Part shown: piece after piece, positions 1-64,000 of the stretch
Layout: every line of letters starts with the position of its first letter
How positions within the stretch are numbered: position 1 is the first letter of the stretch
Source: an uncultured Oscillospiraceae bacterium
GTDB taxonomy: Bacteria > Bacillota > Clostridia > Oscillospirales > Oscillospiraceae
Direction of reading: 5' to 3'
Assembly: GCA_947626495.1 (NCBI GenBank)
Contig: CANQSJ010000002.1
Coordinates: 62,001 to 126,000, forward strand
DNA length: 64,000 nt
Notes under the pieces: generated by a model
Database searches by the model: none
Told to the model about the DNA's origin: nothing
The model's input: the letters and a program-made list of their open reading frames with translations, nothing else
Program-made: the position numbers and the translations under genes

Positions 1-633
1 CTGCCGGATCTGGAGATGCCGGATCTGGGCGTGCCGGATCTGCCCGATCCCCCCGCGCCGGAACCCGCTCCCGGGCCGGAGCCCCCCGCGCCGGAGGACG
101 CTGCCGTCCCCGCCCCGGAGCCCGGACCGGACCGCCCCGTCCCGGAACCGGAAAGACCTGCCGCCCCGGCGCCGGAGAGGCCGGCGTCCGCTCTCCCGCC
201 GGAGAGGACCGCGCCCCGGTTCGTCTCCGTCCCCCTGGACCATCACCATGAACCCCTCCCCGCCCCGGAGCCCGTCGTAACGGTGGAGCGCTCCCTGCCC
301 CTCTGGGCGGGGGTGCCGCTGTTCATCCTCGCCATTCTCCTGGTGGCCGTGCCGCTGGGCGCGCTGCTGCTGGCGCTGCTGCCCATCCTCCTGGCCCCGG
401 GCCTGGCCGTCCTGGCCGGCGCGTGGCTGACGGCGGTGGGAGGCCTCTGGTGCGTCAGCTACATCGCCGACGCGGTGATGCTGTTCGGCGCTGCCTTTTT
501 CATTCTGGGCCTGGCCCTGATGATCCTGTTTCTGGGCCTGTGGCTGGACATCGCTCTGGTGAAGCTGTACATCCGCCTTTTGAGGGGCTTGAAGCATCTG
601 CTGTTGGGAAGGAAGGTGATCCGCCGTGCGTAA
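1..633 (+). CDS. Membrane protein with proline-rich region, 5' end outside window
   Basis: The frame is open from the first base, so the true start lies upstream; about 210 residues are visible. The first 80 residues are dominated by Pro, Glu, Ala and repeated PDL triplets, probably an extended linker. From about residue 95 there are three or four closely packed hydrophobic helices ending in a basic tail. The arrangement resembles the C-terminal half of HAAS/DUF1700-type membrane proteins, but the diagnostic N-terminal domain is not in view, so that name is only a suggestion. The stop overlaps the start of the next small membrane gene by 8 bases, implying translational coupling. Confidence 0.6.
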   Translation: MPDLEMPDLGVPDLPDPPAPEPAPGPEPPAPEDAAVPAPEPGPDRPVPEPERPAAPAPERPASALPPERTAPRFVSVPLDHHHEPLPAPEPVVTVERSLPLWAGVPLFILAILLVAVPLGALLLALLPILLAPGLAVLAGAWLTAVGGLWCVSYIADAVMLFGAAFFILGLALMILFLGLWLDIALVKLYIRLLRGLKHLLLGRKVIRRA

Positions 634-835
634 ATTCTGGCGCATCGTCAGCACGCTGGCCTTCGCCTGCTTTCTGCTGGGCGCGCTGGCCATCGGCGTG
701 GGCTTTTTCACCGGCAGCTCCCCCACCGCCATCCAGGCCCACGGCCATCTGGCCGAATACGGCCAGCGTCTGGCCATGAACTGGGCCATCCTCCGGCAGG
801 ACATCGCCAATCTCCTGGCCCATCTGGGCCTGTGA
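626..835 (+). CDS. Small membrane protein, unknown function
   Basis: This 69-residue protein starts at GTG 626 behind a GGAAGG ribosome site and overlaps the upstream gene by 8 bases. It has one clear hydrophobic segment near residues 8-28, then an amphipathic C-terminal half. The overlap and shared strand make it the second gene of a two-gene membrane operon with the upstream proline-rich protein. No recognisable family motif was seen. Confidence 0.6.
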   Translation: MRKFWRIVSTLAFACFLLGALAIGVGFFTGSSPTAIQAHGHLAEYGQRLAMNWAILRQDIANLLAHLGL

Positions 836-844
836 AACAGAAAA

Positions 845-871
845 GGAGACCCGGCCGCCGGCCGGGTCTCC
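845..871 (-). terminator. Hairpin terminator for the repressor gene
   Basis: An 11-bp perfect stem (845-855 with 861-871, loop 856-860) is followed on the minus strand by a TTTTC run. It lies beyond the stop of the minus-strand S24 repressor. Confidence 0.6.
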
Positions 872-895
872 TGCTTGCAAACAAACCGTCGCAGA

Positions 896-920
896 CCCTG
901 CCCCGGCAGGGCCTGTTTTT
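896..920 (+). terminator. Terminator of the membrane-protein pair
   Basis: A short CCCTG/CAGGG stem is followed by an eight-T run on the plus strand, about 60 bases after the stop of the 69-residue membrane protein. It sits right against the 3' end of the convergent repressor gene. Confidence 0.6.
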
Positions 921-1664
921 TTATATATCCGTGGGCAGGGGCACCCGCTCCATCAGGATGGTCCCGAAGCAGGTCAGGCTCCTGTCCGCGTCCCGGGGCA
1001 CGGTCATGTCCGCGTCCTTCCTGGCCCGGTTCAGGGCGAACAGATACAGGTTCCCCACGAAGTCCTGGCACACCTGCTTGCACAGAAACTCCCCGTCCAG
1101 CAGCAGCGCCGCCACCTCCCCGTCCCGGGGTGCCCGCTTGACGGCCAGGGCGATGGACCCGTCCGGCAGCCACGGCTCCATGGAGTTGCCGTTGATGCGC
1201 ACGGCGAAATCCGCCCCGCTGTCCGCCGGCGCCTCATAGTCCTCCCAGGGATTGCCGAAGTCCGGGTCCCCCCGGCCGGCGGCAAAGGAGTTGCCGAACA
1301 GGGGGATCACCTTCATCGGTCGCTCCGCCGGCGCCGCGGCCGCCGCCAGACGCCGCTTCTCCTCCCCCATCACGGACCGGACCACCCGTCTGCCGTGGTC
1401 GTCCAGCCCGTCGAAATCCCGGGCCAGACCCATGGCCTCCTCCGACGGGCCCCGCTGCGCCGGGACCGGGCCGTCCTCAAAGTCGGCCAGCGGCCGCCCC
1501 AGCGCCCGGGCCAGCGCCTGCATCATGGCGAAGGACGGACTGGCCGTCTTCCCGCCGATGACCTTGTTCAGCGCCCCCACGGACACCCCTGCCCGTCCGG
1601 CCAGCTCCGCTATGGTCAGTCCCGCCTGCTTCCGATAGGCGGTGATCCTCTCGCCCAGCTCCAC
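921..1664 (-). CDS. XRE-family repressor with S24 (LexA/CI-like) peptidase domain
   Basis: This 247-residue protein has an N-terminal helix-turn-helix (about residues 5-58, motif TIAELAGRAGVSVGALNKVI) and a C-terminal S24 autopeptidase domain. The nucleophile is probably the Ser of NGNSMEPWLPDGS and the general base the Lys of EFLCKQV. An Ala-Gly pair in SFAAGRGD sits where LexA and CI family members self-cleave. Proteins of this build repress phage or element genes and are inactivated by RecA-stimulated cleavage during DNA damage. It is divergent from the sigma-like gene at 1842, with a 177-base control region holding promoters in both directions and three similar operator copies. It probably controls that gene and its own promoter. 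Confidence 0.85.
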   Translation of the reverse strand: MELGERITAYRKQAGLTIAELAGRAGVSVGALNKVIGGKTASPSFAMMQALARALGRPLADFEDGPVPAQRGPSEEAMGLARDFDGLDDHGRRVVRSVMGEEKRRLAAAAAPAERPMKVIPLFGNSFAAGRGDPDFGNPWEDYEAPADSGADFAVRINGNSMEPWLPDGSIALAVKRAPRDGEVAALLLDGEFLCKQVCQDFVGNLYLFALNRARKDADMTVPRDADRSLTCFGTILMERVPLPTDI

Positions 1665-1688
1665 GGCACATCCCTCCTGTCTGCCCTC

Positions 1689-1717
1689 ATTCTACCCGAA
1701 TTCTCCCCTTCTGTCAA
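1689..1717 (-). promoter_or_regulatory. Promoter of the S24 repressor
   Basis: On the minus strand, TTGACA (1712-1717) and TAGAAT (1689-1694) are separated by 17 bases, and the repressor start codon is about 25 bases downstream. Confidence 0.75.
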
Positions 1718-1725
1718 TAAAATAA

Positions 1726-1803
1726 TCTACTTTTCGGGATATTTTCTCTTGACAAATCCCTTTTTCGGGATTATCATGCAATTACGATATCCCTTTTTCG
1801 GGA
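1726..1803. promoter_or_regulatory. Three operator copies between the divergent genes
   Basis: TCCCTTTTTCGGGA occurs identically at 1757-1770 and 1790-1803, and a weaker version ends at 1739 (CTACTTTTCGGGA). The outer TCCC and GGGA halves are inverted. End-to-end spacings are 31 and 33 bases, about three helical turns. The middle copy lies between the -35 and -10 boxes of the plus-strand promoter. They are likely binding sites of the adjacent S24 repressor. Confidence 0.7.
1749..1777 (+). promoter_or_regulatory. Promoter of the sigma-like regulator gene
   Basis: TTGACA (1749-1754) and TATCAT (1772-1777) are separated by 17 bases. The spacer contains one full TCCC-N6-GGGA operator, so repressor binding there would block RNA polymerase. 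Confidence 0.75.
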
Positions 1804-1841
1804 CGCTCATTCGTATATCACCTGAAAAGGAGGCCATAGAG

Positions 1842-2279
1842 ATGGATTGGAAGCAGGAGGCGGCGGACAAACTGATGCAGTATGAGGTCCGGCGGCAGTC
1901 GCTGGAGAGCATCCCCGCGGAGATCAAGCGGCTGGAGCTGGACTACACAGCCCTGCGCTCCTCCGTGCCGGACGCCATCCCCGCCCGGGGATCCGGCAGC
2001 CGGCGGGAGGATGCCATGCTCACCAACATCGTCCGCCGGGAGGAGCTGGCCCGGCAGCTGGAATCGGCCCGGGCGTGGGTGGCACTGGCGGACGAGGGCC
2101 TGGCGGCGCTGGACGAGGAGGACCGGCTGGTGCTGGACCGGTTCTACGTCCACCGGCACAAGGGCGCCTGCGAGCGGCTGTGCGAGGAGCTGGACCGGGA
2201 GAAGGCCCAGGTCTACCGCCGCCGGGACCGGGCGCTGCGGCGCTTCACCCTGGCCCTGTACGGCGGACTGGAGAGCTGA
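1842..2279 (+). CDS. Phage-type sigma-70 region-4-like regulator
   Basis: The start at ATG 1842 follows AAAAGGAGG and gives a 145-residue, highly charged protein. Residues 1-95 look like a helical coiled region. Residues 96-140 (LDEEDRLVLDRFYVHRHKGA followed by an REKAQVYRRRDRALRR helix) resemble the sigma region 4 / ArpU-like DNA-binding fold of phage and conjugative-element regulators. It is divergent from the S24 repressor and its promoter carries the repressor's likely operators, so it is probably switched on when the repressor is cleaved. No structural or integrase genes follow, so this looks like a remnant or domesticated switch. The specific family is inferred from shape and context. 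Confidence 0.65.
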   Translation: MDWKQEAADKLMQYEVRRQSLESIPAEIKRLELDYTALRSSVPDAIPARGSGSRREDAMLTNIVRREELARQLESARAWVALADEGLAALDEEDRLVLDRFYVHRHKGACERLCEELDREKAQVYRRRDRALRRFTLALYGGLES

Positions 2280-2287
2280 CGCAAAAA

Positions 2288-2316
2288 GCGGGAGACCCTC
2301 AGGTCTCCCGCTTTTT
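2288..2316. terminator. Bidirectional terminator between sigma-like gene and rsmG
   Basis: A 10-bp perfect stem (2288-2297 with 2302-2311, loop CTCA) is flanked by five A on the left and five T on the right, so it can end both convergent transcripts. Confidence 0.85.
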
Positions 2317-2325
2317 CGCGCCATG

Positions 2326-3030
2326 TTAGCCCCGCAGGGGCTTTTTGCTGATCTGGGCCCACCGGCGGGGATACTGCCCCGGCGTGGGCCTCACCTTCTC
2401 GATCTCCACCACCGCGTGGACCGTCTCCGTCCCCGGCACGGTATAGCGCCGGATCTGCCGGATGCGGCCGCCCAGGGCCTTCACCGCGAACTCCCCCCGG
2501 GCCGCCTCCTCGTCGCAGTCCGGCTTTTTCATGGCCAGGAACAGTCCGCCCGGCTTCACCAGCGGCAGACACAGCTCCGCCAGCATATCCAGCTCCGCCA
2601 CCGCCCGGCTCACGGCGATGTCGAACCGCTCCCGCAGCTGGCCCATCTCCTCCGCCCGGCCCCAGAGGCACGTCACATCCTCCAGTCCCACGGCCCGGCA
2701 GGCGTCCTGCACGAAATCCACCTTTTTCCCCACGCTGTCGATGACGGTCAGACGCACGTCCCTTCCCAGCACCCGCAGGGGCACCCCGGGAAAGCCCGCC
2801 CCGGAGCCCACGTCGATAACGCTTTTGCCGGCGAAGTCTGCCAGGGTGAGCAGGGCGGCGCTGTCCAGAAAATGCAGCCTGGCCGCGTCCGCCTCATCCC
2901 GGATAGCCGTCAGATTCGTCACCCGGTTGGTCTCCATGAGCCGTTCGCCGTACCGGGCCAGGGTCTCGATCTGCCCCTCGTCCGCCGTCAGGTCCAGGGA
3001 CGCCAGCCCCGCTCTCAGAATATCCTTCAT
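2326..3030 (-). CDS. rsmG: 16S rRNA (guanine-527-N7)-methyltransferase RsmG
   Basis: This 234-residue protein has the normal length for RsmG/GidB. The SAM-binding motif is VIDVGSGAGFPGVPLRV (about residues 70-86), followed by the family segments FDIAVSRAVAELD and a KPGGLFLAMKK strand. It methylates N7 of G527 in 16S rRNA in the cytoplasm. It stands alone here, away from mnmG and parAB with which it is often linked in Firmicutes. A terminator (3047-3070) lies just upstream. Confidence 0.93.
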   Translation of the reverse strand: MKDILRAGLASLDLTADEGQIETLARYGERLMETNRVTNLTAIRDEADAARLHFLDSAALLTLADFAGKSVIDVGSGAGFPGVPLRVLGRDVRLTVIDSVGKKVDFVQDACRAVGLEDVTCLWGRAEEMGQLRERFDIAVSRAVAELDMLAELCLPLVKPGGLFLAMKKPDCDEEAARGEFAVKALGGRIRQIRRYTVPGTETVHAVVEIEKVRPTPGQYPRRWAQISKKPLRG

Positions 3031-3046
3031 CGCCGCTCACACAGAA

Positions 3047-3070
3047 AAAGGCGCGCCGAGGCGCGCCTTT
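3047..3070 (-). terminator. Terminator after the SleB-like gene
   Basis: A 10-bp stem (3047-3056 with 3061-3070) is followed on the minus strand by a T run. It separates the SleB-like gene from rsmG. Confidence 0.8.
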
Positions 3071-3124
3071 TCATCCTTTCCTGTTTTCGCCCTGCCGGCA
3101 GTATACCACACCGCCGGTCCCGGT

Positions 3125-4054
3125 TCAAGCGGCCGTGTAGAACCCCAGCCCGCCCAGCAGCGCCAGGCACTGGTATCCGCCGCCCATGTCTCTGCCGGAG
3201 ATGTAGGTGGCGCCGCCCGTGGGATCCCATCCGTCCAGAGCCAGCTTGGCCGCCAGGACATCGTCCCCGGTGGGATCAGAATAGATCATGCCGTTGGTGA
3301 CGATATCGAACTGGTTCTTGGCAAAGATCACCTGATAGATGTTCTCCGGGTGACCGAAGCCGCCATCCTCCATCCGGTTGACGCACACGCTGCCCACGGC
3401 CACCTTGGTCTCAAAGGGCTCCTCCGCCGCCATGGCGCAGATCATCCGGCTCAGCCAATACACGTCCGACTCGTCGTAAAACTCGCTCCCGGACTGGAGG
3501 GGCACGATCTGGGTATTCTCCACCGTGACCCGCCACTGCACCCGGTCCCAGGCCGCCGTGATGCCGAAGCACTTCACCAGCTGCTCCAGCGGCAGGGCCA
3601 GCGTGCCGCCCAGATCCTGGGCGCCGTTTTCCAGGTACAGATACCGCTCGTTGCACTCAAACCAGGCTTGTCCCGTCCGGGCGGTGAGCACCACGCCCCC
3701 TGCGGCCAGGGACAGGGCGCTGCCCTGATCGTTCACATCCCCCGTCACGCCCAGCGCCTTCAAAAACGATGCCACGCTCACGTAGGGCTGCGTGCCGATC
3801 AGCGTACACTCGCCGGCATAATCCTCGCCGATATACAGCGGCAGGCTTGTCCGGTTGTCGGTGACCTCCGGGGAGGGCGTGGCCTCGTCGGTCTCGCCGC
3901 CCAGCACCACGAAGGTGGCCTGGGGCAGCTCGGCGGTATATTCGTCGGCCGCCTGGGAGTCGTCCCCGGCGAACACGGTCTGGCTCATCACGCCCACGGC
4001 AAGGCAGGCCGCGCAAACGATCGCGGCTATTCTGGGCAACCAGCGATATTTCAT
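3125..4054 (-). CDS. Secreted SleB/CwlJ-type cell wall hydrolase homologue
   Basis: The ATG at 4054 is chosen because GGGAGG lies 8 bases upstream; it gives 309 residues. A signal peptide (about residues 1-29) is followed by a copper-amine-oxidase-N-like segment (about 70-185) with two VSVASFLKALG/LPLEQLVKCFG helices typical of wall-targeting repeats. The C-terminal hydrolase_2 (SleB) domain (about 197-309) has VAVGSVCVNRM, NQFDIV and GWDPTGGATY. SleB enzymes cut spore cortex or vegetative peptidoglycan. The position that usually holds the catalytic Glu, just before ARGEP in the family, reads AMAAEEP here, with Met208 in its place. It may be inactive or a wall-binding protein. That alignment was made from memory. 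Confidence 0.75.
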   Translation of the reverse strand: MKYRWLPRIAAIVCAACLAVGVMSQTVFAGDDSQAADEYTAELPQATFVVLGGETDEATPSPEVTDNRTSLPLYIGEDYAGECTLIGTQPYVSVASFLKALGVTGDVNDQGSALSLAAGGVVLTARTGQAWFECNERYLYLENGAQDLGGTLALPLEQLVKCFGITAAWDRVQWRVTVENTQIVPLQSGSEFYDESDVYWLSRMICAMAAEEPFETKVAVGSVCVNRMEDGGFGHPENIYQVIFAKNQFDIVTNGMIYSDPTGDDVLAAKLALDGWDPTGGATYISGRDMGGGYQCLALLGGLGFYTAA

Positions 4055-4126
4055 TCGGACCGCCTCCCTTTCGAAAATCGCCAAAACCCAGGCGCTGGCT
4101 TCAAAGCCTTCAGTTCTGGCACTTTA

Positions 4127-4156
4127 ATTATATCGAAAGGAAAACGTTGAAAACAA
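4127..4156 (-). promoter_or_regulatory. Probable sigma-A promoter of the SleB-like gene
   Basis: On the minus strand, TTGTTT (4151-4156) and a perfect TATAAT (4127-4132) are 18 bases apart. The hydrolase start codon is about 70 bases downstream. Confidence 0.5.
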
Positions 4157-4385
4157 TCGGCATTGTGGCAAAACGACGGCTTTTCAAATTGGGCGTTGTA
4201 CCAAAGCCACAATACCTTGTATTTTTTTGTCCTTATCGCCGGGACGGAGTTTCAACATCTTGTGTCAAATAATTGGAAAAATCTGGTTTTGTCCAAAATT
4301 TCGACAGAAACTTCCAAAAAATCGTCCGTCAGGCACTTGCCATAATAAACTTTATGTCTACGGATCCCGGCATTTTGGGGGGCAA
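4157..4385. other. AT-rich intergenic stretch, no gene seen
   Basis: This stretch is clearly more AT-rich than its surroundings and lies between the SleB-like gene and the TSCPD gene, both on the minus strand. Short open frames on both strands lack ribosome sites and family motifs. No convincing hairpin terminator for the TSCPD gene was found. It may be decayed sequence. Confidence 0.4.
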
Positions 4386-4628
4386 TTATGTCAATTGTTT
4401 CAGCGCCTGCGCCAGCTGATCGGGGCAGGAAGTACCCTTGCCGCCGCAGTTGATACCCTCCATGCGGGAAATGGCGTCCTCCACGGTCATACCCACCACC
4501 AGGCGGGAGATTCCCTGGAGATTTCCGTTGCATCCCCCCACAACTTCCACACTCTTGATGACGCCGTCCTCGGCCTCGATCCGCATCAGTCTGGAGCAAA
4601 CGCCCTTGGGGGTATAAGTGATCTGCAT
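4386..4628 (-). CDS. TSCPD domain protein (TIGR03905 type)
   Basis: This 80-residue protein contains VCSRLM near the start, VEVVGGCNGNLQGIS in the middle and the diagnostic CGGKGTSCPDQLAQAL at the C-terminus. The TSCPD motif also occurs at the end of some ribonucleotide reductases, where its cysteines may bind metal. The stand-alone family is common in Clostridia and has no established function. An AAGGAG site lies 10 bases before the ATG. It diverges from spoIIP. Confidence 0.85.
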   Translation of the reverse strand: MQITYTPKGVCSRLMRIEAEDGVIKSVEVVGGCNGNLQGISRLVVGMTVEDAISRMEGINCGGKGTSCPDQLAQALKQLT

Positions 4629-4673
4629 TTTATGTTTTCTCCTTCATTTGTTAAATTTTACGGTCCGGGAGGT

Positions 4674-4703
4674 GTATGATTTTCCCGGGACCGGCATATA
4701 CTT
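4674..4703 (+). promoter_or_regulatory. Sigma-E-like promoter of spoIIP
   Basis: GTATGAT (4674-4680) and CATATACTT (4695-4703) are 14 bases apart. This matches the known mother-cell sigma-E pattern (about KMATATT, N14-15, CATACAHT), the expected regulator of spoIIP. Confidence 0.55.
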
Positions 4704-4757
4704 CATTGTTATCAAAAATATGCCGCAAGCTTTCCGTTATGCCAAGGAGGCCGAAAA

Positions 4758-5810
4758 ATGCGATTCAAGATCCTTTCCGTGGTACTGCTCACCGCCAGCT
4801 TCACCCTGCTGGGGCTGGCCTCCGGCGCCGTGCCCGTGCTGGGGGCGGACGTCCCCGCGGCGGAGATCGTCTCTCTCCCCACCGGCGCTCCCTCGCCCGC
4901 GCCGTCGGACGCCCCGTCGCCCGCGCCAACGGCGGAACCGACGCCCGTACCCACGGCGGAGCTCACATCCGTGCCCTCGCCGGAGCCCACCGCCGAGCCC
5001 GAACCCGCGGCCCCCGCGGCGGACACGGAGGCAGACTACTGGACGCCGGATGCGGAGGTGGTCACCACCACCATCACCTGGACCGACCCCATCAAAAACA
5101 GCACGTCCCTCTCCGCGGACGGCCAGTCCCTTCTGACGGCGGACCCGGCCATATCCCTGCCGGCGGAGGGCGCTCAGATCCTCATCATACATACCCACGC
5201 CACGGAGGCCTACACCCCCGACGGGGCGGACCGCTATCCCTCGGACGGGGGCTATCGGACCATGGACACCGGCCAGAGTGTAGTCCGGGTGGGGGAGGCG
5301 CTGGCCCAGGCGCTGCGCGCCTGGGGGCTGAACGTGATCCACGACGAGGGGATCTACGACTGGCCCAGCTACAACGGCTCCTACGCCCAGAGCGAGGCGG
5401 CCATCCGCGCCCACCTGGAGGAGGAGCCCGGCATCGCCATGGTCATCGACCTGCACCGGGACGCCCTGGGCACGGAGGAGACGGTCTACCGCACCGTGGC
5501 CGACCGGGAGGCGGACCCCGCCGCGGCCCAGATCATGTTCGTGGTGGGCACGGACGCGAACCTGTCCCATCCCAACTGGCGGGACAACCTGGCCCTGGCC
5601 ATGAGCCTGCAGGGTCTCGCGGAGGCCAAATACCCCCACCTGACCCGGCCCACGCTGCTGAGCGCCTACCGGTACAACCAGCAGCTCACCGCCGGCAGTC
5701 TGATCCTGGAGGTGGGCACCACCGGCAACACCCTCCGGGAGGCCATCACCGCCGTGGAGCAGTTCGCGGACGCGGTGGGTCCCGCCCTGGCCGCCCGGGT
5801 GGGCGCATGA
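4758..5810 (+). CDS. spoIIP: Stage II sporulation protein P (SpoIIP)
   Basis: SpoIIP is the amidase/endopeptidase that works with SpoIID and SpoIIM to degrade septal peptidoglycan during engulfment. The 350-residue protein has an N-terminal membrane anchor (about residues 5-28) and an unusually Pro/Thr/Ala-rich linker (about 40-92). The catalytic domain (about 138-345) contains ILIIHTHATEAY with zinc-ligand candidates His145 and His147, VIDLHRD, the partner-binding YRYNQQL and SLILEVGTTGNT. AAGGAGG lies 8 bases before the ATG, and a sigma-E-like promoter lies 55 bases upstream. No other DMP-complex gene is nearby. Confidence 0.92.
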   Translation: MRFKILSVVLLTASFTLLGLASGAVPVLGADVPAAEIVSLPTGAPSPAPSDAPSPAPTAEPTPVPTAELTSVPSPEPTAEPEPAAPAADTEADYWTPDAEVVTTTITWTDPIKNSTSLSADGQSLLTADPAISLPAEGAQILIIHTHATEAYTPDGADRYPSDGGYRTMDTGQSVVRVGEALAQALRAWGLNVIHDEGIYDWPSYNGSYAQSEAAIRAHLEEEPGIAMVIDLHRDALGTEETVYRTVADREADPAAAQIMFVVGTDANLSHPNWRDNLALAMSLQGLAEAKYPHLTRPTLLSAYRYNQQLTAGSLILEVGTTGNTLREAITAVEQFADAVGPALAARVGA

Positions 5811-5850
5811 AACGGCCCCTTTCCGGACAACCTATCTCCCGGCGGTACAT

Positions 5851-5867
5851 AGCTATGAACCATAGCT
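5851..5867. promoter_or_regulatory. Short perfect inverted repeat upstream of the CBS gene
   Basis: AGCTATG-AAC-CATAGCT is a 7-bp perfect dyad 28 bases before the CBS-domain start codon. It could be an operator; no canonical -35 box is visible around it. Confidence 0.35.
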
Positions 5868-5895
5868 TCACCATTATACAATACGGGGGCGAAAA

Positions 5896-6324
5896 ATGAA
5901 AGTAGAAGATATCATGTCGGCCCATGTGATCTCCGTGGGCCAGAAGGAGCCGGTGGCCGCCGCCGCGCGGCTGATGAAGCGCCACAACCTGGGGGCGCTG
6001 CCGGTGTGCGACGAGCGCGGCGCCCTGCGGGGGATGGTGACGGACCGGGACATCGTGACCCGGTGCGTGGCCCTGGACCTGGACCCGGCGGACACCATGC
6101 TCCGGGAGATCATGACCCGGGGCGTGCTCACCTGCAAGGCCGGCGACGACGTGGGCAAGGCCGCCGACGCCATGGGCCGGGAGCAGCTGCGCCGCCTGCC
6201 CGTCACCGACGGCGGCCGGCTGGTGGGCATGGTCTCCCTGGCCGACGTGGCCCGCCGGGAGATCTTCTGCATGGAGGCGGCCGCCGCCCTGGGGGACATC
6301 TCCTCCAACATCCGCCGGGAGTGA
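5896..6324 (+). CDS. Two-CBS-domain protein
   Basis: This 142-residue protein consists of a Bateman pair: CBS1 (about residues 7-60, ending GMVTDRDIVTR) and CBS2 (about 72-125, ending GMVSLADVARR). Such stand-alone modules bind adenine nucleotides or related ligands and regulate partners; B. subtilis YhcV and YlbB relatives have this form. The family alone does not name the partner. It starts 12 bases after a GGGGGCG site. It is monocistronic, with a GC hairpin (6340-6366) following the stop. Confidence 0.85.
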   Translation: MKVEDIMSAHVISVGQKEPVAAAARLMKRHNLGALPVCDERGALRGMVTDRDIVTRCVALDLDPADTMLREIMTRGVLTCKAGDDVGKAADAMGREQLRRLPVTDGGRLVGMVSLADVARREIFCMEAAAALGDISSNIRRE

Positions 6325-6339
6325 GCACCGCGAAAAGCA

Positions 6340-6366
6340 CGTCCCCTGCCCTTCCGGCAGGGGACG
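6340..6366 (+). terminator. GC-rich hairpin after the CBS gene
   Basis: An 11-bp perfect stem (6340-6350 with 6356-6366, loop CTTCC) lies 16 bases after the stop. It lacks a T run, so its strength as a terminator is uncertain. Confidence 0.45.
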
Positions 6367-6406
6367 GCCGCTTCATAAAGGATCCCCGCTCCCCGTGTGA
6401 CAGCCC

Positions 6407-6431
6407 AAAGCCTCCCCTGTGCAAGGGGAGG
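6407..6431. repeat. Single end of the inverted-repeat element seen at 39.6 and 41.9 kb
   Basis: AAAGCCTCCCCTGTGCAAGG and the next five bases are identical to the left ends of the elements at 39630 and 41897. The similarity stops at 6431 and no matching right end follows before the lipoprotein gene, so this is a solo end or remnant. Confidence 0.6.
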
Positions 6432-6468
6432 CTCCAAAAGGATCGCCTTCGGCCTGATCAACGGGAAG

Positions 6469-7035
6469 TCAAAGTGATGCCAGCAGGCAGATAATACCAA
6501 CGAAAACCAGTAAAACGCCCACGGCTCGATTCACAGTTAAAGCCAGTTCAGAGGGCTCGGCGTCTTTAAAGCGCCAGCCATATCCCAGCATCCACGCCGT
6601 CCGAGGCGAAATCGTCTGGAACGCGCCTAATGCCAGCAGAAAGACTGCCAGTATAGGACTTGGACCGGAATGCTCCTGACCGACTGATTCCAGAGATAAC
6701 ACATTCCACAGAACATCTCCCGGAACATAGCCTGAAGTCTCCGGGTCATAGTCATCGCTCCATCCGCCATGGCCGCCGAAGCTTCCATCCATTGTCCAAT
6801 AGTATCTGGAACTGTCTGGGTAAGTGATATCCAAATCAACAGAGTTTCCGCCTCTGCTGGAAATCTCAAACTGGTAGACAACCCCGTCGCAGATGATGGT
6901 TCCTTGTTCCTGGTTCACGGTGTAGGTCTTTCCATTATAAACGACATCATAAAGATTCGGGCTTTCTTTGTTTTGGCAACCACATAAGGTGAACACAGAC
7001 AATAACATCGCTATCCAGAGGCAAAAGTGTTTCAT
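6469..7035 (-). CDS. Lipoprotein with C-terminal membrane segments, unknown function
   Basis: The start at ATG 7035 follows GGGGAAAA and gives 188 residues. A type II signal peptide ends in LCGC (lipobox Cys about residue 20). The middle part is a small beta-rich extracellular region (YDVVYNGKTYTVNQEQGTII). The C-terminal 60 residues hold two hydrophobic helices around GYGWRFKDAEPSELAL, a pattern resembling the DUF6199 domain (low certainty). The gene is more AT-rich and uses less biased codons than its neighbours, suggesting transfer. It lies between two repeat-bearing gaps. Confidence 0.65.
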   Translation of the reverse strand: MKHFCLWIAMLLSVFTLCGCQNKESPNLYDVVYNGKTYTVNQEQGTIICDGVVYQFEISSRGGNSVDLDITYPDSSRYYWTMDGSFGGHGGWSDDYDPETSGYVPGDVLWNVLSLESVGQEHSGPSPILAVFLLALGAFQTISPRTAWMLGYGWRFKDAEPSELALTVNRAVGVLLVFVGIICLLASL

Positions 7036-7094
7036 CAAAATCTTTTCCCCTCAACTGCCGTTTATCTCTCCGCTCTTTTCTTCAGCCCTTGTTA

Positions 7095-7155
7095 TGTCCC
7101 GGGGCCCCCGAAGGGCACGCCTGCCCTTCGGGGAGAAGGAGAAACGCCCCTGACC
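7095..7155. repeat. 61-bp repeat, copy 1
   Basis: This copy differs from the one at 7184-7244 at a single base. It contains an internal hairpin (CGAAGGGCA and TGCCCTTCG) followed by GGGGAGAAGGAGAAACGCC. It lies in the noncoding gap beyond the 3' end of divIC. Confidence 0.85.
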
Positions 7156-7183
7156 AATCCGATCGCCGCCTCTGGCGGCACCT

Positions 7184-7244
7184 TGTCCCGGGGCCCCCGA
7201 AGGGCACCCCTGCCCTTCGGGGAGAAGGAGAAACGCCCCTGACC
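7184..7244. repeat. 61-bp repeat, copy 2
   Basis: This is the second direct copy, starting 89 bases after the first. A 28-bp spacer containing its own GCCGCCTCTGGCGGC dyad separates them. On the minus strand, divIC transcripts would pass through both copies. Confidence 0.85.
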
Positions 7245-7251
7245 GACGGAT

Positions 7252-7273
7252 GGGGACCCGCTCGCGGGTCCCC
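7252..7273 (-). terminator. GC hairpin downstream of divIC
   Basis: A 9-bp perfect stem (7252-7260 with 7265-7273, loop CTCG) lies 25 bases after the divIC stop on the minus strand. It has no T run, so termination is uncertain. Confidence 0.45.
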
Positions 7274-7297
7274 ATCGTCCTCAGGAGCGTTTCGACG

Positions 7298-7576
7298 TCA
7301 CTGTCCGCTGTCGTAAAAGATCTTCTCGTCCGGCAGCACCAGTCCCAGCTTATCCCGGGCGATGTCCTCGATGGTCTTTTCGTCGTCCCGGTGATCGATG
7401 GCGTACTGGAGGGAGGCGTTTTCCTCCTGGATCTCCTCCACCTTCTGGCGCAGCTCCGACTCCGTTTCCGTGGCGTTGGCCACCTTCGTCCGCATATTCA
7501 GCAGCGCGATACAGGCGTATGCGATCAGGCCGATCACCACGATCAGCGTCAGCCAGTTTGCCCTGCGAAATCTCAC
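7298..7576 (-). CDS. divIC: Septum formation initiator DivIC/FtsB family
   Basis: This 92-residue bitopic membrane protein has a basic cytoplasmic tip, one transmembrane helix (about residues 8-28), a coiled coil (about 35-65, ESELRQKVEEIQEENASLQY) and a conserved tail (IEDIARDKLGLVLPDEKIFY). DivIC links the divisome proteins FtsL and DivIB. The start is GTG at 7576 behind AAAGGAG. The gene order yabP-yabQ-divIC matches Bacillus. The yabQ frame reads through most of this gene in another frame. Confidence 0.9.
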   Translation of the reverse strand: MRFRRANWLTLIVVIGLIAYACIALLNMRTKVANATETESELRQKVEEIQEENASLQYAIDHRDDEKTIEDIARDKLGLVLPDEKIFYDSGQ

Positions 7577-8036
7577 GGCCCTTGTCTCCTTTCCGTTCCC
7601 GGAGGTTTTGTTTCCATTTTGTAGCTATTATTGTAAACCATTTCCGGCCATTTGAAAAGAGTTTTTTTGCTTGGCGGCGCAAAAGTTTCATGCCCCGGCG
7701 CGCCGGCGCGGTCATCCGGCCCATCTGCCGGGCCGCCTTCGCCCAGATTTTCCCCGCCAGGGGCCTGGTCACCGGCGACACGCAGCCCATCCAGAGGCCC
7801 CCGCCCAGCAGGCCGAACAGCGCCATATACAGCCGCGGCCGCCCCTCGACCCCGGCCAGTCCTCCCGCGAAGAGGGCCGCGACGGCCGCCAGCGCGAACA
7901 GCCCGTCCCCCACCCAGGCGGGCAGCCCTGCCCGGTCCCGGGCGCCCCCCAGCAGATCATACAGCGCCCCCAGTCCCGCTCCCGCGAGCAGCGCCCAGCC
8001 CGCCTGGAGCAGCTGGGCCAGCGCCGGCAGCTCCAT
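7350..8036 (-). CDS. yabQ: Spore cortex biosynthesis protein YabQ, with run-on C-terminus
   Basis: YabQ is a mother-cell membrane protein needed for cortex formation. From ATG 8036 (its A is shared with the TGA of yabP) the frame shows three or four hydrophobic helices (about residues 5-90), then a basic tail ending near KKLFSNGRKWFTI, as in other YabQ proteins. No stop occurs there: the frame continues 227 bases into divIC and ends at 7350, giving 228 residues. The last 75 or so residues look like out-of-frame DNA. Either yabQ lost its stop or one base is wrong; reading one base earlier would end yabQ at the TGA overlapping the divIC GTG. Confidence 0.75.
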   Translation of the reverse strand: MELPALAQLLQAGWALLAGAGLGALYDLLGGARDRAGLPAWVGDGLFALAAVAALFAGGLAGVEGRPRLYMALFGLLGGGLWMGCVSPVTRPLAGKIWAKAARQMGRMTAPARRGMKLLRRQAKKLFSNGRKWFTIIATKWKQNLRERKGDKGREISQGKLADADRGDRPDRIRLYRAAEYADEGGQRHGNGVGAAPEGGGDPGGKRLPPVRHRSPGRRKDHRGHRPG

Positions 8037-8320
8037 CAATGCAGCAGCCTCGCCCAGAATCCGCCCTTCGGCCCGTCGTCGGCATAGTCCAGCCCCGTCA
8101 CCTTTCCGGACACGGTCAGCTCGCCGCTGGTCTTCTCCAGCTTATCCACCCGCAGGCCCTCGCCCCGCACGCACAGCAGCCCCATGCTGGTGCGCACGGC
8201 CACCTCGCCCTCGTCGAAGCTCTCCACCTCCTCCACCCCGGTCATCCACAGGCGGCCGCGCTCCTCCATGGTCAGTTTGTGGGGCGCCCGGGAGATCTGC
8301 TTGTTTTCCTCATAGGCCAT
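8036..8320 (-). CDS. yabP: Sporulation protein YabP
   Basis: YabP is required with YabQ for spore cortex and coat assembly. The 94-residue protein shows HKLTMEERGRLWMTGVEEVESFDE, a beta-sandwich-like pattern, then GLLCVRGEGLRVDKL and SGELTVSGKVTGLDY, all typical of the family. ATG 8320 is preferred over the in-frame ATG at 8335 because GGGAGGG lies 7 bases upstream of it. The stop TGA overlaps the yabQ ATG by one base. A sigma-E-like promoter ends 29 bases upstream. Confidence 0.9.
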   Translation of the reverse strand: MAYEENKQISRAPHKLTMEERGRLWMTGVEEVESFDEGEVAVRTSMGLLCVRGEGLRVDKLEKTSGELTVSGKVTGLDYADDGPKGGFWARLLH

Positions 8321-8348
8321 GAAAAACCCTCCCATAGTCTTTTATCAC

Positions 8349-8378
8349 AAAGATATGGGAGGGACGACTATATTATGC
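8349..8378 (-). promoter_or_regulatory. Sigma-E-like promoter of yabP-yabQ
   Basis: On the minus strand, GCATAAT (8372-8378) and CATATCTTT (8349-8357) are 14 bases apart, the same layout as the spoIIP promoter in this window. It begins right after the metG stop, so yabPQ can be induced separately from metG. Confidence 0.55.
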
Positions 8379-8380
8379 TA

Positions 8381-10345
8381 TTAACACATTTTCGCTCCTG
8401 CGGGAATATCGTCGGAGACCATCAGCAGGTTCAGCTTCTCCTCGCCCTTCTCCTTGTGTACGGCGGAGATGAGCATGCCGTTGGACGCCAGGCCCATCAT
8501 CTTCCGCGGCGGCAGGTTCACGATGGCCACCAGGGTCTTGCCCACCAGCTGCTCCGGCTCATACCACTTGGCGATGCCGGAGAGGATCTGCCGGTCGACG
8601 CCGGTGCCGTCGTCCAGGGTGAAGCGCAGCAGCTTCTCGCTCTTTTTCACATGCTCGCAGGCCTTCACCTTCACCGCCCGGAAATCGCTCTTGCAGAAGG
8701 TGTCGAAGTCCACATACTCCGTGGCCTGGGGCTCCACCTCCACGGCGGGCAGGGCGGCCTTTTTGGCCTCGGCGGCCGCGGCCTCCAGCTCCTTGATGGC
8801 CGCCTCCATGTCGATGCGGGGGAACAGGGGCTCGCCGGTGGCCGTATCCCAGTACCCCTCTGTCTCCAGATCGAAGCCCACGGCGTCCCAGTTCCGGCCG
8901 TCGGCCGGCACGCCCAGGCGCTGGAAGATGGCCTCGGCGGTATCGGGCATCACCGGGCTGATGAGGATGGCGGAGACCCGGATGGCCTCGCAGAGGTTCT
9001 TCATCACCGCCAGCAGCCGGGGCTTTTTTGCCTCGTCCTTGGCCAGGGCCCAAGGCATGGTCTCGTCGATATACTTATTCGCCCGGCTGATGAGCCGCCA
9101 CACCTCGCCCAGGGCCGCGGAGAACTGGAAGGCGTCCATCTGGGTCCGGTAATTTTCCGTCACCTCGTCCGCCAGAGCCTTCATCTCCCCGTCCAGCTCC
9201 GCCAGCTCGCCCCCGGCGGGCAGCTTGCCGCCGAAATACTTCTCCGCCATGGCGGTGGTGCGGCTGACCAGGTTGCCCAGGTCGTTGGCGAGGTCGGTAT
9301 TGATGGTCTGGATGAGCAGCTCGTTGGTGAAGTTGCCGTCGGAGCCGAAGGGGAAGGTGCGCAGCATGAAAAACCGCAGCGCGTCCACGCCGAACTTCTC
9401 CGCCAGGATGTAGGGGTCCACCACGTTGCCCCGGCTCTTGCTCATCTTCTCTCCGCCGAAGTTGAGCCAGCCGTGGCCGTACACCTTCTTGGGCAGGGGC
9501 AGGCCCATGCTCATGAGCATGGCCGGCCAGATGATGGAGTGGAACCGGACGATCTCCTTGCCCACGAAGTGCACATCTGCGGGCCAGTATTTTTCGTAGT
9601 CGTCGTACGCATCGTTGTCAAAGCCCAGGGCGGTGATGTAGTTGGACAGCGCGTCGATCCACACGTACACCACATGGCCGGGGTCAAAGTCCACGGGGAT
9701 GCCCCAGGTGAAGCTGGTCCGGCTGACGCACAGGTCCTCCAGGCCGGGCTTGATGAAGTTGTTCACCATCTCGTTGACCCGGCTGCGGGGCTGGAGAAAG
9801 TCGGTGTTTTCCAGCAGATCCTGCACCCGGCCGGCGTACTTGCTCAGCCGGAAGAAATATGCCTCCTCCTCGGCGTCCACCACCTCCCGGCCGCAGTCGG
9901 GACACTTGCCGTCTTTCAGCTGACTCTCGGTCCAGAAGCTCTCGCAGGGCTTGCAGTACTTGCCCTTATAGACGCCCTTGTAGATATCGCCGTTGTCGTA
10001 CATCCGGCGGAAGATGCGCTGGATGGCGGCGACGTGGTAATCGTCGGTGGTGCGGATGAACCGGTCGTTGGAGATGTTCATCAGCTTCCACAGATCCTTG
10101 ACGCCCCGGGGCCCCTCCACGATGTTGTCCACATACTGCTGGGGGGTGACGCCGGCCTCCTTGGCCTTGTCCTCGATCTTCTGGCCGTGCTCGTCGGTGC
10201 CGGTGAGGAACATCACGTCATAGCCGCAAAGCCGCTTGTAGCGGGCCATGGCGTCGGTGGCCACGGTGCAGTAGGCGTGGCCAATGTGCAGCCGGTCGGA
10301 CGGGTAATAGATGGGCGTGGTGATGTAAAACGTTCCTTTGCGCAA
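8381..10345 (-). CDS. metG: Methionyl-tRNA synthetase
   Basis: MetG charges tRNA-Met. The 654-residue protein has the HIGH motif as HIGH (about residues 21-24), a zinc knuckle (about 127-147, CKPCESFW and CPDCG), KMSKS in GGEKMSKSRGN (about residue 300) and an anticodon-binding helical domain. It ends in an EMAP/Trbp111-type tRNA-binding domain (about 545-654, DFRAVKVKACEHV and LPPRKMMGLASNGM), so this is the long dimeric form. The start codon is TTG at 10345, placed 8 bases after a strong GGAGG. It follows the VanW-family gene by 35 bases. Confidence 0.95.
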   Translation of the reverse strand: MRKGTFYITTPIYYPSDRLHIGHAYCTVATDAMARYKRLCGYDVMFLTGTDEHGQKIEDKAKEAGVTPQQYVDNIVEGPRGVKDLWKLMNISNDRFIRTTDDYHVAAIQRIFRRMYDNGDIYKGVYKGKYCKPCESFWTESQLKDGKCPDCGREVVDAEEEAYFFRLSKYAGRVQDLLENTDFLQPRSRVNEMVNNFIKPGLEDLCVSRTSFTWGIPVDFDPGHVVYVWIDALSNYITALGFDNDAYDDYEKYWPADVHFVGKEIVRFHSIIWPAMLMSMGLPLPKKVYGHGWLNFGGEKMSKSRGNVVDPYILAEKFGVDALRFFMLRTFPFGSDGNFTNELLIQTINTDLANDLGNLVSRTTAMAEKYFGGKLPAGGELAELDGEMKALADEVTENYRTQMDAFQFSAALGEVWRLISRANKYIDETMPWALAKDEAKKPRLLAVMKNLCEAIRVSAILISPVMPDTAEAIFQRLGVPADGRNWDAVGFDLETEGYWDTATGEPLFPRIDMEAAIKELEAAAAEAKKAALPAVEVEPQATEYVDFDTFCKSDFRAVKVKACEHVKKSEKLLRFTLDDGTGVDRQILSGIAKWYEPEQLVGKTLVAIVNLPPRKMMGLASNGMLISAVHKEKGEEKLNLLMVSDDIPAGAKMC

Positions 10346-10380
10346 TGGGGTCTCCTCCTTCTTTCTGCTGCTGTGTATGG

Positions 10381-12675
10381 TCAGGCGTCGCCGCTGCTCT
10401 CAGGAGGCGGCTCCTGAGGGCCGTCCGTGGGGACAGCGGGCGCTTCGGTGGGCGTGGACGGGGCCTCGGTGGGTGCCGGCGGCGCCTCCGTGGGCGAGGG
10501 TGGTGCCTCGGTGGGTGCCGGCGGCGCTTCGGTGGGCGCCGGCGGGACGCTCTCCGCCGGGGGCGCCGACTGGACGGGCTCCTCCGTGGGAGCGGGGCTC
10601 GCCGAGGGCGTGGGGGCCGGGGTGGCCGTCGCCGCGGCGGACTCCTTATGATAGCGGCTGGATGCCTCCTTGGTGGTGCTGAGCAGATTGCCGTTCTTGT
10701 CGTACACATTCCGATAGGTCTGGGCGTAATAGAAATCCGCGTCCTGCCACGTATCGGAGGTGATCTTCACATAGCTGCCGTCCTCATCCGTGCCCAGGAT
10801 GCGCACGGTGAGATATCCGTTGGCCACGAAGGCCTCGATCTTGATGGGATAGTTGCGGCTGTTGACGAACTTGAAGTCCGGTCCGCCCCAGCTGACCGTG
10901 GCGTCCATGCCCAGGGGCAGGTAATTGACGGTGAAGTAGTGGTCGTAGCGCAGGGTGATCTTCAGATTGGCCACCATGGCGCAGTAGTACAGCGTGGAGC
11001 TGCCCTGGCAGATGCCGCCGCCGATGGCGGTCTCATGCTTGCCGTTGGAGTAGACGCCCGCGGACTGATAGCCCTTGGCGGCGGTGCGCTCGCCCAGACA
11101 GGCGTTGTAGCCGAACTCCTCCCCCGGCTGGAGCACCGTGCCGTTCATGGCCTGGGCCGCCAGGGTGATGTTGTTGATCCGGGCGTAGCTGGACCCGGCC
11201 AGGGTGGTGCTCTTCTCGCTGAGCACGTCCGCGAACAGGTCGCCCTCCAGCTCCTCCTCGGTCACCTCCGGATCCTCCCGGATCAGGGGGATGATGATGG
11301 TGTCGCCGGGCTTGGCCTCCTGCCAGAGGCGCTTGGCCTCCTCCATGTCGAACCGCACGCCCTGGACGGCCTCGGTGGCGCCGCCGGTGGTCTCGTCATA
11401 CTGCGCGCTCACCGGCTCCCGGAACACCTGGTCATAGAGCTCCTGGAGCACCGCGGAGCCGTCGTCCTGCTGGCTCTCGTCCTGGGAGAGCTGGCATTCG
11501 ATGGGCTCGTAATTCTCCTGGGCGAAGGCCTCCTTCACCAGCTGGCAGACCTCGCTCGTGTCCAGGCGGGCCGTGCCCACGCTCTTCACCAGCTTGATCT
11601 CGTCCTCGCCCACCTCCGCCTTGACGGTGCCCAGCTTTTCATTGGCCTGAAGCACCGCCGGGCCGATGATGCCGCGCAGGGCCTCCTCGTCCAGCTCCGT
11701 CCGGGCCAGATCCACCGCCAGATCCACCGGCTTGGACTTGCAGGCCCGATAGGTCTTCCAGTTGGTCAGCAGCGTGCCGCCCCGGCCGTAATCATACGCC
11801 GCCTGGGCGCAGGCCGCGCCGTCGGCGGGCTTCAGCCCCACCTCTTCCGCCCGGACGGTGACGCTGTCCCCCGTAGGAAAGTTTACCGTCACCGCCGCGT
11901 TTTCATACAGTCCGGCGTCCTCCCCCAGCAGGCCGGCGGCCTCCTCCACGGTCATGCCGCCCACGTTCACGCCGTTGACGGACACGTTGGGATAGATCGT
12001 ATCCAGCGCCGCCACCTTCCGCGCCTGGGAAAAGCCCACCGCCAGCAGGATCACCAGCACCATCAGCACCGCCGCCAGCGGGATCAGCCAGTACAGCCAC
12101 CGGTTCCCCCGGGGGCCGTCGTCTCCTCCGGCGGGCGGCCGGTCCGATCCTCCCAGCCGGCGGGCCCGGTCGGGCTGCACCGGCTGGACGGGGGGGCGGC
12201 GGCGGGGCTCCTGCCGGCCGTAGGGCTCCTGGCGGGGCCGCTGGGCCTGGGGCGCTCTCTCCTCGCCGCTGTAGCGCACGGGCCGGCGGACCGGCGTCTG
12301 GGGCTGCAGGGGCTCCGGTTCCCGGCTCCGGGGCCGGGCCGGGGCGCTCTCCGCCCACCGATCCGCCTCCGGGGCGGGCTCCTTTTCAAAATCCATGTCC
12401 TCCGCCGGCGCGGACAGCTCCTCCTCCGGGGGGAAGGCGTCCTCCAGCGCGAATGCCTCCCCGCCTCCGGGCGCGGCCTTATCCGCCCCGGCGGGGACCT
12501 GATCGCCGCTCTCCCCGGCGGGCGCGGCCTCCGCAGGCGCCGGCGCAGGCTCTGCCTGCGTCCCGCTGCCACCGGGCGCGGCCTGGATGCTCTCCATGCC
12601 GCTGTATAACTCGTTCATGGCCTGGCTCTCTTTTTCCAGCCACTCCTCAAAACTCATCGGATTGTTTTCCGCCAT
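10381..12675 (-). CDS. VanW-family protein with peptidoglycan-binding-like domains
   Basis: This 764-residue membrane protein has an acidic, Pro-rich cytoplasmic N-terminus (about 1-185) and one transmembrane helix (about 190-212). Two YoaR-type putative peptidoglycan-binding domains follow (about 215-470; VNGVNVGGMTVEEAAGLL marks the first). The VanW domain (about 475-640) has FGYNACLGERTAAKGYQSAG and GGGICQGSSTLYYCAM. The tail is a Pro/Thr-rich run of about ten PTEAPP-like repeats. VanW-family proteins are linked to glycopeptide-resistance loci, but their biochemical role is unknown. The gene lies 4 bases after hemW in the same minus-strand run. The tail may span or anchor in the wall. Confidence 0.85.
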   Translation of the reverse strand: MAENNPMSFEEWLEKESQAMNELYSGMESIQAAPGGSGTQAEPAPAPAEAAPAGESGDQVPAGADKAAPGGGEAFALEDAFPPEEELSAPAEDMDFEKEPAPEADRWAESAPARPRSREPEPLQPQTPVRRPVRYSGEERAPQAQRPRQEPYGRQEPRRRPPVQPVQPDRARRLGGSDRPPAGGDDGPRGNRWLYWLIPLAAVLMVLVILLAVGFSQARKVAALDTIYPNVSVNGVNVGGMTVEEAAGLLGEDAGLYENAAVTVNFPTGDSVTVRAEEVGLKPADGAACAQAAYDYGRGGTLLTNWKTYRACKSKPVDLAVDLARTELDEEALRGIIGPAVLQANEKLGTVKAEVGEDEIKLVKSVGTARLDTSEVCQLVKEAFAQENYEPIECQLSQDESQQDDGSAVLQELYDQVFREPVSAQYDETTGGATEAVQGVRFDMEEAKRLWQEAKPGDTIIIPLIREDPEVTEEELEGDLFADVLSEKSTTLAGSSYARINNITLAAQAMNGTVLQPGEEFGYNACLGERTAAKGYQSAGVYSNGKHETAIGGGICQGSSTLYYCAMVANLKITLRYDHYFTVNYLPLGMDATVSWGGPDFKFVNSRNYPIKIEAFVANGYLTVRILGTDEDGSYVKITSDTWQDADFYYAQTYRNVYDKNGNLLSTTKEASSRYHKESAAATATPAPTPSASPAPTEEPVQSAPPAESVPPAPTEAPPAPTEAPPSPTEAPPAPTEAPSTPTEAPAVPTDGPQEPPPESSGDA
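10435..10580. repeat. In-frame repeats encoding the PTEAPP tail
   Basis: Units of 18-24 bases built on TCGGTGGGCGCCGGCGG encode Pro-Thr-Glu-Ala-Pro-Pro at the C-terminus of the VanW-family protein. Such coding repeats readily change length. Confidence 0.7.
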
Positions 12676-12679
12676 ATCG

Positions 12680-13933
12680 TCAGCCTCCTATCCCCGAGGG
12701 CCTGTCCTTGGAGGCGGTGAGCTGGTCCAGCCCCACCTCCAGATTCTCCTCGATCCAGGGGTTGCCGCTGATGCGGTGTTCCGCCTGGGCCTCCCAAAGG
12801 GAGCCGATCAGGATGTTCGACAGCAAAAATCCCTGGGGGGTAAAGCACCACCGGCCGTCGAACTGCCTGGTCCAGCCATCCTTCTCATATTCCTGCAGCA
12901 GCGCCTCGATGGGGGCGAAATCGCTGCGGTAAACTCTGTGATATTCCTCCGCCGAGATGCCCCGGCTGCGGCGCATGCCCAGCATCAGATACTCCGACGC
13001 CCGGTCCAGCTCCTCCAGCTTCTCGTACTCGTCCAGAATCTCCCCGTCGCCGTTCACGCCCTTGATGTAGGCGTACAGATCCCGCACGAAGCTGAAGCGG
13101 GTGTTGCCCATGCAGGAGTGGGCCCCGGGGCCGAAGCCCAAATAATCCTCCATGTCCCAGTACTTCATGTTGTGCCGGCAGGCCTTCCCCCGCCGGGCGA
13201 AGTTGGACACCTCATACTGCTGATAGCCGTAGTGGGTCAGGGTCTCCACGGTGTAAAGGTACATGTCCGCCTGCTCGTCGTCGGAGGGGACCACGGGGCT
13301 GTCCTTGTACTCGTCGTACATGGGCGTGCCCTCCTCCAGCTTCAGCCCGTAGCAGCTCAGATGGTCCGGCTCCAGATCCAGCACCTTGGCCAATGTCTCG
13401 GCCCAATCCCCCTTGGTCTGGTTGGGCAGGCCGTAAATGAGATCGATGCTCAGATTGTCGTAGCCCTCCGCCCGGATGAGCTTCACCGCCTTTTTTACCT
13501 GGGTGAAGTTGTGCCGCCGGCCGATGATCTTGAGAAGGTCGTCGCTGGCGGACTGGACCCCCAGGGAGATGCGGTTGACGCCCTCCTTCTTCATGATCTT
13601 CAGATCGTGCCGGGTGACGCTGTCCGGGTTGCACTCCACGGTGACCTCGGCGCTTTTGAGCACCTTGCCCGCCCGCTTAAGGGTGTTGAAGATCTCCGCG
13701 ATGCGCTTGCCGCCGTAATAGCTGGGGGTGCCGCCGCCGAAGTACAGCGTGTCTATGTAATAGGGCGCCATGGTGCTGGACGCCTCCCGGATGTGCTTGA
13801 GCAGGGCGTCCTGGTACTTGCCGATGCTCTTGTCGCAGTGCTCCAGGGAATAGAAGTCGCAGTATCCGCACTTGGACGCGCAGAAGGGGATGTGGATGTA
13901 TATCCCCAGGTGTTTATCTTCCTTTTCTTCCAT
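12680..13933 (-). CDS. hemW: Radical SAM heme chaperone HemW (coproporphyrinogen oxidase-like)
   Basis: This 417-residue protein has the radical SAM cluster motif CASKCGYCDF (CX3CX2C, about residues 18-25), GGGTPSYY binding SAM, ECNPDSVT and a C-terminal HemW domain (GFGPGAHSCMGNTRFSFV). HemW lacks the extra N-terminal region of true HemN and delivers heme to respiratory enzymes; older annotations call it HemN. It is slightly longer than the usual 380 residues. In Firmicutes it often lies between lepA and hrcA, but here it sits between an AAA ATPase and the VanW-family gene. Confidence 0.88.
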   Translation of the reverse strand: MEEKEDKHLGIYIHIPFCASKCGYCDFYSLEHCDKSIGKYQDALLKHIREASSTMAPYYIDTLYFGGGTPSYYGGKRIAEIFNTLKRAGKVLKSAEVTVECNPDSVTRHDLKIMKKEGVNRISLGVQSASDDLLKIIGRRHNFTQVKKAVKLIRAEGYDNLSIDLIYGLPNQTKGDWAETLAKVLDLEPDHLSCYGLKLEEGTPMYDEYKDSPVVPSDDEQADMYLYTVETLTHYGYQQYEVSNFARRGKACRHNMKYWDMEDYLGFGPGAHSCMGNTRFSFVRDLYAYIKGVNGDGEILDEYEKLEELDRASEYLMLGMRRSRGISAEEYHRVYRSDFAPIEALLQEYEKDGWTRQFDGRWCFTPQGFLLSNILIGSLWEAQAEHRISGNPWIEENLEVGLDQLTASKDRPSGIGG

Positions 13934-13939
13934 AGACGT

Positions 13940-15436
13940 TCATCCCAAATCCTTTGTTTCCGCCGGCTGCTCCGCCTCCGGCAAAAAATCCGCCTTGGTG
14001 AACCGCACCAGATCCTCCTTGGAGGGGGCCTCCATGGCCGTCACCCGGTTGGCCTGGCGGATCACCATGTCCTCAAACTGGTTGCGCACGTCCCGGCCGT
14101 TGCCGAAATTCTCGTCCCGGCCGGCATAGAGGGCGTCGAAGAACTGCTGGGAATAGGCCTCCGCCTCGTCGTCCAGCTCATAGCCGTTTTTCCTGCACTG
14201 GCCGTGGAAGATGGCGTTGAGCTCCGCGCCGTTGTAGTCTCTGAAAAAGATATACTTGTTGAACCGGCTCTCCAGCCCCGGGTTGGAGGAGAGGAACTTC
14301 TCCATGGGCCCGGTGTAGCCCGCCACGATCACCACCAGGTCGTCCCGGTGGTCCTCCATGGCCTTGAGGATGGTCTCGATGGCCTCCCGGCCGAAGTCGT
14401 TCTCCCCGCCGCTGGCCAGAGAATAGGCCTCGTCGATGAACAGAACCCCGCCCAGGGCGGAGGTGATGACCTCCTGGGTCTTGATGGCCGTCTGGCCCAC
14501 ATAGCCCGCCACCAGGCCGGACCGGTCCACCTCCACGAGCTGTCCCTTGCTGAGGGCGCCGATGGCGGCGTACAGCCCGCCCACCAGCCGGGCCACGGTG
14601 GTCTTGCCGGTGCCGGGATTGCCCAGAAATACCGCATGCAGGCTCAGAGGCGGCACGGGCAGTCCCGCTTCCTTCCGCAGCTGACGGACCTTCACCAGGT
14701 TCATCATGCTCTTGACTTCCTTTTTTACCTGCTCCAGCCCCACCAGCTCGTCCAGCTGGGCCAGCAGCGCGTCCAGATCCGGCTTTTCCGCCTCCGCCTC
14801 CGGCTGGCCGGCGATCTTTTCCGCCCCGGTCCCGGCGGCGCCCGACCCGGCCTGGGCGGGGGCTTTGTCCATAAAGGAGGGCTGGGCGCTGGTGACGAAG
14901 TCCGCCGCCCGGAGCCCGGGCCGGCCCTTCTTCACCCCCGCGCTGTCGCACAGGGCGCTCAGCTTGTCCGCGCACTCGGTGATATACTCCGCCTCGGCGT
15001 AGGTGACGTCGTCGTCCACCGCCGCCAGGCACAGCAGAATGTTGGTGAGCATCCGGATGAACACCCGGGAGCAGTCGGTGCCCCGGCGGGCGTCCTGCTC
15101 CGTCAGGGACCAGAAAAACAGCGGCGGCAGAAAGGCGGTCTTCTTCCCCACCTCCGCCGTCAGCGCCCACAGCAGCCACGTGGGCTTGGGCCGGCCCTTG
15201 GAGTAAAGCTGGTTCACCGCCTCGGCGTGCTCCTCGGTGAGACAGGCGCTGCGGGCCAGCAGTCCCATGGCGCAGTCGACGCAGAAGTCGTCCATCTGCT
15301 CCGCCAGGCCCCGGCCTGCCACCCGGTAAAATGCCTCCGTGTTGGCGATATAGGTCTTATGCAGCTGCTCCGGAGAGCGCTTCCACTGGGTAGGCAAAGC
15401 CCGCCGCCCCCTTCCGCCGTCCATGCCGCACGGCAT
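13940..15436 (-). CDS. CbbX/SpoVK-type AAA ATPase with helical N-terminal domain
   Basis: This protein has up to 498 residues. The N-terminal half (about 20-180) is helical, with LCLAAVDDDVTYAEAEYI resembling TerB-like acidic helices. The C-terminal half is an AAA module: Walker A GNPGTGKTT (about residue 270), Walker B VLFIDEAYSL, a GYTGPMEKF sensor strand and arginine finger candidates in LESRFNKYIFF. SpoVK/CbbX relatives remodel protein partners; the substrate is unknown. Two starts are possible: ATG 15436, or TTG 15397 behind AAGGGGGCGGCGGG. It heads the minus-strand run with hemW and the VanW-family gene. Its promoter has a perfect TATAAT. Confidence 0.82.
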   Translation of the reverse strand: MPCGMDGGRGRRALPTQWKRSPEQLHKTYIANTEAFYRVAGRGLAEQMDDFCVDCAMGLLARSACLTEEHAEAVNQLYSKGRPKPTWLLWALTAEVGKKTAFLPPLFFWSLTEQDARRGTDCSRVFIRMLTNILLCLAAVDDDVTYAEAEYITECADKLSALCDSAGVKKGRPGLRAADFVTSAQPSFMDKAPAQAGSGAAGTGAEKIAGQPEAEAEKPDLDALLAQLDELVGLEQVKKEVKSMMNLVKVRQLRKEAGLPVPPLSLHAVFLGNPGTGKTTVARLVGGLYAAIGALSKGQLVEVDRSGLVAGYVGQTAIKTQEVITSALGGVLFIDEAYSLASGGENDFGREAIETILKAMEDHRDDLVVIVAGYTGPMEKFLSSNPGLESRFNKYIFFRDYNGAELNAIFHGQCRKNGYELDDEAEAYSQQFFDALYAGRDENFGNGRDVRNQFEDMVIRQANRVTAMEAPSKEDLVRFTKADFLPEAEQPAETKDLG

Positions 15437-15450
15437 ACTGTAACAGTCTT

Positions 15451-15478
15451 ATTATATTACAAAAATTACAGAAAACAA
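15451..15478 (-). promoter_or_regulatory. Promoter of the AAA ATPase gene
   Basis: On the minus strand, TTGTTT (15473-15478) and TATAAT (15451-15456) are 16 bases apart. Confidence 0.55.
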
Positions 15479-15536
15479 GTATTATCCCGCCGAAACGTCA
15501 AAAAATCGCAGCGGTCCCCGGGACCGGCGGGACCGG

Positions 15537-15566
15537 TTGACGACCCTGGGCGGGATGTGCTATTAT
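15537..15566 (+). promoter_or_regulatory. Promoter of the 15605 gene
   Basis: TTGACG (15537-15542) and TATTAT (15561-15566) are 18 bases apart, about 40 bases before the start codon. Confidence 0.6.
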
Positions 15567-15604
15567 TTTGCCATCAATCGACGGATCGGAAAGGGAGGAT
15601 CTCC

Positions 15605-17302
15605 ATGTCCCACAGCAAGAAAAATCGGCCTGCCGCGCTGCTGGCCCTGGCGATGGCGGGCGTGATGCTGCTCACCGCCGGCTTCGCCCCGGCCCGGGGC
15701 CGGGTCACCCTGGGCGGCGGCGACAGCGACGACACGGAATATGAGCTCTACACCAGCGACACGGCCTGCTTCCGCCTGGAGTACCCGGCGGGCAGCGAGG
15801 TCAGCCAGGAGGACGGCGCGGTGTACTTCGCGTCCGGCAATTTCATCATCGGCGCCCAGTTCGTATACTCTCTGAACGATGAGGTGTTCGTCTACTCCGC
15901 CGCGGACATGGCCTCGCAACTGTTCAATAGCGAAGAGCTGCTGGAGGCATGGACCGGCGCGGAGGATCTGGACATCGTTGAGACCGGAAAGATGGGCTCC
16001 GGCGACAGCGAATGCTACCGCGTGGACTACACCTGCTATGTGGACGACCAGTCCTGGTCCGGGTGCCTGCTCGTCTTCGACGGCCTGGGAGAATTCGGCT
16101 GCTACTGCCTGCAGGCCCTGATCCGGGACGACGATGACGCCGAGGCCCGCTGGGCCCAGTTCGACCACGTGGCCGCCTCCTTCCAGGTCACCGACGCCTA
16201 TCAGACCGAGGGCATGACCGTCTACGAGGTGCCCGACTGGGAGCTGGAGTTCATGGTCCAGGACATGAACCTGTCCGACATCGAGTACACCAACGATCCC
16301 ATTGGCCAGTCCCTGCGCCTGCAGCCCGCCGGCACCTCCCTGTCCCAGGGCTCCGTCCTCATGGATAAGCTGACCTACGGCCCGGAGGAGGACATCGAGG
16401 ACATCATGAACGAGTCCCTGGATTTCATCCTCTCCAGCAAGGAGGACGCGGAGGTGGTCTCCGAGCCCGACACGGAGCAGCTCATCGGCCGCAACCCGGC
16501 CGGCATCTACCTCGCCTCTTACACCGATCGGGGCGCCACCGTCTACACCGTCCACGTCTACATCGGCAGCGACGACGGCTGGTGGTCCATGATCGGCACC
16601 TCCGACGAGGACCACCTGGAGGCGGTGATGTCCACCATGAGCGACGTGCTGCTGTCTGCGCGCTTCGGCGGCGGCGACAACGTGAAGGTGAACAAGAGCG
16701 TGGCCGCCATTCTGGACCGGATCGAGGGGCTGGACGGCTTCGAGGCCTCCGGTTATCCCCAGCCCCGCGGCAGCGTCACCGACGTGAACGGGGACGGCCG
16801 GATGGAATTTCTGGCCGTATACGAGTGCCTGGACGGCGGCGATATGTACGTGATGTACGACGTCTGGTCCATCCGGGAGGGCGGCGCCCAGCTGCTGGAC
16901 GAGGGCAGACTGTACGCGGACACCGGCGCCAGCATGGGCACCGTCTTCCTCTACGAGCGGGACGGCGTGGATTACCTGTGCAAGTGGGTCGGCACCCATG
17001 ACGACCAAGCCAACTATATCTCCCACGCCGAGTATATCCCCCTGAGTGAGGACGAGGGCGAGCTCCTCTTCGACGAGGCTCTGGTCCTGGATTCCGTTTC
17101 CCCGGACAGCGGCCATGACGAATACTACATCAACGGCGAAGAGGTATCCGCGGACGACTTCAGCGAGGAGGAGGGCCAGTTCACCCTCCGGGTGGTGCTC
17201 AACTGGTTCGGCGGCGCCTTCGCCGCCCCGGGGGACGACACCACCCCCTTCGACAGCATGATGAGCTTCGACGAGCTGCGGGAGTACGATTTCGGCTCGT
17301 AA
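15605..17302 (+). CDS. Secreted acidic protein, unknown function
   Basis: ATG 15605 has GGGAGG 7 bases upstream and gives 565 residues. A signal peptide covers about residues 1-30 (no lipobox Cys). The mature protein is strongly acidic, with Asp/Glu-rich loops. Two alpha/beta-like repeats (about 45-195 and 205-350) each contain a segment with aromatic residues that resembles DUF4367/PsbP-like folds. The C-terminal third (about 365-565) contains TDVNGDGRMEFLAVYE, an FG-GAP/VCBS-like calcium-loop motif. It is monocistronic, with its own promoter and a strong terminator. No family was recognised with confidence. Confidence 0.7.
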   Translation: MSHSKKNRPAALLALAMAGVMLLTAGFAPARGRVTLGGGDSDDTEYELYTSDTACFRLEYPAGSEVSQEDGAVYFASGNFIIGAQFVYSLNDEVFVYSAADMASQLFNSEELLEAWTGAEDLDIVETGKMGSGDSECYRVDYTCYVDDQSWSGCLLVFDGLGEFGCYCLQALIRDDDDAEARWAQFDHVAASFQVTDAYQTEGMTVYEVPDWELEFMVQDMNLSDIEYTNDPIGQSLRLQPAGTSLSQGSVLMDKLTYGPEEDIEDIMNESLDFILSSKEDAEVVSEPDTEQLIGRNPAGIYLASYTDRGATVYTVHVYIGSDDGWWSMIGTSDEDHLEAVMSTMSDVLLSARFGGGDNVKVNKSVAAILDRIEGLDGFEASGYPQPRGSVTDVNGDGRMEFLAVYECLDGGDMYVMYDVWSIREGGAQLLDEGRLYADTGASMGTVFLYERDGVDYLCKWVGTHDDQANYISHAEYIPLSEDEGELLFDEALVLDSVSPDSGHDEYYINGEEVSADDFSEEEGQFTLRVVLNWFGGAFAAPGDDTTPFDSMMSFDELREYDFGS

Positions 17303-17318
17303 GCGGCCCGGCAAAAAA

Positions 17319-17346
17319 AGCGCCCTGGCTCCGGCCAGGGCGCTTT
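17319..17346. terminator. Bidirectional terminator
   Basis: An 11-bp stem (17319-17329 with 17334-17344) with seven A on the left and TTT on the right ends the convergent genes at 17302 and 17358. Confidence 0.8.
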
Positions 17347-17357
17347 GCTATGCCCGA

Positions 17358-18251
17358 TTATCCCTCCTGGGACACCAGCGTCACCGTCTCCGGGATGGGC
17401 GTATACGCCTCCGCCGCGTCCCGGGCCATGGCCATGAACCCGTCCCAGCCGCCGCCGTAGGCGTCCATGTCGTTCCACAGGAACAGCCCCTTGGCCTCGT
17501 AGCCCACGTCCTCTCCGTCCAGATACACGCTGGCTGCCGCCTCATAGCCGGCCTTGTTGGTCTCCTCCCCGCCCAGGGTGTAGCTCTCCGTCAGCACCAG
17601 CCCGGTCTCGGGGTCGTTCTCCAGATACTGGGCGCACACGCTCACCGGCGTGAGGATGCCGTCCCGGCTGTCGAAGCGGATGATCTCGTTCCAGGCGGTC
17701 TCCAGCGTCCCGTTGGCGCTGTTGATCCAAAAGCCCCAGCCCTCCTCCGTCCGGCTGAGGCGGAAGGACTCGAAAAACACGGCGCAGGCGCTCACCGGCG
17801 TGAAGTGCTTGTCCCCGAAGGCGCCGACGGCGCTGTCCAGCCCGCTGGACACGCACCACACGCCCTCGTCGTCCAGATCGAACAGGTGTGCCCCCATGGC
17901 CGCCGCGGCGCCCTGGTCGAACAGGACCATCTCCGGCGTGCCGTCCAGGTCCAGATCGATGAATCCCGCGCCGCTGAGCCCCTCGGGCCACAGCGCGGCG
18001 AAAATATCGGCGTTGTTGTCCAGAAACGCCAGATACGCCTCCGCCCAGCCCTCCCGGGCCTGGGGGATCGTCAGCGTCCCCGGCACCCCGGTGGGTTCCG
18101 GCTCCGCGGTGGCGGTGGGCACGGCGGTGAGCACAGCCGGCGCGGCGGAAGGCGACTCGGCCGGCTCGGACCGCTCCGCCGTGGCCCCGCAGGCGCACAG
18201 AAGCCCGCTGGTCAGTATCACCGTCATCAAAATCGCCGTCAGCCGTCTCAT
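17358..18251 (-). CDS. Lipoprotein, unknown function
   Basis: This 297-residue protein has a type II signal peptide with a lipobox ending in LLCAC (Cys about residue 21) and a Ser/Ala/Pro-rich spacer (about 25-55). The globular region contains FIDLDLDGTPEMVLFDQG (about 98-115), an FG-GAP-like D-x-D-x-D calcium-binding loop comparable to the one in the plus-strand neighbour at 15605. The shared motif suggests related calcium-dependent surface proteins, although overall similarity is weak. It is convergent with that neighbour and divergent from htpG. Confidence 0.7.
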   Translation of the reverse strand: MRRLTAILMTVILTSGLLCACGATAERSEPAESPSAAPAVLTAVPTATAEPEPTGVPGTLTIPQAREGWAEAYLAFLDNNADIFAALWPEGLSGAGFIDLDLDGTPEMVLFDQGAAAAMGAHLFDLDDEGVWCVSSGLDSAVGAFGDKHFTPVSACAVFFESFRLSRTEEGWGFWINSANGTLETAWNEIIRFDSRDGILTPVSVCAQYLENDPETGLVLTESYTLGGEETNKAGYEAAASVYLDGEDVGYEAKGLFLWNDMDAYGGGWDGFMAMARDAAEAYTPIPETVTLVSQEG

Positions 18252-18367
18252 ACTCCAACCCCCAGCAAGTATTATGTAAATCTGTCGCCCTTATTATAAG
18301 GAAGCCCGAAAAAAATGTAAAGGTGAACGGTCAAACTGTAATAACTTGTAATTTCCCGCCCCAGGGC

Positions 18368-18396
18368 TTGACACGGGCCGGAAAACGTGGTAGATT
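18368..18396 (+). promoter_or_regulatory. Sigma-A promoter of htpG
   Basis: TTGACA (18368-18373) and TAGATT (18391-18396) are 17 bases apart. The -10 box overlaps the CIRCE operator. Confidence 0.8.
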
Positions 18397-18421
18397 AGCA
18401 CTCGGCAAATAAGAGTGCTAA
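18395..18421. promoter_or_regulatory. CIRCE operator (HrcA site) upstream of htpG
   Basis: TTAGCACTC, nine bases, then GAGTGCTAA is a perfect match to the HrcA-binding CIRCE consensus. It lies 24 bases before the htpG start. Confidence 0.95.
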
Positions 18422-18444
18422 ACTCTGAAAGGAAGCGGATATAC

Positions 18445-20352
18445 ATGGCAAAGAAACAGTTCAAGGCCGAGTCCAAGCGGCTGCTGGACCTGATGATCAA
18501 CTCCATCTACACCCACAAGGAGATCTTCCTGCGGGAGATCATCTCCAACGCCTCCGACGCCATCGACAAACTGTGCTACAAGTCCCTGACGGACGAGAGC
18601 GTGGGCATGGCCCGGGAGGATTTCTGCATCCGGCTGGACGTGGACAAGGACGGGCGGACCCTCACCGTGCGGGACAACGGCATCGGCATGACAAAGGAGG
18701 AGCTGGAGAACAACCTGGGCGTCATCGCCTCCAGCGGCACCCGCATGTTCCGGGACAGCCTCTCCGAGGACGAGGCCGCTGCGGACGTGGACGTGATCGG
18801 CCAGTTCGGCGTGGGCTTCTACAGCGCCTTCATGGTCTCCGACAAGGTGACGGTGATCACGAAGGCCTTCGGCGAGGAGCAGGCGTGGAAGTGGGAATCC
18901 GCCGGCGCGGATGGCTACACCGTCACGGCCTGCGAGAAGGACACCGTGGGCACGGACGTGATCATGCACCTGAAGCCCGACGCCGACGAGGAGGACTACA
19001 GCGCCTATCTGGAGAGCTGGAAGCTGAAAGAGCTGGTCAAGAAGTATTCCGACTACGTCCGCTGGCCCATCCACATGACCGTGGAGCGCCGGGAGTGGGA
19101 CGAAAAGGGCGGCGAGGACGGCAAGGGCGCCTACAACACCGTCTCCGAGGACCAGGTGGTGAACACCATGGTGCCCATCTGGCAGCGGCCCAAGGCGGAG
19201 GTCAGCGACGACGACTGCAAGGCGTATTACAAGGAGCACTTCCACGACGCCTCCGACCCGGTGGGGGTGATCCGCGTCAACGCGGAGGGTCTGACCAGCT
19301 ACAAGGCCATGCTGTTCATCCCCGCCCAGGCCCCTTACGACTACTACACCCGGGACTACCAGCCGGGGCTGCAGCTGTATTCCGCCGGGGTGATGATCAT
19401 GGACAAGTGCCCGGACCTGGTGCCGGAGCACTTCCGGTTCGTCCGGGGCGTGGTGGACTCCCCCGACCTGAGCCTGAACATCTCCCGGGAGCTTTTGCAG
19501 CACGACCGGCAGCTGAAGGTCATCGCCGGCAACCTGGAGAAGAAGATCCAGGCGGAGCTGAAGCGCCTCATGGACGAGGACCGGGACAAGTACCTCACCT
19601 TCTACAACGCCTTCGCCCCCCAGCTGAAGTACGGCGTGGTTGGTCAGTACGGCATGCACAAGGACCAGCTGAAGGACCTGCTGCTGTTTTACAGCGTGAG
19701 GGAGGACAAGCTCATCAGCCTCAAGGAATACGTGGACGCCATGGGCGCGGAGCAGAAAAAGATCTACTACGCCTGCGCCGAGACCAATAAACGGGCCGCC
19801 GCCCTGCCCCAGGCGGAGACGGTGAAGGCCGCCGGGTACGACATGCTGTGCCTGACCGACAGCGTGGACGAGTTCGTGATGCAGATGCTGGCCACCTACG
19901 CGGAGAGGGAATTCTGCAACGTCACCAACGACGATCTGGGCCTGGAGAGCGAGGACGAGAAAAAGCAGGCCGAGGAAAAGGCGGAGGCCTCCAAGGAGCT
20001 TCTGGACTTCGTGAAGGAGAGCCTGGGCGGCGCGGTGGAGACGGTGCGCATCAGCCACAAGCTGAAGAGCCAGCCGGTGTTTCTCACCACCGAGGGTGAG
20101 GTGACCCTGGAGATGGAGAAGTATTTCCAGAGCCTGCCCGGCGTGCCCGACGCGGACCGCATCAAGGCCAAGCGGGTCCTGGAGCTGAACGGCGCCCACC
20201 CCGCCTTCGCCGCCCTGGAAAAGGCGTATAATGAGGACAAGCCCAGAGCCGCCCGCCTGGCTATGGTGCTGCTGGCCCAGGCCCAGCTGATCGCGGGCCT
20301 GCCCCTGGACGACCCCGCCGCCTACACGGAGCTGGTCTGCGGCCTGTTCTGA
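18445..20352 (+). CDS. htpG: Molecular chaperone HtpG (Hsp90)
   Basis: ATG 18445 is chosen because GAAAGGAAG lies upstream and the family N-terminus (KKQFKAESKRLLDLM) begins there; the protein has 635 residues. The GHKL ATPase domain (about 1-220) has EIISNASDAIDK, DNGIGMTKEEL and GQFGVGFYSAFMV. The middle domain has RGVVDSPDLSLNISRE with the ATP-contacting Arg, and the C-terminal dimerisation domain covers about 500-635. It is an ATP-driven folding chaperone in the cytosol. The CIRCE operator over its promoter places it in the HrcA regulon with groESL in this window; in B. subtilis htpG is not under HrcA. Confidence 0.95.
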   Translation: MAKKQFKAESKRLLDLMINSIYTHKEIFLREIISNASDAIDKLCYKSLTDESVGMAREDFCIRLDVDKDGRTLTVRDNGIGMTKEELENNLGVIASSGTRMFRDSLSEDEAAADVDVIGQFGVGFYSAFMVSDKVTVITKAFGEEQAWKWESAGADGYTVTACEKDTVGTDVIMHLKPDADEEDYSAYLESWKLKELVKKYSDYVRWPIHMTVERREWDEKGGEDGKGAYNTVSEDQVVNTMVPIWQRPKAEVSDDDCKAYYKEHFHDASDPVGVIRVNAEGLTSYKAMLFIPAQAPYDYYTRDYQPGLQLYSAGVMIMDKCPDLVPEHFRFVRGVVDSPDLSLNISRELLQHDRQLKVIAGNLEKKIQAELKRLMDEDRDKYLTFYNAFAPQLKYGVVGQYGMHKDQLKDLLLFYSVREDKLISLKEYVDAMGAEQKKIYYACAETNKRAAALPQAETVKAAGYDMLCLTDSVDEFVMQMLATYAEREFCNVTNDDLGLESEDEKKQAEEKAEASKELLDFVKESLGGAVETVRISHKLKSQPVFLTTEGEVTLEMEKYFQSLPGVPDADRIKAKRVLELNGAHPAFAALEKAYNEDKPRAARLAMVLLAQAQLIAGLPLDDPAAYTELVCGLF

Positions 20353-20369
20353 GGTAAAAAACAAAAAAA

Positions 20370-20404
20370 GACCGGAGACAGCCGTCTCCGGTCTTCTTTT
20401 TTTA
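20370..20404. terminator. Bidirectional terminator, htpG / pyrophosphatase-like gene
   Basis: A 10-bp stem GACCGGAGAC/GTCTCCGGTC (20370-20379 with 20384-20393) lies between an A run and a T run. The same stem sequence recurs at 22248-22271. Confidence 0.85.
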
Positions 20405-20410
20405 ATTATT

Positions 20411-22120
20411 TTAATTGTCGAGGAACCGTCCGAAATCCGCGGCGTTCGTCTTTTCCGTCTCCATGTCCTTGATGGCCGTCATCAGGGCGGGGATCAGCTG
20501 CTTCTTCCGGCTGACCACGCCGGGGAGCACCGCCATGCCGTCCCGGGGCTGCGCGTCGAAGGCCCGCTCCGCCACCTGCTCCGCGCCGGGACCGGCCATG
20601 AGCAGCTCGGTGGTGGAGGTGCGCACGTCGGTGAACATATAAAACGCATAGTCCAGCTGCTGCTTGTCCAGCGCGATCTCCAGGTACGGCCCCACCAGCG
20701 CCTCGCTGGCCTTGCGGTTGCGCTCGGACATATAGCTGCCCTGCCCCACGCCGAAGCGGGTGTCCCCGCAGGTGAAGATCTTGTAGTCGCTGTTGAAGAT
20801 CTCCTCGGCGGTCTTTCCGCTCACGTCGCCCCCCGCCTCAAACATGGCGTCGGCATACTCCTCCAGATCCACCCCGGCGATGCCGGCCAGATCCCGGGCC
20901 GCCCGCTGGTCGGCGGCGGTGCAGGTGGGGCTGCGGAACATGAGGGTGTCCGACAGGATGGCGGAGAGCATCAGCCCCGCCGTGGAGGGGTCGATGTCCA
21001 CGCCGTACTCCCGGTACATCTGATAGACGATGGTGCAGGTGCAGCCCACCGGGACGTTGCGGAAGTATACGGGTCCGTCGGTCACCAGGGGATTGATGCG
21101 GTGGTGGTCGATGATCTCCAGCACCTCGGCCTTGTCCAGGCCCTCCACGGCCTGGGACCGCTCGTTGTGGTCCACCAGGATCAGCTGTTTTTTATGTAGG
21201 TTCAGCAAATTCCGGCGGGAGACCACCCCCAGATACGCCCCGTCGTTGTCCAGCACAGGGAAATAGCGGTGGCGGACGGAGGCCATGATCTTGGTGGCGT
21301 CCTCCACCGGGCTGTTCAGCCGGAAGGTGAGCAGATCCTTCGACACCATGTAGTGGCGGATCGGGGCGGCCTGGGTGATCAGCTGCCCGGCGGCATAGGT
21401 GTCGTAATCGGTGCGCAGGATGATGCAGTCCTTTTCCTGCGCCAGCATGCAGATGGAGCGGGAGACCTGGGAGCCGACGCACACCACGATGCAGCCCGCG
21501 TTCATCTCGATGGCCGCCAGCTGCCCCTCCGCCCGGTTGGCCAGGATGACGATATCCCCCTTGGAGATGGCCTTTTCCATCTGCTCGGGGCTGCCGGCGC
21601 CGATGATCACCCGGCCCTGGACCGTCCGGCCGTCGATGTTGCCCACCAGCACCTCGGCGTTCAGGGTCTCCACGATGTTCTGGTAGCTGGTCCCGGCCTT
21701 TTCCAGGATGTGGGTGTCCAGCGTGTCCATGTTGACGGTGGCGATATCCTTCACCGTGATCAGGCCCTTCAGCTCGTCCCCGTCCACGATACAAAGCGTG
21801 TCCAGCTGCTCGTCCCGCATGGCGATCCAGGCCTTGCGGATGCTGGTCTCCCCGTCCACGCCGGCCCGGCGGCGGAAGTCCACGTCCCGGACCTGGGGGC
21901 TGACGTCGGTATACAGCTGGGGAACGGGGGTCTGAAAGTGCTGCAGGACGAATTCGGTCTCCCGGTTCAGGGAGCCCGCCCGGCAGGGCTTATAGGAGCG
22001 CTCGGTATCGACCTGGTTTTTCAGGCGGCTGTACGCGATGGCCGCGCAGATGGAGTCGGTATCCGGATTGCGGTGCCCGATGACCTTGATGTCGTGGCTG
22101 ATGGCCGGCTGGCTGACCAT
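20411..22120 (-). CDS. Putative manganese-dependent inorganic pyrophosphatase with CBS and DRTGG domains
   Basis: ATG 22120 follows AAAGGAGG and gives 569 residues. Family II pyrophosphatases hydrolyse PPi using Mn. The DHH phosphoesterase domain is split: its first part (about 5-65) has GHRNPDTDSICAAIAY. It is interrupted by CBS segments (about 70-120 and 245-300) and a DRTGG domain (about 125-235). The rest of the DHH domain resumes with LVDHNERSQ and IDHHRINPL, and a DHHA2 domain closes the protein. The CBS/DRTGG insert is regulatory in clostridial enzymes, where AMP inhibits and ATP or Ap4A activates. It is monocistronic, with terminators on both sides. Confidence 0.88.
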   Translation of the reverse strand: MVSQPAISHDIKVIGHRNPDTDSICAAIAYSRLKNQVDTERSYKPCRAGSLNRETEFVLQHFQTPVPQLYTDVSPQVRDVDFRRRAGVDGETSIRKAWIAMRDEQLDTLCIVDGDELKGLITVKDIATVNMDTLDTHILEKAGTSYQNIVETLNAEVLVGNIDGRTVQGRVIIGAGSPEQMEKAISKGDIVILANRAEGQLAAIEMNAGCIVVCVGSQVSRSICMLAQEKDCIILRTDYDTYAAGQLITQAAPIRHYMVSKDLLTFRLNSPVEDATKIMASVRHRYFPVLDNDGAYLGVVSRRNLLNLHKKQLILVDHNERSQAVEGLDKAEVLEIIDHHRINPLVTDGPVYFRNVPVGCTCTIVYQMYREYGVDIDPSTAGLMLSAILSDTLMFRSPTCTAADQRAARDLAGIAGVDLEEYADAMFEAGGDVSGKTAEEIFNSDYKIFTCGDTRFGVGQGSYMSERNRKASEALVGPYLEIALDKQQLDYAFYMFTDVRTSTTELLMAGPGAEQVAERAFDAQPRDGMAVLPGVVSRKKQLIPALMTAIKDMETEKTNAADFGRFLDN

Positions 22121-22246
22121 TGGCGGATCCCTCCTTTGCAAACATTCGCTTCCTCGCTGCCATTATAACACAACCCACCGAAAAAAACATCGTGTTGGAA
22201 AAAAAGATACGGCGGTCCCGCCGCCGGGCCGTCAGGCGGCAAAAAA

Positions 22247-22272
22247 GGACCGGAGACAGCCGTCTCCGGTCC
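22247..22272 (-). terminator. Terminator of spoIVB
   Basis: An 11-bp stem (22247-22257 with 22262-22272) is followed on the minus strand by a T run. Its core and loop AGCC are identical to the hairpin at 20370. Confidence 0.8.
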
Positions 22273-22275
22273 TCT

Positions 22276-23283
22276 CTACGCCGCGGCGTCCAGCATGGTC
22301 CGGATGAAGATCCCGTACCCCCTGGTGGGATCGTTGACCAGCACGTGTGTCACCGCGCCCACCAGCTTGCCGTCCTGGAGGATGGGGCTGCCGCTCATGC
22401 CCTGGACGATGCCCCCGGTCCGGGCCAGCAGTTCCGGGTCCGTCACCCGGACCATCAGATCCCGGCCGCCGCCCGACGCCATGCCCGTGCGGGATATCTC
22501 CACCGTATATTCCCGGATGTCCTGGCCGTCCACGCAGGCCAGGATGGTGGCCTCGCCCTTGTGCACCTCCGACGGCTCTCCCACGGGCACCGCTCCCCGC
22601 AGGGGCCCCAGATCCCCGGTGATGACGCCGAAGACGCCGCAGGGGGTGTTGGCGTCCACCCGGCCGATCACGGCCCCGCCGTCAAAGGCGCCGGCCAGCT
22701 CTCCGGGCGCGCCCGCCGCGCCCCGCTTCACATCCACGATCCGGGCCTGGTACACGTCCCCGTCCGCCACGGGCAGCAGCACCCCCGTATCCAGGTCGTT
22801 GACCCCGTGGCCCAGGGCGCCGAAGGAACCGGTGTCCGGGTCGATATAGGTCACCGTGCCGATGCCGGCCACCCCGTCCCGGAGCCACAGCCCCAGCCGC
22901 AGGCCGCCGCCATTCTCCCGGGCGGGGGTGACGGCGACGCTCCGCTCCTCGCCGTTGCGGCGCAGCGTCACCTGTACGGCGCCGCCCTCTCTGTGCTCCA
23001 CCGCTTCCAGCACATCCGCCGCCTCCGACACCGTTTGGCCGTCCACCGCCGTGATCATGTCCCCGGAGCGGACGCCCGCGTCCCGGGCCGGGCTCACCGC
23101 GCCCTGGTCCGTCTCCACCTCGGACACGCCCGCCACCAGCACGCCCTCGGTCCTGATCTGTATCCCTACCGTCTCTCCCACGGGGATCAGCGCCCCGTCC
23201 GCAAAGGCCGTGACCGTACACACGGCCGTTATTAGCCACACAGCGGCTGGCACCCGCAGCCGCAAAAGCCATCGCTTACCCAT
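22276..23283 (-). CDS. spoIVB: SpoIVB peptidase (S55 family)
   Basis: ATG 23283 follows a GGGAGG site and gives 335 residues. SpoIVB is secreted from the forespore and cleaves SpoIVFA to activate sigma-K processing. A signal or anchor segment (about 8-28) is followed by a PDZ domain (about 40-120, SPARDAGVRSGDMITAVDG) and the S55 serine peptidase domain. The likely catalytic residues are the His of GALGHGVND and the Ser of GGIVQGMSGSPIL, followed by the conserved GAVTHVLVNDPTRGYGIF. All the expected family landmarks are present. Confidence 0.92.
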   Translation of the reverse strand: MGKRWLLRLRVPAAVWLITAVCTVTAFADGALIPVGETVGIQIRTEGVLVAGVSEVETDQGAVSPARDAGVRSGDMITAVDGQTVSEAADVLEAVEHREGGAVQVTLRRNGEERSVAVTPARENGGGLRLGLWLRDGVAGIGTVTYIDPDTGSFGALGHGVNDLDTGVLLPVADGDVYQARIVDVKRGAAGAPGELAGAFDGGAVIGRVDANTPCGVFGVITGDLGPLRGAVPVGEPSEVHKGEATILACVDGQDIREYTVEISRTGMASGGGRDLMVRVTDPELLARTGGIVQGMSGSPILQDGKLVGAVTHVLVNDPTRGYGIFIRTMLDAAA

Positions 23284-23537
23284 CGTTCTGTCCTCCCGTC
23301 TTTCTGCCGGCCCATTCAGTATGCGAGAAAGCGGGCGCGCAAACCGCGCTAAAAAATCACATTGCTTCCACCTGGCCTGTCCGGCCCGCCGCCGGGCCAT
23401 CTCCGGGCGATGGAAATTGTTTCAAATCGAGCTTCCCGCGCGGCGGCGCGGCCGGCGTCTGGCGTCATGCCGCGCCGGCCGTCATCACCGATATTATCGT
23501 ATCCGGCCGCCGCGGAAAGATACGGTGGCAATTTTTG
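23284..23537. other. Intergenic stretch upstream of spoIVB, no gene seen
   Basis: About 250 bases lie between the spoIVB start and the terminator of the next gene upstream. The stretch contains imperfect GC dyads near 23440-23480. CATACTG on the minus strand at about 23318-23324 resembles a forespore-type -10 box, but no matching -35 was found. No coding sequence is supported. Confidence 0.4.
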
Positions 23538-23565
23538 CGCAAAAAAAGCCGCCGCGGACTCTCGT
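23538..23565 (-). terminator. Terminator of the frameshifted lipoprotein gene
   Basis: A 12-bp perfect stem (23538-23549 with 23554-23565, loop TCTC) is followed on the minus strand by seven T. Confidence 0.85.
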
Positions 23566-23586
23566 CCGCGGCGGCGCCGTCCGGGA

Positions 23587-25208
23587 TCAATCGTACTCGA
23601 TGCCGTAGGTGGCGAACACCTCTCTGGCCAGAGTGACGGCCTCGGTGCCGTTATAATACATCATATTATACAGACTGGCGTCATAGCCCTCGCTGGTCTT
23701 GTCTGTTCCCATATATTTCCAAAACACAAAGGAGTCGGCGTCGATGCCGTCCTTATAGCCGCTGTCCAGCATGCCCGACGCCACGTCGGTGCCGATCCGC
23801 TGGGGCTCTTGGCCCGCTGCGCCCGCATGAGGCTGCCCGTCCAGCCGTCGTCCATATCCTGCATATAGAACACGCTCTGGCCGTCCCGGCTCATGTACAC
23901 GCTGTAGGTCGGCACCCCGGTGGCCAGCCGCTCGTTGGAGTCGTTTTCCACGTCGTACCAGTACAGCGAGCACGTGTACTCGTCGTCCGGGTCCTTGGTG
24001 TAGCAGATGGTCTTCGCGTCCCAGGAGACGTTGTACGCCTGCACGCCGCTGGCGATCTTCACGCTCTCTCCCAGCATGCTGCCCTCCACCGTCGCCGTGT
24101 AAAGGTCATCGTCCGACGTGAGGTAGAACATCCTGCCCTGGCAGATCTGGTAGTTATAAACGTCGGAGACCACCCGCTCCCGGTCGCCGTTGGCGTCCAC
24201 AAAGTAGACGCTGTTGGACGAATAGTTGTCCGGGGCGGTGCTCACCAGCACATACAGCCCGTCCTCCGGCGCGCTCTGGGCCTGCCGGAGGGGACCGTCG
24301 GCGGTGTACACTTCGGCGTTGTAGGCCATCTGGCTGCCCATCCGGGCGCTCACCGTCGGCTGGCCGGCGTGCCAGAAATAGAGGGTGTCCGACTGGGAGT
24401 CGGTCATGACGAAAAATTCCTTGTCCAGGGTGTGGAACAACGTGGGGCCGTAGGAGTAACTGTCCGTGCTGCCCAGCTTTTCCCGCTCGCCGTTATAGAA
24501 GCGGTAATAGGTGCTCTCGCTGTCGTAGCTCTCGGTGTAGTCGTTGTACTGCTCCGAGACGGTGACCCACACCGCTTCGGAACCGTCGTCGGAGACGTAG
24601 GTCATCCAGGGCTCGTCGGTATAGCTGGCCAGGTGCTCGGAGCCGTCCCCGTCCTCACGGTACAGCCGCACGTTCCCCTGTCCGTCCGCCAGCAGCATAT
24701 TCAGGGAGTTCTCGCTCATGGCGAAGCTCTCCACCTCTCCGGTCGCCTCCTCGTCCATGACCTCCACGGACGTGCCGGTCTCAAAGGAGTAGCGCCGCAC
24801 GCTCACGTGCTCATAGCCCTCGTCCCCGGTGATATACACCACCCCCGAGGAGCGCAGGTACACGCCCTGCACGTCGGTGCCGATCCGCGTGGAGGCCGCC
24901 GGGTCGTCGGCCGGCGCCCAGTAGAGGTCCCCGTCCGTCTCCAGCACCACCACGCGGCTCCGGTCCACGGTCAGTACCGCGGATTCCACGTCCCCGTCGA
25001 TCTCGATGACCGTGCCGTCCATCCGGGGGATGTACCCCGTTCCGTCCAGGCCCACCACGGCATCGATGGGCGCCGCCTCGGCCTCGGAGGCAGGCTCCGT
25101 CTTCCCAGCGGGGGCGGAGGCCGTCTGTCCGCCGTCGTCGCCGGACCCGCAGGCGGTCAGCCCCGCCAGCATTGCCAGCGCCAGCAGCAATGCAAACCAT
25201 CTTCTCAT
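23587..25208 (-). pseudogene. Beta-propeller-like lipoprotein with a frameshift near its 3' end
   Basis: The N-terminal frame runs from ATG 25208: a signal peptide with lipobox LTAC (Cys about residue 20), then about 430 residues of repeated beta-strand units (for example VYFVDANGDRERVVSDVYNYQICQ) like DUF5050 or propeller lipoproteins. Around 23795-23845 the reading frame must change. The original frame becomes Arg/Ala/Pro-rich and stops at 23661. The neighbouring frame continues naturally as QRIGTDVASGML ... ATYGIEYD to the stop at 23587, next to a good terminator. One inserted or deleted base explains this; it may be a real mutation or a sequence error. The function is unknown. Confidence 0.75.
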
Positions 25209-25264
25209 ATCCGTTCCCTCTCTTTTTGTCGTTTCTGCGCCCGCGGCGCTCTCTGTCTGTCCCT

Positions 25265-25294
25265 ACAATACACCCTGCCGTCCGGCAGTGTCAA
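25265..25294 (-). promoter_or_regulatory. Promoter of the propeller-like lipoprotein gene
   Basis: On the minus strand, TTGACA (25289-25294) and TATTGT (25265-25270) are 18 bases apart. The spacer contains the dyad CTGCCGGACGGCAG. Confidence 0.6.
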
Positions 25295-25347
25295 GTGCCG
25301 GCAGGCCGATCTCTCCGGCGGGCCGGAGCGCCCTGCCGGACACAGCG

Positions 25348-25377
25348 CGGCGGCCGGGGGATGGCCCCCGGCCGCCG
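25348..25377 (-). terminator. Strong GC hairpin after the TRAP permease gene
   Basis: A 13-bp perfect stem (25348-25360 with 25365-25377) lies 16 bases beyond the TRAP permease stop. It has no T run, so it may act as an mRNA 3' stabiliser rather than a simple terminator. Confidence 0.5.
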
Positions 25378-25392
25378 GTGCAAAAACGGATT

Positions 25393-27384
25393 TCAGGCCG
25401 CCGCAGGGGCGCCTTTTTTGTGGATAAAGGTCTGGTAGAGGAAGATGCCGGCCACCACCGCGAAGCCCACCACGTCGCTGACCGTTCCCGGATAGATCAG
25501 GAACAGGCCCGCCGCCAGGGCGATGATCCGCAGCGGCCAGGGCACGACGCCCTTCAGATAGCCCTCCAGCCCCACGCCCAGGGCCAGGATGCCCAGCACG
25601 GAGGTGATCGCCACCTGCACCACCTCAAAGGCGGTGGTGTCCACCAGCACCATGGCCGGGTTCATGGCCAGGATGTAGGGCACCACGAAGGCGGCGATGG
25701 CCAGCTTGGTGGCGTTGAAGGCGGTCTTCATGGGCGGGGCCTTGGCGATGGCGGAGCCGGCGTAGGCCGCCAGGGCCACCGGCGGGGTGATGTCCGCCAC
25801 GATGCCGAAGTAGAACACGAAGAAGTGGGCCGCCACGGGGGCGATGCCGATGGCGTCGCTCATGAGGATGGGGGCGCAGGTGGAGGCCATGATGCAGTAG
25901 TTGGCGGTGGTGGGCACGCCCATGCCCAGCACGATGCAGCACAGCATGGTGAGAAACAGGGCGACGATCAGGTGTCCGCCGGACACGGATACGATGGCGG
26001 AGATGAGCTTGGAGGCCAGGCCCGTCATGTTGATGCACCCGGAGATGACGCCGGCCATGCCGCAGGCCGCGGCCACGGTGATGCAGCTCTTGGCCCCGGC
26101 GGCCAGCGCGTCGAAGAAGACGGCCGGGGTCATGCGGGCGTCCTTGTTGAACAGGCTCACCACCACGGCCGCCACGATGGACACCGCCGCGGAGAAGGCC
26201 ATGGTCCGGGTGCCGCTGGACACCAGCCACACCAGGATCACCAGGGGCAGCAGCAGATAGATCTTGCCGATCAGGTGGCCGAACTTGGGCAGCTCCTCCC
26301 GGGGGATGCCCTTCAGCCCCTGCCTCTGCGCCTCCAGATGCACGCAGATGAAGATGCCCAGAAAATACAGCACCGCCGGCAATATGGCCCGGACGATGAT
26401 GTTGGAGTAGGGCACGCCCACATATTCCGCCATGAGGAAGGCCGCCGCGCCCATGATGGGGGGCATGATCTGTCCGCCGGTGGAGGCGGCCGCCTCCACA
26501 GCCCCGGCGAACTCTCCCTTGTAGCCGGTCTTCTTCATCATGGGGATGGTGACGGAGCCGGTGGTGACCGTGTTGCCCACGGAGGAGCCGGACACCATGC
26601 CGCACAGAGCGGAGGAGATCACCGCCACCTTGGCCGGGCCGCCGGAGGAGGAGCCCGCCACGCAGTTGGCCAGGTTGATGAAGAAGTCGCTGATGCCGGT
26701 GCGCTCCAAAAACGCGCCGAAAATGATGAACACCACGATGAACTTGGCGCACACCTGGATGGGCGTGGTGAGCACGCCGGTGGTCTGATAAAACAGCCCG
26801 ATGGTCACCTGCCGCACCGCCCGGACCGGGCCGAAGCCCCGGCCGAACCAGTAATAGTACAGCGCATAGATGAGAAACACGCCCGCCACGCACAGGATGG
26901 GCAGACCCACGCTCCGGCGGCACAGCTCTACCACCGCCAGCAGGCCCACGATGCCGATGGCGATCTCGTAGGTCTTGATGTTCATGACGCCCACCCGCAT
27001 GGTCAGGTCCTTGGCGTTGACCACCACGTAGAAGAACGCCGCCGCCCCGGCGAGCATGATGATCCAGTCGTACCAGGGCATGGAGTTGACCTTCTGGGGC
27101 CCCTTCTTCACCGGGAAGGTGAGATAGCCGATGACGATGATGCACCCCAGGAAGGAGGGATAGCGGATCAGATCCAGCCAGGTGGCGAACAGGGTCACAT
27201 AGATGGAGAACAGGGAGAAGGCGGCCAGCGCCGCGGCCACGGCCCACTTCTGCCATCCCTCCCAGAGGCGGGTGTTGGACTCTCGGTCGTATTTTTTCAT
27301 CACCGCCTCCACATCGGCGGCGGAACCGGTGGCGGTGTCCTCCTCCGGTTCGGGAGGTATCATGGTCTTCTTCTCCTCTGCCAT
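25393..27384 (-). CDS. TRAP transporter fused permease (DctQM-like, TAXI system)
   Basis: The start at ATG 27384 behind AAAGGAG gives 663 residues. It is a polytopic membrane protein with about 16-18 hydrophobic helices. An N-terminal four-helix DctQ-like part is fused to a 12-helix DctM-like part with the family signatures GTFLERTGISDF-like GAFLERTGISDFF, VSGSSVGNTVTTGSVTIP and GGQIMPPIMGAAAFLMAEY. TRAP transporters import organic acids using an ion gradient. The gene lies 146 bases after its solute-binding partner. The substrate cannot be told from sequence; TAXI systems often take glutamate or dicarboxylates. Confidence 0.9.
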   Translation of the reverse strand: MAEEKKTMIPPEPEEDTATGSAADVEAVMKKYDRESNTRLWEGWQKWAVAAALAAFSLFSIYVTLFATWLDLIRYPSFLGCIIVIGYLTFPVKKGPQKVNSMPWYDWIIMLAGAAAFFYVVVNAKDLTMRVGVMNIKTYEIAIGIVGLLAVVELCRRSVGLPILCVAGVFLIYALYYYWFGRGFGPVRAVRQVTIGLFYQTTGVLTTPIQVCAKFIVVFIIFGAFLERTGISDFFINLANCVAGSSSGGPAKVAVISSALCGMVSGSSVGNTVTTGSVTIPMMKKTGYKGEFAGAVEAAASTGGQIMPPIMGAAAFLMAEYVGVPYSNIIVRAILPAVLYFLGIFICVHLEAQRQGLKGIPREELPKFGHLIGKIYLLLPLVILVWLVSSGTRTMAFSAAVSIVAAVVVSLFNKDARMTPAVFFDALAAGAKSCITVAAACGMAGVISGCINMTGLASKLISAIVSVSGGHLIVALFLTMLCCIVLGMGVPTTANYCIMASTCAPILMSDAIGIAPVAAHFFVFYFGIVADITPPVALAAYAGSAIAKAPPMKTAFNATKLAIAAFVVPYILAMNPAMVLVDTTAFEVVQVAITSVLGILALGVGLEGYLKGVVPWPLRIIALAAGLFLIYPGTVSDVVGFAVVAGIFLYQTFIHKKGAPAAA

Positions 27385-27530
27385 AGGGCGCTCCTTTCTT
27401 GCGCGGGATACATGGTCGCGCGCCATAGGGCGCGGTGCGCGGCCATCTGTCCCGCAAACGGTCTTATTTCATGGGTGCCGCGGCGGGCAGGCCCGCCGCG
27501 GCATCCGCTTCATTTTTTCACAGGCTGGAG

Positions 27531-28547
27531 TTACTCGGCTACGTCGACCTCGATGCCATGCTCGGCGTAGAACTTGGCGGCGCCGGGGGAGAAGGGAGCG
27601 GCCAGGCCCTCGGTGGCGAAGGTCAGGTCAAGCAGGTTGCCCATGCTGTGCAGCTCGGCGATGGCGTCCTTGTTGGCCGGGTCCAGAATGGTGGACACGA
27701 TGGCGTAGGCCAGATCGTCGTCGATGTCGGCGCGGGCGATGAGGGTGGCCTTCACGCAGATGGTGGTGGCGTCCTCGTCAAAGCCGCTGTAGGTGCCCGC
27801 GGGCACGGTGTAGGAGTTGTACCAGGGGTTGGCCTCCAGCAACTTGGCCATGTGCTCATCGTCGATGGAGATGAGGTACATATCCTTGGTGGCGGCCAGG
27901 TCGGTAATCGCCCCGGTGGGAGGGCCGGCGGAGATGACGGCGGCGGCGATCTTGTTATCCTTCAGGCTGTCCACGGAGTCCTGGAAGGACTGGTACACGG
28001 GGTTGATGTCGTCGATGGTCATGTCATAGGCGGCCAGGATATCGATGGTGTTGAAGTTGGTGCCGGAGCCGGTGTCGCCCACGCAGACGTCCTTGCCCTT
28101 CAGGTCGGCCACGGACTTGATGCTCGGGTCGCAGGTGACGATCTGCACCGCCTCGGGATACAGCGCGCCCAGGGTGACGAAGCTGGTGACAGCCCCGGAC
28201 TCCTCGTAGGTGTTCTCGCCGTTATAGGCGTAATACATCACGTCGGACTGGATCAGGCCCAGGTCGTACAGGCCGGAGTCGATGCCGGCGATGTTGGCGG
28301 CGGAGCCGCCGCTCTCGTTGACGACCATCTTCACTCCGGTCTTATCCTCCAGGAAGGTGGACAGCACGCCGGAGAAGGCGTAATAGGTGCCGCTGGAGCC
28401 GCCGGTACCGATGGACAGGCTGGTGCCGGAGACGGACGCGTCATCGCCCTTGTCGGCGGAGTCGCCGGCGTCGCTGCCGGAGCCGCCGCAGGCCGCCAGA
28501 GACAGGACCATCAGCAGGGCGAGCAAGAGTGCAAGAAGCTTTTTCAT
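27531..28547 (-). CDS. TAXI-family TRAP solute-binding lipoprotein
   Basis: This 338-residue lipoprotein has a lipobox ending in LAACG (Cys about residue 20). TAXI-family marks are SLSIGTGGSSGTYYAFSG (about 44-61), ESGGSAANIAGIDSGLYDLGLIQSD and LKGKDVCVGDTGSGTN. It binds the substrate outside the cell and hands it to the fused permease encoded next on the strand. It has its own promoter and an AGGAGG-type ribosome site. No DctQ gene is needed because it is fused to the permease. Confidence 0.92.
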   Translation of the reverse strand: MKKLLALLLALLMVLSLAACGGSGSDAGDSADKGDDASVSGTSLSIGTGGSSGTYYAFSGVLSTFLEDKTGVKMVVNESGGSAANIAGIDSGLYDLGLIQSDVMYYAYNGENTYEESGAVTSFVTLGALYPEAVQIVTCDPSIKSVADLKGKDVCVGDTGSGTNFNTIDILAAYDMTIDDINPVYQSFQDSVDSLKDNKIAAAVISAGPPTGAITDLAATKDMYLISIDDEHMAKLLEANPWYNSYTVPAGTYSGFDEDATTICVKATLIARADIDDDLAYAIVSTILDPANKDAIAELHSMGNLLDLTFATEGLAAPFSPGAAKFYAEHGIEVDVAE

Positions 28548-28615
28548 GTTGTATATCCTCCCAATGTTTTTCGGGTTTATGCAGCTTTTCGTTTCCGATT
28601 CTGCAATGTACGCCC

Positions 28616-28644
28616 ATTATATGCCCCGCGTTTCGATATTTCAA
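28616..28644 (-). promoter_or_regulatory. Promoter of the TAXI-TRAP operon
   Basis: On the minus strand, TTGAAA (28639-28644) and TATAAT (28616-28621) are 17 bases apart. The leader is about 65 bases. Confidence 0.75.
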
Positions 28645-28737
28645 GGGAAAAATGAAATTTTCCCTGTTCACATCCTGCAAATTATCCATTCTGCCCAACC
28701 CCGTCCCGGCCGCGCGCCGATTTTTGGTACAGTTGAC

Positions 28738-28768
28738 GGCGCCCCGGGGCTCTCACCCCCGGGGCGCC
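28738..28768 (-). terminator. Hairpin after the Bce-type permease gene
   Basis: A 12-bp perfect stem (28738-28749 with 28757-28768) lies 16 bases after the stop of the permease gene. No T run follows. Confidence 0.5.
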
Positions 28769-28784
28769 TGGGTCATTCTTCCTT

Positions 28785-30782
28785 TTACCGGCCCACCAGC
28801 CGGGCATAGACCCGCTCCGTCAGCAGGTATACCGCCGCGTACAGCGCCGCGAAGGCCGCCGCCGCGCCCAGGGTGCAGACGAGAAACAGGCCCGTGTCGT
28901 GCATGTCCCACAGCTCCAGCAGCCGGTCCACCAGGGGGAAGGCCGCCGCCGTATGGCAGAAGGCGGTGACCAGCGGCAGGAAGAACACCAGCAGGATCTG
29001 GCTGCGGATGGACCGGCGGACCAGGGCGTCGTCCATGCCCACCTTCCGCATGACGGCGAACCGCTCCCGGTCCTCATAGCCCTCGGACACCTGCTTGTAA
29101 TAGATCAGCAGCGCCGCCCCGCCCAGGAACAGCACCCCCAAAAACAGGCCCAAAAACAGCAGCGAGCCGTATTCCGCCAGCAGACCGCCTCTGGCTTCCC
29201 CCACGTTCCGGCTGTTGTCGGCGAAGGACCCCTCGTGGGTGTGATGGTCCAAAACATACCGGCGGATGACGTCCAGACACGCTTGGGTGTCCTCCCCCGC
29301 AGGCAGGTCGAAGTCCAGGCAGTTGTAGACGAAGGTGCCGAAGCCGCAGCTGTAGTGGGGATCGCCCGCCCGATAGTCCTCGGCCTCGAGCCGCAGCGCC
29401 GCGATGGCGTCGGCGTCCGCCGCCACCACCAGCTGCTGGCCCTCCCACCGGAGCATCGGTTCCTCCAGCCCGAGCGCCTGGGTCAGATACGCCGCCGCCG
29501 GATCGTCCCGCTCCAGATGCCCCGCCACGTCGAAGGCGGTGTCCATGACCTGCAGCGTGTCCGAACCGGCGGTGGTCAGCACCTGCCCCGGCGCCAGATC
29601 CACCGGCCGGCCGGTGATGGCCTCGTAGCTGTCCCCGTCCAGAAAGTACAGATTGACGGCGTTGACCACTCTGTCGTCGTCCCAGCCGTACTGCCACCAG
29701 GTATAGCGGACCGTCTCCTCCGGGTGGTAGCCCGCCGCCCGGGCCTCCTCCAGCGCTCCGTCCAGGAGCCCGTCCCAGTCGTTCTCCACAGTGCTGCCGA
29801 ATTCGCACATCACGTCCCGGATGAAATACCTGCCCAGGTTGCTCTCCAGCCCCATGCGCAGGCACACCGTGCTGGACACCATCACCAGCACCGCCGTGGA
29901 CAATATGCAGATGATGGCCAGGCCCGCGGCGTTGCGGCCCATGCGGTGGATCAGGCCGGACACGGACACGAAGTGCCGGGCCTTGTAGTAATAACCCTTC
30001 CACCGGCGCAGCAGCTTCAGCGCCGTCACCGTCCCGGCCAGGAACAGGGCGAAGGTACCCCCGATCACCAGCAGCACCGCCGCGAAAAACCACAGGATGT
30101 CCTCCGGCGTCACGGACTGCATCAGCGCCGGCCGGCCGATGGCGATGCCGTAGCCCGCCCCCAGCAGAATGATCCCCACCAAGGCGATGAACCAACGGGA
30201 TTTTGGTTCTCTATCCCCCACATTGCTCTTTATCAGCAGCTCAGATGGCTTTGTATGCCCCACCCGCACCGCATTGGCGGCGAAGATCAGCCCCAGGATG
30301 AGGGCGAACACCCCCGCCGTCAGGGCCAGGCACCGGCCGTAGATCACCGGCCCCGCGTAGGGCATGCCCGACAGCTTCGCCAGGATCATCAGCAGCAGCC
30401 GGTCCAGCAGCACCCCCATGGCCAGGCCAGCCCCCACGCCCATGGCGGCGGTGAAGGCCGTCTCCCAGGCCAGCAGCCGGGTCATGTTGGACCGGTCCAG
30501 GCCCAGCACCGCGTACAGGCCGAACTCCCGGCCCCGCTGCTTCATAAGAAAGCCGTTGGTGTAAAACAAAAATCCGCCGCACACCAGGGCCAGCACCGCC
30601 GTGCACAGCTGCATGATCAGCCGCACGTCCCCGGGGTCGGCCATGCCCGCCGGGTCGCCGGTGGTGGCCAGGATATAAAACCCCGCCGCGGCCCCGGCCA
30701 CGGTGAGCAGATAGGGCACGTACAGCCGCCGGTTTTTCCGGATGCAGTCCCAGGCCAGCCGGGGAAAGAACCTCTTATCCAT
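28785..30782 (-). CDS. FtsX-like ABC permease, BceB type
   Basis: The start at ATG 30782 follows GGGAGG and gives 665 residues. It has the ten-helix BceB layout: one helix near the N-terminus, a three-helix FtsX block (about 50-170), further helices to about 290, a large extracellular domain (about 310-520) and three C-terminal helices. Bce permeases sense and remove bacitracin-like or lantibiotic peptides and signal to the partner kinase. It overlaps the ATPase gene by 8 bases and is the last of four genes (regulator, kinase, ATPase, permease). Confidence 0.88.
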   Translation of the reverse strand: MDKRFFPRLAWDCIRKNRRLYVPYLLTVAGAAAGFYILATTGDPAGMADPGDVRLIMQLCTAVLALVCGGFLFYTNGFLMKQRGREFGLYAVLGLDRSNMTRLLAWETAFTAAMGVGAGLAMGVLLDRLLLMILAKLSGMPYAGPVIYGRCLALTAGVFALILGLIFAANAVRVGHTKPSELLIKSNVGDREPKSRWFIALVGIILLGAGYGIAIGRPALMQSVTPEDILWFFAAVLLVIGGTFALFLAGTVTALKLLRRWKGYYYKARHFVSVSGLIHRMGRNAAGLAIICILSTAVLVMVSSTVCLRMGLESNLGRYFIRDVMCEFGSTVENDWDGLLDGALEEARAAGYHPEETVRYTWWQYGWDDDRVVNAVNLYFLDGDSYEAITGRPVDLAPGQVLTTAGSDTLQVMDTAFDVAGHLERDDPAAAYLTQALGLEEPMLRWEGQQLVVAADADAIAALRLEAEDYRAGDPHYSCGFGTFVYNCLDFDLPAGEDTQACLDVIRRYVLDHHTHEGSFADNSRNVGEARGGLLAEYGSLLFLGLFLGVLFLGGAALLIYYKQVSEGYEDRERFAVMRKVGMDDALVRRSIRSQILLVFFLPLVTAFCHTAAAFPLVDRLLELWDMHDTGLFLVCTLGAAAAFAALYAAVYLLTERVYARLVGR

Positions 30783-31539
30783 CGTCCCGTCCTCCCGCCA
30801 TCGCCGTGAGGGCATCGGAGATCCGGCCGTAGAACCGGACCCGGTCGTCGGCGCCCCGGAACAGCTGATGATAGAGCGTCCCGTCCTTGATGAACAGCAC
30901 CCGCCCCGCGTGGCTGGCGGCCTTCACCGAGTGGGTCGCCATGAGCACGGTCTGGCCGGCGGTATTGACGGCGTCCAGCAGCGCCAGCAGGGCGTCGGAG
31001 CTGACGGAGTCCAGCGCCCCGGTGGGCTCGTCCGCCAGCACCAGCCGGGGCGAGAGGATCAGCGCCCGGGCCACGGCGGCGCGCTGCTTCTGGCCCCCGG
31101 AGACCTCGTAGGGGTATTTGGACAGGATATCCCCGATGCCCAGCTTTTTCGCCAGGGGCGGCAGGGCGGCCTCCATCTCCTCCCGGCTCTTCCCCGCCAG
31201 CACCATGGGCAGGAGAATGTTGTCCCGGAGGTTAAAGGTGTCCAGCAGGTTGAACTCCTGGAACACGAACCCCAGGTTCTCCCGGCGGAAGGCCGCCAGC
31301 TCCCGCTCCGGCACGGCGGCGGTGTCCCGTCCGTCCAGACGGACCGTGCCCGCGGTGGGCCGGTCCAGCGTCGCCACCACGTTGAGCAGCGTGGTCTTGC
31401 CGGAGCCGGACTCCCCCATCACCGCCGCGAACTGGCCCTCCTCCAGGGAAAAGCTCACGCCGGTGAGGGCGTGCACCGCCTGTCCGCCGTAGCGGGCGGT
31501 GTATGTCTTTTTCAGATCTTCCACTTCCAAAAGCGCCAT
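30775..31539 (-). CDS. ABC transporter ATP-binding protein, BceA type
   Basis: The second ATG (31539) is preferred because the first, two codons upstream, is only 3 bases from GGAGG. The 254-residue protein has Walker A GESGSGKTT, Q-loop EFNLLDTFNLRDN, signature VSGGQKQRAAVARAL, Walker B LVLADEPTGALD and switch His in LMATHS. These match MacB/BceA ATPases. It powers the FtsX-like permease with which its gene overlaps. It lies about 100 bases after the kinase gene. Confidence 0.93.
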   Translation of the reverse strand: MALLEVEDLKKTYTARYGGQAVHALTGVSFSLEEGQFAAVMGESGSGKTTLLNVVATLDRPTAGTVRLDGRDTAAVPERELAAFRRENLGFVFQEFNLLDTFNLRDNILLPMVLAGKSREEMEAALPPLAKKLGIGDILSKYPYEVSGGQKQRAAVARALILSPRLVLADEPTGALDSVSSDALLALLDAVNTAGQTVLMATHSVKAASHAGRVLFIKDGTLYHQLFRGADDRVRFYGRISDALTAMAGGRDDG

Positions 31540-31642
31540 AGTCATCGACCTCCTTCGGCCCTATTATGACCTGGGCGGGAAAGCGGTGCCATCGCTTTGG
31601 CTTACACTTTCCCGCCCCTGGCTTACATTCCTGTCATGTTTC

Positions 31643-32623
31643 TCACTCCACGCCCACGTCCCGCTCCGTCAGATCGATCCGGACCTGGGTCCCCTCCCCC
31701 GGCCGGGACCGGATGCAGATGCGGTGGCCCAGCATGCGGCACACCCGCCGGCACAGATACAGCCCGATCCCCGTGGACCGCTCCTCCCGCCGGCCGTTGA
31801 AGCCGGTGTAGCCCTTTTCGAACACCATGGGCAGATCCTCCGGCGCGATGCCCACGCCCGTGTCCCGGATCACCAGCACCGGCCCCGGCTCGGCGTATAC
31901 GCGCACGCTGCCCTTGGGGGTGTACTTCAGGGCGTTGGAGAGGACCTGCTCAATGACGAAGCCCAGCCACTTCTCGTCGGTGATCGCCTGCGCCGCCAGG
32001 GGCCGATAGTCCAGCGCCACCCCACGGCGGATGAACCATCCGGCGTATTTGCGCACCGCCCGGCGCACGATGGCATCCAGGTCGTACCGGGCCAGCACCA
32101 GATCCCTTCCCCCGTCCAGCCGCAGATAGCCCAGGGCCATCTCCGCGTACTGCTCCACCCGGAACAGCTGGTTTTTCATCTCCCCCCGGTCCGGCGTCTG
32201 CTCGTCCAGCAGCAGGGCCATCCCGGCGATGGGGGTCTTGATCTGGTGGACCCAGGCGGTGAACCAGTCCAGCCGGTCGGTCACGGCCCGGCTGTCCTCC
32301 GCCGCCCGGCGGTCCATCTCGGCGCGCATGGCGACCACCAGGCGCTGATACGCCGCCTCCAGCCCGTCCCCCGGCTCCGGCAGCTCCGCCGGCAGCGACA
32401 CGTCCCGCAGCGCCCGGTCCAGGGCCCGGCGCCGGGCCGCGTAACGGCCGTACCCGATCCCCAGGCAGACGAGCCCCGCCGCCCCGCACAGCACCGCCGC
32501 GTATCCCACCGCCGGCGCCGGCGTCCCCGCCAGATAGGCCACCAGGGCGAATATCCCCGCGAACAGCGCCGTCAGCGCCGCCGGCACGGCATTTTGCCGC
32601 AGATAGGAACCCACCATCGTCAT
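31643..32623 (-). CDS. Intramembrane-sensing histidine kinase, BceS type
   Basis: ATG 32623 overlaps the response-regulator stop (ATGA); the protein has 326 residues. Two transmembrane helices (about 12-55) are separated by only a few residues, leaving no real sensor domain, as in BceS kinases that sense through their transporter. The phosphoacceptor is in WVHQIKTPI (about residue 125). The ATPase domain shows NALKYTPKG (N box), IRDTGVGIAPEDLP and STGIGLYLCRRV. It likely phosphorylates the adjacent OmpR-type regulator in response to peptide antibiotics. Confidence 0.92.
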   Translation of the reverse strand: MTMVGSYLRQNAVPAALTALFAGIFALVAYLAGTPAPAVGYAAVLCGAAGLVCLGIGYGRYAARRRALDRALRDVSLPAELPEPGDGLEAAYQRLVVAMRAEMDRRAAEDSRAVTDRLDWFTAWVHQIKTPIAGMALLLDEQTPDRGEMKNQLFRVEQYAEMALGYLRLDGGRDLVLARYDLDAIVRRAVRKYAGWFIRRGVALDYRPLAAQAITDEKWLGFVIEQVLSNALKYTPKGSVRVYAEPGPVLVIRDTGVGIAPEDLPMVFEKGYTGFNGRREERSTGIGLYLCRRVCRMLGHRICIRSRPGEGTQVRIDLTERDVGVE

Positions 32624-33297
32624 CGCTCCTCCACCATATAGCCCACGCCCTTTTTCGTCACGATGAACCCCTCCAGGCCCGCCGCCTCCAGCCGCCGCCG
32701 GAGCCGGGCCACGTTCACCGTCAGGGTGTTCTCGTCCACAAAGCTGTCCGTCTGCCACAGCTTCTCCATCAGCGCCTCCCGCGTGACGATCCGGCCCTTG
32801 TTGGCCATGAGGGTCTCCAGGATGCGGTAGTCGTTTTTCGTCAGTTCGATCCGCTCGCCGCCGAAGGCGAGACTGGCGTCGGCGGTGTTCAGCACCGCGC
32901 CCCGGGCCTGGAGCACCGTCAGCGGCGCCTGGAAGTCGTATGCCCGGCGGAGCACCGCCTGCACCTTCGCCATCAGCACCTCCCGGTCGAAGGGCTTGGC
33001 GATGAAATCGTCCCCGCCCATGTCCATGGCCATGACGATGTTCATCTTGTCCGAGGCCGAGGACAGAAACACGATGGGCACCCGCGACTCCGCCCGCATC
33101 TGCCGGCACCAGTGGTAGCCGTTATAATAGGGCAGCCCGATGTCCATCAGCACCAGCTGCGGGGCGAAGGCGCGAAACGCCTCCATCACCCGGCGCAGAT
33201 CCTCCGCCCGGCGGACCTGAAAGCCCCAGCTGGACAGGATCGCCTCCAGCCGGGAGGCGATCAGCTCGTCGTCCTCCACCAGGAACACCTTATACAT
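32620..33297 (-). CDS. OmpR-family response regulator, BceR type
   Basis: ATG 33297 is chosen because AAGGAGG lies 8 bases upstream; it gives 225 residues. The receiver domain (about 1-115) has the acidic pocket EDD, the phospho-acceptor Asp in LVLMDIGLP and a switch Lys in FIAKPFD. The winged-helix domain (about 125-222) contains LTKNDYRILETLMANKGRIV and RLRRRLEA. It leads the module and probably activates the ABC genes; no direct-repeat binding site was recognised near the ATPase gene. Confidence 0.92.
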   Translation of the reverse strand: MYKVFLVEDDELIASRLEAILSSWGFQVRRAEDLRRVMEAFRAFAPQLVLMDIGLPYYNGYHWCRQMRAESRVPIVFLSSASDKMNIVMAMDMGGDDFIAKPFDREVLMAKVQAVLRRAYDFQAPLTVLQARGAVLNTADASLAFGGERIELTKNDYRILETLMANKGRIVTREALMEKLWQTDSFVDENTLTVNVARLRRRLEAAGLEGFIVTKKGVGYMVEER

Positions 33298-33391
33298 CCG
33301 GCCCACCTCCTTCCCTCCAGTTTACCAGACGGCCCGGGCGGTTTCCACCCCTCCCGCCTAACAATTTTGTCACCTTCCCCGCCCCCCGCGA

Positions 33392-33419
33392 TTGACATTT
33401 CCCGCCGTCAAGATATAAT
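33392..33419 (+). promoter_or_regulatory. Promoter of the alpha-hydroxy-acid oxidase gene
   Basis: TTGACA (33392-33397) and a perfect TATAAT (33414-33419) are 16 bases apart. Confidence 0.75.
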
Positions 33420-33462
33420 GAAGCTATCTTTTTTTACTTTATACATAAAGGAGCGCTCGACC

Positions 33463-34482
33463 ATGACCTACAACGAGATCCTCGAGGCCGCCCGCGGCCA
33501 GGTAGGCCCCATCTGCAAGGCCTGCCCCGTGTGCGACGGCCGCGCCTGCGGCAACGCCGTCCCCGGCCCCGGCTGCAAGGCGCCCAACAACGTCGCCGCC
33601 CGCAACTATGCCAAGTGGCAGGAGGTCTTCGTGAACATGGACACCCTCTGCCCCAGCAAGCCCATCGACACCGCCTTCCGGCTGTTCGGCCACGATTTCA
33701 AGGCCCCCATTTTCATCGCCCCCCTGGGCGGGCTGCCCCTGCACTACGGCGACAAGCACACCGATTTCACCTACAACTCCATCCTGGTCCCCGCCGCGGC
33801 GGAGTACGGCGTGGCCGCCTTCACCGGCGACGGCATGGACCCGGAGATCATGAAAAGCTCCGTCCAGGACATGCTCAAGGTGAAGGGCATGGGCATCCCC
33901 ACCATCAAGCCCTGGAACCTGGAGGCGGTGTTTGAGAAGCTGGACATCCTCAACGCCAACGGCATCTTCGCCGCCGCCATGGACGTGGACGGGGCGGGCC
34001 TGCCCTTCCTGAAGGCCTTCAACCCCAACGCCGGCAGCAAGTCCGTGGACGAGCTGCGCCAGATCACCGCCCACGCCAAAATGCCCTTCATCGTCAAGGG
34101 CATCATGACGCCGAAGGGGGCCGAGAAGGCCATTGAGGGCGGCGCGGCGGCCATCGTGGTGTCCAACCACGGCGGCCGGGTCCAGGGCGGCGTGCCCTCC
34201 ACGGCGGAGGTGCTGCCCGCCATCGCCAAGGCGGTGGACGGCCGGATCCCCGTGTTCGTGGACGGCGGCATCCGCTCCGGCGTGGACGTGTTCCGGGCCC
34301 TGGCCCTGGGCGCGGACGCGGTGCTGATCGGCCGGCCGGTGGTGCCCTTCGTCTACGCCGCCGGCGCTGAGGGACTGACGGTCTATCTGGACAAGCTCAT
34401 CGCGGAGTTGCGGGACACCATGACCATGTGCGGCACCCCCACCCTGGCCGACATCGGCCCGGACAATGTGATCCGCTTCTGA
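33463..34482 (+). CDS. FMN-dependent alpha-hydroxy-acid oxidizing protein
   Basis: ATG 33463 follows AAAGGAG and gives 339 residues. The (beta/alpha)8 FMN-binding fold is marked by APIFIAPLGG, FIVKGIMTPKGAEKAI, the catalytic His in VVSNHGGRVQGG and VFVDGGIRSGVDVFRALALGADAVLIGRP. Relatives oxidise lactate or glycolate to the 2-oxo acid. The N-terminus holds five Cys (residues 18, 21, 24, 29, 38; CX2CX2CX4C) not found in classical members, which could bind a metal or Fe-S cluster. It has a strong promoter and no operon partner, so neither substrate nor electron acceptor is indicated. Confidence 0.85.
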   Translation: MTYNEILEAARGQVGPICKACPVCDGRACGNAVPGPGCKAPNNVAARNYAKWQEVFVNMDTLCPSKPIDTAFRLFGHDFKAPIFIAPLGGLPLHYGDKHTDFTYNSILVPAAAEYGVAAFTGDGMDPEIMKSSVQDMLKVKGMGIPTIKPWNLEAVFEKLDILNANGIFAAAMDVDGAGLPFLKAFNPNAGSKSVDELRQITAHAKMPFIVKGIMTPKGAEKAIEGGAAAIVVSNHGGRVQGGVPSTAEVLPAIAKAVDGRIPVFVDGGIRSGVDVFRALALGADAVLIGRPVVPFVYAAGAEGLTVYLDKLIAELRDTMTMCGTPTLADIGPDNVIRF

Positions 34483-34520
34483 CGCTCCCGCCCGCCTCTC
34501 CGGCGGCGGACAGGAAAAGC

Positions 34521-34545
34521 GGCGGCGTCCCAAGCGGGCGCCGCC
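34521..34545 (+). terminator. Weak hairpin after the oxidase gene
   Basis: GGCGGCG and CGCCGCC form a 7-bp stem with an 11-base loop, about 40 bases after the stop. No T run follows. Confidence 0.35.
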
Positions 34546-34576
34546 TTCCCTGTCCCCGGCCCCGGCGGGACCAGGC

Positions 34577-34605
34577 TTGACTTGGGATCGGAAAAGAGAT
34601 AGAAT
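34577..34605 (+). promoter_or_regulatory. Promoter of plsY
   Basis: TTGACT (34577-34582) and TAGAAT (34600-34605) are 17 bases apart. Confidence 0.7.
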
Positions 34606-34662
34606 ACACTCACTCTCCCGGCGGGCCACCCGGCCGCGCCGGCGGAAAACGCGGAGGAATAC

Positions 34663-35262
34663 ATGGGCTGGTACGTGATCTTGATCCTGGCGGGCTATCT
34701 GATCGGCTCGGTGAACAGCGCCATTTTGCTGGTGCGCAGCAAGTTCAAACGGGACGTGCGCTCCAGTGGCAGCGGCAACGCCGGAGCCACCAACGTGGCC
34801 CGGGTCTACGGCATGCCCATCGGGGTGCTCACCCTGGCCTGCGACGTGGCGAAGGCCGTCGTCGCCTCCCTCATCGGCTGGGCGGCCATGGGCCGGACGG
34901 GCCTGATGACCGCGGGGCTGGGATGCCTGATCGGCCACTGCTGGCCGCTGTTTTTCCAGTTCCGGGGCGGAAAGGGCGTGGCCGTGGCCGCCGGAACGCT
35001 GCTGGTGCTGGACTGGCGGATGTTTTTTGTCATCGTGGCGCTGTTCGCGGTGTGCGTGCTCCTGTGGGGGCGGGTATCCCTGGGCTCGGTGGTGGCGGTG
35101 GCCCTGTTTCCGCCGATCTACTGGCTCGTCCACGGCGCGGACGCAGCTCTGGCCCTGGGCACGGCCATGTGCCTGCTGGTGATCTTCCAGCACCGGCAGA
35201 ACATCCGCCGGCTCATCCGCGGCGAGGAACCCCGCTTCACCCTCCGCCACGAAGACAAATAA
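34663..35262 (+). CDS. plsY: Glycerol-3-phosphate acyltransferase PlsY
   Basis: PlsY transfers the acyl group of acyl-phosphate to glycerol-3-phosphate, the first step of phospholipid synthesis. The 199-residue integral membrane protein has about five hydrophobic helices. Its three conserved loops are visible: SSGSGNAGATNVARVYG (about residues 31-47), FRGGKGVAVAAG (about 101-112) and the C-terminal FQHRQNIRRLIRGEEPRF. GGAGG lies 6 bases before the ATG. It stands alone with its own promoter. Confidence 0.93.
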   Translation: MGWYVILILAGYLIGSVNSAILLVRSKFKRDVRSSGSGNAGATNVARVYGMPIGVLTLACDVAKAVVASLIGWAAMGRTGLMTAGLGCLIGHCWPLFFQFRGGKGVAVAAGTLLVLDWRMFFVIVALFAVCVLLWGRVSLGSVVAVALFPPIYWLVHGADAALALGTAMCLLVIFQHRQNIRRLIRGEEPRFTLRHEDK

Positions 35263-35304
35263 GTCCGCCGCCGGATGATCCTCCGGCCTCCGCGGCCGAC
35301 AAAC

Positions 35305-35342
35305 GCAAAAAAACGCCCCCGGGATCTGCATCCCGGGGGCGT
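35305..35342 (-). terminator. Terminator of tRNA-Arg, also after plsY
   Basis: A stem of at least 12 bp (about 35312-35325 with 35330-35342, loop CTGC) is followed on the minus strand by seven T. It begins 3 bases after the tRNA CCA end. Confidence 0.85.
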
Positions 35343-35344
35343 TC

Positions 35345-35421
35345 TGGCACGGCATGAGGGATTCGAACCCCCGGCCTTCTGGTCCGTAGCCAGACGCTCT
35401 ATCCAGCTGAGCTAATGCCGC
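35345..35421 (-). tRNA. tRNA-Arg (anticodon ACG)
   Basis: The minus strand folds as a complete cloverleaf with an acceptor stem GCGGCAT/ATGCCGT (one G-T closing pair), D arm GCTC...GAGC, anticodon stem TCTGG/CCAGA with loop CTACGGA (anticodon ACG), a five-base variable loop, T arm GGGGG-TTCGAAT-CCCTC, and an encoded CCA. The ACG anticodon is normally deaminated to ICG and reads CGU/CGC/CGA. Confidence 0.97.
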
Positions 35422-35433
35422 TCGTGCCCGAAC

Positions 35434-35462
35434 ATAATAGCACAGGCACGGACAGATTGCAA
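35434..35462 (-). promoter_or_regulatory. Promoter of tRNA-Arg
   Basis: On the minus strand, TTGCAA (35457-35462) and TATTAT (35434-35439) are 17 bases apart, 13 bases before the mature tRNA 5' end. Confidence 0.75.
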
Positions 35463-35486
35463 GGATTATTTTCCGGTTTCTTCCCT

Positions 35487-35648
35487 TTACAGGCCCAGCG
35501 TGCCGGCGACCTCGTCCACGACGTCGCCCATGGACTTGAGGGCCTTGCCGATGTTGAACTTCTTTTTCTTCGGCGCGGCCACCATGCCCACCACGGAGCC
35601 GACCATGATGCCCAGCCCCATGCCCTTGACAAACGACATGTTATTCAT
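35487..35648 (-). CDS. Small YtxH-like membrane protein
   Basis: This 53-residue gene is below usual size cut-offs. ATG 35648 has GAGGGG 6 bases upstream. The protein begins MNNMSFVKG, has one glycine-rich hydrophobic segment (GMGLGIMVGSVVGMVAA, about residues 9-25), a KKKK turn and an amphipathic helix (IGKALKSMGDVVDEVAGTL). This matches the general form of YtxH/small stress-type membrane proteins of Firmicutes; the function is unknown. It lies 25 bases upstream of the tRNA promoter and is divergent from ymdB. Confidence 0.7.
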   Translation of the reverse strand: MNNMSFVKGMGLGIMVGSVVGMVAAPKKKKFNIGKALKSMGDVVDEVAGTLGL

Positions 35649-35742
35649 GCTTTACCCCTCTTTCCTGGCTCTTTCACGGCTAGTATTTCCCGGCAACATG
35701 TGTTATATTTAATGTAATTGTGAAATTTTTAAGGAGACCGAT

Positions 35743-36522
35743 ATGATCATCAGCGTACTTGCGGTAGGCGACGTGTGCGGCGCGCCGGGACTGAAGATAT
35801 TGGAGCAGCGGCTGAAGGCGGTGCGGAAGGAGCGGGGCATATCCTTCGTGGTGGTGAACGGGGAGAACGCCAACGTGGTGGGCGTGACCCCGGACCAGTG
35901 CGACCGCATCTTCAACGCCGGGGCGGACGTGATCACCCTGGGCAACCACACCTGGGTGCGCTGGGAGCTGAAGCCCTATCTGGCGGAGCGGGCCAACATC
36001 CTGCGGCCCATCAACTACGCCCCCCAGTGCCCGGGCCGGGGCTATGGCATCTATGAGACCCCCTACGGGGAGATCATGGTGGTCAACGCCCTGGGCCGGT
36101 TCACCCTGGACAACAACACCGACAACCCCTTCGTGGAGGTGGACCGGCTGCTGACGGAGCTGGACCCGCTGCCGAAGATCATCCTGGTGGACATGCACGC
36201 CGAGGCCACCAGCGAGCGGCTGGCCATGGGCTACTTTCTGGAGGGCCGGGCCAGCGCCGTATGGGGCACCCACACCCACGTGCAGACCTCCGACGCGGCG
36301 GTGCTGCCCGGGGGCACGGGGTATATCAGCGACCTGGGCATGACCGGGGCGGAGCACAGCGTACTGGGCATCGACGTGACCCAGTCCATCAACAAGTTCC
36401 TGGGCGATCCCCCCATGCGGTACAAATCCGGCGACGGAGACGGAAAGATGGAGTGCTGCCAGTTCGACATCGACACCGAGACCGGCCGCTGCGTCCGGGC
36501 GGAGGCCCTGCGGATATCATGA
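35743..36522 (+). CDS. ymdB: YmdB-family metallophosphoesterase (TIGR00282)
   Basis: YmdB hydrolyses 2',3'- and 3',5'-cyclic nucleotides and influences biofilm versus motility choices in B. subtilis. The 259-residue protein has the dimetal-site motifs VGDVCGAPG (D at about residue 9), NGENANVVG, LGNHTW, DMHAEATSE and WGTHTHVQTSD, all characteristic of the family. AAGGAG precedes the ATG. It is the first gene of a four-base-overlap operon with the SbcD-like exonuclease, whereas in Bacillus it follows rny. Confidence 0.92.
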   Translation: MIISVLAVGDVCGAPGLKILEQRLKAVRKERGISFVVVNGENANVVGVTPDQCDRIFNAGADVITLGNHTWVRWELKPYLAERANILRPINYAPQCPGRGYGIYETPYGEIMVVNALGRFTLDNNTDNPFVEVDRLLTELDPLPKIILVDMHAEATSERLAMGYFLEGRASAVWGTHTHVQTSDAAVLPGGTGYISDLGMTGAEHSVLGIDVTQSINKFLGDPPMRYKSGDGDGKMECCQFDIDTETGRCVRAEALRIS

Positions 36523-37622
36523 TAAAGATCCTGCACGCGGCGGATCTGCATCTGGATTCGCCCTTCCAGGCCCTGGGCCGGGAGAAGGCCGCCCTGCGCC
36601 GGAGCGAGCAGCGCGCGCTGCTGGGCCGCATCGCGGAACTGGCCAGGGAACATGAGGCGGACATCGCCGTGTTCGCGGGGGACCTGTTCGACGCGGACAG
36701 TCCCTATTCCGAGACGGCCCGTCTTTTGGAGCAGGTGCTGCCCGGGATGGGCATCCCCGTGTTCCTGGCCCCGGGCAACCACGACTGGTACGGTCCCCGC
36801 TCCCCCTGGGCGCGGCTGGATCTGGGAAAGAACGTACACGTGTTCAGCCGGGAGGCCATCGACTGCGTGGCCCTGCCGCAGCTGCACGCGCGGATATGGG
36901 GCTCCGCCTTCACCGCCAGACACCGCTCCCCTCCCCTGACGGACTTCGAGGCCGTCAAGGACGCCGACACGGTGGACATCATGGTCCTGCACGGGGAGGT
37001 GGGGGTGCCCGGCTCGCCCTACGGGGCCGTCTCCGAGGCGGAGCTGGCCCGCAGCGGCATGGACTATGTGGCCCTGGGCCACAACCACGCCTTCAGCGGC
37101 CTGCGCCGGGCGGGAGACACCTATTACGCCTGGCCGGGGTGCCCGGAGGGCCGGGGCTTCGACGAGACCGGCGAGAAGGGCGTGATCCTGGCGGAGGTGG
37201 AGCCGGACGGCTGCCGCGCCTCCTTCCTGCCCCTGGGCGGGCGGCGGTATGAGGTGCTGAGCGTAGATCTGACGGACAGCGCCGACCACGGCCGGACGGT
37301 GATGGAGGCGGTGGGCCGGGACGCCGGCCGGGACATCTACCGCGTCATCCTCACCGGCGAGCCGGACACGGCACCGGATCTGGCGGGGCTGCAGAGCGCC
37401 CTGGAGGGAAGCTTCTTTGCCCTGCAGCTGCGGGACGGGACCCGCCTGCGCCGGGACGTGTGGGAGGGCCGGGAGGTGCTGAGCCTGCGGGGGCTGTTTC
37501 TGGCCGGCCTGTGGGAGCGGTACAACGCCGCCCAAACGGACGAAGAGCGCGCGCAGATCGAACTGGCGGCCCGATACGGCCTGGCGGCGCTGGAGGGAAG
37601 CGAAGAGCCGCCTCTGGCCTGA
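36519..37622 (+). CDS. SbcD/YhaO-like DNA repair exonuclease
   Basis: ATG 36519 overlaps the ymdB stop (ATGA), giving 367 residues. The metallophosphoesterase core (about 1-240) has HAADLHLDSPF, FAGDLFDADS, APGNHDWYG, MVLHGEVG and LGHNHAFSG, the Mre11/SbcD pattern. The C-terminal region (about 260-367) resembles the YhaO capping domain. With the ATPase encoded 20 bases downstream it should form an SbcCD-like nuclease that opens hairpins or protein-blocked DNA ends. Confidence 0.88.
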   Translation: MIKILHAADLHLDSPFQALGREKAALRRSEQRALLGRIAELAREHEADIAVFAGDLFDADSPYSETARLLEQVLPGMGIPVFLAPGNHDWYGPRSPWARLDLGKNVHVFSREAIDCVALPQLHARIWGSAFTARHRSPPLTDFEAVKDADTVDIMVLHGEVGVPGSPYGAVSEAELARSGMDYVALGHNHAFSGLRRAGDTYYAWPGCPEGRGFDETGEKGVILAEVEPDGCRASFLPLGGRRYEVLSVDLTDSADHGRTVMEAVGRDAGRDIYRVILTGEPDTAPDLAGLQSALEGSFFALQLRDGTRLRRDVWEGREVLSLRGLFLAGLWERYNAAQTDEERAQIELAARYGLAALEGSEEPPLA

Positions 37623-37642
37623 GGACGGATAAAGGAGACCCT

Positions 37643-39604
37643 ATGATCATCAAGAAAATGACCGCGTGGTTCGGCACGCTGGAGGGGGCCAGTCTGGAGC
37701 TGGGCGAGGGACTGAACGTCATCTACGCCCCCAACGAGAGCGGCAAATCCACCTGGTGCGCCTTCCTGCGGGCCATGCTCTACGGCGTGGACACCGGCCA
37801 GCGGGCCCGGCAGGGCCAGCAGCCGGACAAAAAGAAATATCTGCCCTGGAGCGGCGCGCCCATGTCCGGGAGCATGGACGTGCTCACGGCGGACGGGCCC
37901 GTGACGCTGCGCCGATGGACAGAGCGGGCGGGCCAGCCCATGCAGGCCTTCTCCGCCTCCGTCACCGGCACGGACGACCCCGCGCCGGGACTCACGGCGG
38001 AAAACGCCGGGGACGTACTCACCGGCGCGCCCCGGGAGGTGTTCGAGCGCAGCGCCTTCATCCACCAGGCGGGCCTGGGGGTGACCCCCGACCCGGAGCT
38101 GGAAAAGCGGTTCGCCGCCATCGTGTCCGCCGGGGACGAGGAGCAGTCCTTCTCCGAGACGGACGGGCGGCTGCGCGCCTGGCTGCGCCGGCGCCGTTCC
38201 GGCCGCCGGGGCGCCATCCCGGAGCTGGAGGGAGAGATGGCGCGGGTGCGCCAGGAGCTGGACCGGATCGGCGCCGCCGGCCGGGAGGTGGACGCCCTGG
38301 ACCGGGAGCTAGCCGCCGCCCTGGAGCGGCAGACGGAGCTGACCCGCCGGATGGAGGCCGCCCGGGAGGCGGCCCGGAAAAAAGCCCTGGCGGACTATGG
38401 GGCCGCCAAGGCGGAGACGGCCGACTGCGCCGCGGCCCTGGCCGCCGCCCAGGAGGAGAAGATCCGGGCGGTGGAGGCGGTGAAGGGGACCGTGTTCGGC
38501 GCCATGGGTCCGGAGAAGGCAGCCGATCAGGTCCGGCAGGACCTGGACGCGCTGGAGGATACGGCGGCCGCCATCGCGGCCCTGCCCAAAAATTGGACGC
38601 CCGCCCTCCTTCCGGCCGCCGCCGGGGCGCTGTGGCTGGGGGCGGCGTCGGCGTTTTGGCCGGACCCCGTCGCCATCGCCGCCGGCGGGGCGGTGTTTGC
38701 GGCGGCGGCCGTGGGAGCCTGGCTGTGGCGGCGGCGCATTCTGGACCGGCGGCAGGCCCTGGAGGCGGCGGAGCGGCAGATCCTGGACGGCTATGACGCG
38801 GCGGGCCCGGAGGACATCCGGGACCGGCTGGAGGAATATGAGACCCTGTGGGCGGACGCCCATGACGCGGCCCGGGCCCAGGTCCGGGCGGAAAAGGCCC
38901 TGGAGGCGGCGCAGGTCCGCCAGAAGGCGGCGGAGGAGCCCGTCCTGAACGGGCTGGACTTCGTCCGCGGGGACAGCGAGGCGGCCCGGGCCTCCCGGGC
39001 GGTGACCGAGGGACAGGCCCGGATCGATTCCCTGCGGGAGCGGCGGGCCATGGCCGAGGGCCGGGTCCGGGCCCTGGGGGACGAGATGGTGCTGCGCTCG
39101 GAGCTGGAGCGCCAGAGCGCCCGGCGGGAGGAGCTGGAGCGCCAGGAGCAGGCCCTGCTTCTGGCGGTGGAGAGCATGGAGCGGGCGGATATGGGCCTGC
39201 GGGAGAAATTCTCCCCCATGGTGGCGGACCGGGCGGCGGCGCTGTTCGCCCGGCTCACCGGCGGCCGCTACGACGAGATCACCCTGGCCCGGGACCTGTC
39301 CGCCAAGACCCGGCGGGCCGGGGACGCGGTGGGCCGGGAGTCGGATTACCTGTCCCAGGGGGCGCGGGATCAGCTGTATCTGGCGCTGCGGCTGGCGGTG
39401 TGCGAGCTGGCGCTGCCGCCGGAGCAGGGCTGCCCCCTCATCCTGGACGACGCCCTCACCGCCTTCGACCAGGAGCGGATGGAGCGGGCGCTGGCCCTTT
39501 TGAAGGAGCAGTCCGCCGCCCGGCAGGTGCTGCTGTTCTCCTGCCACGAGCGGGAGGCGGCGTACTTCGCCGGCGACGGCGATGTGAGAAAGATCAGCCT
39601 GTGA
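37643..39604 (+). CDS. SbcC/YhaN-like ATPase
   Basis: ATG 37643 follows AAAGGAG and gives 653 residues. The P-loop APNESGKSTW (about residues 30-39) opens the first ATPase half. A long Ala/Arg/Glu-rich coiled coil (about 185-520) is interrupted by two predicted membrane-like hydrophobic segments (about 315-365), a feature of YhaN rather than classical SbcC. The C-terminal half has the signature-like SQGARDQLYLALRLA and Walker B LILDDALTAFD. It likely works with the adjacent SbcD-like nuclease. The hydrophobic pair suggests membrane attachment, an inference from composition. Confidence 0.87.
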   Translation: MIIKKMTAWFGTLEGASLELGEGLNVIYAPNESGKSTWCAFLRAMLYGVDTGQRARQGQQPDKKKYLPWSGAPMSGSMDVLTADGPVTLRRWTERAGQPMQAFSASVTGTDDPAPGLTAENAGDVLTGAPREVFERSAFIHQAGLGVTPDPELEKRFAAIVSAGDEEQSFSETDGRLRAWLRRRRSGRRGAIPELEGEMARVRQELDRIGAAGREVDALDRELAAALERQTELTRRMEAAREAARKKALADYGAAKAETADCAAALAAAQEEKIRAVEAVKGTVFGAMGPEKAADQVRQDLDALEDTAAAIAALPKNWTPALLPAAAGALWLGAASAFWPDPVAIAAGGAVFAAAAVGAWLWRRRILDRRQALEAAERQILDGYDAAGPEDIRDRLEEYETLWADAHDAARAQVRAEKALEAAQVRQKAAEEPVLNGLDFVRGDSEAARASRAVTEGQARIDSLRERRAMAEGRVRALGDEMVLRSELERQSARREELERQEQALLLAVESMERADMGLREKFSPMVADRAAALFARLTGGRYDEITLARDLSAKTRRAGDAVGRESDYLSQGARDQLYLALRLAVCELALPPEQGCPLILDDALTAFDQERMERALALLKEQSAARQVLLFSCHEREAAYFAGDGDVRKISL

Positions 39605-39629
39605 GCGCGGCGGTAAGAACACCGCCTTG

Positions 39630-39746
39630 AAAGCCTCCCCTGTGCAAGGGGAGGTGCCGAGCGGAGTAAGGCGGAGGGGTTGTCGTACCCGAGAGAACAA
39701 TCCCTCAGGCAGCGCTCCGCGCTGCCAGCCCCCTTTGCACAAGGGC
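39630..39746. mobile_element. 117-bp inverted-repeat element (MITE-like), empty copy
   Basis: The left end AAAGCCTCCCCTGTGCAAGG... matches the element at 41897. The right end, read in reverse complement (GGCCCTTGTGCAAAGGGGGC), is an imperfect inverted copy of the left end. Inner boundaries GGAGGGGTTGT and AACAATCCCTC are also inverted. Only about 15 bases separate the two ends, so it carries no gene. It sits in the gap after the SbcC-like gene and ends 5 bases before the TAAGGAG site of the next gene. Confidence 0.75.
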
Positions 39747-39764
39747 CATATAAGGAGCATAATC

Positions 39765-40871
39765 ATGTATGCATTTGTGGTACCCTGTCTGTTCGGACTG
39801 GAGGGGCCCTGCGCCGACGAGCTGCGGCGGATGGGCCTGGAGGATGTCCGGGCGGAGAACGGGCGCGTCCGCTTTTCCGGGGACGGGGCGTGCTGCGCCA
39901 AGGCCAATCTCCGCCTCCGCACCGGGGAGCGGGTGCTGCTCTCCCTGGGCAGCTTTGAGGCCGCCACCTTCGACGCCCTCTTTGAGGGCGTGCGGGCCCT
40001 GCCCCTGGAGGACTACATCCCCAAGGGCGGCCAGTTCCCCGTGAAGGGCTACTGCCTGGACTCGGCGCTGCACTCGGTGCCGGACTGCCAGCGGATCATC
40101 AAAAAGGCCGCCGCCACCCGTCTAGGCGGGGCGTACCGGGCCGAGTGGCTGCCGGAGGACGGGGCCATGTACCAGCTGCAGTTCTCCCTGGTCCGGGATC
40201 GGGCGGAGATCTATCTGGACACCTCCGGCGCCCCCCTCTACAAGCGGGGCTACCGGCCGGGCCACGTGGCCGCGCCCCTGCGGGAGACGCTGGCGGCGGC
40301 CATGGTGGGCCTCGCCCGCTACCGGGGCCGGGACGCCCTGTGGGACCCCTTCTGCGGCAGCGGCACCATCCCCATTGAGGCGGCCCTCATCGCCCGGAAC
40401 CGGGCCCCGGGGCTGAACCGGACCTTCGCCGCCCAGAAGTGGGGCTTCATCCCCCGGGCCGCCTGGTCCGACGCCGCGGAGGAGGCCCGGAGCCTGGAAT
40501 ACCGCGGGGAGTACCACATCTTCGCCTCCGACATCGACCCCCGGGCCGTGTCCCTGTCCCGGGAGAACGCCCGGCGGGCCGGCGTGGCCGGCGACATCAC
40601 CTTTGCACTGGCCGACGCCTGCACCGCCCCCGCCCCCTGGGAAAGGGGCGTGATCGTGTGCAACCCGCCCTACGGGGAGCGGATGGGCGAGCGGCAGGAA
40701 GCCCAGGCCCTTTACCGGGACATGGGCCGGACGCTGGGCGCGATGGCGGACTGGAAGCAGTACGTCATCTCCTCCGAGCCGGACTTTGAGCGGTATTACG
40801 GCCGAAAGGCCGCCAAGCGCCGCAAGCTCTACAACGGCATGATCCAGTGCTGGCTGAACATGTACTGGTGA
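39765..40871 (+). CDS. THUMP-domain class I SAM RNA methyltransferase (RlmL-N/YpsC-like)
   Basis: ATG 39765 is preferred because TAAGGAG lies 8 bases upstream and the family N-terminus starts there; the protein has 368 residues. A THUMP domain (about 40-155) precedes a Rossmann methyltransferase domain with DPFCGSGTIPIEAALIA (about 192-208), ASDIDPRAVSLSRENA and the catalytic NPPYGERMG (about 300). Such enzymes make m2G2445-type modifications in 23S rRNA. The inverted-repeat element lies directly upstream and probably forms part of its leader. Confidence 0.9.
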   Translation: MYAFVVPCLFGLEGPCADELRRMGLEDVRAENGRVRFSGDGACCAKANLRLRTGERVLLSLGSFEAATFDALFEGVRALPLEDYIPKGGQFPVKGYCLDSALHSVPDCQRIIKKAAATRLGGAYRAEWLPEDGAMYQLQFSLVRDRAEIYLDTSGAPLYKRGYRPGHVAAPLRETLAAAMVGLARYRGRDALWDPFCGSGTIPIEAALIARNRAPGLNRTFAAQKWGFIPRAAWSDAAEEARSLEYRGEYHIFASDIDPRAVSLSRENARRAGVAGDITFALADACTAPAPWERGVIVCNPPYGERMGERQEAQALYRDMGRTLGAMADWKQYVISSEPDFERYYGRKAAKRRKLYNGMIQCWLNMYW

Positions 40872-40918
40872 GCGCGGCGGGGCAAAGTATCAGGATCTGA
40901 CCGGAGAGGAGCGGAACA

Positions 40919-41779
40919 ATGGACATTCGGATCGCGCTGCTGCAGCTGCTGCCCTGCGGCGGTCTGCAGGAGCAGCTGGAAAAGGGCCTCGACGCCTGCA
41001 AAAAGGCGAAGGCGCTGGGGGCGGATATCGCCCTGTTCCCGGAGATGTGGAGCGACGGCTACGCCCTGCCCCAGGACGAGCAGACCCTCCGGGCGCTGGC
41101 GGTGGCCGCCGACAGCCCCTTCGTCAACGCCTTCGGCGCCCTGGCCCGGGAGCTTGAGATGGCCATCGCGGTCACCTTCCTGGAGAGCTGCGAGCCAAAG
41201 CCCCGGAACGCGGCGGTCCTCTTCGACCGCCATGGCCGGCGGCTGCTGCACTATGCCAAGGTCCACACCTGCGCCTTCGATCTGGAGCGGGTGCTGTCCC
41301 CCGGGGAGGATTTTTTCGTGGCCGATCTGGACGTGGGGCCCGCCACGGTGAAGGTGGGCTGCATGATCTGCTTCGACCGGGAATTCCCCGAGAGCGCCCG
41401 GCTGCTGATGCTGAAGGGCGCCGAGCTGGTCCTGGCCCCCAACGCCTGCCCCATGGAGATCAACCGGCTGGCGGCGCTGCGCACCAGGGCCTACGAAAAC
41501 ATGATGGCCATCGCCACCTGCAACTATCCGGCGGGCCAGCCGGACTGCAACGGCCGCTCCACCCTGTTCGACGGTATCGCGTGGCTGCAGGAGGAGCCCT
41601 GGACGCGGGATATGTGCGCCTTTGAGGCGCCGGAGGAGGAAGGGGTCTACATCGCCGAACTGGACCTGGACCAGCTGCGCCGGTATCGGGAGCGGGAGAT
41701 CATGGGGGACAAATACCGCCGTCCGGAGACGTACGGCCTGCTGGCCGGGGAGACACGGGGACCGGTCCCGGCCCGGTGA
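40919..41779 (+). CDS. Carbon-nitrogen hydrolase (nitrilase superfamily)
   Basis: This 286-residue protein carries the Glu-Lys-Cys catalytic triad of the superfamily: Glu in LFPEMWSDGY (about 41), Lys in HYAKVHTCAF (about 118) and Cys in GCMICFDREFPESARL (about 155). Members hydrolyse amides such as omega-amidates, N-carbamoyl compounds or deaminated glutathione. The specific substrate is not evident. GGAGAGGAG precedes the ATG; the gene follows the methyltransferase by 47 bases and may be co-transcribed with it. Confidence 0.88.
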   Translation: MDIRIALLQLLPCGGLQEQLEKGLDACKKAKALGADIALFPEMWSDGYALPQDEQTLRALAVAADSPFVNAFGALARELEMAIAVTFLESCEPKPRNAAVLFDRHGRRLLHYAKVHTCAFDLERVLSPGEDFFVADLDVGPATVKVGCMICFDREFPESARLLMLKGAELVLAPNACPMEINRLAALRTRAYENMMAIATCNYPAGQPDCNGRSTLFDGIAWLQEEPWTRDMCAFEAPEEEGVYIAELDLDQLRRYREREIMGDKYRRPETYGLLAGETRGPVPAR

Positions 41780-41896
41780 AGAGCGGCCGCGCCCCTGGCC
41801 CTGGGCTTCCGGTGCGTGGGGGAGTACATGTGCTGCAAAACGGCGCTGTGACCGGCGGCACGACAGATCAGGAGTTGTAAAAGTCACCGCTAGGCT

Positions 41897-42340
41897 AAAG
41901 CCTCCCCTGTGCAAGGGGAGGTGCCGAGCGAAGCGAGGCGGAGGGGTTGTTATGGAGCGAAAGTACAACAAAGCCCTCGTGTCAAGGGCCAGAGAACTGC
42001 GCCGGAACATGACGAAAGAGGAGCGACGCCTCTGGTATGATTTCCTTCGGGGATATCCCATTCTCTTCTCAAGGCAAAAAGTCCTGGGAAGATATATCGT
42101 TGATTTTTACTGCGCCCAAGCAAAGCTGGTCATCGAATTGGATGGCTCCCAGCATTTTGAGCCGGATGCTATGGTGAAAGATGCTGATAGAACGAGCTTT
42201 TTGGCTGGATATGGCCTGACGGTCATAAGAATACCAAATAATGAGATAGGTAAGAACTTTGACGGCGTTTGCGAATACATAGATGGTGTGGTAAAACAAT
42301 CCCTCAGTCAGCCTCGCTGACAGCCCCCTTTACACAAGTG
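41897..42340 (+). mobile_element. Inverted-repeat element carrying a DUF559 endonuclease gene
   Basis: The left end (41897-41950) is nearly identical to the left end of the 39630 element. The right end (about 42296-42340: AACAATCCCTCAGTCAGCCT then GACAGCCCCCTTTACACAAG) is an imperfect inverted copy of the left end. Between them lies a single 122-codon gene whose start is one base after the left end and whose stop lies inside the right end. The insert is AT-rich compared with its surroundings. It looks like a gene-carrying relative of the empty 117-bp copy. Confidence 0.75.
41952..42320 (+). CDS. DUF559 endonuclease-domain protein
   Basis: This 122-residue protein has the Vsr/PD-(D/E)XK-like DUF559 core: RELRRNMTKEERRLWYDFLR (about 14-33), then QKVLGRYIVDFYCAQAKLVI and ELDGSQHF with candidate catalytic Asp51, Glu62 and Asp64. 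Vsr-like enzymes nick DNA next to mismatches or defined sites; DUF559 proteins themselves are not biochemically settled. The gene is enclosed by inverted ends shared with an empty element nearby. Its last codons are formed by the right-end repeat. Codon use is more AT-rich than neighbouring genes, consistent with mobility. Confidence 0.85.
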   Translation: MERKYNKALVSRARELRRNMTKEERRLWYDFLRGYPILFSRQKVLGRYIVDFYCAQAKLVIELDGSQHFEPDAMVKDADRTSFLAGYGLTVIRIPNNEIGKNFDGVCEYIDGVVKQSLSQPR

Positions 42341-42433
42341 GGCCTTTCAATATTGTGTCGCTTTCAGCGACAAATTCCCATTTCTCGGGGCAAGGCGGGA
42401 ACGATAGAGGCTTGATCGGAAAGGAGAGGGGAG

Positions 42434-43327
42434 ATGTTTGTGAAAAAAAGGCTCATGCAGGTAGTACGGACGCTGCGGTGGAAAAACTTCCCGCTGCTGT
42501 TTCTGGCCGGGTGCGTCAACGCCTTCGGCGTGACGATCTTTTTGGCGCCAGTGAAGCTGTATGACAGCGGCATCTCCGGCACGTCCATCCTGCTTAGCCA
42601 GATCACCCCGGAGAAGCTGAGCCTTTCCCTGTTCCTGCTGCTTTTGAACATCCCCCTTTTTCTGTTCGGGGCCAAAAAGCTGGGCGCGGCCTTCACCGTC
42701 TACTCCCTGTTCGCGGTGGCGGTGTACGCGGGCGCGGCCTGGCTCATCACCGACGTGCTGCCCATCGACGTGACCATGGCCTCTCCCCTGGCGGGGCAGG
42801 ACCTGCTGCTGTGCGCCCTGTTCGGCGGGGTCATATCCGGCGCGGGCAGCGGCCTCACCATCCGTAGCGGCGGAGCCATCGACGGGATAGACGTGCTGGC
42901 GGTGATCTTCGCCAAGGGGCTGAACATCACTGTGGGCACCTTCGTGATGGTCTACAACGTGCTTTTGTACATCGTGTGCGGCTGCGTCGTCCACAGCTGG
43001 ATATTGCCGCTTTACTCCATCGTCACCTACGCGGCGGGGCTGAAGACCGTGGACTTCATCGTGGAGGGCTTCGACCGGTCCAAGGAAGTGCTCATCGTCA
43101 CCGATAAACCCAAGCCCATCAGCGACGCGCTCATTGACGCCTTCGGCTGCGGCACCACCAAGATCGCCGCCGTGGGCGGCTACTCCAACGCGAACAAGAC
43201 CGTCATCTATTTCGTGGTCAACCGCTTCCAGATCGCCCGGATGCGCAACATCGTCCGCCAGATCGACCCGAGGGCGTTCATGACCATCAGCGACGTGGCG
43301 GACGTGTTCAAGAACAACGACCGGTGA
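42434..43327 (+). CDS. YitT-family membrane protein (DUF161 + DUF2179)
   Basis: This 297-residue protein has five or six hydrophobic helices (about 15-200) with the family signatures GVTIFLAPVKLYDSGISGTS and GAGSGLTIRSGGAIDGIDVLAV. A cytoplasmic DUF2179 domain follows (about 215-295; VLIVTDKPKPISDALIDAFG, GGYSNANKTVIYFVVNRFQ). The family is widespread in Firmicutes and its transport role is unproven. AAAGGAGAGGGG precedes the ATG. It lies just upstream of the groESL promoter, on the same strand. Confidence 0.88.
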   Translation: MFVKKRLMQVVRTLRWKNFPLLFLAGCVNAFGVTIFLAPVKLYDSGISGTSILLSQITPEKLSLSLFLLLLNIPLFLFGAKKLGAAFTVYSLFAVAVYAGAAWLITDVLPIDVTMASPLAGQDLLLCALFGGVISGAGSGLTIRSGGAIDGIDVLAVIFAKGLNITVGTFVMVYNVLLYIVCGCVVHSWILPLYSIVTYAAGLKTVDFIVEGFDRSKEVLIVTDKPKPISDALIDAFGCGTTKIAAVGGYSNANKTVIYFVVNRFQIARMRNIVRQIDPRAFMTISDVADVFKNNDR

Positions 43328-43385
43328 GAATGCTTGGCGGGCAGAATGGACAAGCTTCCACATCTATATTTGTGCAGATTGCCAG

Positions 43386-43414
43386 TTGAAGAAAATGGGT
43401 ATATGGGGTATTAT
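43386..43414 (+). promoter_or_regulatory. Promoter of groESL
   Basis: TTGAAG (43386-43391) and TATTAT (43409-43414) are 17 bases apart. The expected transcription start falls at the first bases of the CIRCE operator. Confidence 0.8.
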
Positions 43415-43421
43415 AACGGTG

Positions 43422-43448
43422 TTAGCACTCCTTGACAAAGAGTGCTAA
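43422..43448. promoter_or_regulatory. CIRCE operator upstream of groESL
   Basis: TTAGCACTC, nine bases, then GAGTGCTAA is a perfect HrcA site in the 5' leader of groES. Confidence 0.97.
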
Positions 43449-43489
43449 CACCTTGAATTTTGTATCTACATGATTAGGAGGCATATACA

Positions 43490-43774
43490 ATGACACTCAA
43501 ACCGTTGGCCGACAAAGTGGTCGTCAAGCGCCTGGAGGCCGAGGAGAAGACCAAGAGCGGCATCATCCTCGCCCCTTCCGCCCAGGAGAAGCCGGAGATC
43601 TTTGAAGTCGTGGCCGTGGGCCCCGGCGGCGTTGTGGACGGCAACGAGATCAAGATGGAAGTCAAGGCCGGCGACCGGGTCATCACGGGCAAGTACAGCG
43701 GCACCACCGTGAAGGTGGAGGACCAGGAATACACCATCGTGCGCCAGGGCGACATCCTGGCCATCGTGCAGTAA
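43490..43774 (+). CDS. groES: Co-chaperonin GroES
   Basis: This 94-residue protein has the typical GroES length and motifs: PLADKVVVKRLEAEEKTKSG (start), the mobile loop KTKSGIILAPSAQEKP and VKAGDRVITGKYSG with the C-terminal QGDILAIVQ. It forms the heptameric lid of the GroEL cage. It is the first gene of the CIRCE-controlled operon, with AGGAGG before the ATG. groEL follows after 18 bases. Confidence 0.97.
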   Translation: MTLKPLADKVVVKRLEAEEKTKSGIILAPSAQEKPEIFEVVAVGPGGVVDGNEIKMEVKAGDRVITGKYSGTTVKVEDQEYTIVRQGDILAIVQ

Positions 43775-43789
43775 CAGGAGGCATTTTGA

Positions 43790-45421
<1,632 letters not shown>

Positions 45422-45436
45422 TCCCCAATAAACGCA

Positions 45437-45472
45437 AAACCTCCCCTGTCCGTCCGGACAGGGGAGGTTTTT
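45437..45472. terminator. Bidirectional terminator after groEL
   Basis: A 14-bp stem (45437-45450 with 45457-45470) is followed by six T. It also ends the convergent membrane-protein gene at 45482. Confidence 0.9.
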
Positions 45473-45481
45473 TGTCCGCTT

Positions 45482-46045
45482 TCAGCGGATGAAGCTGTAA
45501 AGGATATCCAGGGCGAACAGCCCCGCGGGAATCAGGGTCATCAGGGCGAAGGTGCGCTTTTTCATGCTGGCGGCCAGATGGGTGGCCAGGGGCACCAGCA
45601 GATACACCAGAAACAGCCCCGACAGGCCGAAAAACAGCACCGACCGGGCGCAGATATAGCCGTTGATGTTGCCCCAGTTCCAGATCTCCGTGTTGTAGTC
45701 CCACAGCCGGGTGTGCAGCCAGGTCCACAAAAACCAGCCCACGGCGTATTCCAGCACGCCGGAGGACACCGTGCCCAGCAGGAACACCGCCAGGGGATGG
45801 CGGCGGAAGCGGTAGGCAAACAGCAGGATGAAGAACGAGCCGTAGGCATAGATGGGGATCCAGGGGCCCAGGGTGGTGCCCCGCTTGACGAAATAGCCCA
45901 GGTCGATCCGGTAGAAAAGGGTCTCGTAGAGAAAGCCGAATATGCCCCCGCAGGTGCACAGGAACATGAGGATCACGAACTTCTCCCAGCGGGTGAAGTG
46001 GTGTTCCGCCCGGGACCAGTCCCGGACCGCGGCGATGGGATGCAT
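45482..46045 (-). CDS. ABC-transporter-type-IV (CmpB, PF06541-like) membrane protein
   Basis: This 187-residue integral membrane protein has about five hydrophobic helices. Family-type motifs are GFLYETLFYRI (about 35-45), GTTLGPWIPIYAYGSFF (about 55-71), LEYAVGWFLWTWLHTRLWDYN (read in two parts across 97-118) and NINGYICARSVLFFGL. Despite the Pfam name, no ATP-binding partner is adjacent and a transport role is unproven. An AGGAGG-type site precedes the ATG. Confidence 0.8.
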   Translation of the reverse strand: MHPIAAVRDWSRAEHHFTRWEKFVILMFLCTCGGIFGFLYETLFYRIDLGYFVKRGTTLGPWIPIYAYGSFFILLFAYRFRRHPLAVFLLGTVSSGVLEYAVGWFLWTWLHTRLWDYNTEIWNWGNINGYICARSVLFFGLSGLFLVYLLVPLATHLAASMKKRTFALMTLIPAGLFALDILYSFIR

Positions 46046-46096
46046 GGCAGTGCCTCCTTTGGCGTATCGTGTGGTTATTTCGCGGGCGCGGGCCCG

Positions 46097-46270
46097 TCAC
46101 GAGACCCCGTCCGGCAGGGCCCAGTCCTGGAGCAGGTCCTTCAGGGCCCCGTGGCCGGCATCGGTGAAGGAGCCGCTGCGCCTGCCCCGGGTCACGGAGA
46201 CGTCCGCGTCCGGGCACCGGCCGGCCAGCATGTCCTCCTCGGTCAGCTCCGGCGGCAATATCCGTCTCAT
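46097..46270 (-). CDS. Possible 57-residue hypothetical protein
   Basis: ATG 46270 has GAGGAGG exactly 7 bases upstream, and an open frame of 57 codons ends at TGA 46097. The product is polar (PELTEEDMLAGRCPDADVSV near the start, KDLLQDW near the end) and matches no family I recognise. The strong ribosome site and its place 50 bases upstream of the CmpB-like gene on the same strand argue for a real gene, but composition alone could explain the frame. A decayed gene tail is the alternative. Confidence 0.45.
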   Translation of the reverse strand: MRRILPPELTEEDMLAGRCPDADVSVTRGRRSGSFTDAGHGALKDLLQDWALPDGVS

Positions 46271-46332
46271 GGCGGCGCCTCCTCTCTTGGTCTCATGATA
46301 ACACGTCCCGGCGGTCCGGGCAAGAAAAACCT

Positions 46333-46354
46333 CCCCGGGGCATCTGCCCCGGGG
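46333..46354 (-). terminator. Terminator of the Sel1-repeat gene
   Basis: CCCCGGGG repeats form a GC stem (46333-46342 with 46345-46354), followed on the minus strand by five T. Confidence 0.7.
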
Positions 46355-46384
46355 AATTCGATGTTGCAGCGGCGTCCGGCGCTG

Positions 46385-47647
46385 TCAAATGCACCAAGTG
46401 CTGTACGCGGTGCCCTCCGCTTTCAGCGGCGAGGGCGCCGAAAAGCTCGCGATCTCGTTGTACCGTATGGCGGCGCGGTTTTCCTCGGCCACCCGCTCAT
46501 ATTCTTTGTTGATCTCTTCGGTCCACCCCGCCTTTGCCGCCACGTCGAACAGCTGCTGGGCCAGCTTGGTATCCTCGGGCACGCCCTTGCCCAGCTCGTA
46601 CAGACACCCCAACAGGTAGATGGCCCGGGGCTCTCCGGCCTTGGCGGCGCTTGTGAGCAGCCTGGCCACGTGCGGATAGAGGGGCTCGTCGTCGTGCTCG
46701 CGCGTCAGGCCCTTCATCAGGGCGACCGCGTAAAACATCTGGCAGCGGGGGTCTCCCAGCCTGGCGCCCTCCGCGTACCAGCGGATCGCCACGGGGAGGT
46801 TCGCGTCCTGGGTCTGCTTATAATCTCCCACCATCCCCATGGCGTAGGCGTCCTTATATCGATCGGCAGCCCCATAGAAAAAGCCGTACTCAAACAGCTC
46901 CGGCCTGTGGAGATGTCCCTCGTGCAGCATCCTGCCGATCATGCACAGGGCGTGGCCGTAATAGGGGTTGCAGTCCTTCAGAGCCTGCTCGCTCTTTGCA
47001 AGGTCATCTATCTGGAAGAATTTCTCCGCCGCCGCGTCATACTCTCTCCGTTCATAGGCGCTGTCGCCCTCCGCGCTGAGCTTTTTCACCAGCTGGCGGT
47101 GCTCCGCCGCCCGCTGCCTCGCGATCTCCATGATCTTATTCAGGTCACGGGTGTAATGCTCCGGGTGCTCGGCCTTGTCGGCCTCGATGGCCTTCAAAAG
47201 CTCCTTGTAGTATGCCCGGTCCTCCGGGTCGTCCCAGCCCTGAGCGAAAGCCTTGTCATAATACTCTTTTGCTTCCTTCAAGGCGATCCGCCAGTAGGTC
47301 ACATGATCCTTGTCCGTGGTATACTTCGCCTTTTCCCGTGTCAGGGGAATGCCCCGCACCGCCGTGAAAAAGTTCTTGCGCGCCTCGCGCACCTGGGCTT
47401 CCATGATGCCGCCGAAGGCCGCTTCGCCGAGAGCGCGATAGGCCTCCGGGGATGTATGGGGATAGTCCTCCAGCCTCGCGCTGCACTCGCCGTATATGTA
47501 AAGCGCCTCGTAATCCCTTTGTTTTTTGTACTGTTCTATATATGGCTGCAGCAGCTTCACGATCTTGCGGTAATTGTGCGTGGCAAAGGATGTCTGCTTG
47601 GCAAAGAGCTCCTTTGCCTTCTGTGCCGCCCGTTCCGCTTCATCCAT
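46385..47647 (-). CDS. Sel1-like/TPR repeat protein
   Basis: This 420-residue soluble protein is almost entirely helical. N-terminal TPR-like helices (about 1-240) are followed by Sel1-like repeats of about 36 residues: AIRWYAEGARLGDPRCQMFYAVAL, then ARLLTSAAKAGEPRAIYLLGCLYELGKGVPED and a partial third. No catalytic motif or signal sequence is seen. Sel1 proteins are adaptors. The gene is monocistronic between its own terminator and rpsI's. Confidence 0.8.
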   Translation of the reverse strand: MDEAERAAQKAKELFAKQTSFATHNYRKIVKLLQPYIEQYKKQRDYEALYIYGECSARLEDYPHTSPEAYRALGEAAFGGIMEAQVREARKNFFTAVRGIPLTREKAKYTTDKDHVTYWRIALKEAKEYYDKAFAQGWDDPEDRAYYKELLKAIEADKAEHPEHYTRDLNKIMEIARQRAAEHRQLVKKLSAEGDSAYERREYDAAAEKFFQIDDLAKSEQALKDCNPYYGHALCMIGRMLHEGHLHRPELFEYGFFYGAADRYKDAYAMGMVGDYKQTQDANLPVAIRWYAEGARLGDPRCQMFYAVALMKGLTREHDDEPLYPHVARLLTSAAKAGEPRAIYLLGCLYELGKGVPEDTKLAQQLFDVAAKAGWTEEINKEYERVAEENRAAIRYNEIASFSAPSPLKAEGTAYSTWCI

Positions 47648-47693
47648 CGTATCCTCCTCCGCAAAATGATCTCAGGGTCCTGGGTATGAGAAA

Positions 47694-47725
47694 AGCCCGG
47701 AAAATAGTGTATTTCCGGGCTTTTT
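47694..47725 (-). terminator. Terminator of rplM-rpsI
   Basis: A 10-bp stem (47694-47703 with 47712-47721) lies between A and T runs, about 20 bases after the rpsI stop on the minus strand. Confidence 0.85.
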
Positions 47726-47742
47726 CGCATTTGAAGTCTCGA

Positions 47743-48153
47743 TCAGCGCTTGCTGAACTGGGGGGCGCGGCGGGCGGCCTTCAGGCCGTACTTCTTGCGC
47801 TCCTTCATGCGCGGGTCGCGGGTGAGGAAGCCGGCGGCCTTCAGGGGCGCGCGGTACTCCTCGTTCACCAGCAGCAGGGCGCGGGCGATGCCGTGGCGGA
47901 TGGCGCCGGCCTGGCCGGTGACGCCGCCGCCGGACACGGTGGCCTCGATGTCCACCTTGTCGGTGGTGCCGGTGGTCACCAGGGGCTGACGGACGATCAG
48001 CTTCAGGGTCTCCAGACCGAAGTAGTCGTCGATGCTGCGGCCGTTGACGGTGATGACGCCGGTGCCGCCGGGGATCAGGTGGACGCGGGCAACGGAGCTC
48101 TTACGCCGGCCGGTGCCGTAAAGGTACGGACGCTTGGACTGATAGGTAGCCAT
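47743..48153 (-). CDS. rpsI: 30S ribosomal protein S9
   Basis: This 136-residue S9 has the usual core: [48 protein letters not shown] and the C-terminal [14 protein letters not shown] that reaches the P-site tRNA. The ATG overlaps the rplM TAA by one base (TAATG), the standard rplM-rpsI pairing. Confidence 0.97.
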
Positions 48154-48593
48154 TAGTTGTTGCCTCCTTCCACATACACTTCAGGCTTCTGGGCCTGGTG
48201 GGTGTGCTCGCTGCCGCGGAACACGCGCAGCCGGGTCAGCTGGTTCTTCGCCATGGCGTTCTTCTGCAGCATGCCCCGCACCGCCAGCCGCATGGCCAGC
48301 TCGGGCTTGGACGCCATCAGGCGGGAGTACTGGGTCTCATGCAGTCCGCCGGGGTAGCCGGAGTGGGTCCGGTAATACTTCTGCTCCAGCTTCTTGCCGG
48401 TCAGGACCGCCTGCTCGGCGTTGATGATGATGACATAGTCGCCGCAGTCCACATGGGGGGTGTAATCCACCTTCCGCTTGCCCCGCAGCAGGTCGGCGGC
48501 GATCACCGCGGTCTTGCCCATGGGCTTGCCGGCGGCGTCGATCACGTACCACTTGCGGACGACATCGGCAGGCTTCACCATTGTCGTGCTCAT
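48153..48593 (-). CDS. rplM: 50S ribosomal protein L13
   Basis: ATG 48593 follows GGAGG by 7 bases and gives 146 residues. L13 signatures are [49 protein letters not shown] and AVRGMLQKN. It is an early-assembly protein of the large subunit, co-transcribed with rpsI. A structured leader precedes it and may mediate autoregulation. Confidence 0.97.
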
Positions 48594-48599
48594 TCGTTT

Positions 48600-48662
48600 T
48601 CCTCCGCATATCACAAATTGTATTTGCAAATTCATACCGCGCCTCCGGGAAGGCGCTTTCTC
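48600..48662 (-). promoter_or_regulatory. Possible L13 autoregulatory leader
   Basis: On the minus strand, the leader between the promoter and the ribosome site contains a GCGCCTTCCCGGAGGCGC hairpin near its 5' end, followed by AT-rich sequence. Firmicute rplM genes carry a known short L13 leader; this match is by position and general shape only. Confidence 0.4.
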
Positions 48663-48691
48663 TTTATAGCACAACCGGCGGGCGGTGTCAA
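48663..48691 (-). promoter_or_regulatory. Promoter of rplM-rpsI
   Basis: On the minus strand, TTGACA (48686-48691) and TATAAA (48663-48668) are 17 bases apart. Confidence 0.85.
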
Positions 48692-48778
48692 CATGATTTT
48701 TTAATAATTCTCCGTTTACTCAAAATATCTCTTTTTTTCTCCGGATATCTCCCGATATCTCCGTATGGATTTTTCTCC

Positions 48779-48807
48779 TTGAAGGGGGACAGGCTGTGTG
48801 GTATACT
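48779..48807 (+). promoter_or_regulatory. Promoter of the ThyX-like gene
   Basis: TTGAAG (48779-48784) and TATACT (48802-48807) are 17 bases apart, about 30 bases before the start. Confidence 0.7.
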
Positions 48808-48837
48808 GGGCGGAGAAACCTACGGGGAGGGAACGAT

Positions 48838-49407
48838 ATGAGCGAGCTGAACACCCATCTCGCGTTTTTCCAGCACGAGGACAACTGGCAGGACATCAAA
48901 AACGCCACCATGAACACCGTGGGCAAGGAGAAGGGAAAATACCCCGACTCCGCCTGGAAGCGCCGGCTCATCATGGCCGAGCACTCCCCCATCCGGAAGA
49001 TGAAGTTCGCCTGGCGGTGGGCGGATCTGCCCTACTGGGTCAGCGTCCACTTCGTCCGCCACAAGATCGGCATCGAGCACTTCGTCAAGACCCAGCGCTC
49101 CGACCGCACCGGCGTGGACCGCACCGAGCTGCCCCAGGGCGCGCCGGTGAGCCACGAGTGCGAGGCCGACGCCCAGGCCCTCATCACCATCAGCCGCAAG
49201 CGCCTGTGCTCCTCCGCCAGCCCGGAGACCCGGGCCGCCTGGCAGATGGTGAAGGACGCCGTGGCCCAGGTGGAGCCGGAGCTGGCCAGCTGCATGGTCC
49301 GGGAGTGCGTCTACCGGGGCTTCTGCCCGGAGATGTTCGGCTGCGGCTTCGACAAGACCGAGCAGTTCCAAAAGGAGCGGCAGGCCTACATCACCGGAGA
49401 ACAGTAA
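48838..49407 (+). CDS. Divergent ThyX-like (FAD-dependent thymidylate synthase-like) protein
   Basis: ATG 48838 follows GGGGAGGG and gives 189 residues. The order AEHSPIRKMKFAWRWADLPYW, then VHFVRHKIGIEHFVKTQRSDR, HECEADAQALITISRKRLC and a C-terminal MVRECVYRGFCPE parallels ThyX (helix, flavin-site RHR region, ARELLP-type end). The ThyX signature RHR-X7-S is changed: RHK is followed seven residues later by Lys rather than Ser. Six Cys are present. It may be a divergent thymidylate synthase or a relative with another reaction. No thyA was seen in the window. Confidence 0.6.
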   Translation: MSELNTHLAFFQHEDNWQDIKNATMNTVGKEKGKYPDSAWKRRLIMAEHSPIRKMKFAWRWADLPYWVSVHFVRHKIGIEHFVKTQRSDRTGVDRTELPQGAPVSHECEADAQALITISRKRLCSSASPETRAAWQMVKDAVAQVEPELASCMVRECVYRGFCPEMFGCGFDKTEQFQKERQAYITGEQ

Positions 49408-49424
49408 GTTTACATAATATTATA

Positions 49425-49452
49425 AGGGCCGGGACCGGCAGGTCCCGGCCCT
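49425..49452 (+). terminator. Terminator of the ThyX-like gene
   Basis: A 12-bp perfect stem (49425-49436 with 49441-49452, loop GGCA) is followed by a short T-rich tract. Confidence 0.75.
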
Positions 49453-49479
49453 TTGCTTTTGCGCCGCCCTCCCCCGCCC

Positions 49480-49514
49480 CCATCCGCCCTTTTTCCGGCA
49501 AAAAGGGCGGATGG
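49480..49514. repeat. 15-bp perfect inverted repeat
   Basis: CCATCCGCCCTTTTT (49480-49494) and its exact complement AAAAAGGGCGGATGG (49500-49514) flank a CCGGC loop. The T run is inside the stem, so it is not a standard plus-strand terminator. It lies between the ThyX-like gene and the PurN-like promoter. Confidence 0.7.
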
Positions 49515-49579
49515 CGGCAAAACTTCCCGGCAAGCGGAGAAACCGGCACGAATTTCTTCCCGAAACAGACGAAAATGGG

Positions 49580-49608
49580 TTGCACTTTGCGAAAAGGTAT
49601 GTTACAAT
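49580..49608 (+). promoter_or_regulatory. Promoter of the PurN-like gene
   Basis: TTGCAC (49580-49585) and TACAAT (49603-49608) are 17 bases apart; the start codon lies 60 bases downstream. Confidence 0.7.
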
Positions 49609-49667
49609 ACGGTAACAAATAGTTAAAATTGCTAATTGGGCTCTGGCGCAAGGAGGTGCCGCGGTAT

Positions 49668-50300
49668 ATGGTGAAAACAGTGATCCTGGTCTCCGGCGGC
49701 GGAACGAACCTGCAGGCGGTGATCGACGCCCACCTGTTCGGCGAGATCCCCAACTGCGAGCTGACGGCGGTCATCTCCTCCGACCCGGAGGCGTACGCCC
49801 TGATCCGGGCCAAGAGCGCGAATCTGCCCACCTACGTGGTGGACCGGTCCCTGTTCCCCAACGTGCAGAGCTTCAACACCGCCGTGGAGCAGAAGCTCCA
49901 GGATCTGGACGCGGAGCTGGTGGTTCTGGCCGGATACGTCCAGCCCCTGGGCCACGGGGTGCTCCGCAGCTACGAGGGGCGGATCGTGAACGTGTGCCCG
50001 GTGCTGCTGCCCGCCTTCGGGGACAGCAACATGAACACCCTGGAGCCCTACGAGCGGGCCATCCGGGCGGGGGTGAAGCTGTCCGGCGCCACGGCCTACT
50101 TCGTCACGGCGGGCGCCGGCGGGCCCATCATCCTCCAGCAGGCGGTGGAGGTCTGGGAGGGGGACACCCCCAAGACCCTCCAGCGGCGGATCATGGAGGA
50201 GGCGGAGTGGAAGCTGCTCCCCCAGGCGGTGGCCATGTACTGCCAGGGCCTGCTGTCGGTGGAGGAGGACGTGGTCCACATCGCCGGCCAGCGGAAATGA
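49668..50300 (+). CDS. PurN-like formyltransferase homologue lacking canonical catalytic residues
   Basis: ATG 49668 is preferred because AAGGAGG lies upstream and VSGGGTNLQAV, the PurN GAR-binding loop, begins there; the protein has 210 residues. The fold continues with LAGYVQPLG, GATAYFV, GGPIILQQ and TLQRRIMEEAEWKLLPQA, as in clostridial PurN. At the active site the usual N-x-H-P-S-L-L-P reads NVCPVLLP: Asn108 is kept but Cys110 replaces His. The Asp before GGP is Ala150, and the GLHVHE segment is gone. It may be a paralogue with a new or regulatory role. No pur gene is adjacent. Confidence 0.75.
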   Translation: MVKTVILVSGGGTNLQAVIDAHLFGEIPNCELTAVISSDPEAYALIRAKSANLPTYVVDRSLFPNVQSFNTAVEQKLQDLDAELVVLAGYVQPLGHGVLRSYEGRIVNVCPVLLPAFGDSNMNTLEPYERAIRAGVKLSGATAYFVTAGAGGPIILQQAVEVWEGDTPKTLQRRIMEEAEWKLLPQAVAMYCQGLLSVEEDVVHIAGQRK

Positions 50301-50353
50301 GCCGTAGCGTCCGTTTTTAATCTGTCTATTTATCTGGCGAGAGGGGTCAAGAT

Positions 50354-51685
50354 ATGATGAACAAGAAATCGCGCAAGTGCCCCAACTGCGGGGCATCCGT
50401 ATCCGCGGACATGAAATACTGCCGCAAGTGCCACGCCAGGCTGGACACCGGCCGGGTGGAGGTGCTGGGCAGCCGTCCTTCCCGGCGGAACCGGGAGGAT
50501 GAGGACGCGCTGCGGAACCTGCCCCGGCCCGTGCGGCCGGCGGAGGAGCAGCCCGAGCAGCCTGTTTCCCGGGGAGACGGCTTTTTCACCCCCGGCCAGG
50601 CGGAGGAGCCGGAGCAGTACGCCGCCAAGAGCGCGGTCCCTGACAGCCGTCCCGGCCAGACCGCCAAGGGCGGCAGCCAGCCCGGCGGCCCCGGCCGCCG
50701 CTCCGACCGGAACCTGTGGCAGATCATCGCGGTGCTGGCGGTGATCCTGGTGATCATCATCATCGCCATCGTGCTGGTCATCAAGCTGAACAAGCCCGCG
50801 GAGGACGCCAACATCCAGCCGTCCGAGCCCTTTGAGGGCGTCCATGTGATCGAGAGCGTCACCCCCAGTCCCGAGCCCAGCGCGGAGCCCTCGGCCAGCC
50901 CCATCCCCACCGCGTCTCTGCCGGAGACCGGCGACGAGCAGGCCAGCCCGCCTCCTCCCGAGGAGCCCTCTCCCTCTCCCTCCGCCAGCCCCAATCCCTT
51001 TAATGTGACGGGCATGAACGACACGGTCTACATCGCCGGCAACGGCGTGAACATCCGCTCCGGCCCGGGCACCGACTACGAGGTGCTGGGCAACGAGAGC
51101 GCGGGCTATGAGCTGCAGCGCACCGGCAAGACCGACAACGGCTGGAGCCGGGTTTACTACAAGGGCGCGGAGGCCTACGTGATCGACACGCTGATCTCCA
51201 CCACCAAGCCCGAGGAGAAGACCGATTTCAACGTCACCGAGGCCTCCGGCACCGTCACCGTGCTCAGCGCCGCCAATCTGCGCACCGGCCCCGGCCAGAA
51301 TTACAGCGTGGACTCCGTGGCCCAGGCGGGCACCCAGCTGACCCGTACCGGCACCTCCGGCAGCTGGACCAGGGTGCAGTATAACGGCAAGGAGCTGTTC
51401 GTCGCCACCGGCCTGGTCTCCGACGACTCCTCCTCCGGCGGTACCTCTTCCGGCGGCACATCCTCCGGCGGCACCTCCTCCGGCGGCACCTCCTCCGGGG
51501 AGAGCGGCACCGTCACCGGCAACGGCGTGCGCGTCCGCTCCGGCCCGGGCACCGGCTACAACGTGCTGGGCTACATGAACTCCGGCAGCACCGTCTCCAT
51601 CCTGGGCGAGGAGAGCGGCTGGTACAAGATCACCTATAACGGCCAGACCGGCTACATCTCCGCCGATTACGTGAAGAAAAACTGA
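50354..51685 (+). CDS. Zinc-ribbon membrane protein with three bacterial SH3 domains
   Basis: This 443-residue protein begins with a zinc ribbon (CPNCGAS...YCRKC, about residues 9-26). A charged Pro/Gly-rich region is followed by one transmembrane helix (about 127-150) and a long Pro/Ser linker (about 170-215). Three SH3b repeats follow outside the membrane: about 225-283 (NIRSGPGTDYEVLG), 295-353 (LRTGPGQNYSV) and 385-443 (VRSGPGTGYNVLG). A run of SSGGT units separates the last two. SH3b domains usually bind peptidoglycan. The cytoplasmic ribbon with extracellular wall binding suggests a sensor or anchor. Confidence 0.85.
   Translation: MMNKKSRKCPNCGASVSADMKYCRKCHARLDTGRVEVLGSRPSRRNREDEDALRNLPRPVRPAEEQPEQPVSRGDGFFTPGQAEEPEQYAAKSAVPDSRPGQTAKGGSQPGGPGRRSDRNLWQIIAVLAVILVIIIIAIVLVIKLNKPAEDANIQPSEPFEGVHVIESVTPSPEPSAEPSASPIPTASLPETGDEQASPPPPEEPSPSPSASPNPFNVTGMNDTVYIAGNGVNIRSGPGTDYEVLGNESAGYELQRTGKTDNGWSRVYYKGAEAYVIDTLISTTKPEEKTDFNVTEASGTVTVLSAANLRTGPGQNYSVDSVAQAGTQLTRTGTSGSWTRVQYNGKELFVATGLVSDDSSSGGTSSGGTSSGGTSSGGTSSGESGTVTGNGVRVRSGPGTGYNVLGYMNSGSTVSILGEESGWYKITYNGQTGYISADYVKKN
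51427..51495. repeat. Coding repeats for the Ser-Gly-Gly-Thr linker
   Basis: About five copies of a 15-base unit (TCCTCCGGCGGCACC with small changes) encode SSGGT between the second and third SH3 domains of the zinc-ribbon protein. Confidence 0.8.
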
Positions 51686-51698
51686 GTTTATAACGGCA

Positions 51699-51731
51699 GC
51701 CGCCGGACCCTCGGGTCCGGCGGCGTTTTTT
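51699..51731 (+). terminator. Terminator of the SH3-protein gene
   Basis: An 11-bp perfect stem (51699-51709 with 51714-51724, loop CTCG) is followed by six T. Confidence 0.9.
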
Positions 51732-51811
51732 GCGGGCGCGGGGGCGATTCTACCGCCGGTCGGTTGCCAAAAGCGGCCCCGCGGGGGTACAATGGCCCCG
51801 AGGTGAGAGCC

Positions 51812-52582
51812 ATGCATGCCATCGACAAGGAGCAGTTCGGCGCCTTCGTGGCGCTGCTGCGCAAGGAAAAGGCCATGACCCAGCGGGATCTGGCCCAAAA
51901 GCTGTATGTGTCGGACAAGGCCGTCTCCAAGTGGGAGCGGGGCCTGGCGCTGCCGGACGTGGCGCTGCTGACGCCCCTGGCGGAGGCGCTGGGCGTGACG
52001 GTGGCGGAGCTGCTGGATGGCCGGCGGCTGGAGCAGGCGGAGCCGGTGAGCGCCCAGGAGGCGGAGCGGCTGCTGCGCCGGATCATCGACCTGTCGGGGG
52101 AAAAGGCGGCCCGGGGCGGACCGGACCGGAAAAAGTGGGCGGCGCGGTATTTTCTGTGCCTCATCCCCACGGCGGGGGAGCTGGCCTGGCTGATCCGGCT
52201 GATGACGGTGACCGACACGGAGCACTGGGCGGTGTACCACCCGGCGGCGCTGCTGGCGGCCCTGGCCGCCGGGTTCGGGCTCTACTTCTGCCTGTTCGCC
52301 AAGACACGCCTGCCCTGGTATCACGACGTGGGGCAGCTGGGGTTTTACTACGACGGGCCGGTGCGCATGAACGTGCCGGGGGTGCGGTTCACCAACCGCA
52401 ACTGGCCCCACATCCTGCGCTGGACGCGGGTGTGGTGCCTTTTGAGCATGACCCTGAGCGGGGCCGTGTGCCTGCTGGCGAAGGCGCTGCTGGGGCCGGG
52501 GCCGGCGGCCCAGTGGCTGCCCATGGCATCCCTGGCGGGGCTGCTGGCGGCCATCTACGTGCCCGGACGAAAATACGAGTGA
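51812..52582 (+). CDS. XRE-family regulator with C-terminal membrane domain
   Basis: ATG 51812 follows GAGGTGAG and gives 256 residues. An N-terminal helix-turn-helix (about 8-62, MTQRDLAQKLYVSDKAVSKWERG) has the Clostridia-type SDKAVSKWE core. Three or four hydrophobic helices (about 112-130, 143-166, 205-225, 232-250) place the rest in the membrane. Such membrane-tethered XRE regulators often control neighbouring transport or envelope genes. The target is unknown; the adjacent minus-strand zinc-finger/SPFH cluster is a candidate by position only. Confidence 0.8.
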   Translation: MHAIDKEQFGAFVALLRKEKAMTQRDLAQKLYVSDKAVSKWERGLALPDVALLTPLAEALGVTVAELLDGRRLEQAEPVSAQEAERLLRRIIDLSGEKAARGGPDRKKWAARYFLCLIPTAGELAWLIRLMTVTDTEHWAVYHPAALLAALAAGFGLYFCLFAKTRLPWYHDVGQLGFYYDGPVRMNVPGVRFTNRNWPHILRWTRVWCLLSMTLSGAVCLLAKALLGPGPAAQWLPMASLAGLLAAIYVPGRKYE

Positions 52583-52587
52583 CAGCG

Positions 52588-52622
52588 CGAAGCGCGCCCC
52601 ATCAGGGCGCGCTTCGGTTTTT
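52588..52622. terminator. Bidirectional terminator
   Basis: A 12-bp stem (52588-52599 with 52605-52616) is followed by a T run. It ends the convergent genes at 52582 and 52629. Confidence 0.8.
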
Positions 52623-52628
52623 GTTGTG

Positions 52629-53771
52629 TCAGCGCTCTTTGGTGAGTTCGGAATTGATTTCGTCAACTCGATTCTGAAGAGGCTCAATTTCCTTTTCAAT
52701 TTTACTTTTGGCGTTCACCAGCCTGTCAATAACCTTTTTCAATTCAAGACTGGCTTCTTCAATCTTTTCTTCGATAGCCTTTTTCTCTTTTCCCTTGAAA
52801 AGGCCGAGAGAACTCTTTTCCGCAGATAATGCATCAATGCGTTTCTGAATATTCTCTTTCTCTGAACCTTCGGGAATACTGTTGATTTCTTCTTGTAACA
52901 ACGAGATTTGTTCCTGCAAAGCTGCACGTTCTGTCTCAAGCGCGGTTTTTTCGGCAGCATGAGCATTCCAATATGAAACCTTTCGGGCTTCCGCTTCAGC
53001 GTCTGCTTTTGCTTTGAATTCCGCTTCTCTCGATTCTTCAAGCTTTATCTTATCTGCAAGCGCATCCCTGAACATTTTATCAAAGCTGACTCTATGATTT
53101 TGAACGGAATATGTAGCATAAATCAGTCTGCCAGAAGGGGAAAACGCATTTTTCGAATTTTCACAAAGCTGTTGACAATCCTTAATCTCATCCTCCATTA
53201 AGCTCTTGCTTAGAAACGGAATTCCCACAAGAATAGACTGCCACTGCTGCATAACTTTTTGAATGTATTCACACCCACTTGTTCCAGGCATTTTCTGTGC
53301 TATGATAAGCAAGCCCACTATCTGCGCTTTAATTGCATAATACACCTCTGATGAAACCTTATATTTTTGTGAGTCAGGGGCAAGATTAACCGCTCGCTTT
53401 GCTGCGGTAAGTGCCTGGGGTACCTTGATATTCTTAAGAGTTGACCCCCAGCCAGCAGCCTTAGCTCTCAACACCCATGCTTCATAATTATCCCGATCGA
53501 TTTCAAGAATTCGATCGCAATAGCTAACTACGCCCTCAATATCTTCACCATCCAGGGCGGACTTTGCCATTTCAAGATAGTTGTTAATCTGTTCTTTTTT
53601 TACAGCAGAATCATCGACTCGAACAGTACCTGTTACCTCGACCGTCCCCTCGATCATCATCTTTTTTGCTTCTTCGATGGAATACTTGCACCCGCAGGTT
53701 TGGCATACGAATACGCCTCCATCTTTAATGAGGTCCGTGCTTCCGCACATTTCGCAAGTGAGCTGTTTCAT
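52629..53771 (-). CDS. TFIIB-type zinc-finger, coiled-coil protein
   Basis: This 380-residue protein starts with a zinc ribbon, CEMCGSTDLIKDGGVFVCQTCGCKY (Cys at residues 6, 9, 24 and 27 approximately). A helical TPR-like region (about 65-215) is followed by a long coiled coil rich in Glu, Lys and Ala (about 230-380). No enzyme motif is seen. Related zinc-finger proteins are common and uncharacterised in gut Clostridia. The gene is distinctly AT-rich against its surroundings, implying transfer, and shares an ATGA overlap with the DUF1413 gene upstream. It is the last gene of a four-gene minus-strand cluster. Confidence 0.75.
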   Translation of the reverse strand: MKQLTCEMCGSTDLIKDGGVFVCQTCGCKYSIEEAKKMMIEGTVEVTGTVRVDDSAVKKEQINNYLEMAKSALDGEDIEGVVSYCDRILEIDRDNYEAWVLRAKAAGWGSTLKNIKVPQALTAAKRAVNLAPDSQKYKVSSEVYYAIKAQIVGLLIIAQKMPGTSGCEYIQKVMQQWQSILVGIPFLSKSLMEDEIKDCQQLCENSKNAFSPSGRLIYATYSVQNHRVSFDKMFRDALADKIKLEESREAEFKAKADAEAEARKVSYWNAHAAEKTALETERAALQEQISLLQEEINSIPEGSEKENIQKRIDALSAEKSSLGLFKGKEKKAIEEKIEEASLELKKVIDRLVNAKSKIEKEIEPLQNRVDEINSELTKER

Positions 53772-54016
53772 AAATGACTCTCCTTTATTTTTATATATTT
53801 TGCGTGGTTATTTTTCTTCCTGTCAACATACTTGATTCCTAGAATCCTCCCATCCAGAACTTCGTTTTTAAAATGTATACCAAAACGAATTCGATCTCCT
53901 TTAGAGAGACCTTCCCACTCTATTTCATAGAACAGATTTCTTAGTTCAAATTCTTTGCCGATAGGTAGTTTTTCTATTTCCTGCTTTGCTTTCATTAGCC
54001 ACGATTGTGTGTCCAT
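53768..54016 (-). CDS. DUF1413-family protein
   Basis: This 82-residue protein matches the DUF1413 pattern: LPIGKEFELRNLFYEIEWEG, LSKGDRIRFGIHFKNEV and a basic C-terminus. It reads like a small winged-helix or ribbon fold, but no function is established. It is AT-rich and overlaps the zinc-finger gene by 4 bases, so the two are likely to have moved and to work together. Confidence 0.75.
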   Translation of the reverse strand: MDTQSWLMKAKQEIEKLPIGKEFELRNLFYEIEWEGLSKGDRIRFGIHFKNEVLDGRILGIKYVDRKKNNHAKYIKIKESHL

Positions 54017-54025
54017 TTCAATACC

Positions 54026-54442
54026 TCACAATTCCCTGTGATGGTCTTTTTGTCTGCCGTCCACGTGCGCGATGTGGTTTTTTGCCAGCAGGGACAACAG
54101 CAGCAGCACCCACATGACGACGGCCAGCGCCGCGTTGAGCAGCACGGCGAGCCGGGCCGAGGCCTGCCAGAAGGGGAACACCAGGCAGGGGATGAGCTGC
54201 AGCAGCATGTACAGCGCGGACAGCATGAACGCCGGCATCCGGAAAAAGACGCCGTCCGCCGTCCCCGCGCCGCGCCACAGATACAGCCACAGGACCAGCT
54301 GGGAGACGAAGGCGAAGAGGGTGAAGCCCAGGGTGATCCAGACCGCGGCCGTATAGGCCCGGGCCAGGCAGAGCAGCAGCCCACACTCCGCGGCCAGGCC
54401 GATGGCCCAGAGGGCGCCGCTCAACAGCTTGTTGCTTTTCAC
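54026..54442 (-). CDS. Four-helix membrane protein, unknown function
   Basis: This 138-residue protein has four clear hydrophobic segments (about 8-28, 33-54, 67-88 and 98-118) and a charged tail. It is GC-rich, unlike the two genes that follow it. Its ATG lies 3 bases after the SPFH gene stop, implying co-expression. No family was recognised. Confidence 0.65.
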   Translation of the reverse strand: MKSNKLLSGALWAIGLAAECGLLLCLARAYTAAVWITLGFTLFAFVSQLVLWLYLWRGAGTADGVFFRMPAFMLSALYMLLQLIPCLVFPFWQASARLAVLLNAALAVVMWVLLLLSLLAKNHIAHVDGRQKDHHREL

Positions 54443-54445
54443 CGG

Positions 54446-55609
54446 TCAGCCCTCCCTTCTCGCGCCGCATTTGGGGCAGAACTTTCCGGGCCGCTCAAAG
54501 ACGTATCCGCACTGGGCGCAGCGGGCGGGGGCGGCCACCGGCGCGCCGCAGTTGTCGCAGAACGCCGCCCCCGGCGGCAGCTTCGCGCCGCAGTTGTCGC
54601 AGAAGGCCGTCTCCGCCGACTGCGCCGCCGCGCCGGCGAAGGCCCCGGTGACGGCGCTGCCCACGACGCCGCCCACCGCGCCGCCGACGCCGGCCATGGT
54701 GCCCAGGCCCACGCCCATGTTCGTGAACTGGCCCACGGCCTCGTTTTCCGCCACCTTTTCCGCCACGGCAAAGCCCCGCTCCTGTTGGTATGTATAACCC
54801 TCCTGCCGGCGCTTCGTGGCCAGGGCCTCCGATTCGATGACCATCTTCTGCGCCTCGGTCTGCTTGTCGATGACGCCCACCTGCTGGCGCAGCTTCGCCT
54901 CGGCGATGTCCGCGTACCGGCGGAAGTGCAGCTCTTTGAACTTCTCGTACTGCGGCTCGCCGTCGGGCTTGGATATGGTGGTCACGAAAAACCGCTCCAG
55001 GGCGATGCCGTAATCGGCGAAGTCCGGGATCAGCTTCTGCCGCAGCGCCTCGGAGAAGTCCAGCAGCCTCTCGTCGATCTCAAAGATGTTGACGGCGTCG
55101 GCTTTCAGCACCTGCGCTATATAGGTCTTGATCTTCGTCATCAGAAACGCGCGGAAATAGGATGTGAGCCTGGCCTGGCTGAGGTCGCGCTCGGTGCCCA
55201 CCAGCTTGACCAGCAGCTTTTTGGAGTCGTCCGCCCGCAGGCTCATCTCGCCGTTCGCCCCGATGGAAAGCGGGAAGCCGTAGGTCGGCTCCACGTACTG
55301 GACCCGGCTGTCCGTGCCCCAGCGGATGGCCATCTGCTCGGTCTTGTTTATGAAATAGACCTCGCAGTGGAACGGCGTCTCGCCGCCGGTGGGGATGTTG
55401 GCGATTTTTCGCAGCAGCGGGATGTTCTGGGTCTCCAGGGTATAGCGCCCGGAGCCGAACAGGTCCAGCGGCTGGCCGTTCAAAAAGAAGACGGCCTCCT
55501 GGGTCTCGTGAACGATCAGCTGGGAGGACGTGCTGAAGTCCTCCCGGGGGTGTTTCCATACGAAGGTCGAGTTGTCGCCTTCATATTTGATGATGTCTAG
55601 GATCGCCAT
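54446..55609 (-). CDS. SPFH-domain protein with two C-terminal zinc ribbons (YdjI-like)
   Basis: ATG 55609 follows GGAGGTG and gives 387 residues. An N-terminal region (DIIKYEGDNSTFVWKHP) and an SPFH/band-7 core (about 25-260, including FEIDERLLDFSEALRQKL and YGIALERFFVTTISKPDG) match the virion-core/YdjI family. A helical stretch (about 260-300) and a Gly/Ala-rich segment (about 305-335) follow. The end carries double zinc ribbons (AFCDNCGAKLPPGAAFCDNCG and CAQCGYVFERPGKFCPKCG). YdjI-type proteins organise membranes and, in Bacillus, recruit a PspA-like stress protein. A 108-bp palindrome lies upstream. Confidence 0.85.
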   Translation of the reverse strand: MAILDIIKYEGDNSTFVWKHPREDFSTSSQLIVHETQEAVFFLNGQPLDLFGSGRYTLETQNIPLLRKIANIPTGGETPFHCEVYFINKTEQMAIRWGTDSRVQYVEPTYGFPLSIGANGEMSLRADDSKKLLVKLVGTERDLSQARLTSYFRAFLMTKIKTYIAQVLKADAVNIFEIDERLLDFSEALRQKLIPDFADYGIALERFFVTTISKPDGEPQYEKFKELHFRRYADIAEAKLRQQVGVIDKQTEAQKMVIESEALATKRRQEGYTYQQERGFAVAEKVAENEAVGQFTNMGVGLGTMAGVGGAVGGVVGSAVTGAFAGAAAQSAETAFCDNCGAKLPPGAAFCDNCGAPVAAPARCAQCGYVFERPGKFCPKCGARREG

Positions 55610-55681
55610 TTCTTTCACCTCCAGTGCAACAAAAAAGTGCGCGGCCCGGAGGCCACGCACGAAAAACGCAGTCTCCATTGC

Positions 55682-55789
55682 TGCCACGCAAGTCTTTGAA
55701 TACACATACAGTGAACACAAAGCGGAGATACGTTTTTACCGGAGGGTAAACGTATCCACTGTATGTGATAAATATTAACTTGCGTGGCA
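55682..55789. repeat. 108-bp nested palindrome
   Basis: Three inverted pairs are nested. TGCCACGCAAGT (55682-55693) pairs with ACTTGCGTGGCA (55778-55789). CACATACAGTG (55703-55713) pairs with CACTGTATGTG (55757-55767). GATACGTTT plus ACC pairs with GGT plus AAACGTATC (55727-55756), closing on a GGAG loop. All matches are exact, with unpaired bases between blocks. It lies 73 bases upstream of the SPFH start and 169 bases upstream of mscL. Confidence 0.85.
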
Positions 55790-55843
55790 AGGCTAGTATA
55801 TCACGGGCAAGACCGCTTTACAAGCGCTTTTCCACTGTCCTGG

Positions 55844-55874
55844 GCGCCCCTGCCGGAGGGCGCTTCGGTTTTTT
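55844..55874 (+). terminator. Plus-strand terminator with no coding gene before it
   Basis: A GCGCCC/GGGCGC stem (55844-55849 with 55858-55863) is followed by TTCGG and six T. The nearest plus-strand gene upstream ends at 52582, so it may end a short noncoding transcript from the palindrome region. Confidence 0.5.
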
Positions 55875-55875
55875 C

Positions 55876-55904
55876 TTGCCTTTTTTCCCGCCAGGGGTTA
55901 GTAT
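55876..55904 (+). promoter_or_regulatory. Promoter of mscL
   Basis: TTGCCT (55876-55881) and TAGTAT (55899-55904) are 17 bases apart. Confidence 0.6.
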
Positions 55905-55910
55905 ATGGGA

Positions 55911-55939
55911 CAGAAAAAACGCCCCGGAGGTCCGGGGCG
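55911..55939 (-). terminator. Minus-strand hairpin in the mscL leader
   Basis: A 9-bp stem (55920-55928 with 55931-55939) is followed on the minus strand by six T. It would stop antisense transcription from mscL. In the plus-strand leader it forms a hairpin just before the ribosome site. Confidence 0.55.
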
Positions 55940-55957
55940 AAAGAAAGGTGCGCACAA

Positions 55958-56446
55958 ATGAAAAAGTTCTTCCAGGAATTCAAGGAATTCGCCACCCGGG
56001 GCAACGTGGTGGACCTGGCGGTAGGCGTCATCATCGGCGCCGCTTTCCAGAAGATCGTCACCAGCGCGGTCAACGACCTGGTGATGCCCCTGGTGGGCCT
56101 CATCACCGGCAACTCCAACTTCAACGACGCCTTCTTCATCCTCCGGCTGCCGGAGGGGGTGAGCGCCGAGCAGGTGACCAGCCTGGCCACCGCCACGGAG
56201 CTGGGCGTGACCACCTTCAACTACGGCGCGTTCATCTCCGCGGTGATCGACTTTCTCATCATGGCCTTCGTCATCTTCCTGATGATCAAGGCCCTGAACA
56301 AGGCCAGCTCCCTCACCCACCACAAGGCCGAGGAGCCGGAAGCGCCCGCCGAGCCCGCCACCAAGATCTGCCCCTACTGCCTGAGCGAGATCCCCTACAA
56401 GGCCGTCAAGTGCGCCCACTGCGGGTCCGATCTGAAGGAAGAGTGA
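55958..56446 (+). CDS. mscL: Large-conductance mechanosensitive channel MscL with zinc ribbon
   Basis: ATG 55958 follows AAAGGTG and gives 162 residues. MscL signatures are FKEFATRGNVVDLAVGVIIG (N-terminal helix and TM1), KIVTSAVNDLVMPLVG and a second helix (about 90-115, VIDFLIMAFVIFLMIKALNK). It releases solutes on osmotic downshock. After the usual cytoplasmic helix it adds CPYCLSEIPYKAVKCAHCGSD (Cys about 141, 144, 155, 158; read across the last 25 residues), a zinc ribbon. This tail occurs in some Firmicute MscL proteins and could gate or tether the channel. Confidence 0.92.
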   Translation: MKKFFQEFKEFATRGNVVDLAVGVIIGAAFQKIVTSAVNDLVMPLVGLITGNSNFNDAFFILRLPEGVSAEQVTSLATATELGVTTFNYGAFISAVIDFLIMAFVIFLMIKALNKASSLTHHKAEEPEAPAEPATKICPYCLSEIPYKAVKCAHCGSDLKEE

Positions 56447-56452
56447 GATAAA

Positions 56453-56482
56453 AAACCGACCCCCTCTGAGGGGGTCGGTTTT
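56453..56482. terminator. Bidirectional terminator, mscL / ybaK
   Basis: AAAAACCGACCCC and GGGGTCGGTTTTTT form a stem around CTCTGA with A and T runs on either side. Confidence 0.9.
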
Positions 56483-56944
56483 TTATGCCTTTGTGACGTC
56501 GGCGCACGCCCCGTCCGTGAACCGGATCAGATCCTCCGGCGCCAGTTCCATCTGCAGGCCCCGCTGGCCGGCGCTGACGTAGATCCGCTCATACAGCAGG
56601 GCCGTCTCGTCGAAGACGGTGGGGAATTTCTTTTTCATCCCCACCGGGGAGCAGCCCCCGTGGACGTAGCCGGTGAGGGGCAGCAGCTCCTTCAGATGGA
56701 TCATCTCCACCCGCTTGTCCCCGGCGGCCGCGGCGCATTTTTTCAGATCCAGCTCCTGGTCCACCGGGATGCAGAACACCAAAATACCCCGCTTCTCCCC
56801 CCGGGTGACCAGGGTCTTGAACATCCGCTCCCGCTGCGCCGGATCGTCGCAGGCGCAGGGGTCGTCGTCGGAATAGGTATACTCCCGCAGGGCGTATCCG
56901 ATCCCGGCGGACTCCAGCTGGCGCAGGGCGTTGGTCTTGGTCAT
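56483..56944 (-). CDS. ybaK: Cys-tRNA(Pro)/Cys-tRNA(Cys) deacylase YbaK/EbsC
   Basis: ATG 56944 gives 153 residues. The family core is present: KTLVTRGEKRGILVFCIPVD, the catalytic Lys in LDLKKCAAAAGDK, and GYVHGGCSPVGMKKKFPTVFDE. It hydrolyses Cys mischarged on tRNA-Pro. The start lies one base after the proC stop, so the two are translated from one message. Confidence 0.92.
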   Translation of the reverse strand: MTKTNALRQLESAGIGYALREYTYSDDDPCACDDPAQRERMFKTLVTRGEKRGILVFCIPVDQELDLKKCAAAAGDKRVEMIHLKELLPLTGYVHGGCSPVGMKKKFPTVFDETALLYERIYVSAGQRGLQMELAPEDLIRFTDGACADVTKA

Positions 56945-56945
56945 A

Positions 56946-57746
56946 TCACTTTCCCATCTCTTTCGTCCGCTCCACCGCGGCGATGACGGCCCGGGCGGCA
57001 TCGGACCGGAAGGCGCCCTCCTCCAGGGCCAGCACGCCCCGGATGGTGGACCCGCCGGGGGAACAGACCGCGTCCTTCAGCGCGCCGGGATGGCGGCCGT
57101 CCGCCTGAGCCAGGGCCGCGGCCCCCTCCACCGCCGCGGCGGCGTAGGCCATGGCCTTGGCCCGGGGCATACCGCAGGCGACGGCGCCGTCGGCCAGCGC
57201 CTCGACAAACATGTAGGTGAACGCCGGGGTGCAACCGCCGATGACGCTGGCCACGTCCATCAGACTCTCCGGACAGGCGTCCCAGGTGCCGGCTCCCGCC
57301 ATGGCGGCGATGAGGGCGGGCGCGTCGTCGGGGTCGGTGTCCCTCTCGCACCAAGCCACCAGGCCCTTGCCGATGCCCACCGGGGTGTTGGGGCACAGGC
57401 GGATCACGGGGTAGGCCCCGCCGGCCATGGTCTGAATGGCGGCGGTATCCAGCCCCGCGGCCATGGATACCAGCACGAAGTGGCCCTTCCGGCCGGCCAG
57501 CGCCGGCTGCAGGCTCTCCAGACAGGCGGCCATGTCCTTGGGCTTGACCCCCAGGAAGATGTATTTCGCCGTGCCGGCCACCGTCTCCGGCGTGGCGGCG
57601 ATGCAGCCCAGCTCCGTGGCCAGGGCCACGGCCTTTTCCGCCGTGCGGTTGGACACCAGGATCTGCTTGGGCGAGGTAGTCGTCGCCGCGGCCCGGGCCA
57701 GGGCGCCGCCCATGCTGCCCACACCGATAAATCCCAATTGATACAT
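56946..57746 (-). CDS. proC: Pyrroline-5-carboxylate reductase
   Basis: ProC makes the last step of proline synthesis. The 266-residue protein has the NAD(P)-binding GFIGVGSMGGALARA at the N-terminus, FLGVKPKDM, RLCPNTPVGIGKG and the dimerisation/active-site region VCSPGGSTIRGVLALEEGAFR. It is the first gene of a proC-ybaK pair, which joins proline synthesis with editing of tRNA-Pro, and is divergent from murI. Confidence 0.95.
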   Translation of the reverse strand: MYQLGFIGVGSMGGALARAAATTTSPKQILVSNRTAEKAVALATELGCIAATPETVAGTAKYIFLGVKPKDMAACLESLQPALAGRKGHFVLVSMAAGLDTAAIQTMAGGAYPVIRLCPNTPVGIGKGLVAWCERDTDPDDAPALIAAMAGAGTWDACPESLMDVASVIGGCTPAFTYMFVEALADGAVACGMPRAKAMAYAAAAVEGAAALAQADGRHPGALKDAVCSPGGSTIRGVLALEEGAFRSDAARAVIAAVERTKEMGK

Positions 57747-57790
57747 ATCCGATCCTCCCCTTTTCTCCGGCCCCCGACAGGCGGGCCAGG

Positions 57791-57819
57791 TTGCGAAAGT
57801 GCCCGCCGTGTGATATACT
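57791..57819 (+). promoter_or_regulatory. Promoter of murI
   Basis: TTGCGA (57791-57796) and TATACT (57814-57819) are 17 bases apart. The leader is about 95 bases and rich in GC dyads. Confidence 0.65.
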
Positions 57820-57921
57820 TACTGCCACGGCGGCGGGAAACGCGGTCCGCCGTACCGCCGGTCCCACTCTTATTTTAGGCCCGGCCGGCCCCGCCGTCAA
57901 GCATGATTTGAGGAGAACCAC

Positions 57922-58731
57922 ATGGACGATCGGCCCATCGGTATATTTGACTCCGGCCTGGGCGGGCTCACCGCCGTCCGGGCTCTGGCTGCCGCCGCCC
58001 CCTGGGAGAGTTTTGTCTATCTGGGGGACACGGCCCACGCCCCTTACGGCGACCGGTCCCGGCAGGAGCTGGTGGCCCTGAGCCGGCAGAACGTGGGATT
58101 TCTGCGCGGCCGGGGGGTGAAGGCCCTGCTGGTGGCCTGCAACACCTCCACCGCCAACGCTATGGACGTGATGCTGGCGGAGAATCCGGACCTGCCGGTG
58201 ATGGGGGTCATCGAGCCGGCGGCGGAGGCGGCGGTGTCCGCCACGGAGACGGGCCGCATCGGCCTGCTGGCCACGGCGGCCACGGTGGCGAGCCTGGCCT
58301 ACGAGCGGGCCATCCGGCGGCTGGCCCCCGGCGCGGAGGTGACGGCGTCCGCCTGCCCCCGGCTGGTGCCCCTGGTGGAGGCGGGCCGGACGGACCCCTC
58401 CGATCCGGAGCTGGCCGCGGCGGCCCGGGAATATGCCGCGCCGCTTCTGGCGGCGGGGACGGATACGGTGATCCTGGGCTGCACCCACTACCCCATCATC
58501 CGCGCCGCCATTCGCCGGGCGGTGGGGCCGGATGTGACCCTCATCGACTCGGGAGCCGCCAGCGTGGGAGCGCTTTTAAAGGCGCTGGAGAGCTGCGGGG
58601 CCCTGGCGGACAAAAACAAAACCGGCAGCCGCGCCTTTTTCTGCAGCGCCGGAAAGGAGACGTTCACCCGCGTGGGCTCCGCCTTCCTGGGCTGGGAGAT
58701 GGCCGGTCTGACGCAGCAGGTGGAGCTGTAA
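57922..58731 (+). CDS. murI: Glutamate racemase
   Basis: MurI supplies D-glutamate for peptidoglycan. The 269-residue protein has PIGIFDSGLGGLTAVR at the start, GDTAHAPYGDRS and the two catalytic Cys in LLVACNTSTANA (about residue 73) and LGCTHYPII (about 183). TTTGAGGAG precedes the ATG. The WYL regulator gene follows after 17 bases, so they probably share a transcript. Confidence 0.95.
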   Translation: MDDRPIGIFDSGLGGLTAVRALAAAAPWESFVYLGDTAHAPYGDRSRQELVALSRQNVGFLRGRGVKALLVACNTSTANAMDVMLAENPDLPVMGVIEPAAEAAVSATETGRIGLLATAATVASLAYERAIRRLAPGAEVTASACPRLVPLVEAGRTDPSDPELAAAAREYAAPLLAAGTDTVILGCTHYPIIRAAIRRAVGPDVTLIDSGAASVGALLKALESCGALADKNKTGSRAFFCSAGKETFTRVGSAFLGWEMAGLTQQVEL

Positions 58732-58748
58732 AAAGCAAGGAGGCGCCC

Positions 58749-59738
58749 ATGGCAAAGTCCGCCAACCAGAAACTGAAGCTGCTGTATCTCTGCCGGTATC
58801 TGCTGCGCCAGTCGGACGAGGACCATCCGGTGACGGTGGCCCAGATGATCGCCTATCTGGCGGGGCAGGACATCGCCGCGGAGCGCAAGAGCATCTATGA
58901 CGACATGGAATCCCTGCGCCTGTTCGGTCTGGATGTACAGAGCGTGCGGGTGGGGTCTGCCACCGGCTATTTCATCGGCGAGCGGCAGTTCCAGCTGCCG
59001 GAGCTGAAGCTGCTGGTGGACAGCGTCCAGTCCTCCCGGTTCATCACCGGGCGGAAGAGTCTGGAGCTGATCGGCAAGCTGGAGGGCCTGGCCAGCACCC
59101 ATCAGGCCCGGGAGCTGAACCACCAGGTGTTCGTCCGGGGCCGGATCAAGACCATGAACGAGTCCATCTACTACAACGTGGACGAGCTGCACGCCGCCAT
59201 CGACCGGGACCGGGCCATCACCTTCCGGTACTATGACTGGGGTCTGGACAAAAAACGGGTCTGGCGCCGGGAGGGCGGCCGCTATGCCGTCAGCCCCTGG
59301 GCGCTGATGTGGGACAGCGAGAATTATTACCTCATCGCCTACGACGGCCAGGCCGGCGAGATCCGCCACTACCGGGTGGACAAGATGGCCTCCATCGCCC
59401 AGACCGATCAGCCCCGCCAGGGGGCGGAGGCCTTCGCCCGGCTGGACATGGCCGCCTACTCCAACGCCCACTTCGGCATGTTCTCCGGCCAGACCGAGAC
59501 CGTGCGCCTGGCCTTTGAAAACGCCCTGGCCGGGCCGGTCATCGACCAGTTCGGCGCGGACGTGAGCCTGGTGCCCATGGACGGGGAGCACTTCTCCGTA
59601 ACGGTAAACGTGGCGGTGAACCGGCAGCTGTTCGGCTGGCTGCTGGGCTTCGGCACCCGGGCCAGGATCCTGGCCCCGGCCTCGGCGGCGGAAGAGATGC
59701 GCCGCTGCCTGGAGTCGGCGGCGGCGCTGTACGATTAA
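58749..59738 (+). CDS. WYL-domain transcriptional regulator
   Basis: This 329-residue protein has an N-terminal helix-turn-helix (about 8-70, VTVAQMIAYLAGQDIAAERK then SIYDDMESLRLFG). The WYL domain (about 145-225) contains ITFRYYDWGLDKKRV and YAVSPWALMWDSENYYLIAYD; a C-terminal WCX-like region follows. WYL proteins sense ligands, often nucleic-acid related, and regulate stress or defence genes. No defence gene is adjacent; it follows murI on the same strand. Confidence 0.9.
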   Translation: MAKSANQKLKLLYLCRYLLRQSDEDHPVTVAQMIAYLAGQDIAAERKSIYDDMESLRLFGLDVQSVRVGSATGYFIGERQFQLPELKLLVDSVQSSRFITGRKSLELIGKLEGLASTHQARELNHQVFVRGRIKTMNESIYYNVDELHAAIDRDRAITFRYYDWGLDKKRVWRREGGRYAVSPWALMWDSENYYLIAYDGQAGEIRHYRVDKMASIAQTDQPRQGAEAFARLDMAAYSNAHFGMFSGQTETVRLAFENALAGPVIDQFGADVSLVPMDGEHFSVTVNVAVNRQLFGWLLGFGTRARILAPASAAEEMRRCLESAAALYD

Positions 59739-59842
59739 AACACGATCCGGCAGATGAGATCCATCCAACCTTCCGCCGTGACGGCCAGGCCGATCACGCC
59801 CCAGAAGACGATGTGCTGCAGGATGTTCTTCCTCTTGGACAT
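59735..59842 (-). CDS. Small 35-residue membrane protein
   Basis: ATG 59842 has AGGGGG 8 bases upstream. The product begins MSKRKNILQ, has one hydrophobic helix (HIVFWGVIGLAVTAEGWMDL, about residues 10-29) and ends CRIVF. Its stop overlaps the WYL gene stop on the other strand. The ribosome site, basic start and helix support a real small membrane protein; the function is unknown. Confidence 0.55.
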   Translation of the reverse strand: MSKRKNILQHIVFWGVIGLAVTAEGWMDLICRIVF

Positions 59843-59924
59843 TTTCCGATCCCCCTTCTGTTTTGTTCTTTGACAGGAGGATACCAGATCCGCTGGCCGA
59901 TAAACCGGACAGCAAGGAGTGCTT

Positions 59925-60824
59925 ATGGATAAAATGCAGTCAGAAAACGGCTACGGCGTGCTGTTCATCGTGGCCACCCCCATCGGCAACGCCCGGGACA
60001 TGTCCCCCCGGGGCGCGGAGATCCTGGAGAGCGTGGACGTGATCGCCGCGGAGGACACCCGCCGCAGCGTGGTGCTGCTCAACAAGCTGGGCATCCGGGG
60101 CAGGCTGGCCAGCAACCACAAGTTCAACGAGCACGGCAAGGCCCGGTATTTCATCGACCTGCTCAAGGCGGGCCAGAGCGTGGCGGTGATCACCGACGCC
60201 GGCACCCCCTGCATCTCCGATCCCGGCAACGAGCTGATCCGGGCCGCGGTGGAGGAGGGGGTGCGCGTGGTGGGCGTGCCCGGCCCCTGCGCGGCGGTGA
60301 CGGCCCTGAGCGTGTCCGGGTTCGACCTGTCCTCCTTCGTGTTCCGGGGCTTCTTCCCCCGGGAGCGGGCGGATCAGACCCGGCTCTTCGGCCAGATGCG
60401 CCGGGGCGCGGTTCGGACGAACGTGTTCTATGAGTCCCCCAAGCGGGTGATGGACACGGTGGAGGTCTTCCTCCGGGAGGCGCCGGACTGCCGGATCTGC
60501 CTGTGCAACGACCTGACCAAGCTCCATGAGACCGCCTTCCGGGGTACGCCGGCCCAGGTGCGGGACCAGCTGCTGGAAAAGGGAAACTATGAAAAGGGGG
60601 AGTTCTGCCTGGTGGCGGAGCTGCCGGAGGAGATGCTGGTGCTCCGGCAGGAGCATGTGGTCTCCGCCGAGGCGCTGCTGGTGGACGCCATGGTCCGCCG
60701 GGACTGCCGGCCCAAGGACGCCATCAAGGCGGTCCTGGCCGACGAGACCAATTCCTACAGCAAAAACGAGCTCTACGCCGCCAGCCTGCGGCTGAAGGAG
60801 CTGTTCGGCGCCGGGGACGCGTAA
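59925..60824 (+). CDS. rsmI: 16S rRNA (cytidine-1402-2'-O)-methyltransferase RsmI
   Basis: ATG 59925 follows AAGGAG by 5 bases and gives 299 residues. RsmI motifs are FIVATPIGNARDMSPRGAEIL, VIAAEDTRRSVVLLN, AVITDAGTPCISDPG and GVPGPCAAVTALSVSG, then the C-terminal FYESPKRVMDTV. It methylates C1402 with RsmH. It is monocistronic with a terminator after it. Confidence 0.95.
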   Translation: MDKMQSENGYGVLFIVATPIGNARDMSPRGAEILESVDVIAAEDTRRSVVLLNKLGIRGRLASNHKFNEHGKARYFIDLLKAGQSVAVITDAGTPCISDPGNELIRAAVEEGVRVVGVPGPCAAVTALSVSGFDLSSFVFRGFFPRERADQTRLFGQMRRGAVRTNVFYESPKRVMDTVEVFLREAPDCRICLCNDLTKLHETAFRGTPAQVRDQLLEKGNYEKGEFCLVAELPEEMLVLRQEHVVSAEALLVDAMVRRDCRPKDAIKAVLADETNSYSKNELYAASLRLKELFGAGDA

Positions 60825-60837
60825 AAGACACAAAAAG

Positions 60838-60866
60838 AGCCCACCTTGGCGGGCTCTTTTTTCTTC
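60838..60866 (+). terminator. Terminator of rsmI
   Basis: GAGCCC(A)CC and GG(C)GGGCTC form a short stem around the TTG loop and are followed by six T. Confidence 0.8.
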
Positions 60867-60951
60867 CCCGGGCGCTCATAATGATTATGGACGCCGGGGC
60901 CGGATCGTGGTACAATCAGCAGGAAGGATCTGTTGCAGGGAGGTTTTTCCA

Positions 60952-61731
60952 ATGCTCATCAAGCGCGATATGCTCTTCACCCCCGCGGGCAAGAACCGCC
61001 CGCTGCACATCTGGCTGCCGGAGGACTACGAGCAGTCCTCGGCGCGCTATCCGGTCATGTATTTCTTCGACGGCCACAACCTCTTCCTCAACGAGGACGC
61101 CACCTACGGCAAGAGCTGGGGCCTGCTGGAATTCTTGCAGAGCTGGGAAAAGCCCCTCATCGTGGTGGGCATCGAGTGCGGCCACGAGGGCAACGAGCGG
61201 CTGCGGGAATACTGCCCGTACCATTTCCGGGGCAAGTTCTGGGGCGACCTGCGGGGCACGGGGGCGGACACCATGCGCTTCATGGCCGAGGAGCTGAATC
61301 CCCTCATCGACCGGGAATACCGGACGCTGCCCGGCCGGGAGACCACGGCCATCGGCGGCTCCTCCATGGGCGGGCTGATGAGCCTGTACGCCATCGTGAA
61401 GCACAACGACGTCTACTCCAAGGCCGCCTGCGTCTCCAGCGCGATCCTCCCCGGCATGCCCAGTCTGCGCAAGGACATCCTGGCCTCCCCCATCGACCCG
61501 GACACCCGCGTCTATCTCTCCTGGGGCACAAAGGAGGCCGTGGGCGGGCGGCTGCGGAAGGCGGGGGACTATGAGACTCTCACCGCGAAAAACAACCTTG
61601 AGCTCGCCCGGATGCTGGAGGAGAAGGGCGCCCGGACCAGCGTGGTCTGCCAGCGGGGCGGGGCCCACAACGAGGCCAGCTGGGAGAAGCTGGTGCCCGG
61701 CTTCATGGACTTTCTCTGGTCGGACCGGTAA
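60952..61731 (+). CDS. Esterase-family alpha/beta hydrolase
   Basis: ATG 60952 follows GGGAGG and gives 259 residues. The nucleophile elbow is GGSSMGGLMS (Ser about residue 142), with YFFDGHNLFL near the N-terminus and the probable catalytic His in QRGGAHNEASWE (about 243). These match the esterase-D/Fes-like family, which includes siderophore and feruloyl esterases. It has no signal peptide, so it acts in the cytosol. The substrate is unknown. Confidence 0.88.
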   Translation: MLIKRDMLFTPAGKNRPLHIWLPEDYEQSSARYPVMYFFDGHNLFLNEDATYGKSWGLLEFLQSWEKPLIVVGIECGHEGNERLREYCPYHFRGKFWGDLRGTGADTMRFMAEELNPLIDREYRTLPGRETTAIGGSSMGGLMSLYAIVKHNDVYSKAACVSSAILPGMPSLRKDILASPIDPDTRVYLSWGTKEAVGGRLRKAGDYETLTAKNNLELARMLEEKGARTSVVCQRGGAHNEASWEKLVPGFMDFLWSDR

Positions 61732-61752
61732 GGACTTCCGCCGGCGGCCGCC

Positions 61753-62844
61753 TCACGGCGAAGGGGCGGGCCCCGGGTATGTCATGGCGACATACTTGCT
61801 CTCCCACGCCGGGTCCTGTCCGTCTGCGCCGCCCCGATAGAGGTCCTCCGCCACCTCCAGGATCACCTCCCGCAGCTCCAGCCGCTCCAGGTATTTTAGG
61901 GGGATGGCGTCGTAGCCCAGGGAAGTTCCCAGAATATTGCCGGCGATGGAGCCGGTGGAATCGCTGTCACCGTCGTGGTTCACCGCGGCGGTGACGCCTT
62001 TTTCAAAGTCGTCGGCGTACCGCACGGCGCAGTACACGGCGATGGCCAGGGCCTCGTCTCCGACCCAGCCCTCGCCCAGCCGGCGGATGGCGGTCAAATC
62101 GTCCGTGTCCGATCCGGCCAGCTCCGCGGCCAGGCCCACCAGCGCCAGCAGCCGCTCCAGATGTCTCGCCTGGGGGAAAACGGCCGGCAGCGCGGCCATG
62201 GCGTCGTTCACCGCCCCGGCCACCGTGTCGCCCTCCCCGGAGATCCGGGCGATGATGTGCGCCAGCATGGCCGCGGGCAGATACCCCAGCTCATGGCCGT
62301 GGGTCAGCGCCGCGGACATCGCCCCGATCCGGTCGATCTGCGCCGGATCGTACCCGGCGCCGCCGAAATACAGCCCGATGGGCGCCGCCCGCATGACGCC
62401 GCCGCAGCCCCGGCTGTGGTTCAGGGGCGCCTCCATGGTGCCGTCCCCGCCCGCCGCCAGGGCGGACATGCAGGTGTTCCCCGGCGCCCGGCAGCTGAAC
62501 AGCCCGGGGACGTTGACCAGCCAGGAATGGCGGGGCCCCGCCGGCAGGGGATACGGCTCCGTCTGGGTCCGGTACCAGTCCCGGTAGCTGAGCATGAGGG
62601 ACCGCGCGTAGCCGTCCCCGGTCCCCCCGGCGCCCCGGAGCAGACCCGCGGCGGTGAACAGGGTCATCTGGGTGTCGTCGGAGATCTCCGCCACGCCCCG
62701 GCGGAGGACATAGTCCCGGATCCCGCCCGCGCCGTATTTGTGAAAGATGGCGGAGGCGGGCAGAAACTCCACCGGATATCCCAGGGCATCCCCCGCCGCG
62801 CCGCCCGCCAGGCAGCCCTTGAATCGACCCAACTGTCGCATCAT
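61753..62844 (-). CDS. ADP-ribosylglycohydrolase family protein
   Basis: ATG 62844 follows GGAGAGGAG and gives 363 residues. The DraG/ARH fold is marked by CLAGGAAGDALGYPVEF (about 10-26), the metal-binding ISDDTQMTLFTA (about 55), NHSRGCGGVMRAAPIG and NHDGDSDSTGSIAGNI (about 295). Such enzymes remove ADP-ribose from proteins or nucleic acids. It follows the 100-residue gene by 74 bases on the same strand. Convergent with the esterase gene, with 21 bases between stops. Confidence 0.9.
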   Translation of the reverse strand: MMRQLGRFKGCLAGGAAGDALGYPVEFLPASAIFHKYGAGGIRDYVLRRGVAEISDDTQMTLFTAAGLLRGAGGTGDGYARSLMLSYRDWYRTQTEPYPLPAGPRHSWLVNVPGLFSCRAPGNTCMSALAAGGDGTMEAPLNHSRGCGGVMRAAPIGLYFGGAGYDPAQIDRIGAMSAALTHGHELGYLPAAMLAHIIARISGEGDTVAGAVNDAMAALPAVFPQARHLERLLALVGLAAELAGSDTDDLTAIRRLGEGWVGDEALAIAVYCAVRYADDFEKGVTAAVNHDGDSDSTGSIAGNILGTSLGYDAIPLKYLERLELREVILEVAEDLYRGGADGQDPAWESKYVAMTYPGPAPSP

Positions 62845-62918
62845 GCTCTCCTCTCCGTCAAAGCAGGGGGAACCGCTCCGACAGCGCCCGTCCCCGGCAG
62901 GCGCCCCCTCCGGGCCGA

Positions 62919-63221
62919 TCACTCCTCCACGCGAATGCTGTTGACGGCCAGACATATCCCCTGCTTCTCCGCGAAGCTCTGGGCGGCGGCGATGATCCTC
63001 TCCTCGTTGCTGTTGACCAGGTAGGCCACCATCTGGTCCTTGGTGCTCTCGGGCATGGCCGCGACGGTGGTCCTCACCAGCGGCTCCGGCAGGGACGCCA
63101 GACTGCCCAGCATCCGCGCCGCCGGGCCGTCCATATCCCGGATCCGGTCCCGCAGCAGCGGCAGCGCCTTCACGGCGATGGCGGCGTAGTCGATCTGTCC
63201 CACATCCAATACGATCTTCAT
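62919..63221 (-). CDS. Hypothetical 100-residue protein
   Basis: ATG 63221 follows CAGGAGGAA. The protein is a compact alpha/beta-type sequence: a short strand (MKIVLDVGQIDYAA), helices (LPLLRDRIRDMDGPAARML, PLVRTTVAAMPESTKDQMVAYLV) and a final strand ICLAVNSIRVEE. No family is recognised. It leads a probable operon with the ADP-ribosylglycohydrolase and has a strong promoter. Confidence 0.7.
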   Translation of the reverse strand: MKIVLDVGQIDYAAIAVKALPLLRDRIRDMDGPAARMLGSLASLPEPLVRTTVAAMPESTKDQMVAYLVNSNEERIIAAAQSFAEKQGICLAVNSIRVEE

Positions 63222-63278
63222 ACTGTTCCTCCTGTTTTTCCCGGCCGGCCGTCGGCCCCGTCTGCCTTCGATATGTCA

Positions 63279-63306
63279 ATTATAAAGGCTCCGCCGGGAT
63301 TGTCAA
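63279..63306 (-). promoter_or_regulatory. Promoter of the 100-residue gene and ADP-ribosylglycohydrolase
   Basis: On the minus strand, TTGACA (63301-63306) and a perfect TATAAT (63279-63284) are 16 bases apart. Confidence 0.8.
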
Positions 63307-63734
63307 GAAACCGCCCCGCCCCAGGCGCTCTTCCCCGCTCCGGGCGTCCCCCGCTCCTTCCGGTTTTCCATTATTCCCCACATATTTTCTTAATTATCCG
63401 TAAAAATAAAATATATTTACCACTTATGGCAGCAATTTTCAGAAAATTCGGTATACATTCCCCCACTTTCCCGCTCGCGCCGCCGCGCATCCCCTCCGGC
63501 CGGTCCGGACCAGGTCCTGAAAGCGCCGTCAATTTCCGGCGCATTCCGGCGGGGTCTTAAAGGTCCATTCATCATTTGTTTACAAATAGTTGCAAATTTA
63601 TTCACCATTGCCCGGGCGGGATACGGTATGATAGGACCATCCCAAGGGAGAGTGCCGATGCTCCCGCGGGAAGGACACGTGAGCATGATCGTTTGACACT
63701 TTTCATTTTTCACTCCTCTCTTCTTTGTTGCAGG
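63307..63734. other. Intergenic stretch, no gene seen
   Basis: The sequence changes from C-rich (63307-63370) to strongly AT-rich (about 63380-63460, with ATTTTCAGAAAAT and AAAATATATTT), then C-rich, then AT-rich again near 63580. Open frames on both strands lack ribosome sites and family motifs. It may contain the distal control region of the last gene. Confidence 0.4.
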
Positions 63735-63893
63735 GCCGGTCACCTTCGGGTGGCCGGCTTTGTACGTTTGCCTGAAAGGCAAACGTACAAAGCCATTGCT
63801 CCATTCGAGGGCGGCTCCCGCCCCCTCGAGCTCCCCCTGCGCGACGGGCCGGCCTGTATGGTCTCCCTTGACGGAGGCCATACAAAGCCCTTT
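63735..63893. repeat. Hairpin-rich intergenic element
   Basis: Four dyads follow each other: CCGGTCACC/GGTGGCCGG at about 63735-63757; a perfect 17-bp stem at 63756-63772 with 63778-63794 (loop TGAAA); GAGGGCGG/CCGCCCCTC-type near 63808-63830; and TGTATGG/CCATACA around 63856-63884. GGCTTTGTA and TACAAAGCC mark the second and fourth. It has the look of a dispersed repeat, and short frames through it are not credible genes. Confidence 0.65.
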
Positions 63894-63940
63894 CCCTTTT
63901 CCCCCCAAATGTGATATCATAGCGGGCGAGGTGACGCGCC

Positions 63941-64000
63941 GTGACGAAAAACATCCCGCCCTTCGAGGGCTTTCCGGAGGACCTGCCGGACTTTCTGTGG
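63941..64000 (+). CDS. Start of a gene running off the window, possibly DUF2461
   Basis: GTG 63941 follows GCGAGGTG and opens a frame to the last base (20 codons; begins MTKNIPPFEGFPEDLPDFLW with GTG read as Met). The F-x-GF-x-LPDFL pattern resembles the N-terminus of DUF2461/TIGR02453 proteins, but too little is visible for certainty. Confidence 0.4.
   Translation, partial: MTKNIPPFEGFPEDLPDFLW

Follow-up and report, generated by a model that had tools for sequence, protein, structure and literature searches.

The two elements in the window and the DUF559 protein

The stretch of DNA analysed here (64,000 nt from an uncultured Oscillospiraceae bacterium; hereafter, the window) carries two short elements bounded by related inverted ends, one of which holds a DUF559 gene while the other is empty. 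Their parts are as follows:

39630..39683, + strand: left end of the empty element, delimited by comparison with 41897–41950
39684..39695, + strand: geneless 12-nt centre of the empty element
39696..39747, + strand: right end of the empty element, delimited by sequence comparison
41897..41950, + strand: left end of the DUF559-bearing element, loop type GTGCA; the family is aligned in A1 and modelled as R1
41901..41921, + strand: first hairpin of this left end, CCTCCCCT / GTGCA / AGGGGAGG, read from the sequence
41924..41939, + strand: second-hairpin region of this left end, of free sequence and with a shape conserved across the family
41940..41946, + strand: third block of this left end, GGAGGGG, mirror of the G arm GGGGAGG
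41952..42320, + strand: DUF559 (PF04480) gene, 122 aa, Pfam E-value 7.9e-31
42295..42345, + strand: right end of the DUF559 copy, made of third block CCCTC, second hairpin and first hairpin

The earlier note on this DNA had described both copies, and its description stands: the left ends are near-identical (94% over the 54 nt of 39630–39683 and 41897–41950) and spaced by 2267 nt, the right ends are imperfect inversions of them (left and right align over 56 columns in the DUF559 copy and 51 in the empty one), the copy at 39630 has nothing but its 12-nt geneless centre between its ends, and the 122-codon gene begins one base past the left end. Its wording of an "AT-rich" gene is correct in relative terms, because the GC content of the gene is 0.474, against 0.647 for the window. 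The right ends have AACAATCCCTCAG.CAGC in common (at 39696 and 42295), both carry AACAATCCCTC, and a 27-nt piece of them shows 89% identity (39717 vs. 42312), while GGAGGGGTTGT has exact matches only at 39673 and 41940 over both strands of the whole window. In the DUF559 copy, the last codons and the stop codon of the gene fall within the right end, the first hairpin of which is degenerate (CCCCCTTTACACAAGTGGGCC) and is found intact in the sister genome G021 (ACACAAGGGGGCC). When folded as DNA, the 126 nt from 39625 to 39750 reach an energy below that of 200 out of 200 shuffles (z = −3.76). The second ORF lying wholly inside the DUF559 element is a 76-aa antisense frame; apart from this frame, the Pfam scan of the full copy gave DUF559 as the only family-matched gene and no transposase. 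Rfam, a search covering its listed structured-RNA families, gave no match up to an E-value of 1 in 39300–42700. A location within an intron or an intein was rejected, the DUF559 gene lying in its own ORF between genes and the same region being devoid of Rfam matches.

The window protein reaches 106.6 bits on the Pfam DUF559 profile (cut-off 20.6; profile positions 3–105 of 109), and DUF559 and MTES_1575 are the only Pfam families that it matches. Across 36 sequences, D51, D64, H68 and D77 are among the invariant residues, and E24 and E62 are near-invariant. Judging by codon comparisons, the gene family is under strong purifying selection, with a median dN/dS of 0.094 and a maximum of 0.26 (316 non-independent pairs, from loci that include duplicates). 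The informative profile matches in the PDB are 3hrl, an "Endonuclease-Like Protein" (E-value 9.5e-19), and 3r3p, a "Mobile intron protein" (E-value 0.0019), which we take to be I-Bth0305I; the remaining ones, with E-values of 0.04 and above, were taken as uninformative. Weak matches to homing-endonuclease models were obtained with PHROG (E-value 3.7e-4) and PADLOC (E-value 8.5e-4), and PADLOC also returned DpdF and a methyl-directed restriction enzyme, through short parts of these larger models only. EDxHD enzymes are a known homing family (PMC3943268, in part; here and below, "in part" marks a source available as excerpts), and YcjD has been tied to Vsr through profile comparison (PMC1189080, in part). 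Finally, a scan of IMG/VR with a single-protein query returned eight stretches matching a pattern, none of which encoded a relative.

The family of ends and its association with DUF559 genes

An end begins on its outer side with a GC hairpin (CCTCCCCT-GTGCA-AGGGGAGG and variants), followed by TG and then by a second hairpin of free sequence, and closes on the inner side with a third block that reads GGAGGGG or GGAGGGA. This block is the mirror of the G arm of the first hairpin and not its complement (the mirror was judged across DUF559 loci). A regular expression gave 125 ends from the flanks of DUF559 genes, reduced to 86 distinct ends, of which 85 could be parsed, after removal of three by hand; since the expression demanded a GAGGG third block, the mirror was judged from separate mirror tests and not from this set. 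In 59 of the 85 parsed ends, the G arm has G as its outermost base and the third block opens with G; where the former base is C, the latter is T in 24 ends and G in 2. In an alignment of 40 ends, 96.8% of the cells are paired in helix 1 and 83.3% in helix 2, the latter with both-side changes in seven of its eight pairs; the covariation score is 0.415 vs. 0.125 in shuffled alignments, mainly through the second hairpin, and the cells changed on both sides number 107 vs. 34 in shuffles. As read from the bases, this layout is that of the C-G*G intrastrand triplex of the boxC/PIT/TM repeats (PMC4666352, in part).

The ends recur well beyond the window, as expected of the element family imagined in the earlier note. 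In the window's own genome, a loose pattern of the first hairpin (at most 3 mismatches) has 43 strand matches vs. 2 for the reversed pattern, corresponding to about 22 separate places, since so nearly palindromic a hairpin matches on both strands, and the strict pattern CCCYTGTGYAARGGG has 36 exact matches vs. 0 when reversed. The covariance model R1, built partly from the window family and saturating near 74 counts per genome, recovers 42 ends at an E-value of at most 0.01 in this genome and finds ends in 59 of the 80 genomes searched, own included. Empty pairs (roughly 80–220 bp) and lone ends are scattered across the window's genome. Where readable, the centres of the copies mostly measure some 1–35 nt, apart from about 113 nt in L007 and L008 and the gene in L005, while L003, L021 and L024 resemble lone ends or hairpins. 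According to the loop of the hairpin, ends can be sorted into the types GTGYA, GCCTA, CTGACG, GTYAA and others. The 113-nt centre is a self-complementary module (predicted fold −51.7 kcal/mol), present in L008 (1555–1667) and, inverted and 93% identical, in L007 (1663–1551), and cleanly missing at the L008 site in the sister species G021. Its derivation from the DUF559 gene was rejected, no similarity longer than 10 nt having been found, and ends lying about 200 bp apart in other species may belong to the same class.

PF04480 was detected in 33 of the 80 genomes, own included, and gave no match in the other 47, some of which are incomplete. The flanks of the clostridial genes were searched for the triplex motif (7-nt arm, at most one mismatch; a definition tuned on these loci, with controls treated alike) within at most 130 nt upstream of domain residue 9 and at most 160 nt downstream of residue 111. 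In the distinct set (115 genes from 130 loci, 111 with full flanks), the motif was found upstream of 73 genes, downstream of 87, on both sides of 60 and on neither side of 11; the control windows, drawn from the same loci and not matched to intergenic DNA, gave 10 of 899. The supposition that DUF559 genes elsewhere carry ends is thus borne out, 100 of these 111 clostridial loci having the motif on one side or both. By a rough estimate, the end-rich genomes of the genus (up to some 310 typed matches, with about 2,000 genes assumed) would have an end in any one flank for no more than about one gene in seven. An 8-nt mirror was seen upstream of 1 and downstream of 5 of 107 loci when no mismatch was tolerated, and at 60 and 42 with one mismatch, and no hairpin was found on either side in six (L035, L098, L113, L128, L132 and L137). 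An inverted-repeat alignment free of any motif places 86 of 104 clostridial loci above the 95% control level; the 107- and 104-locus counts contain some loci twice, the same MAGs having been retrieved by two routes, and the clostridial loci from named genomes are the best 80 of 104.

The fit between gene and ends is often close: many of the genes have their start codon immediately after ...GGAGGG[AG]TTGT and their stop codon within the right second hairpin, and the types of the left and right ends match in 54 of the 55 distinct loci with both ends typed. Two loci stand apart, namely L035 (genome G057), in which DUF559 is part of a 799-aa open frame, and its sister L192 (G076), of 149 aa; neither has typed ends, and together they branch apart from the others in the tree. 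In Faecalibacterium A2-165, the gene next to mam on its upstream side encodes a DUF559 protein (PMC8836110, in part).

Outside Clostridia, we considered 19 loci spanning phages, Deinococcus, cyanobacteria and Proteobacteria: two human-gut phage records, together with 17 records hand-picked across genera among the 46 with DUF559 in a plasmid collection (the other 29 being left out), some of which are chromosomes filed as plasmids. The motif is present upstream of 13, downstream of 11 and on either side of 17, against 9 of 148 control windows. It was missed at E. coli KE47, where reading reveals boxC-like repeats downstream, and in Novosphingobium, because the hairpin loop is longer than the test permits. 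Only nine of 18 non-clostridial loci exceed the 95% control level in the motif-free test; several of the loci of these lineages have an end on one side only. In a phylum sample, DUF559 was found in 105 of 398 genomes, the 29 new loci taken from it being the best-scoring; the motif accompanies six of the seven matches of at least 84 bits (control: 1/161) and one of the 22 weaker ones (43–63 bits, in small or large proteins).

Several of these distant loci deserve a brief comment. In three Deinococcus species, the DUF559 gene occupies different positions within the hpa gene cluster. Novosphingobium and Sphingobium (L155, L159) share an end grammar with clostridial loci (L091, L123) across phyla, for example GGGGAGGTGGCA-hairpin-TGACGGAGGGG and GGGGAGGGGGACC-hairpin-GGTGGAGGGG. 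In Neisseria gonorrhoeae (L143), a 72-nt repeat precedes the DUF559 gene and is contained in three tandem 281-bp units downstream. The DUF559 genes of three cyanobacterial plasmids (L145, L150, L158) adjoin DUF1156 or BREX pglX genes.

Co-variation, site differences and the E. coli repeats

On a tree of 132 DUF559 proteins (70 typed and 62 untyped; the tree is rough, being based on few columns), the four end types require 4 changes for a minimum of 3, whereas shuffled labels require 22.8 on average and never as few as 4 in 200 shuffles. Three genomes (G033, G019, G035) harbour two DUF559 clades each, and each clade keeps its own end type, so the match between type and clade does not merely reflect host descent. 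G032 also possesses two clades, its locus L041 being typed on neither side.

The number of ends follows the presence of the gene. At least 20 ends are found in 26 of the 33 genomes with DUF559 vs. 5 of the 47 without, and, within the genus of the window, in 16 of 17 vs. 3 of 18 (p = 4e-6), a broken gene (G014) and weak or fused matches (G049, G057, G078) being counted as presences. Type by type, CTGACG ends number 86–165 in the five genomes with a DUF559 of the CTGACG clade and at most 82 in the other 30 of the genus (p = 1e-4), while GTGYA ends number 25–123 in the eleven genomes with a GTGYA-clade DUF559 (genus, n = 35; p = 1.3e-4) and at most 9 in the other 24, except G009, G012, G034, G018 and G014 (33–167). 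Across types, GTGYA ends are also higher with a CTGACG-clade DUF559 (p = 0.018) and CTGACG ends are borderline with a GTGYA-clade one (p = 0.05), so that type specificity is clear but not clean; G009 has 167 GTGYA matches, yet only a CTGACG-clade DUF559. Five drafts (82–96% complete) hold many ends with no DUF559 found: G012 (82 CTGACG, 131 GTGYA), G018 (28 and 70, respectively) G015 (23, by the model), G040 (50) and G044 (56); a search for DUF559 remnants in these five returned nothing but a match of E-value 0.38 in G044. Since end type tracks DUF559 clade and copy number tracks DUF559 presence, independent variation of the ends, one of the outcomes that the earlier note had named as refuting its proposal, is not what is seen.

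Individual sites also differ between genomes. A nitrilase query matched 15 of the 35 genomes of the genus, seven of which were read by eye. The site downstream of the nitrilase is occupied by the full element in G000 (own genome) and G021; in G009, G034 and G012, it carries either ends that lack DUF559 or single ends of another type; no end is visible by reading in G001 and G003. Among 19 further sites of G000, 18 were located in the sister species G021 (L002 was not) and classified by reading alignments. Two carry the same element (L018, as well as L008 apart from its clean 113-nt module), seven carry another second hairpin at one end or both (L001, L010, L013, L014, L015, L017, L019), four are without an end in G021 (L003, a lone end in G000, L012, L016, and L021, a lone hairpin in G000), four display other arrangements (L007, L009, L011, L024) and one was left unclassified (L006). 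In six comparisons (L001/L010/L013/L015/L017/L019 vs. L213/L207/L200/L208/L210/L209), the second hairpins are wholly different and the flanks conserved. At the site of the empty element of the window (39630–39747), the element of G021 likewise has different second hairpins. Hairpin swaps with conserved flanks would fit a break-induced exchange between copies.

Near-identical full copies were not found within any one genome, the best of 23 pairs from 12 genomes reaching 0.88 nucleotide identity (these are the genomes with at least two DUF559 genes, and a few further DUF559 genes of theirs lie outside the 23 pairs). Full copies look like one resident gene per type, and the lack of near-identical full pairs is consistent with a single resident nuclease of each type acting on many empty pairs. 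The earlier note had suggested that the DUF559 protein may spread both full and empty copies, as a minimal family without transposase. Frequent ends, ends at DUF559 loci and their co-variation support a DUF559-associated transposase-free family with full and empty copies; the other half of the suggestion, that full copies spread like empty ones, is not supported, given the identities just mentioned.

The boxC (intrastrand-triplex) repeats of E. coli, discovered in the 1990s and including one motif that occurs in more than 260 genomes, mark variable sites and are associated with local genome instability, their mechanism and origin having been left open (PMC4666352, in part). According to Holder et al., mobility genes and remnants of transposases or integrases were never found near TM sites, and the available part of their paper makes no mention of DUF559 (PMC4666352, in part). 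ycjD, the DUF559 gene of E. coli, matches 3365 of 5426 genomes, with a median of one place per genome, and a boxC query matches 5357 of 5426, with a median of 15 places (range 1–29). In K-12, the boxC/TM listed as TM number 9 in Table 1 of PMC4666352 (in part) lies 168 nt past the ycjD stop. The triplex test flags nothing on either side of K-12 ycjD, this boxC being missed because its stem contains a mismatch; its presence is thus taken from the published table and from reading, which showed no repeat across the gene from it. Between fepB and entC, an inverted boxC pair lies within 186 nt that are inserted in K-12 and missing from strain OkiPb01690; a query for this region matches 5375 genomes, 2752 of which hold at least 80% of it, and the 30 matches listed comprise 15 full ones, 14 shorter by about 186 nt and one on a plasmid. 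Between alx and sstT, there are two boxC in K-12 and one in strain P19_598. No clear target-site duplication was seen by reading at fepB-entC or at the G000/G021 sites. Finally, ycjD has been placed in phylogroups A, B1 and C as well as in ST69 and ST182 (PMC12817139, in part), a distribution that would leave O157:H7 without ycjD, yet five O157:H7 records among the matches listed have 12 boxC places each.

Interpretation and comparison with known systems

In our reading, the DUF559-bearing element is probably a full, resident copy from a selfish repeat system with two parts, namely paired inverted ends of triplex type and a small DUF559/YcjD nuclease encoded between them. This reading builds on observations made at the level of sequence: the pairing of gene and ends, the co-variation of type and clade, the correlation with copy number, the site differences and the purifying selection. 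From these, we infer that DUF559 recognises and cuts ends of its own type. Briefly, the nuclease would recognise a folded or triplex-prone end of its type and cut at or near it, after which the host would repair the break using another copy; such a cycle of cut and repair would spread empty pairs, swap second hairpins and only rarely copy the gene. A lone PD-(D/E)XK nuclease is not expected to join strands, which makes a homing-like route likelier than classical transposition. The scheme would work like the one proposed for REP/TnpA-REP, with a Vsr-like nuclease in place of the HuH transposase and a chemistry akin to that of homing endonucleases.

At face value, the same arrangement might arise if something else drove the spread of the repeats, such as an unknown transposase or, at hairpins, replication slippage and recombination, with DUF559 being a homing gene that invades the centre of existing pairs. 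The gene does lie in the centre, a place taken by the unrelated 113-nt module in L008 and, inverted, in L007, and this module is cleanly missing from G021 at the L008 site; the protein weakly resembles homing endonucleases (PHROG 3.7e-4, PADLOC 8.5e-4, 3r3p 0.0019) and many ends without DUF559 are found in some genomes. However, the loop type of the outer hairpin tracks the DUF559 clade and the number of ends of a type tracks the presence of DUF559 of that type, two correlations that an invader need not cause, unless co-conversion brings its own ends along, which is why we hold this account to be unlikely. Distinctly improbable, in our opinion, is a role in host maintenance, in which the ends would be useful or harmful to the cell (as terminators or as replication-blocking triplexes) and DUF559 a repair nuclease that processes them and whose gene is kept nearby. 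Strong purifying selection, the link between boxC/TM loci and local genome instability in E. coli (PMC4666352, in part) and the occurrence of ycjD in 3365 of 5426 E. coli genomes at a median of one place would agree with such a role, but it explains neither the position of the gene between two matching ends nor its differing positions in the hpa cluster of three Deinococcus species, and 47 of the 80 relatives, some incomplete, have no DUF559 match. As for a restriction-like defence nuclease, with repeats merely marking integration hot spots, the BREX pglX or DUF1156 genes adjoining three cyanobacterial copies and the PADLOC matches to DpdF and to a methyl-directed restriction enzyme might evoke it, but these matches span only short parts of larger models and the matching typed ends are left unexplained, so that we find it hardly credible.

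Returning to a nuclease that serves its own ends, the boxC (PIT) repeats of E. coli and YcjD would, by inference, belong to the same class. A broader proposal, which we advance tentatively as quite possible and not yet as probable, is that DUF559/YcjD nucleases define a class of mobile palindromic repeats in bacteria that is free of transposases, each clade recognising and spreading its own triplex-prone ends. If so, boxC/PIT, the GC-rich palindromes of cyanobacteria, Deinococcus and Alphaproteobacteria, and the clostridial repeats would be one system, a large protein family of unknown function would gain one, a lone PD-(D/E)XK nuclease with matching folded ends would be able to spread short repeats, and the problem posed by REPs would have a second, unrelated solution. 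Through the linkage with ycjD, the question of how boxC arose can be put to the test in E. coli K-12 by way of a single gene. In the open-access literature, we found no publication linking DUF559 to these repeats, which does not prove that none exists.

RIME, in rhizobia, and the GC-rich palindromes of cyanobacteria are named families of repeats; a likeness is seen in that the DUF559 genes of Shinella and cyanobacteria are flanked by GC hairpin repeats. As in MITEs, short non-coding copies share inverted ends with a coding copy, but neither a transposase nor a clear target-site duplication was found in the DUF559 elements. EDxHD homing endonucleases (I-Bth0305I) may be distantly related in sequence, via the weak 3r3p match, whereas DUF559 is flanked by dispersed inverted repeats and, by the tests made, lies in neither an intron nor an intein. 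The likeness to boxC/PIT/TM extends to the C arm, the G arm and the mirrored third G block (7-nt arm, at most one mismatch), as well as to inverted pairs of two types that are intergenic and strain-variable (PMC4666352, in part). The second "loop" of the clostridial ends is a hairpin of about 15–30 nt, in contrast to the 3-nt loop of the E. coli motif; under the ITxF rule, which requires both loops to measure 1–6 nt (PMC4666352, in part), the clostridial first loop, of 5 nt, qualifies and the second fails. Finally, REPs are thought to be non-autonomous and mobilised by TnpA-REP, enzyme and repeat co-evolving (PMC8266576, in part). The window enzyme differs in being, by the Pfam scan, a DUF559 protein and not a HuH/Y1 transposase, and the DUF559-associated ends differ in having two hairpins and a mirror block. 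What the two have in common is that, just as REP/TnpA-REP (RAYT, "REPtrons") unites high-copy palindromic repeats with an associated nuclease (PMC8266576, in part), the DUF559 gene is flanked by dispersed palindromic repeats, and enzyme and repeat co-vary.
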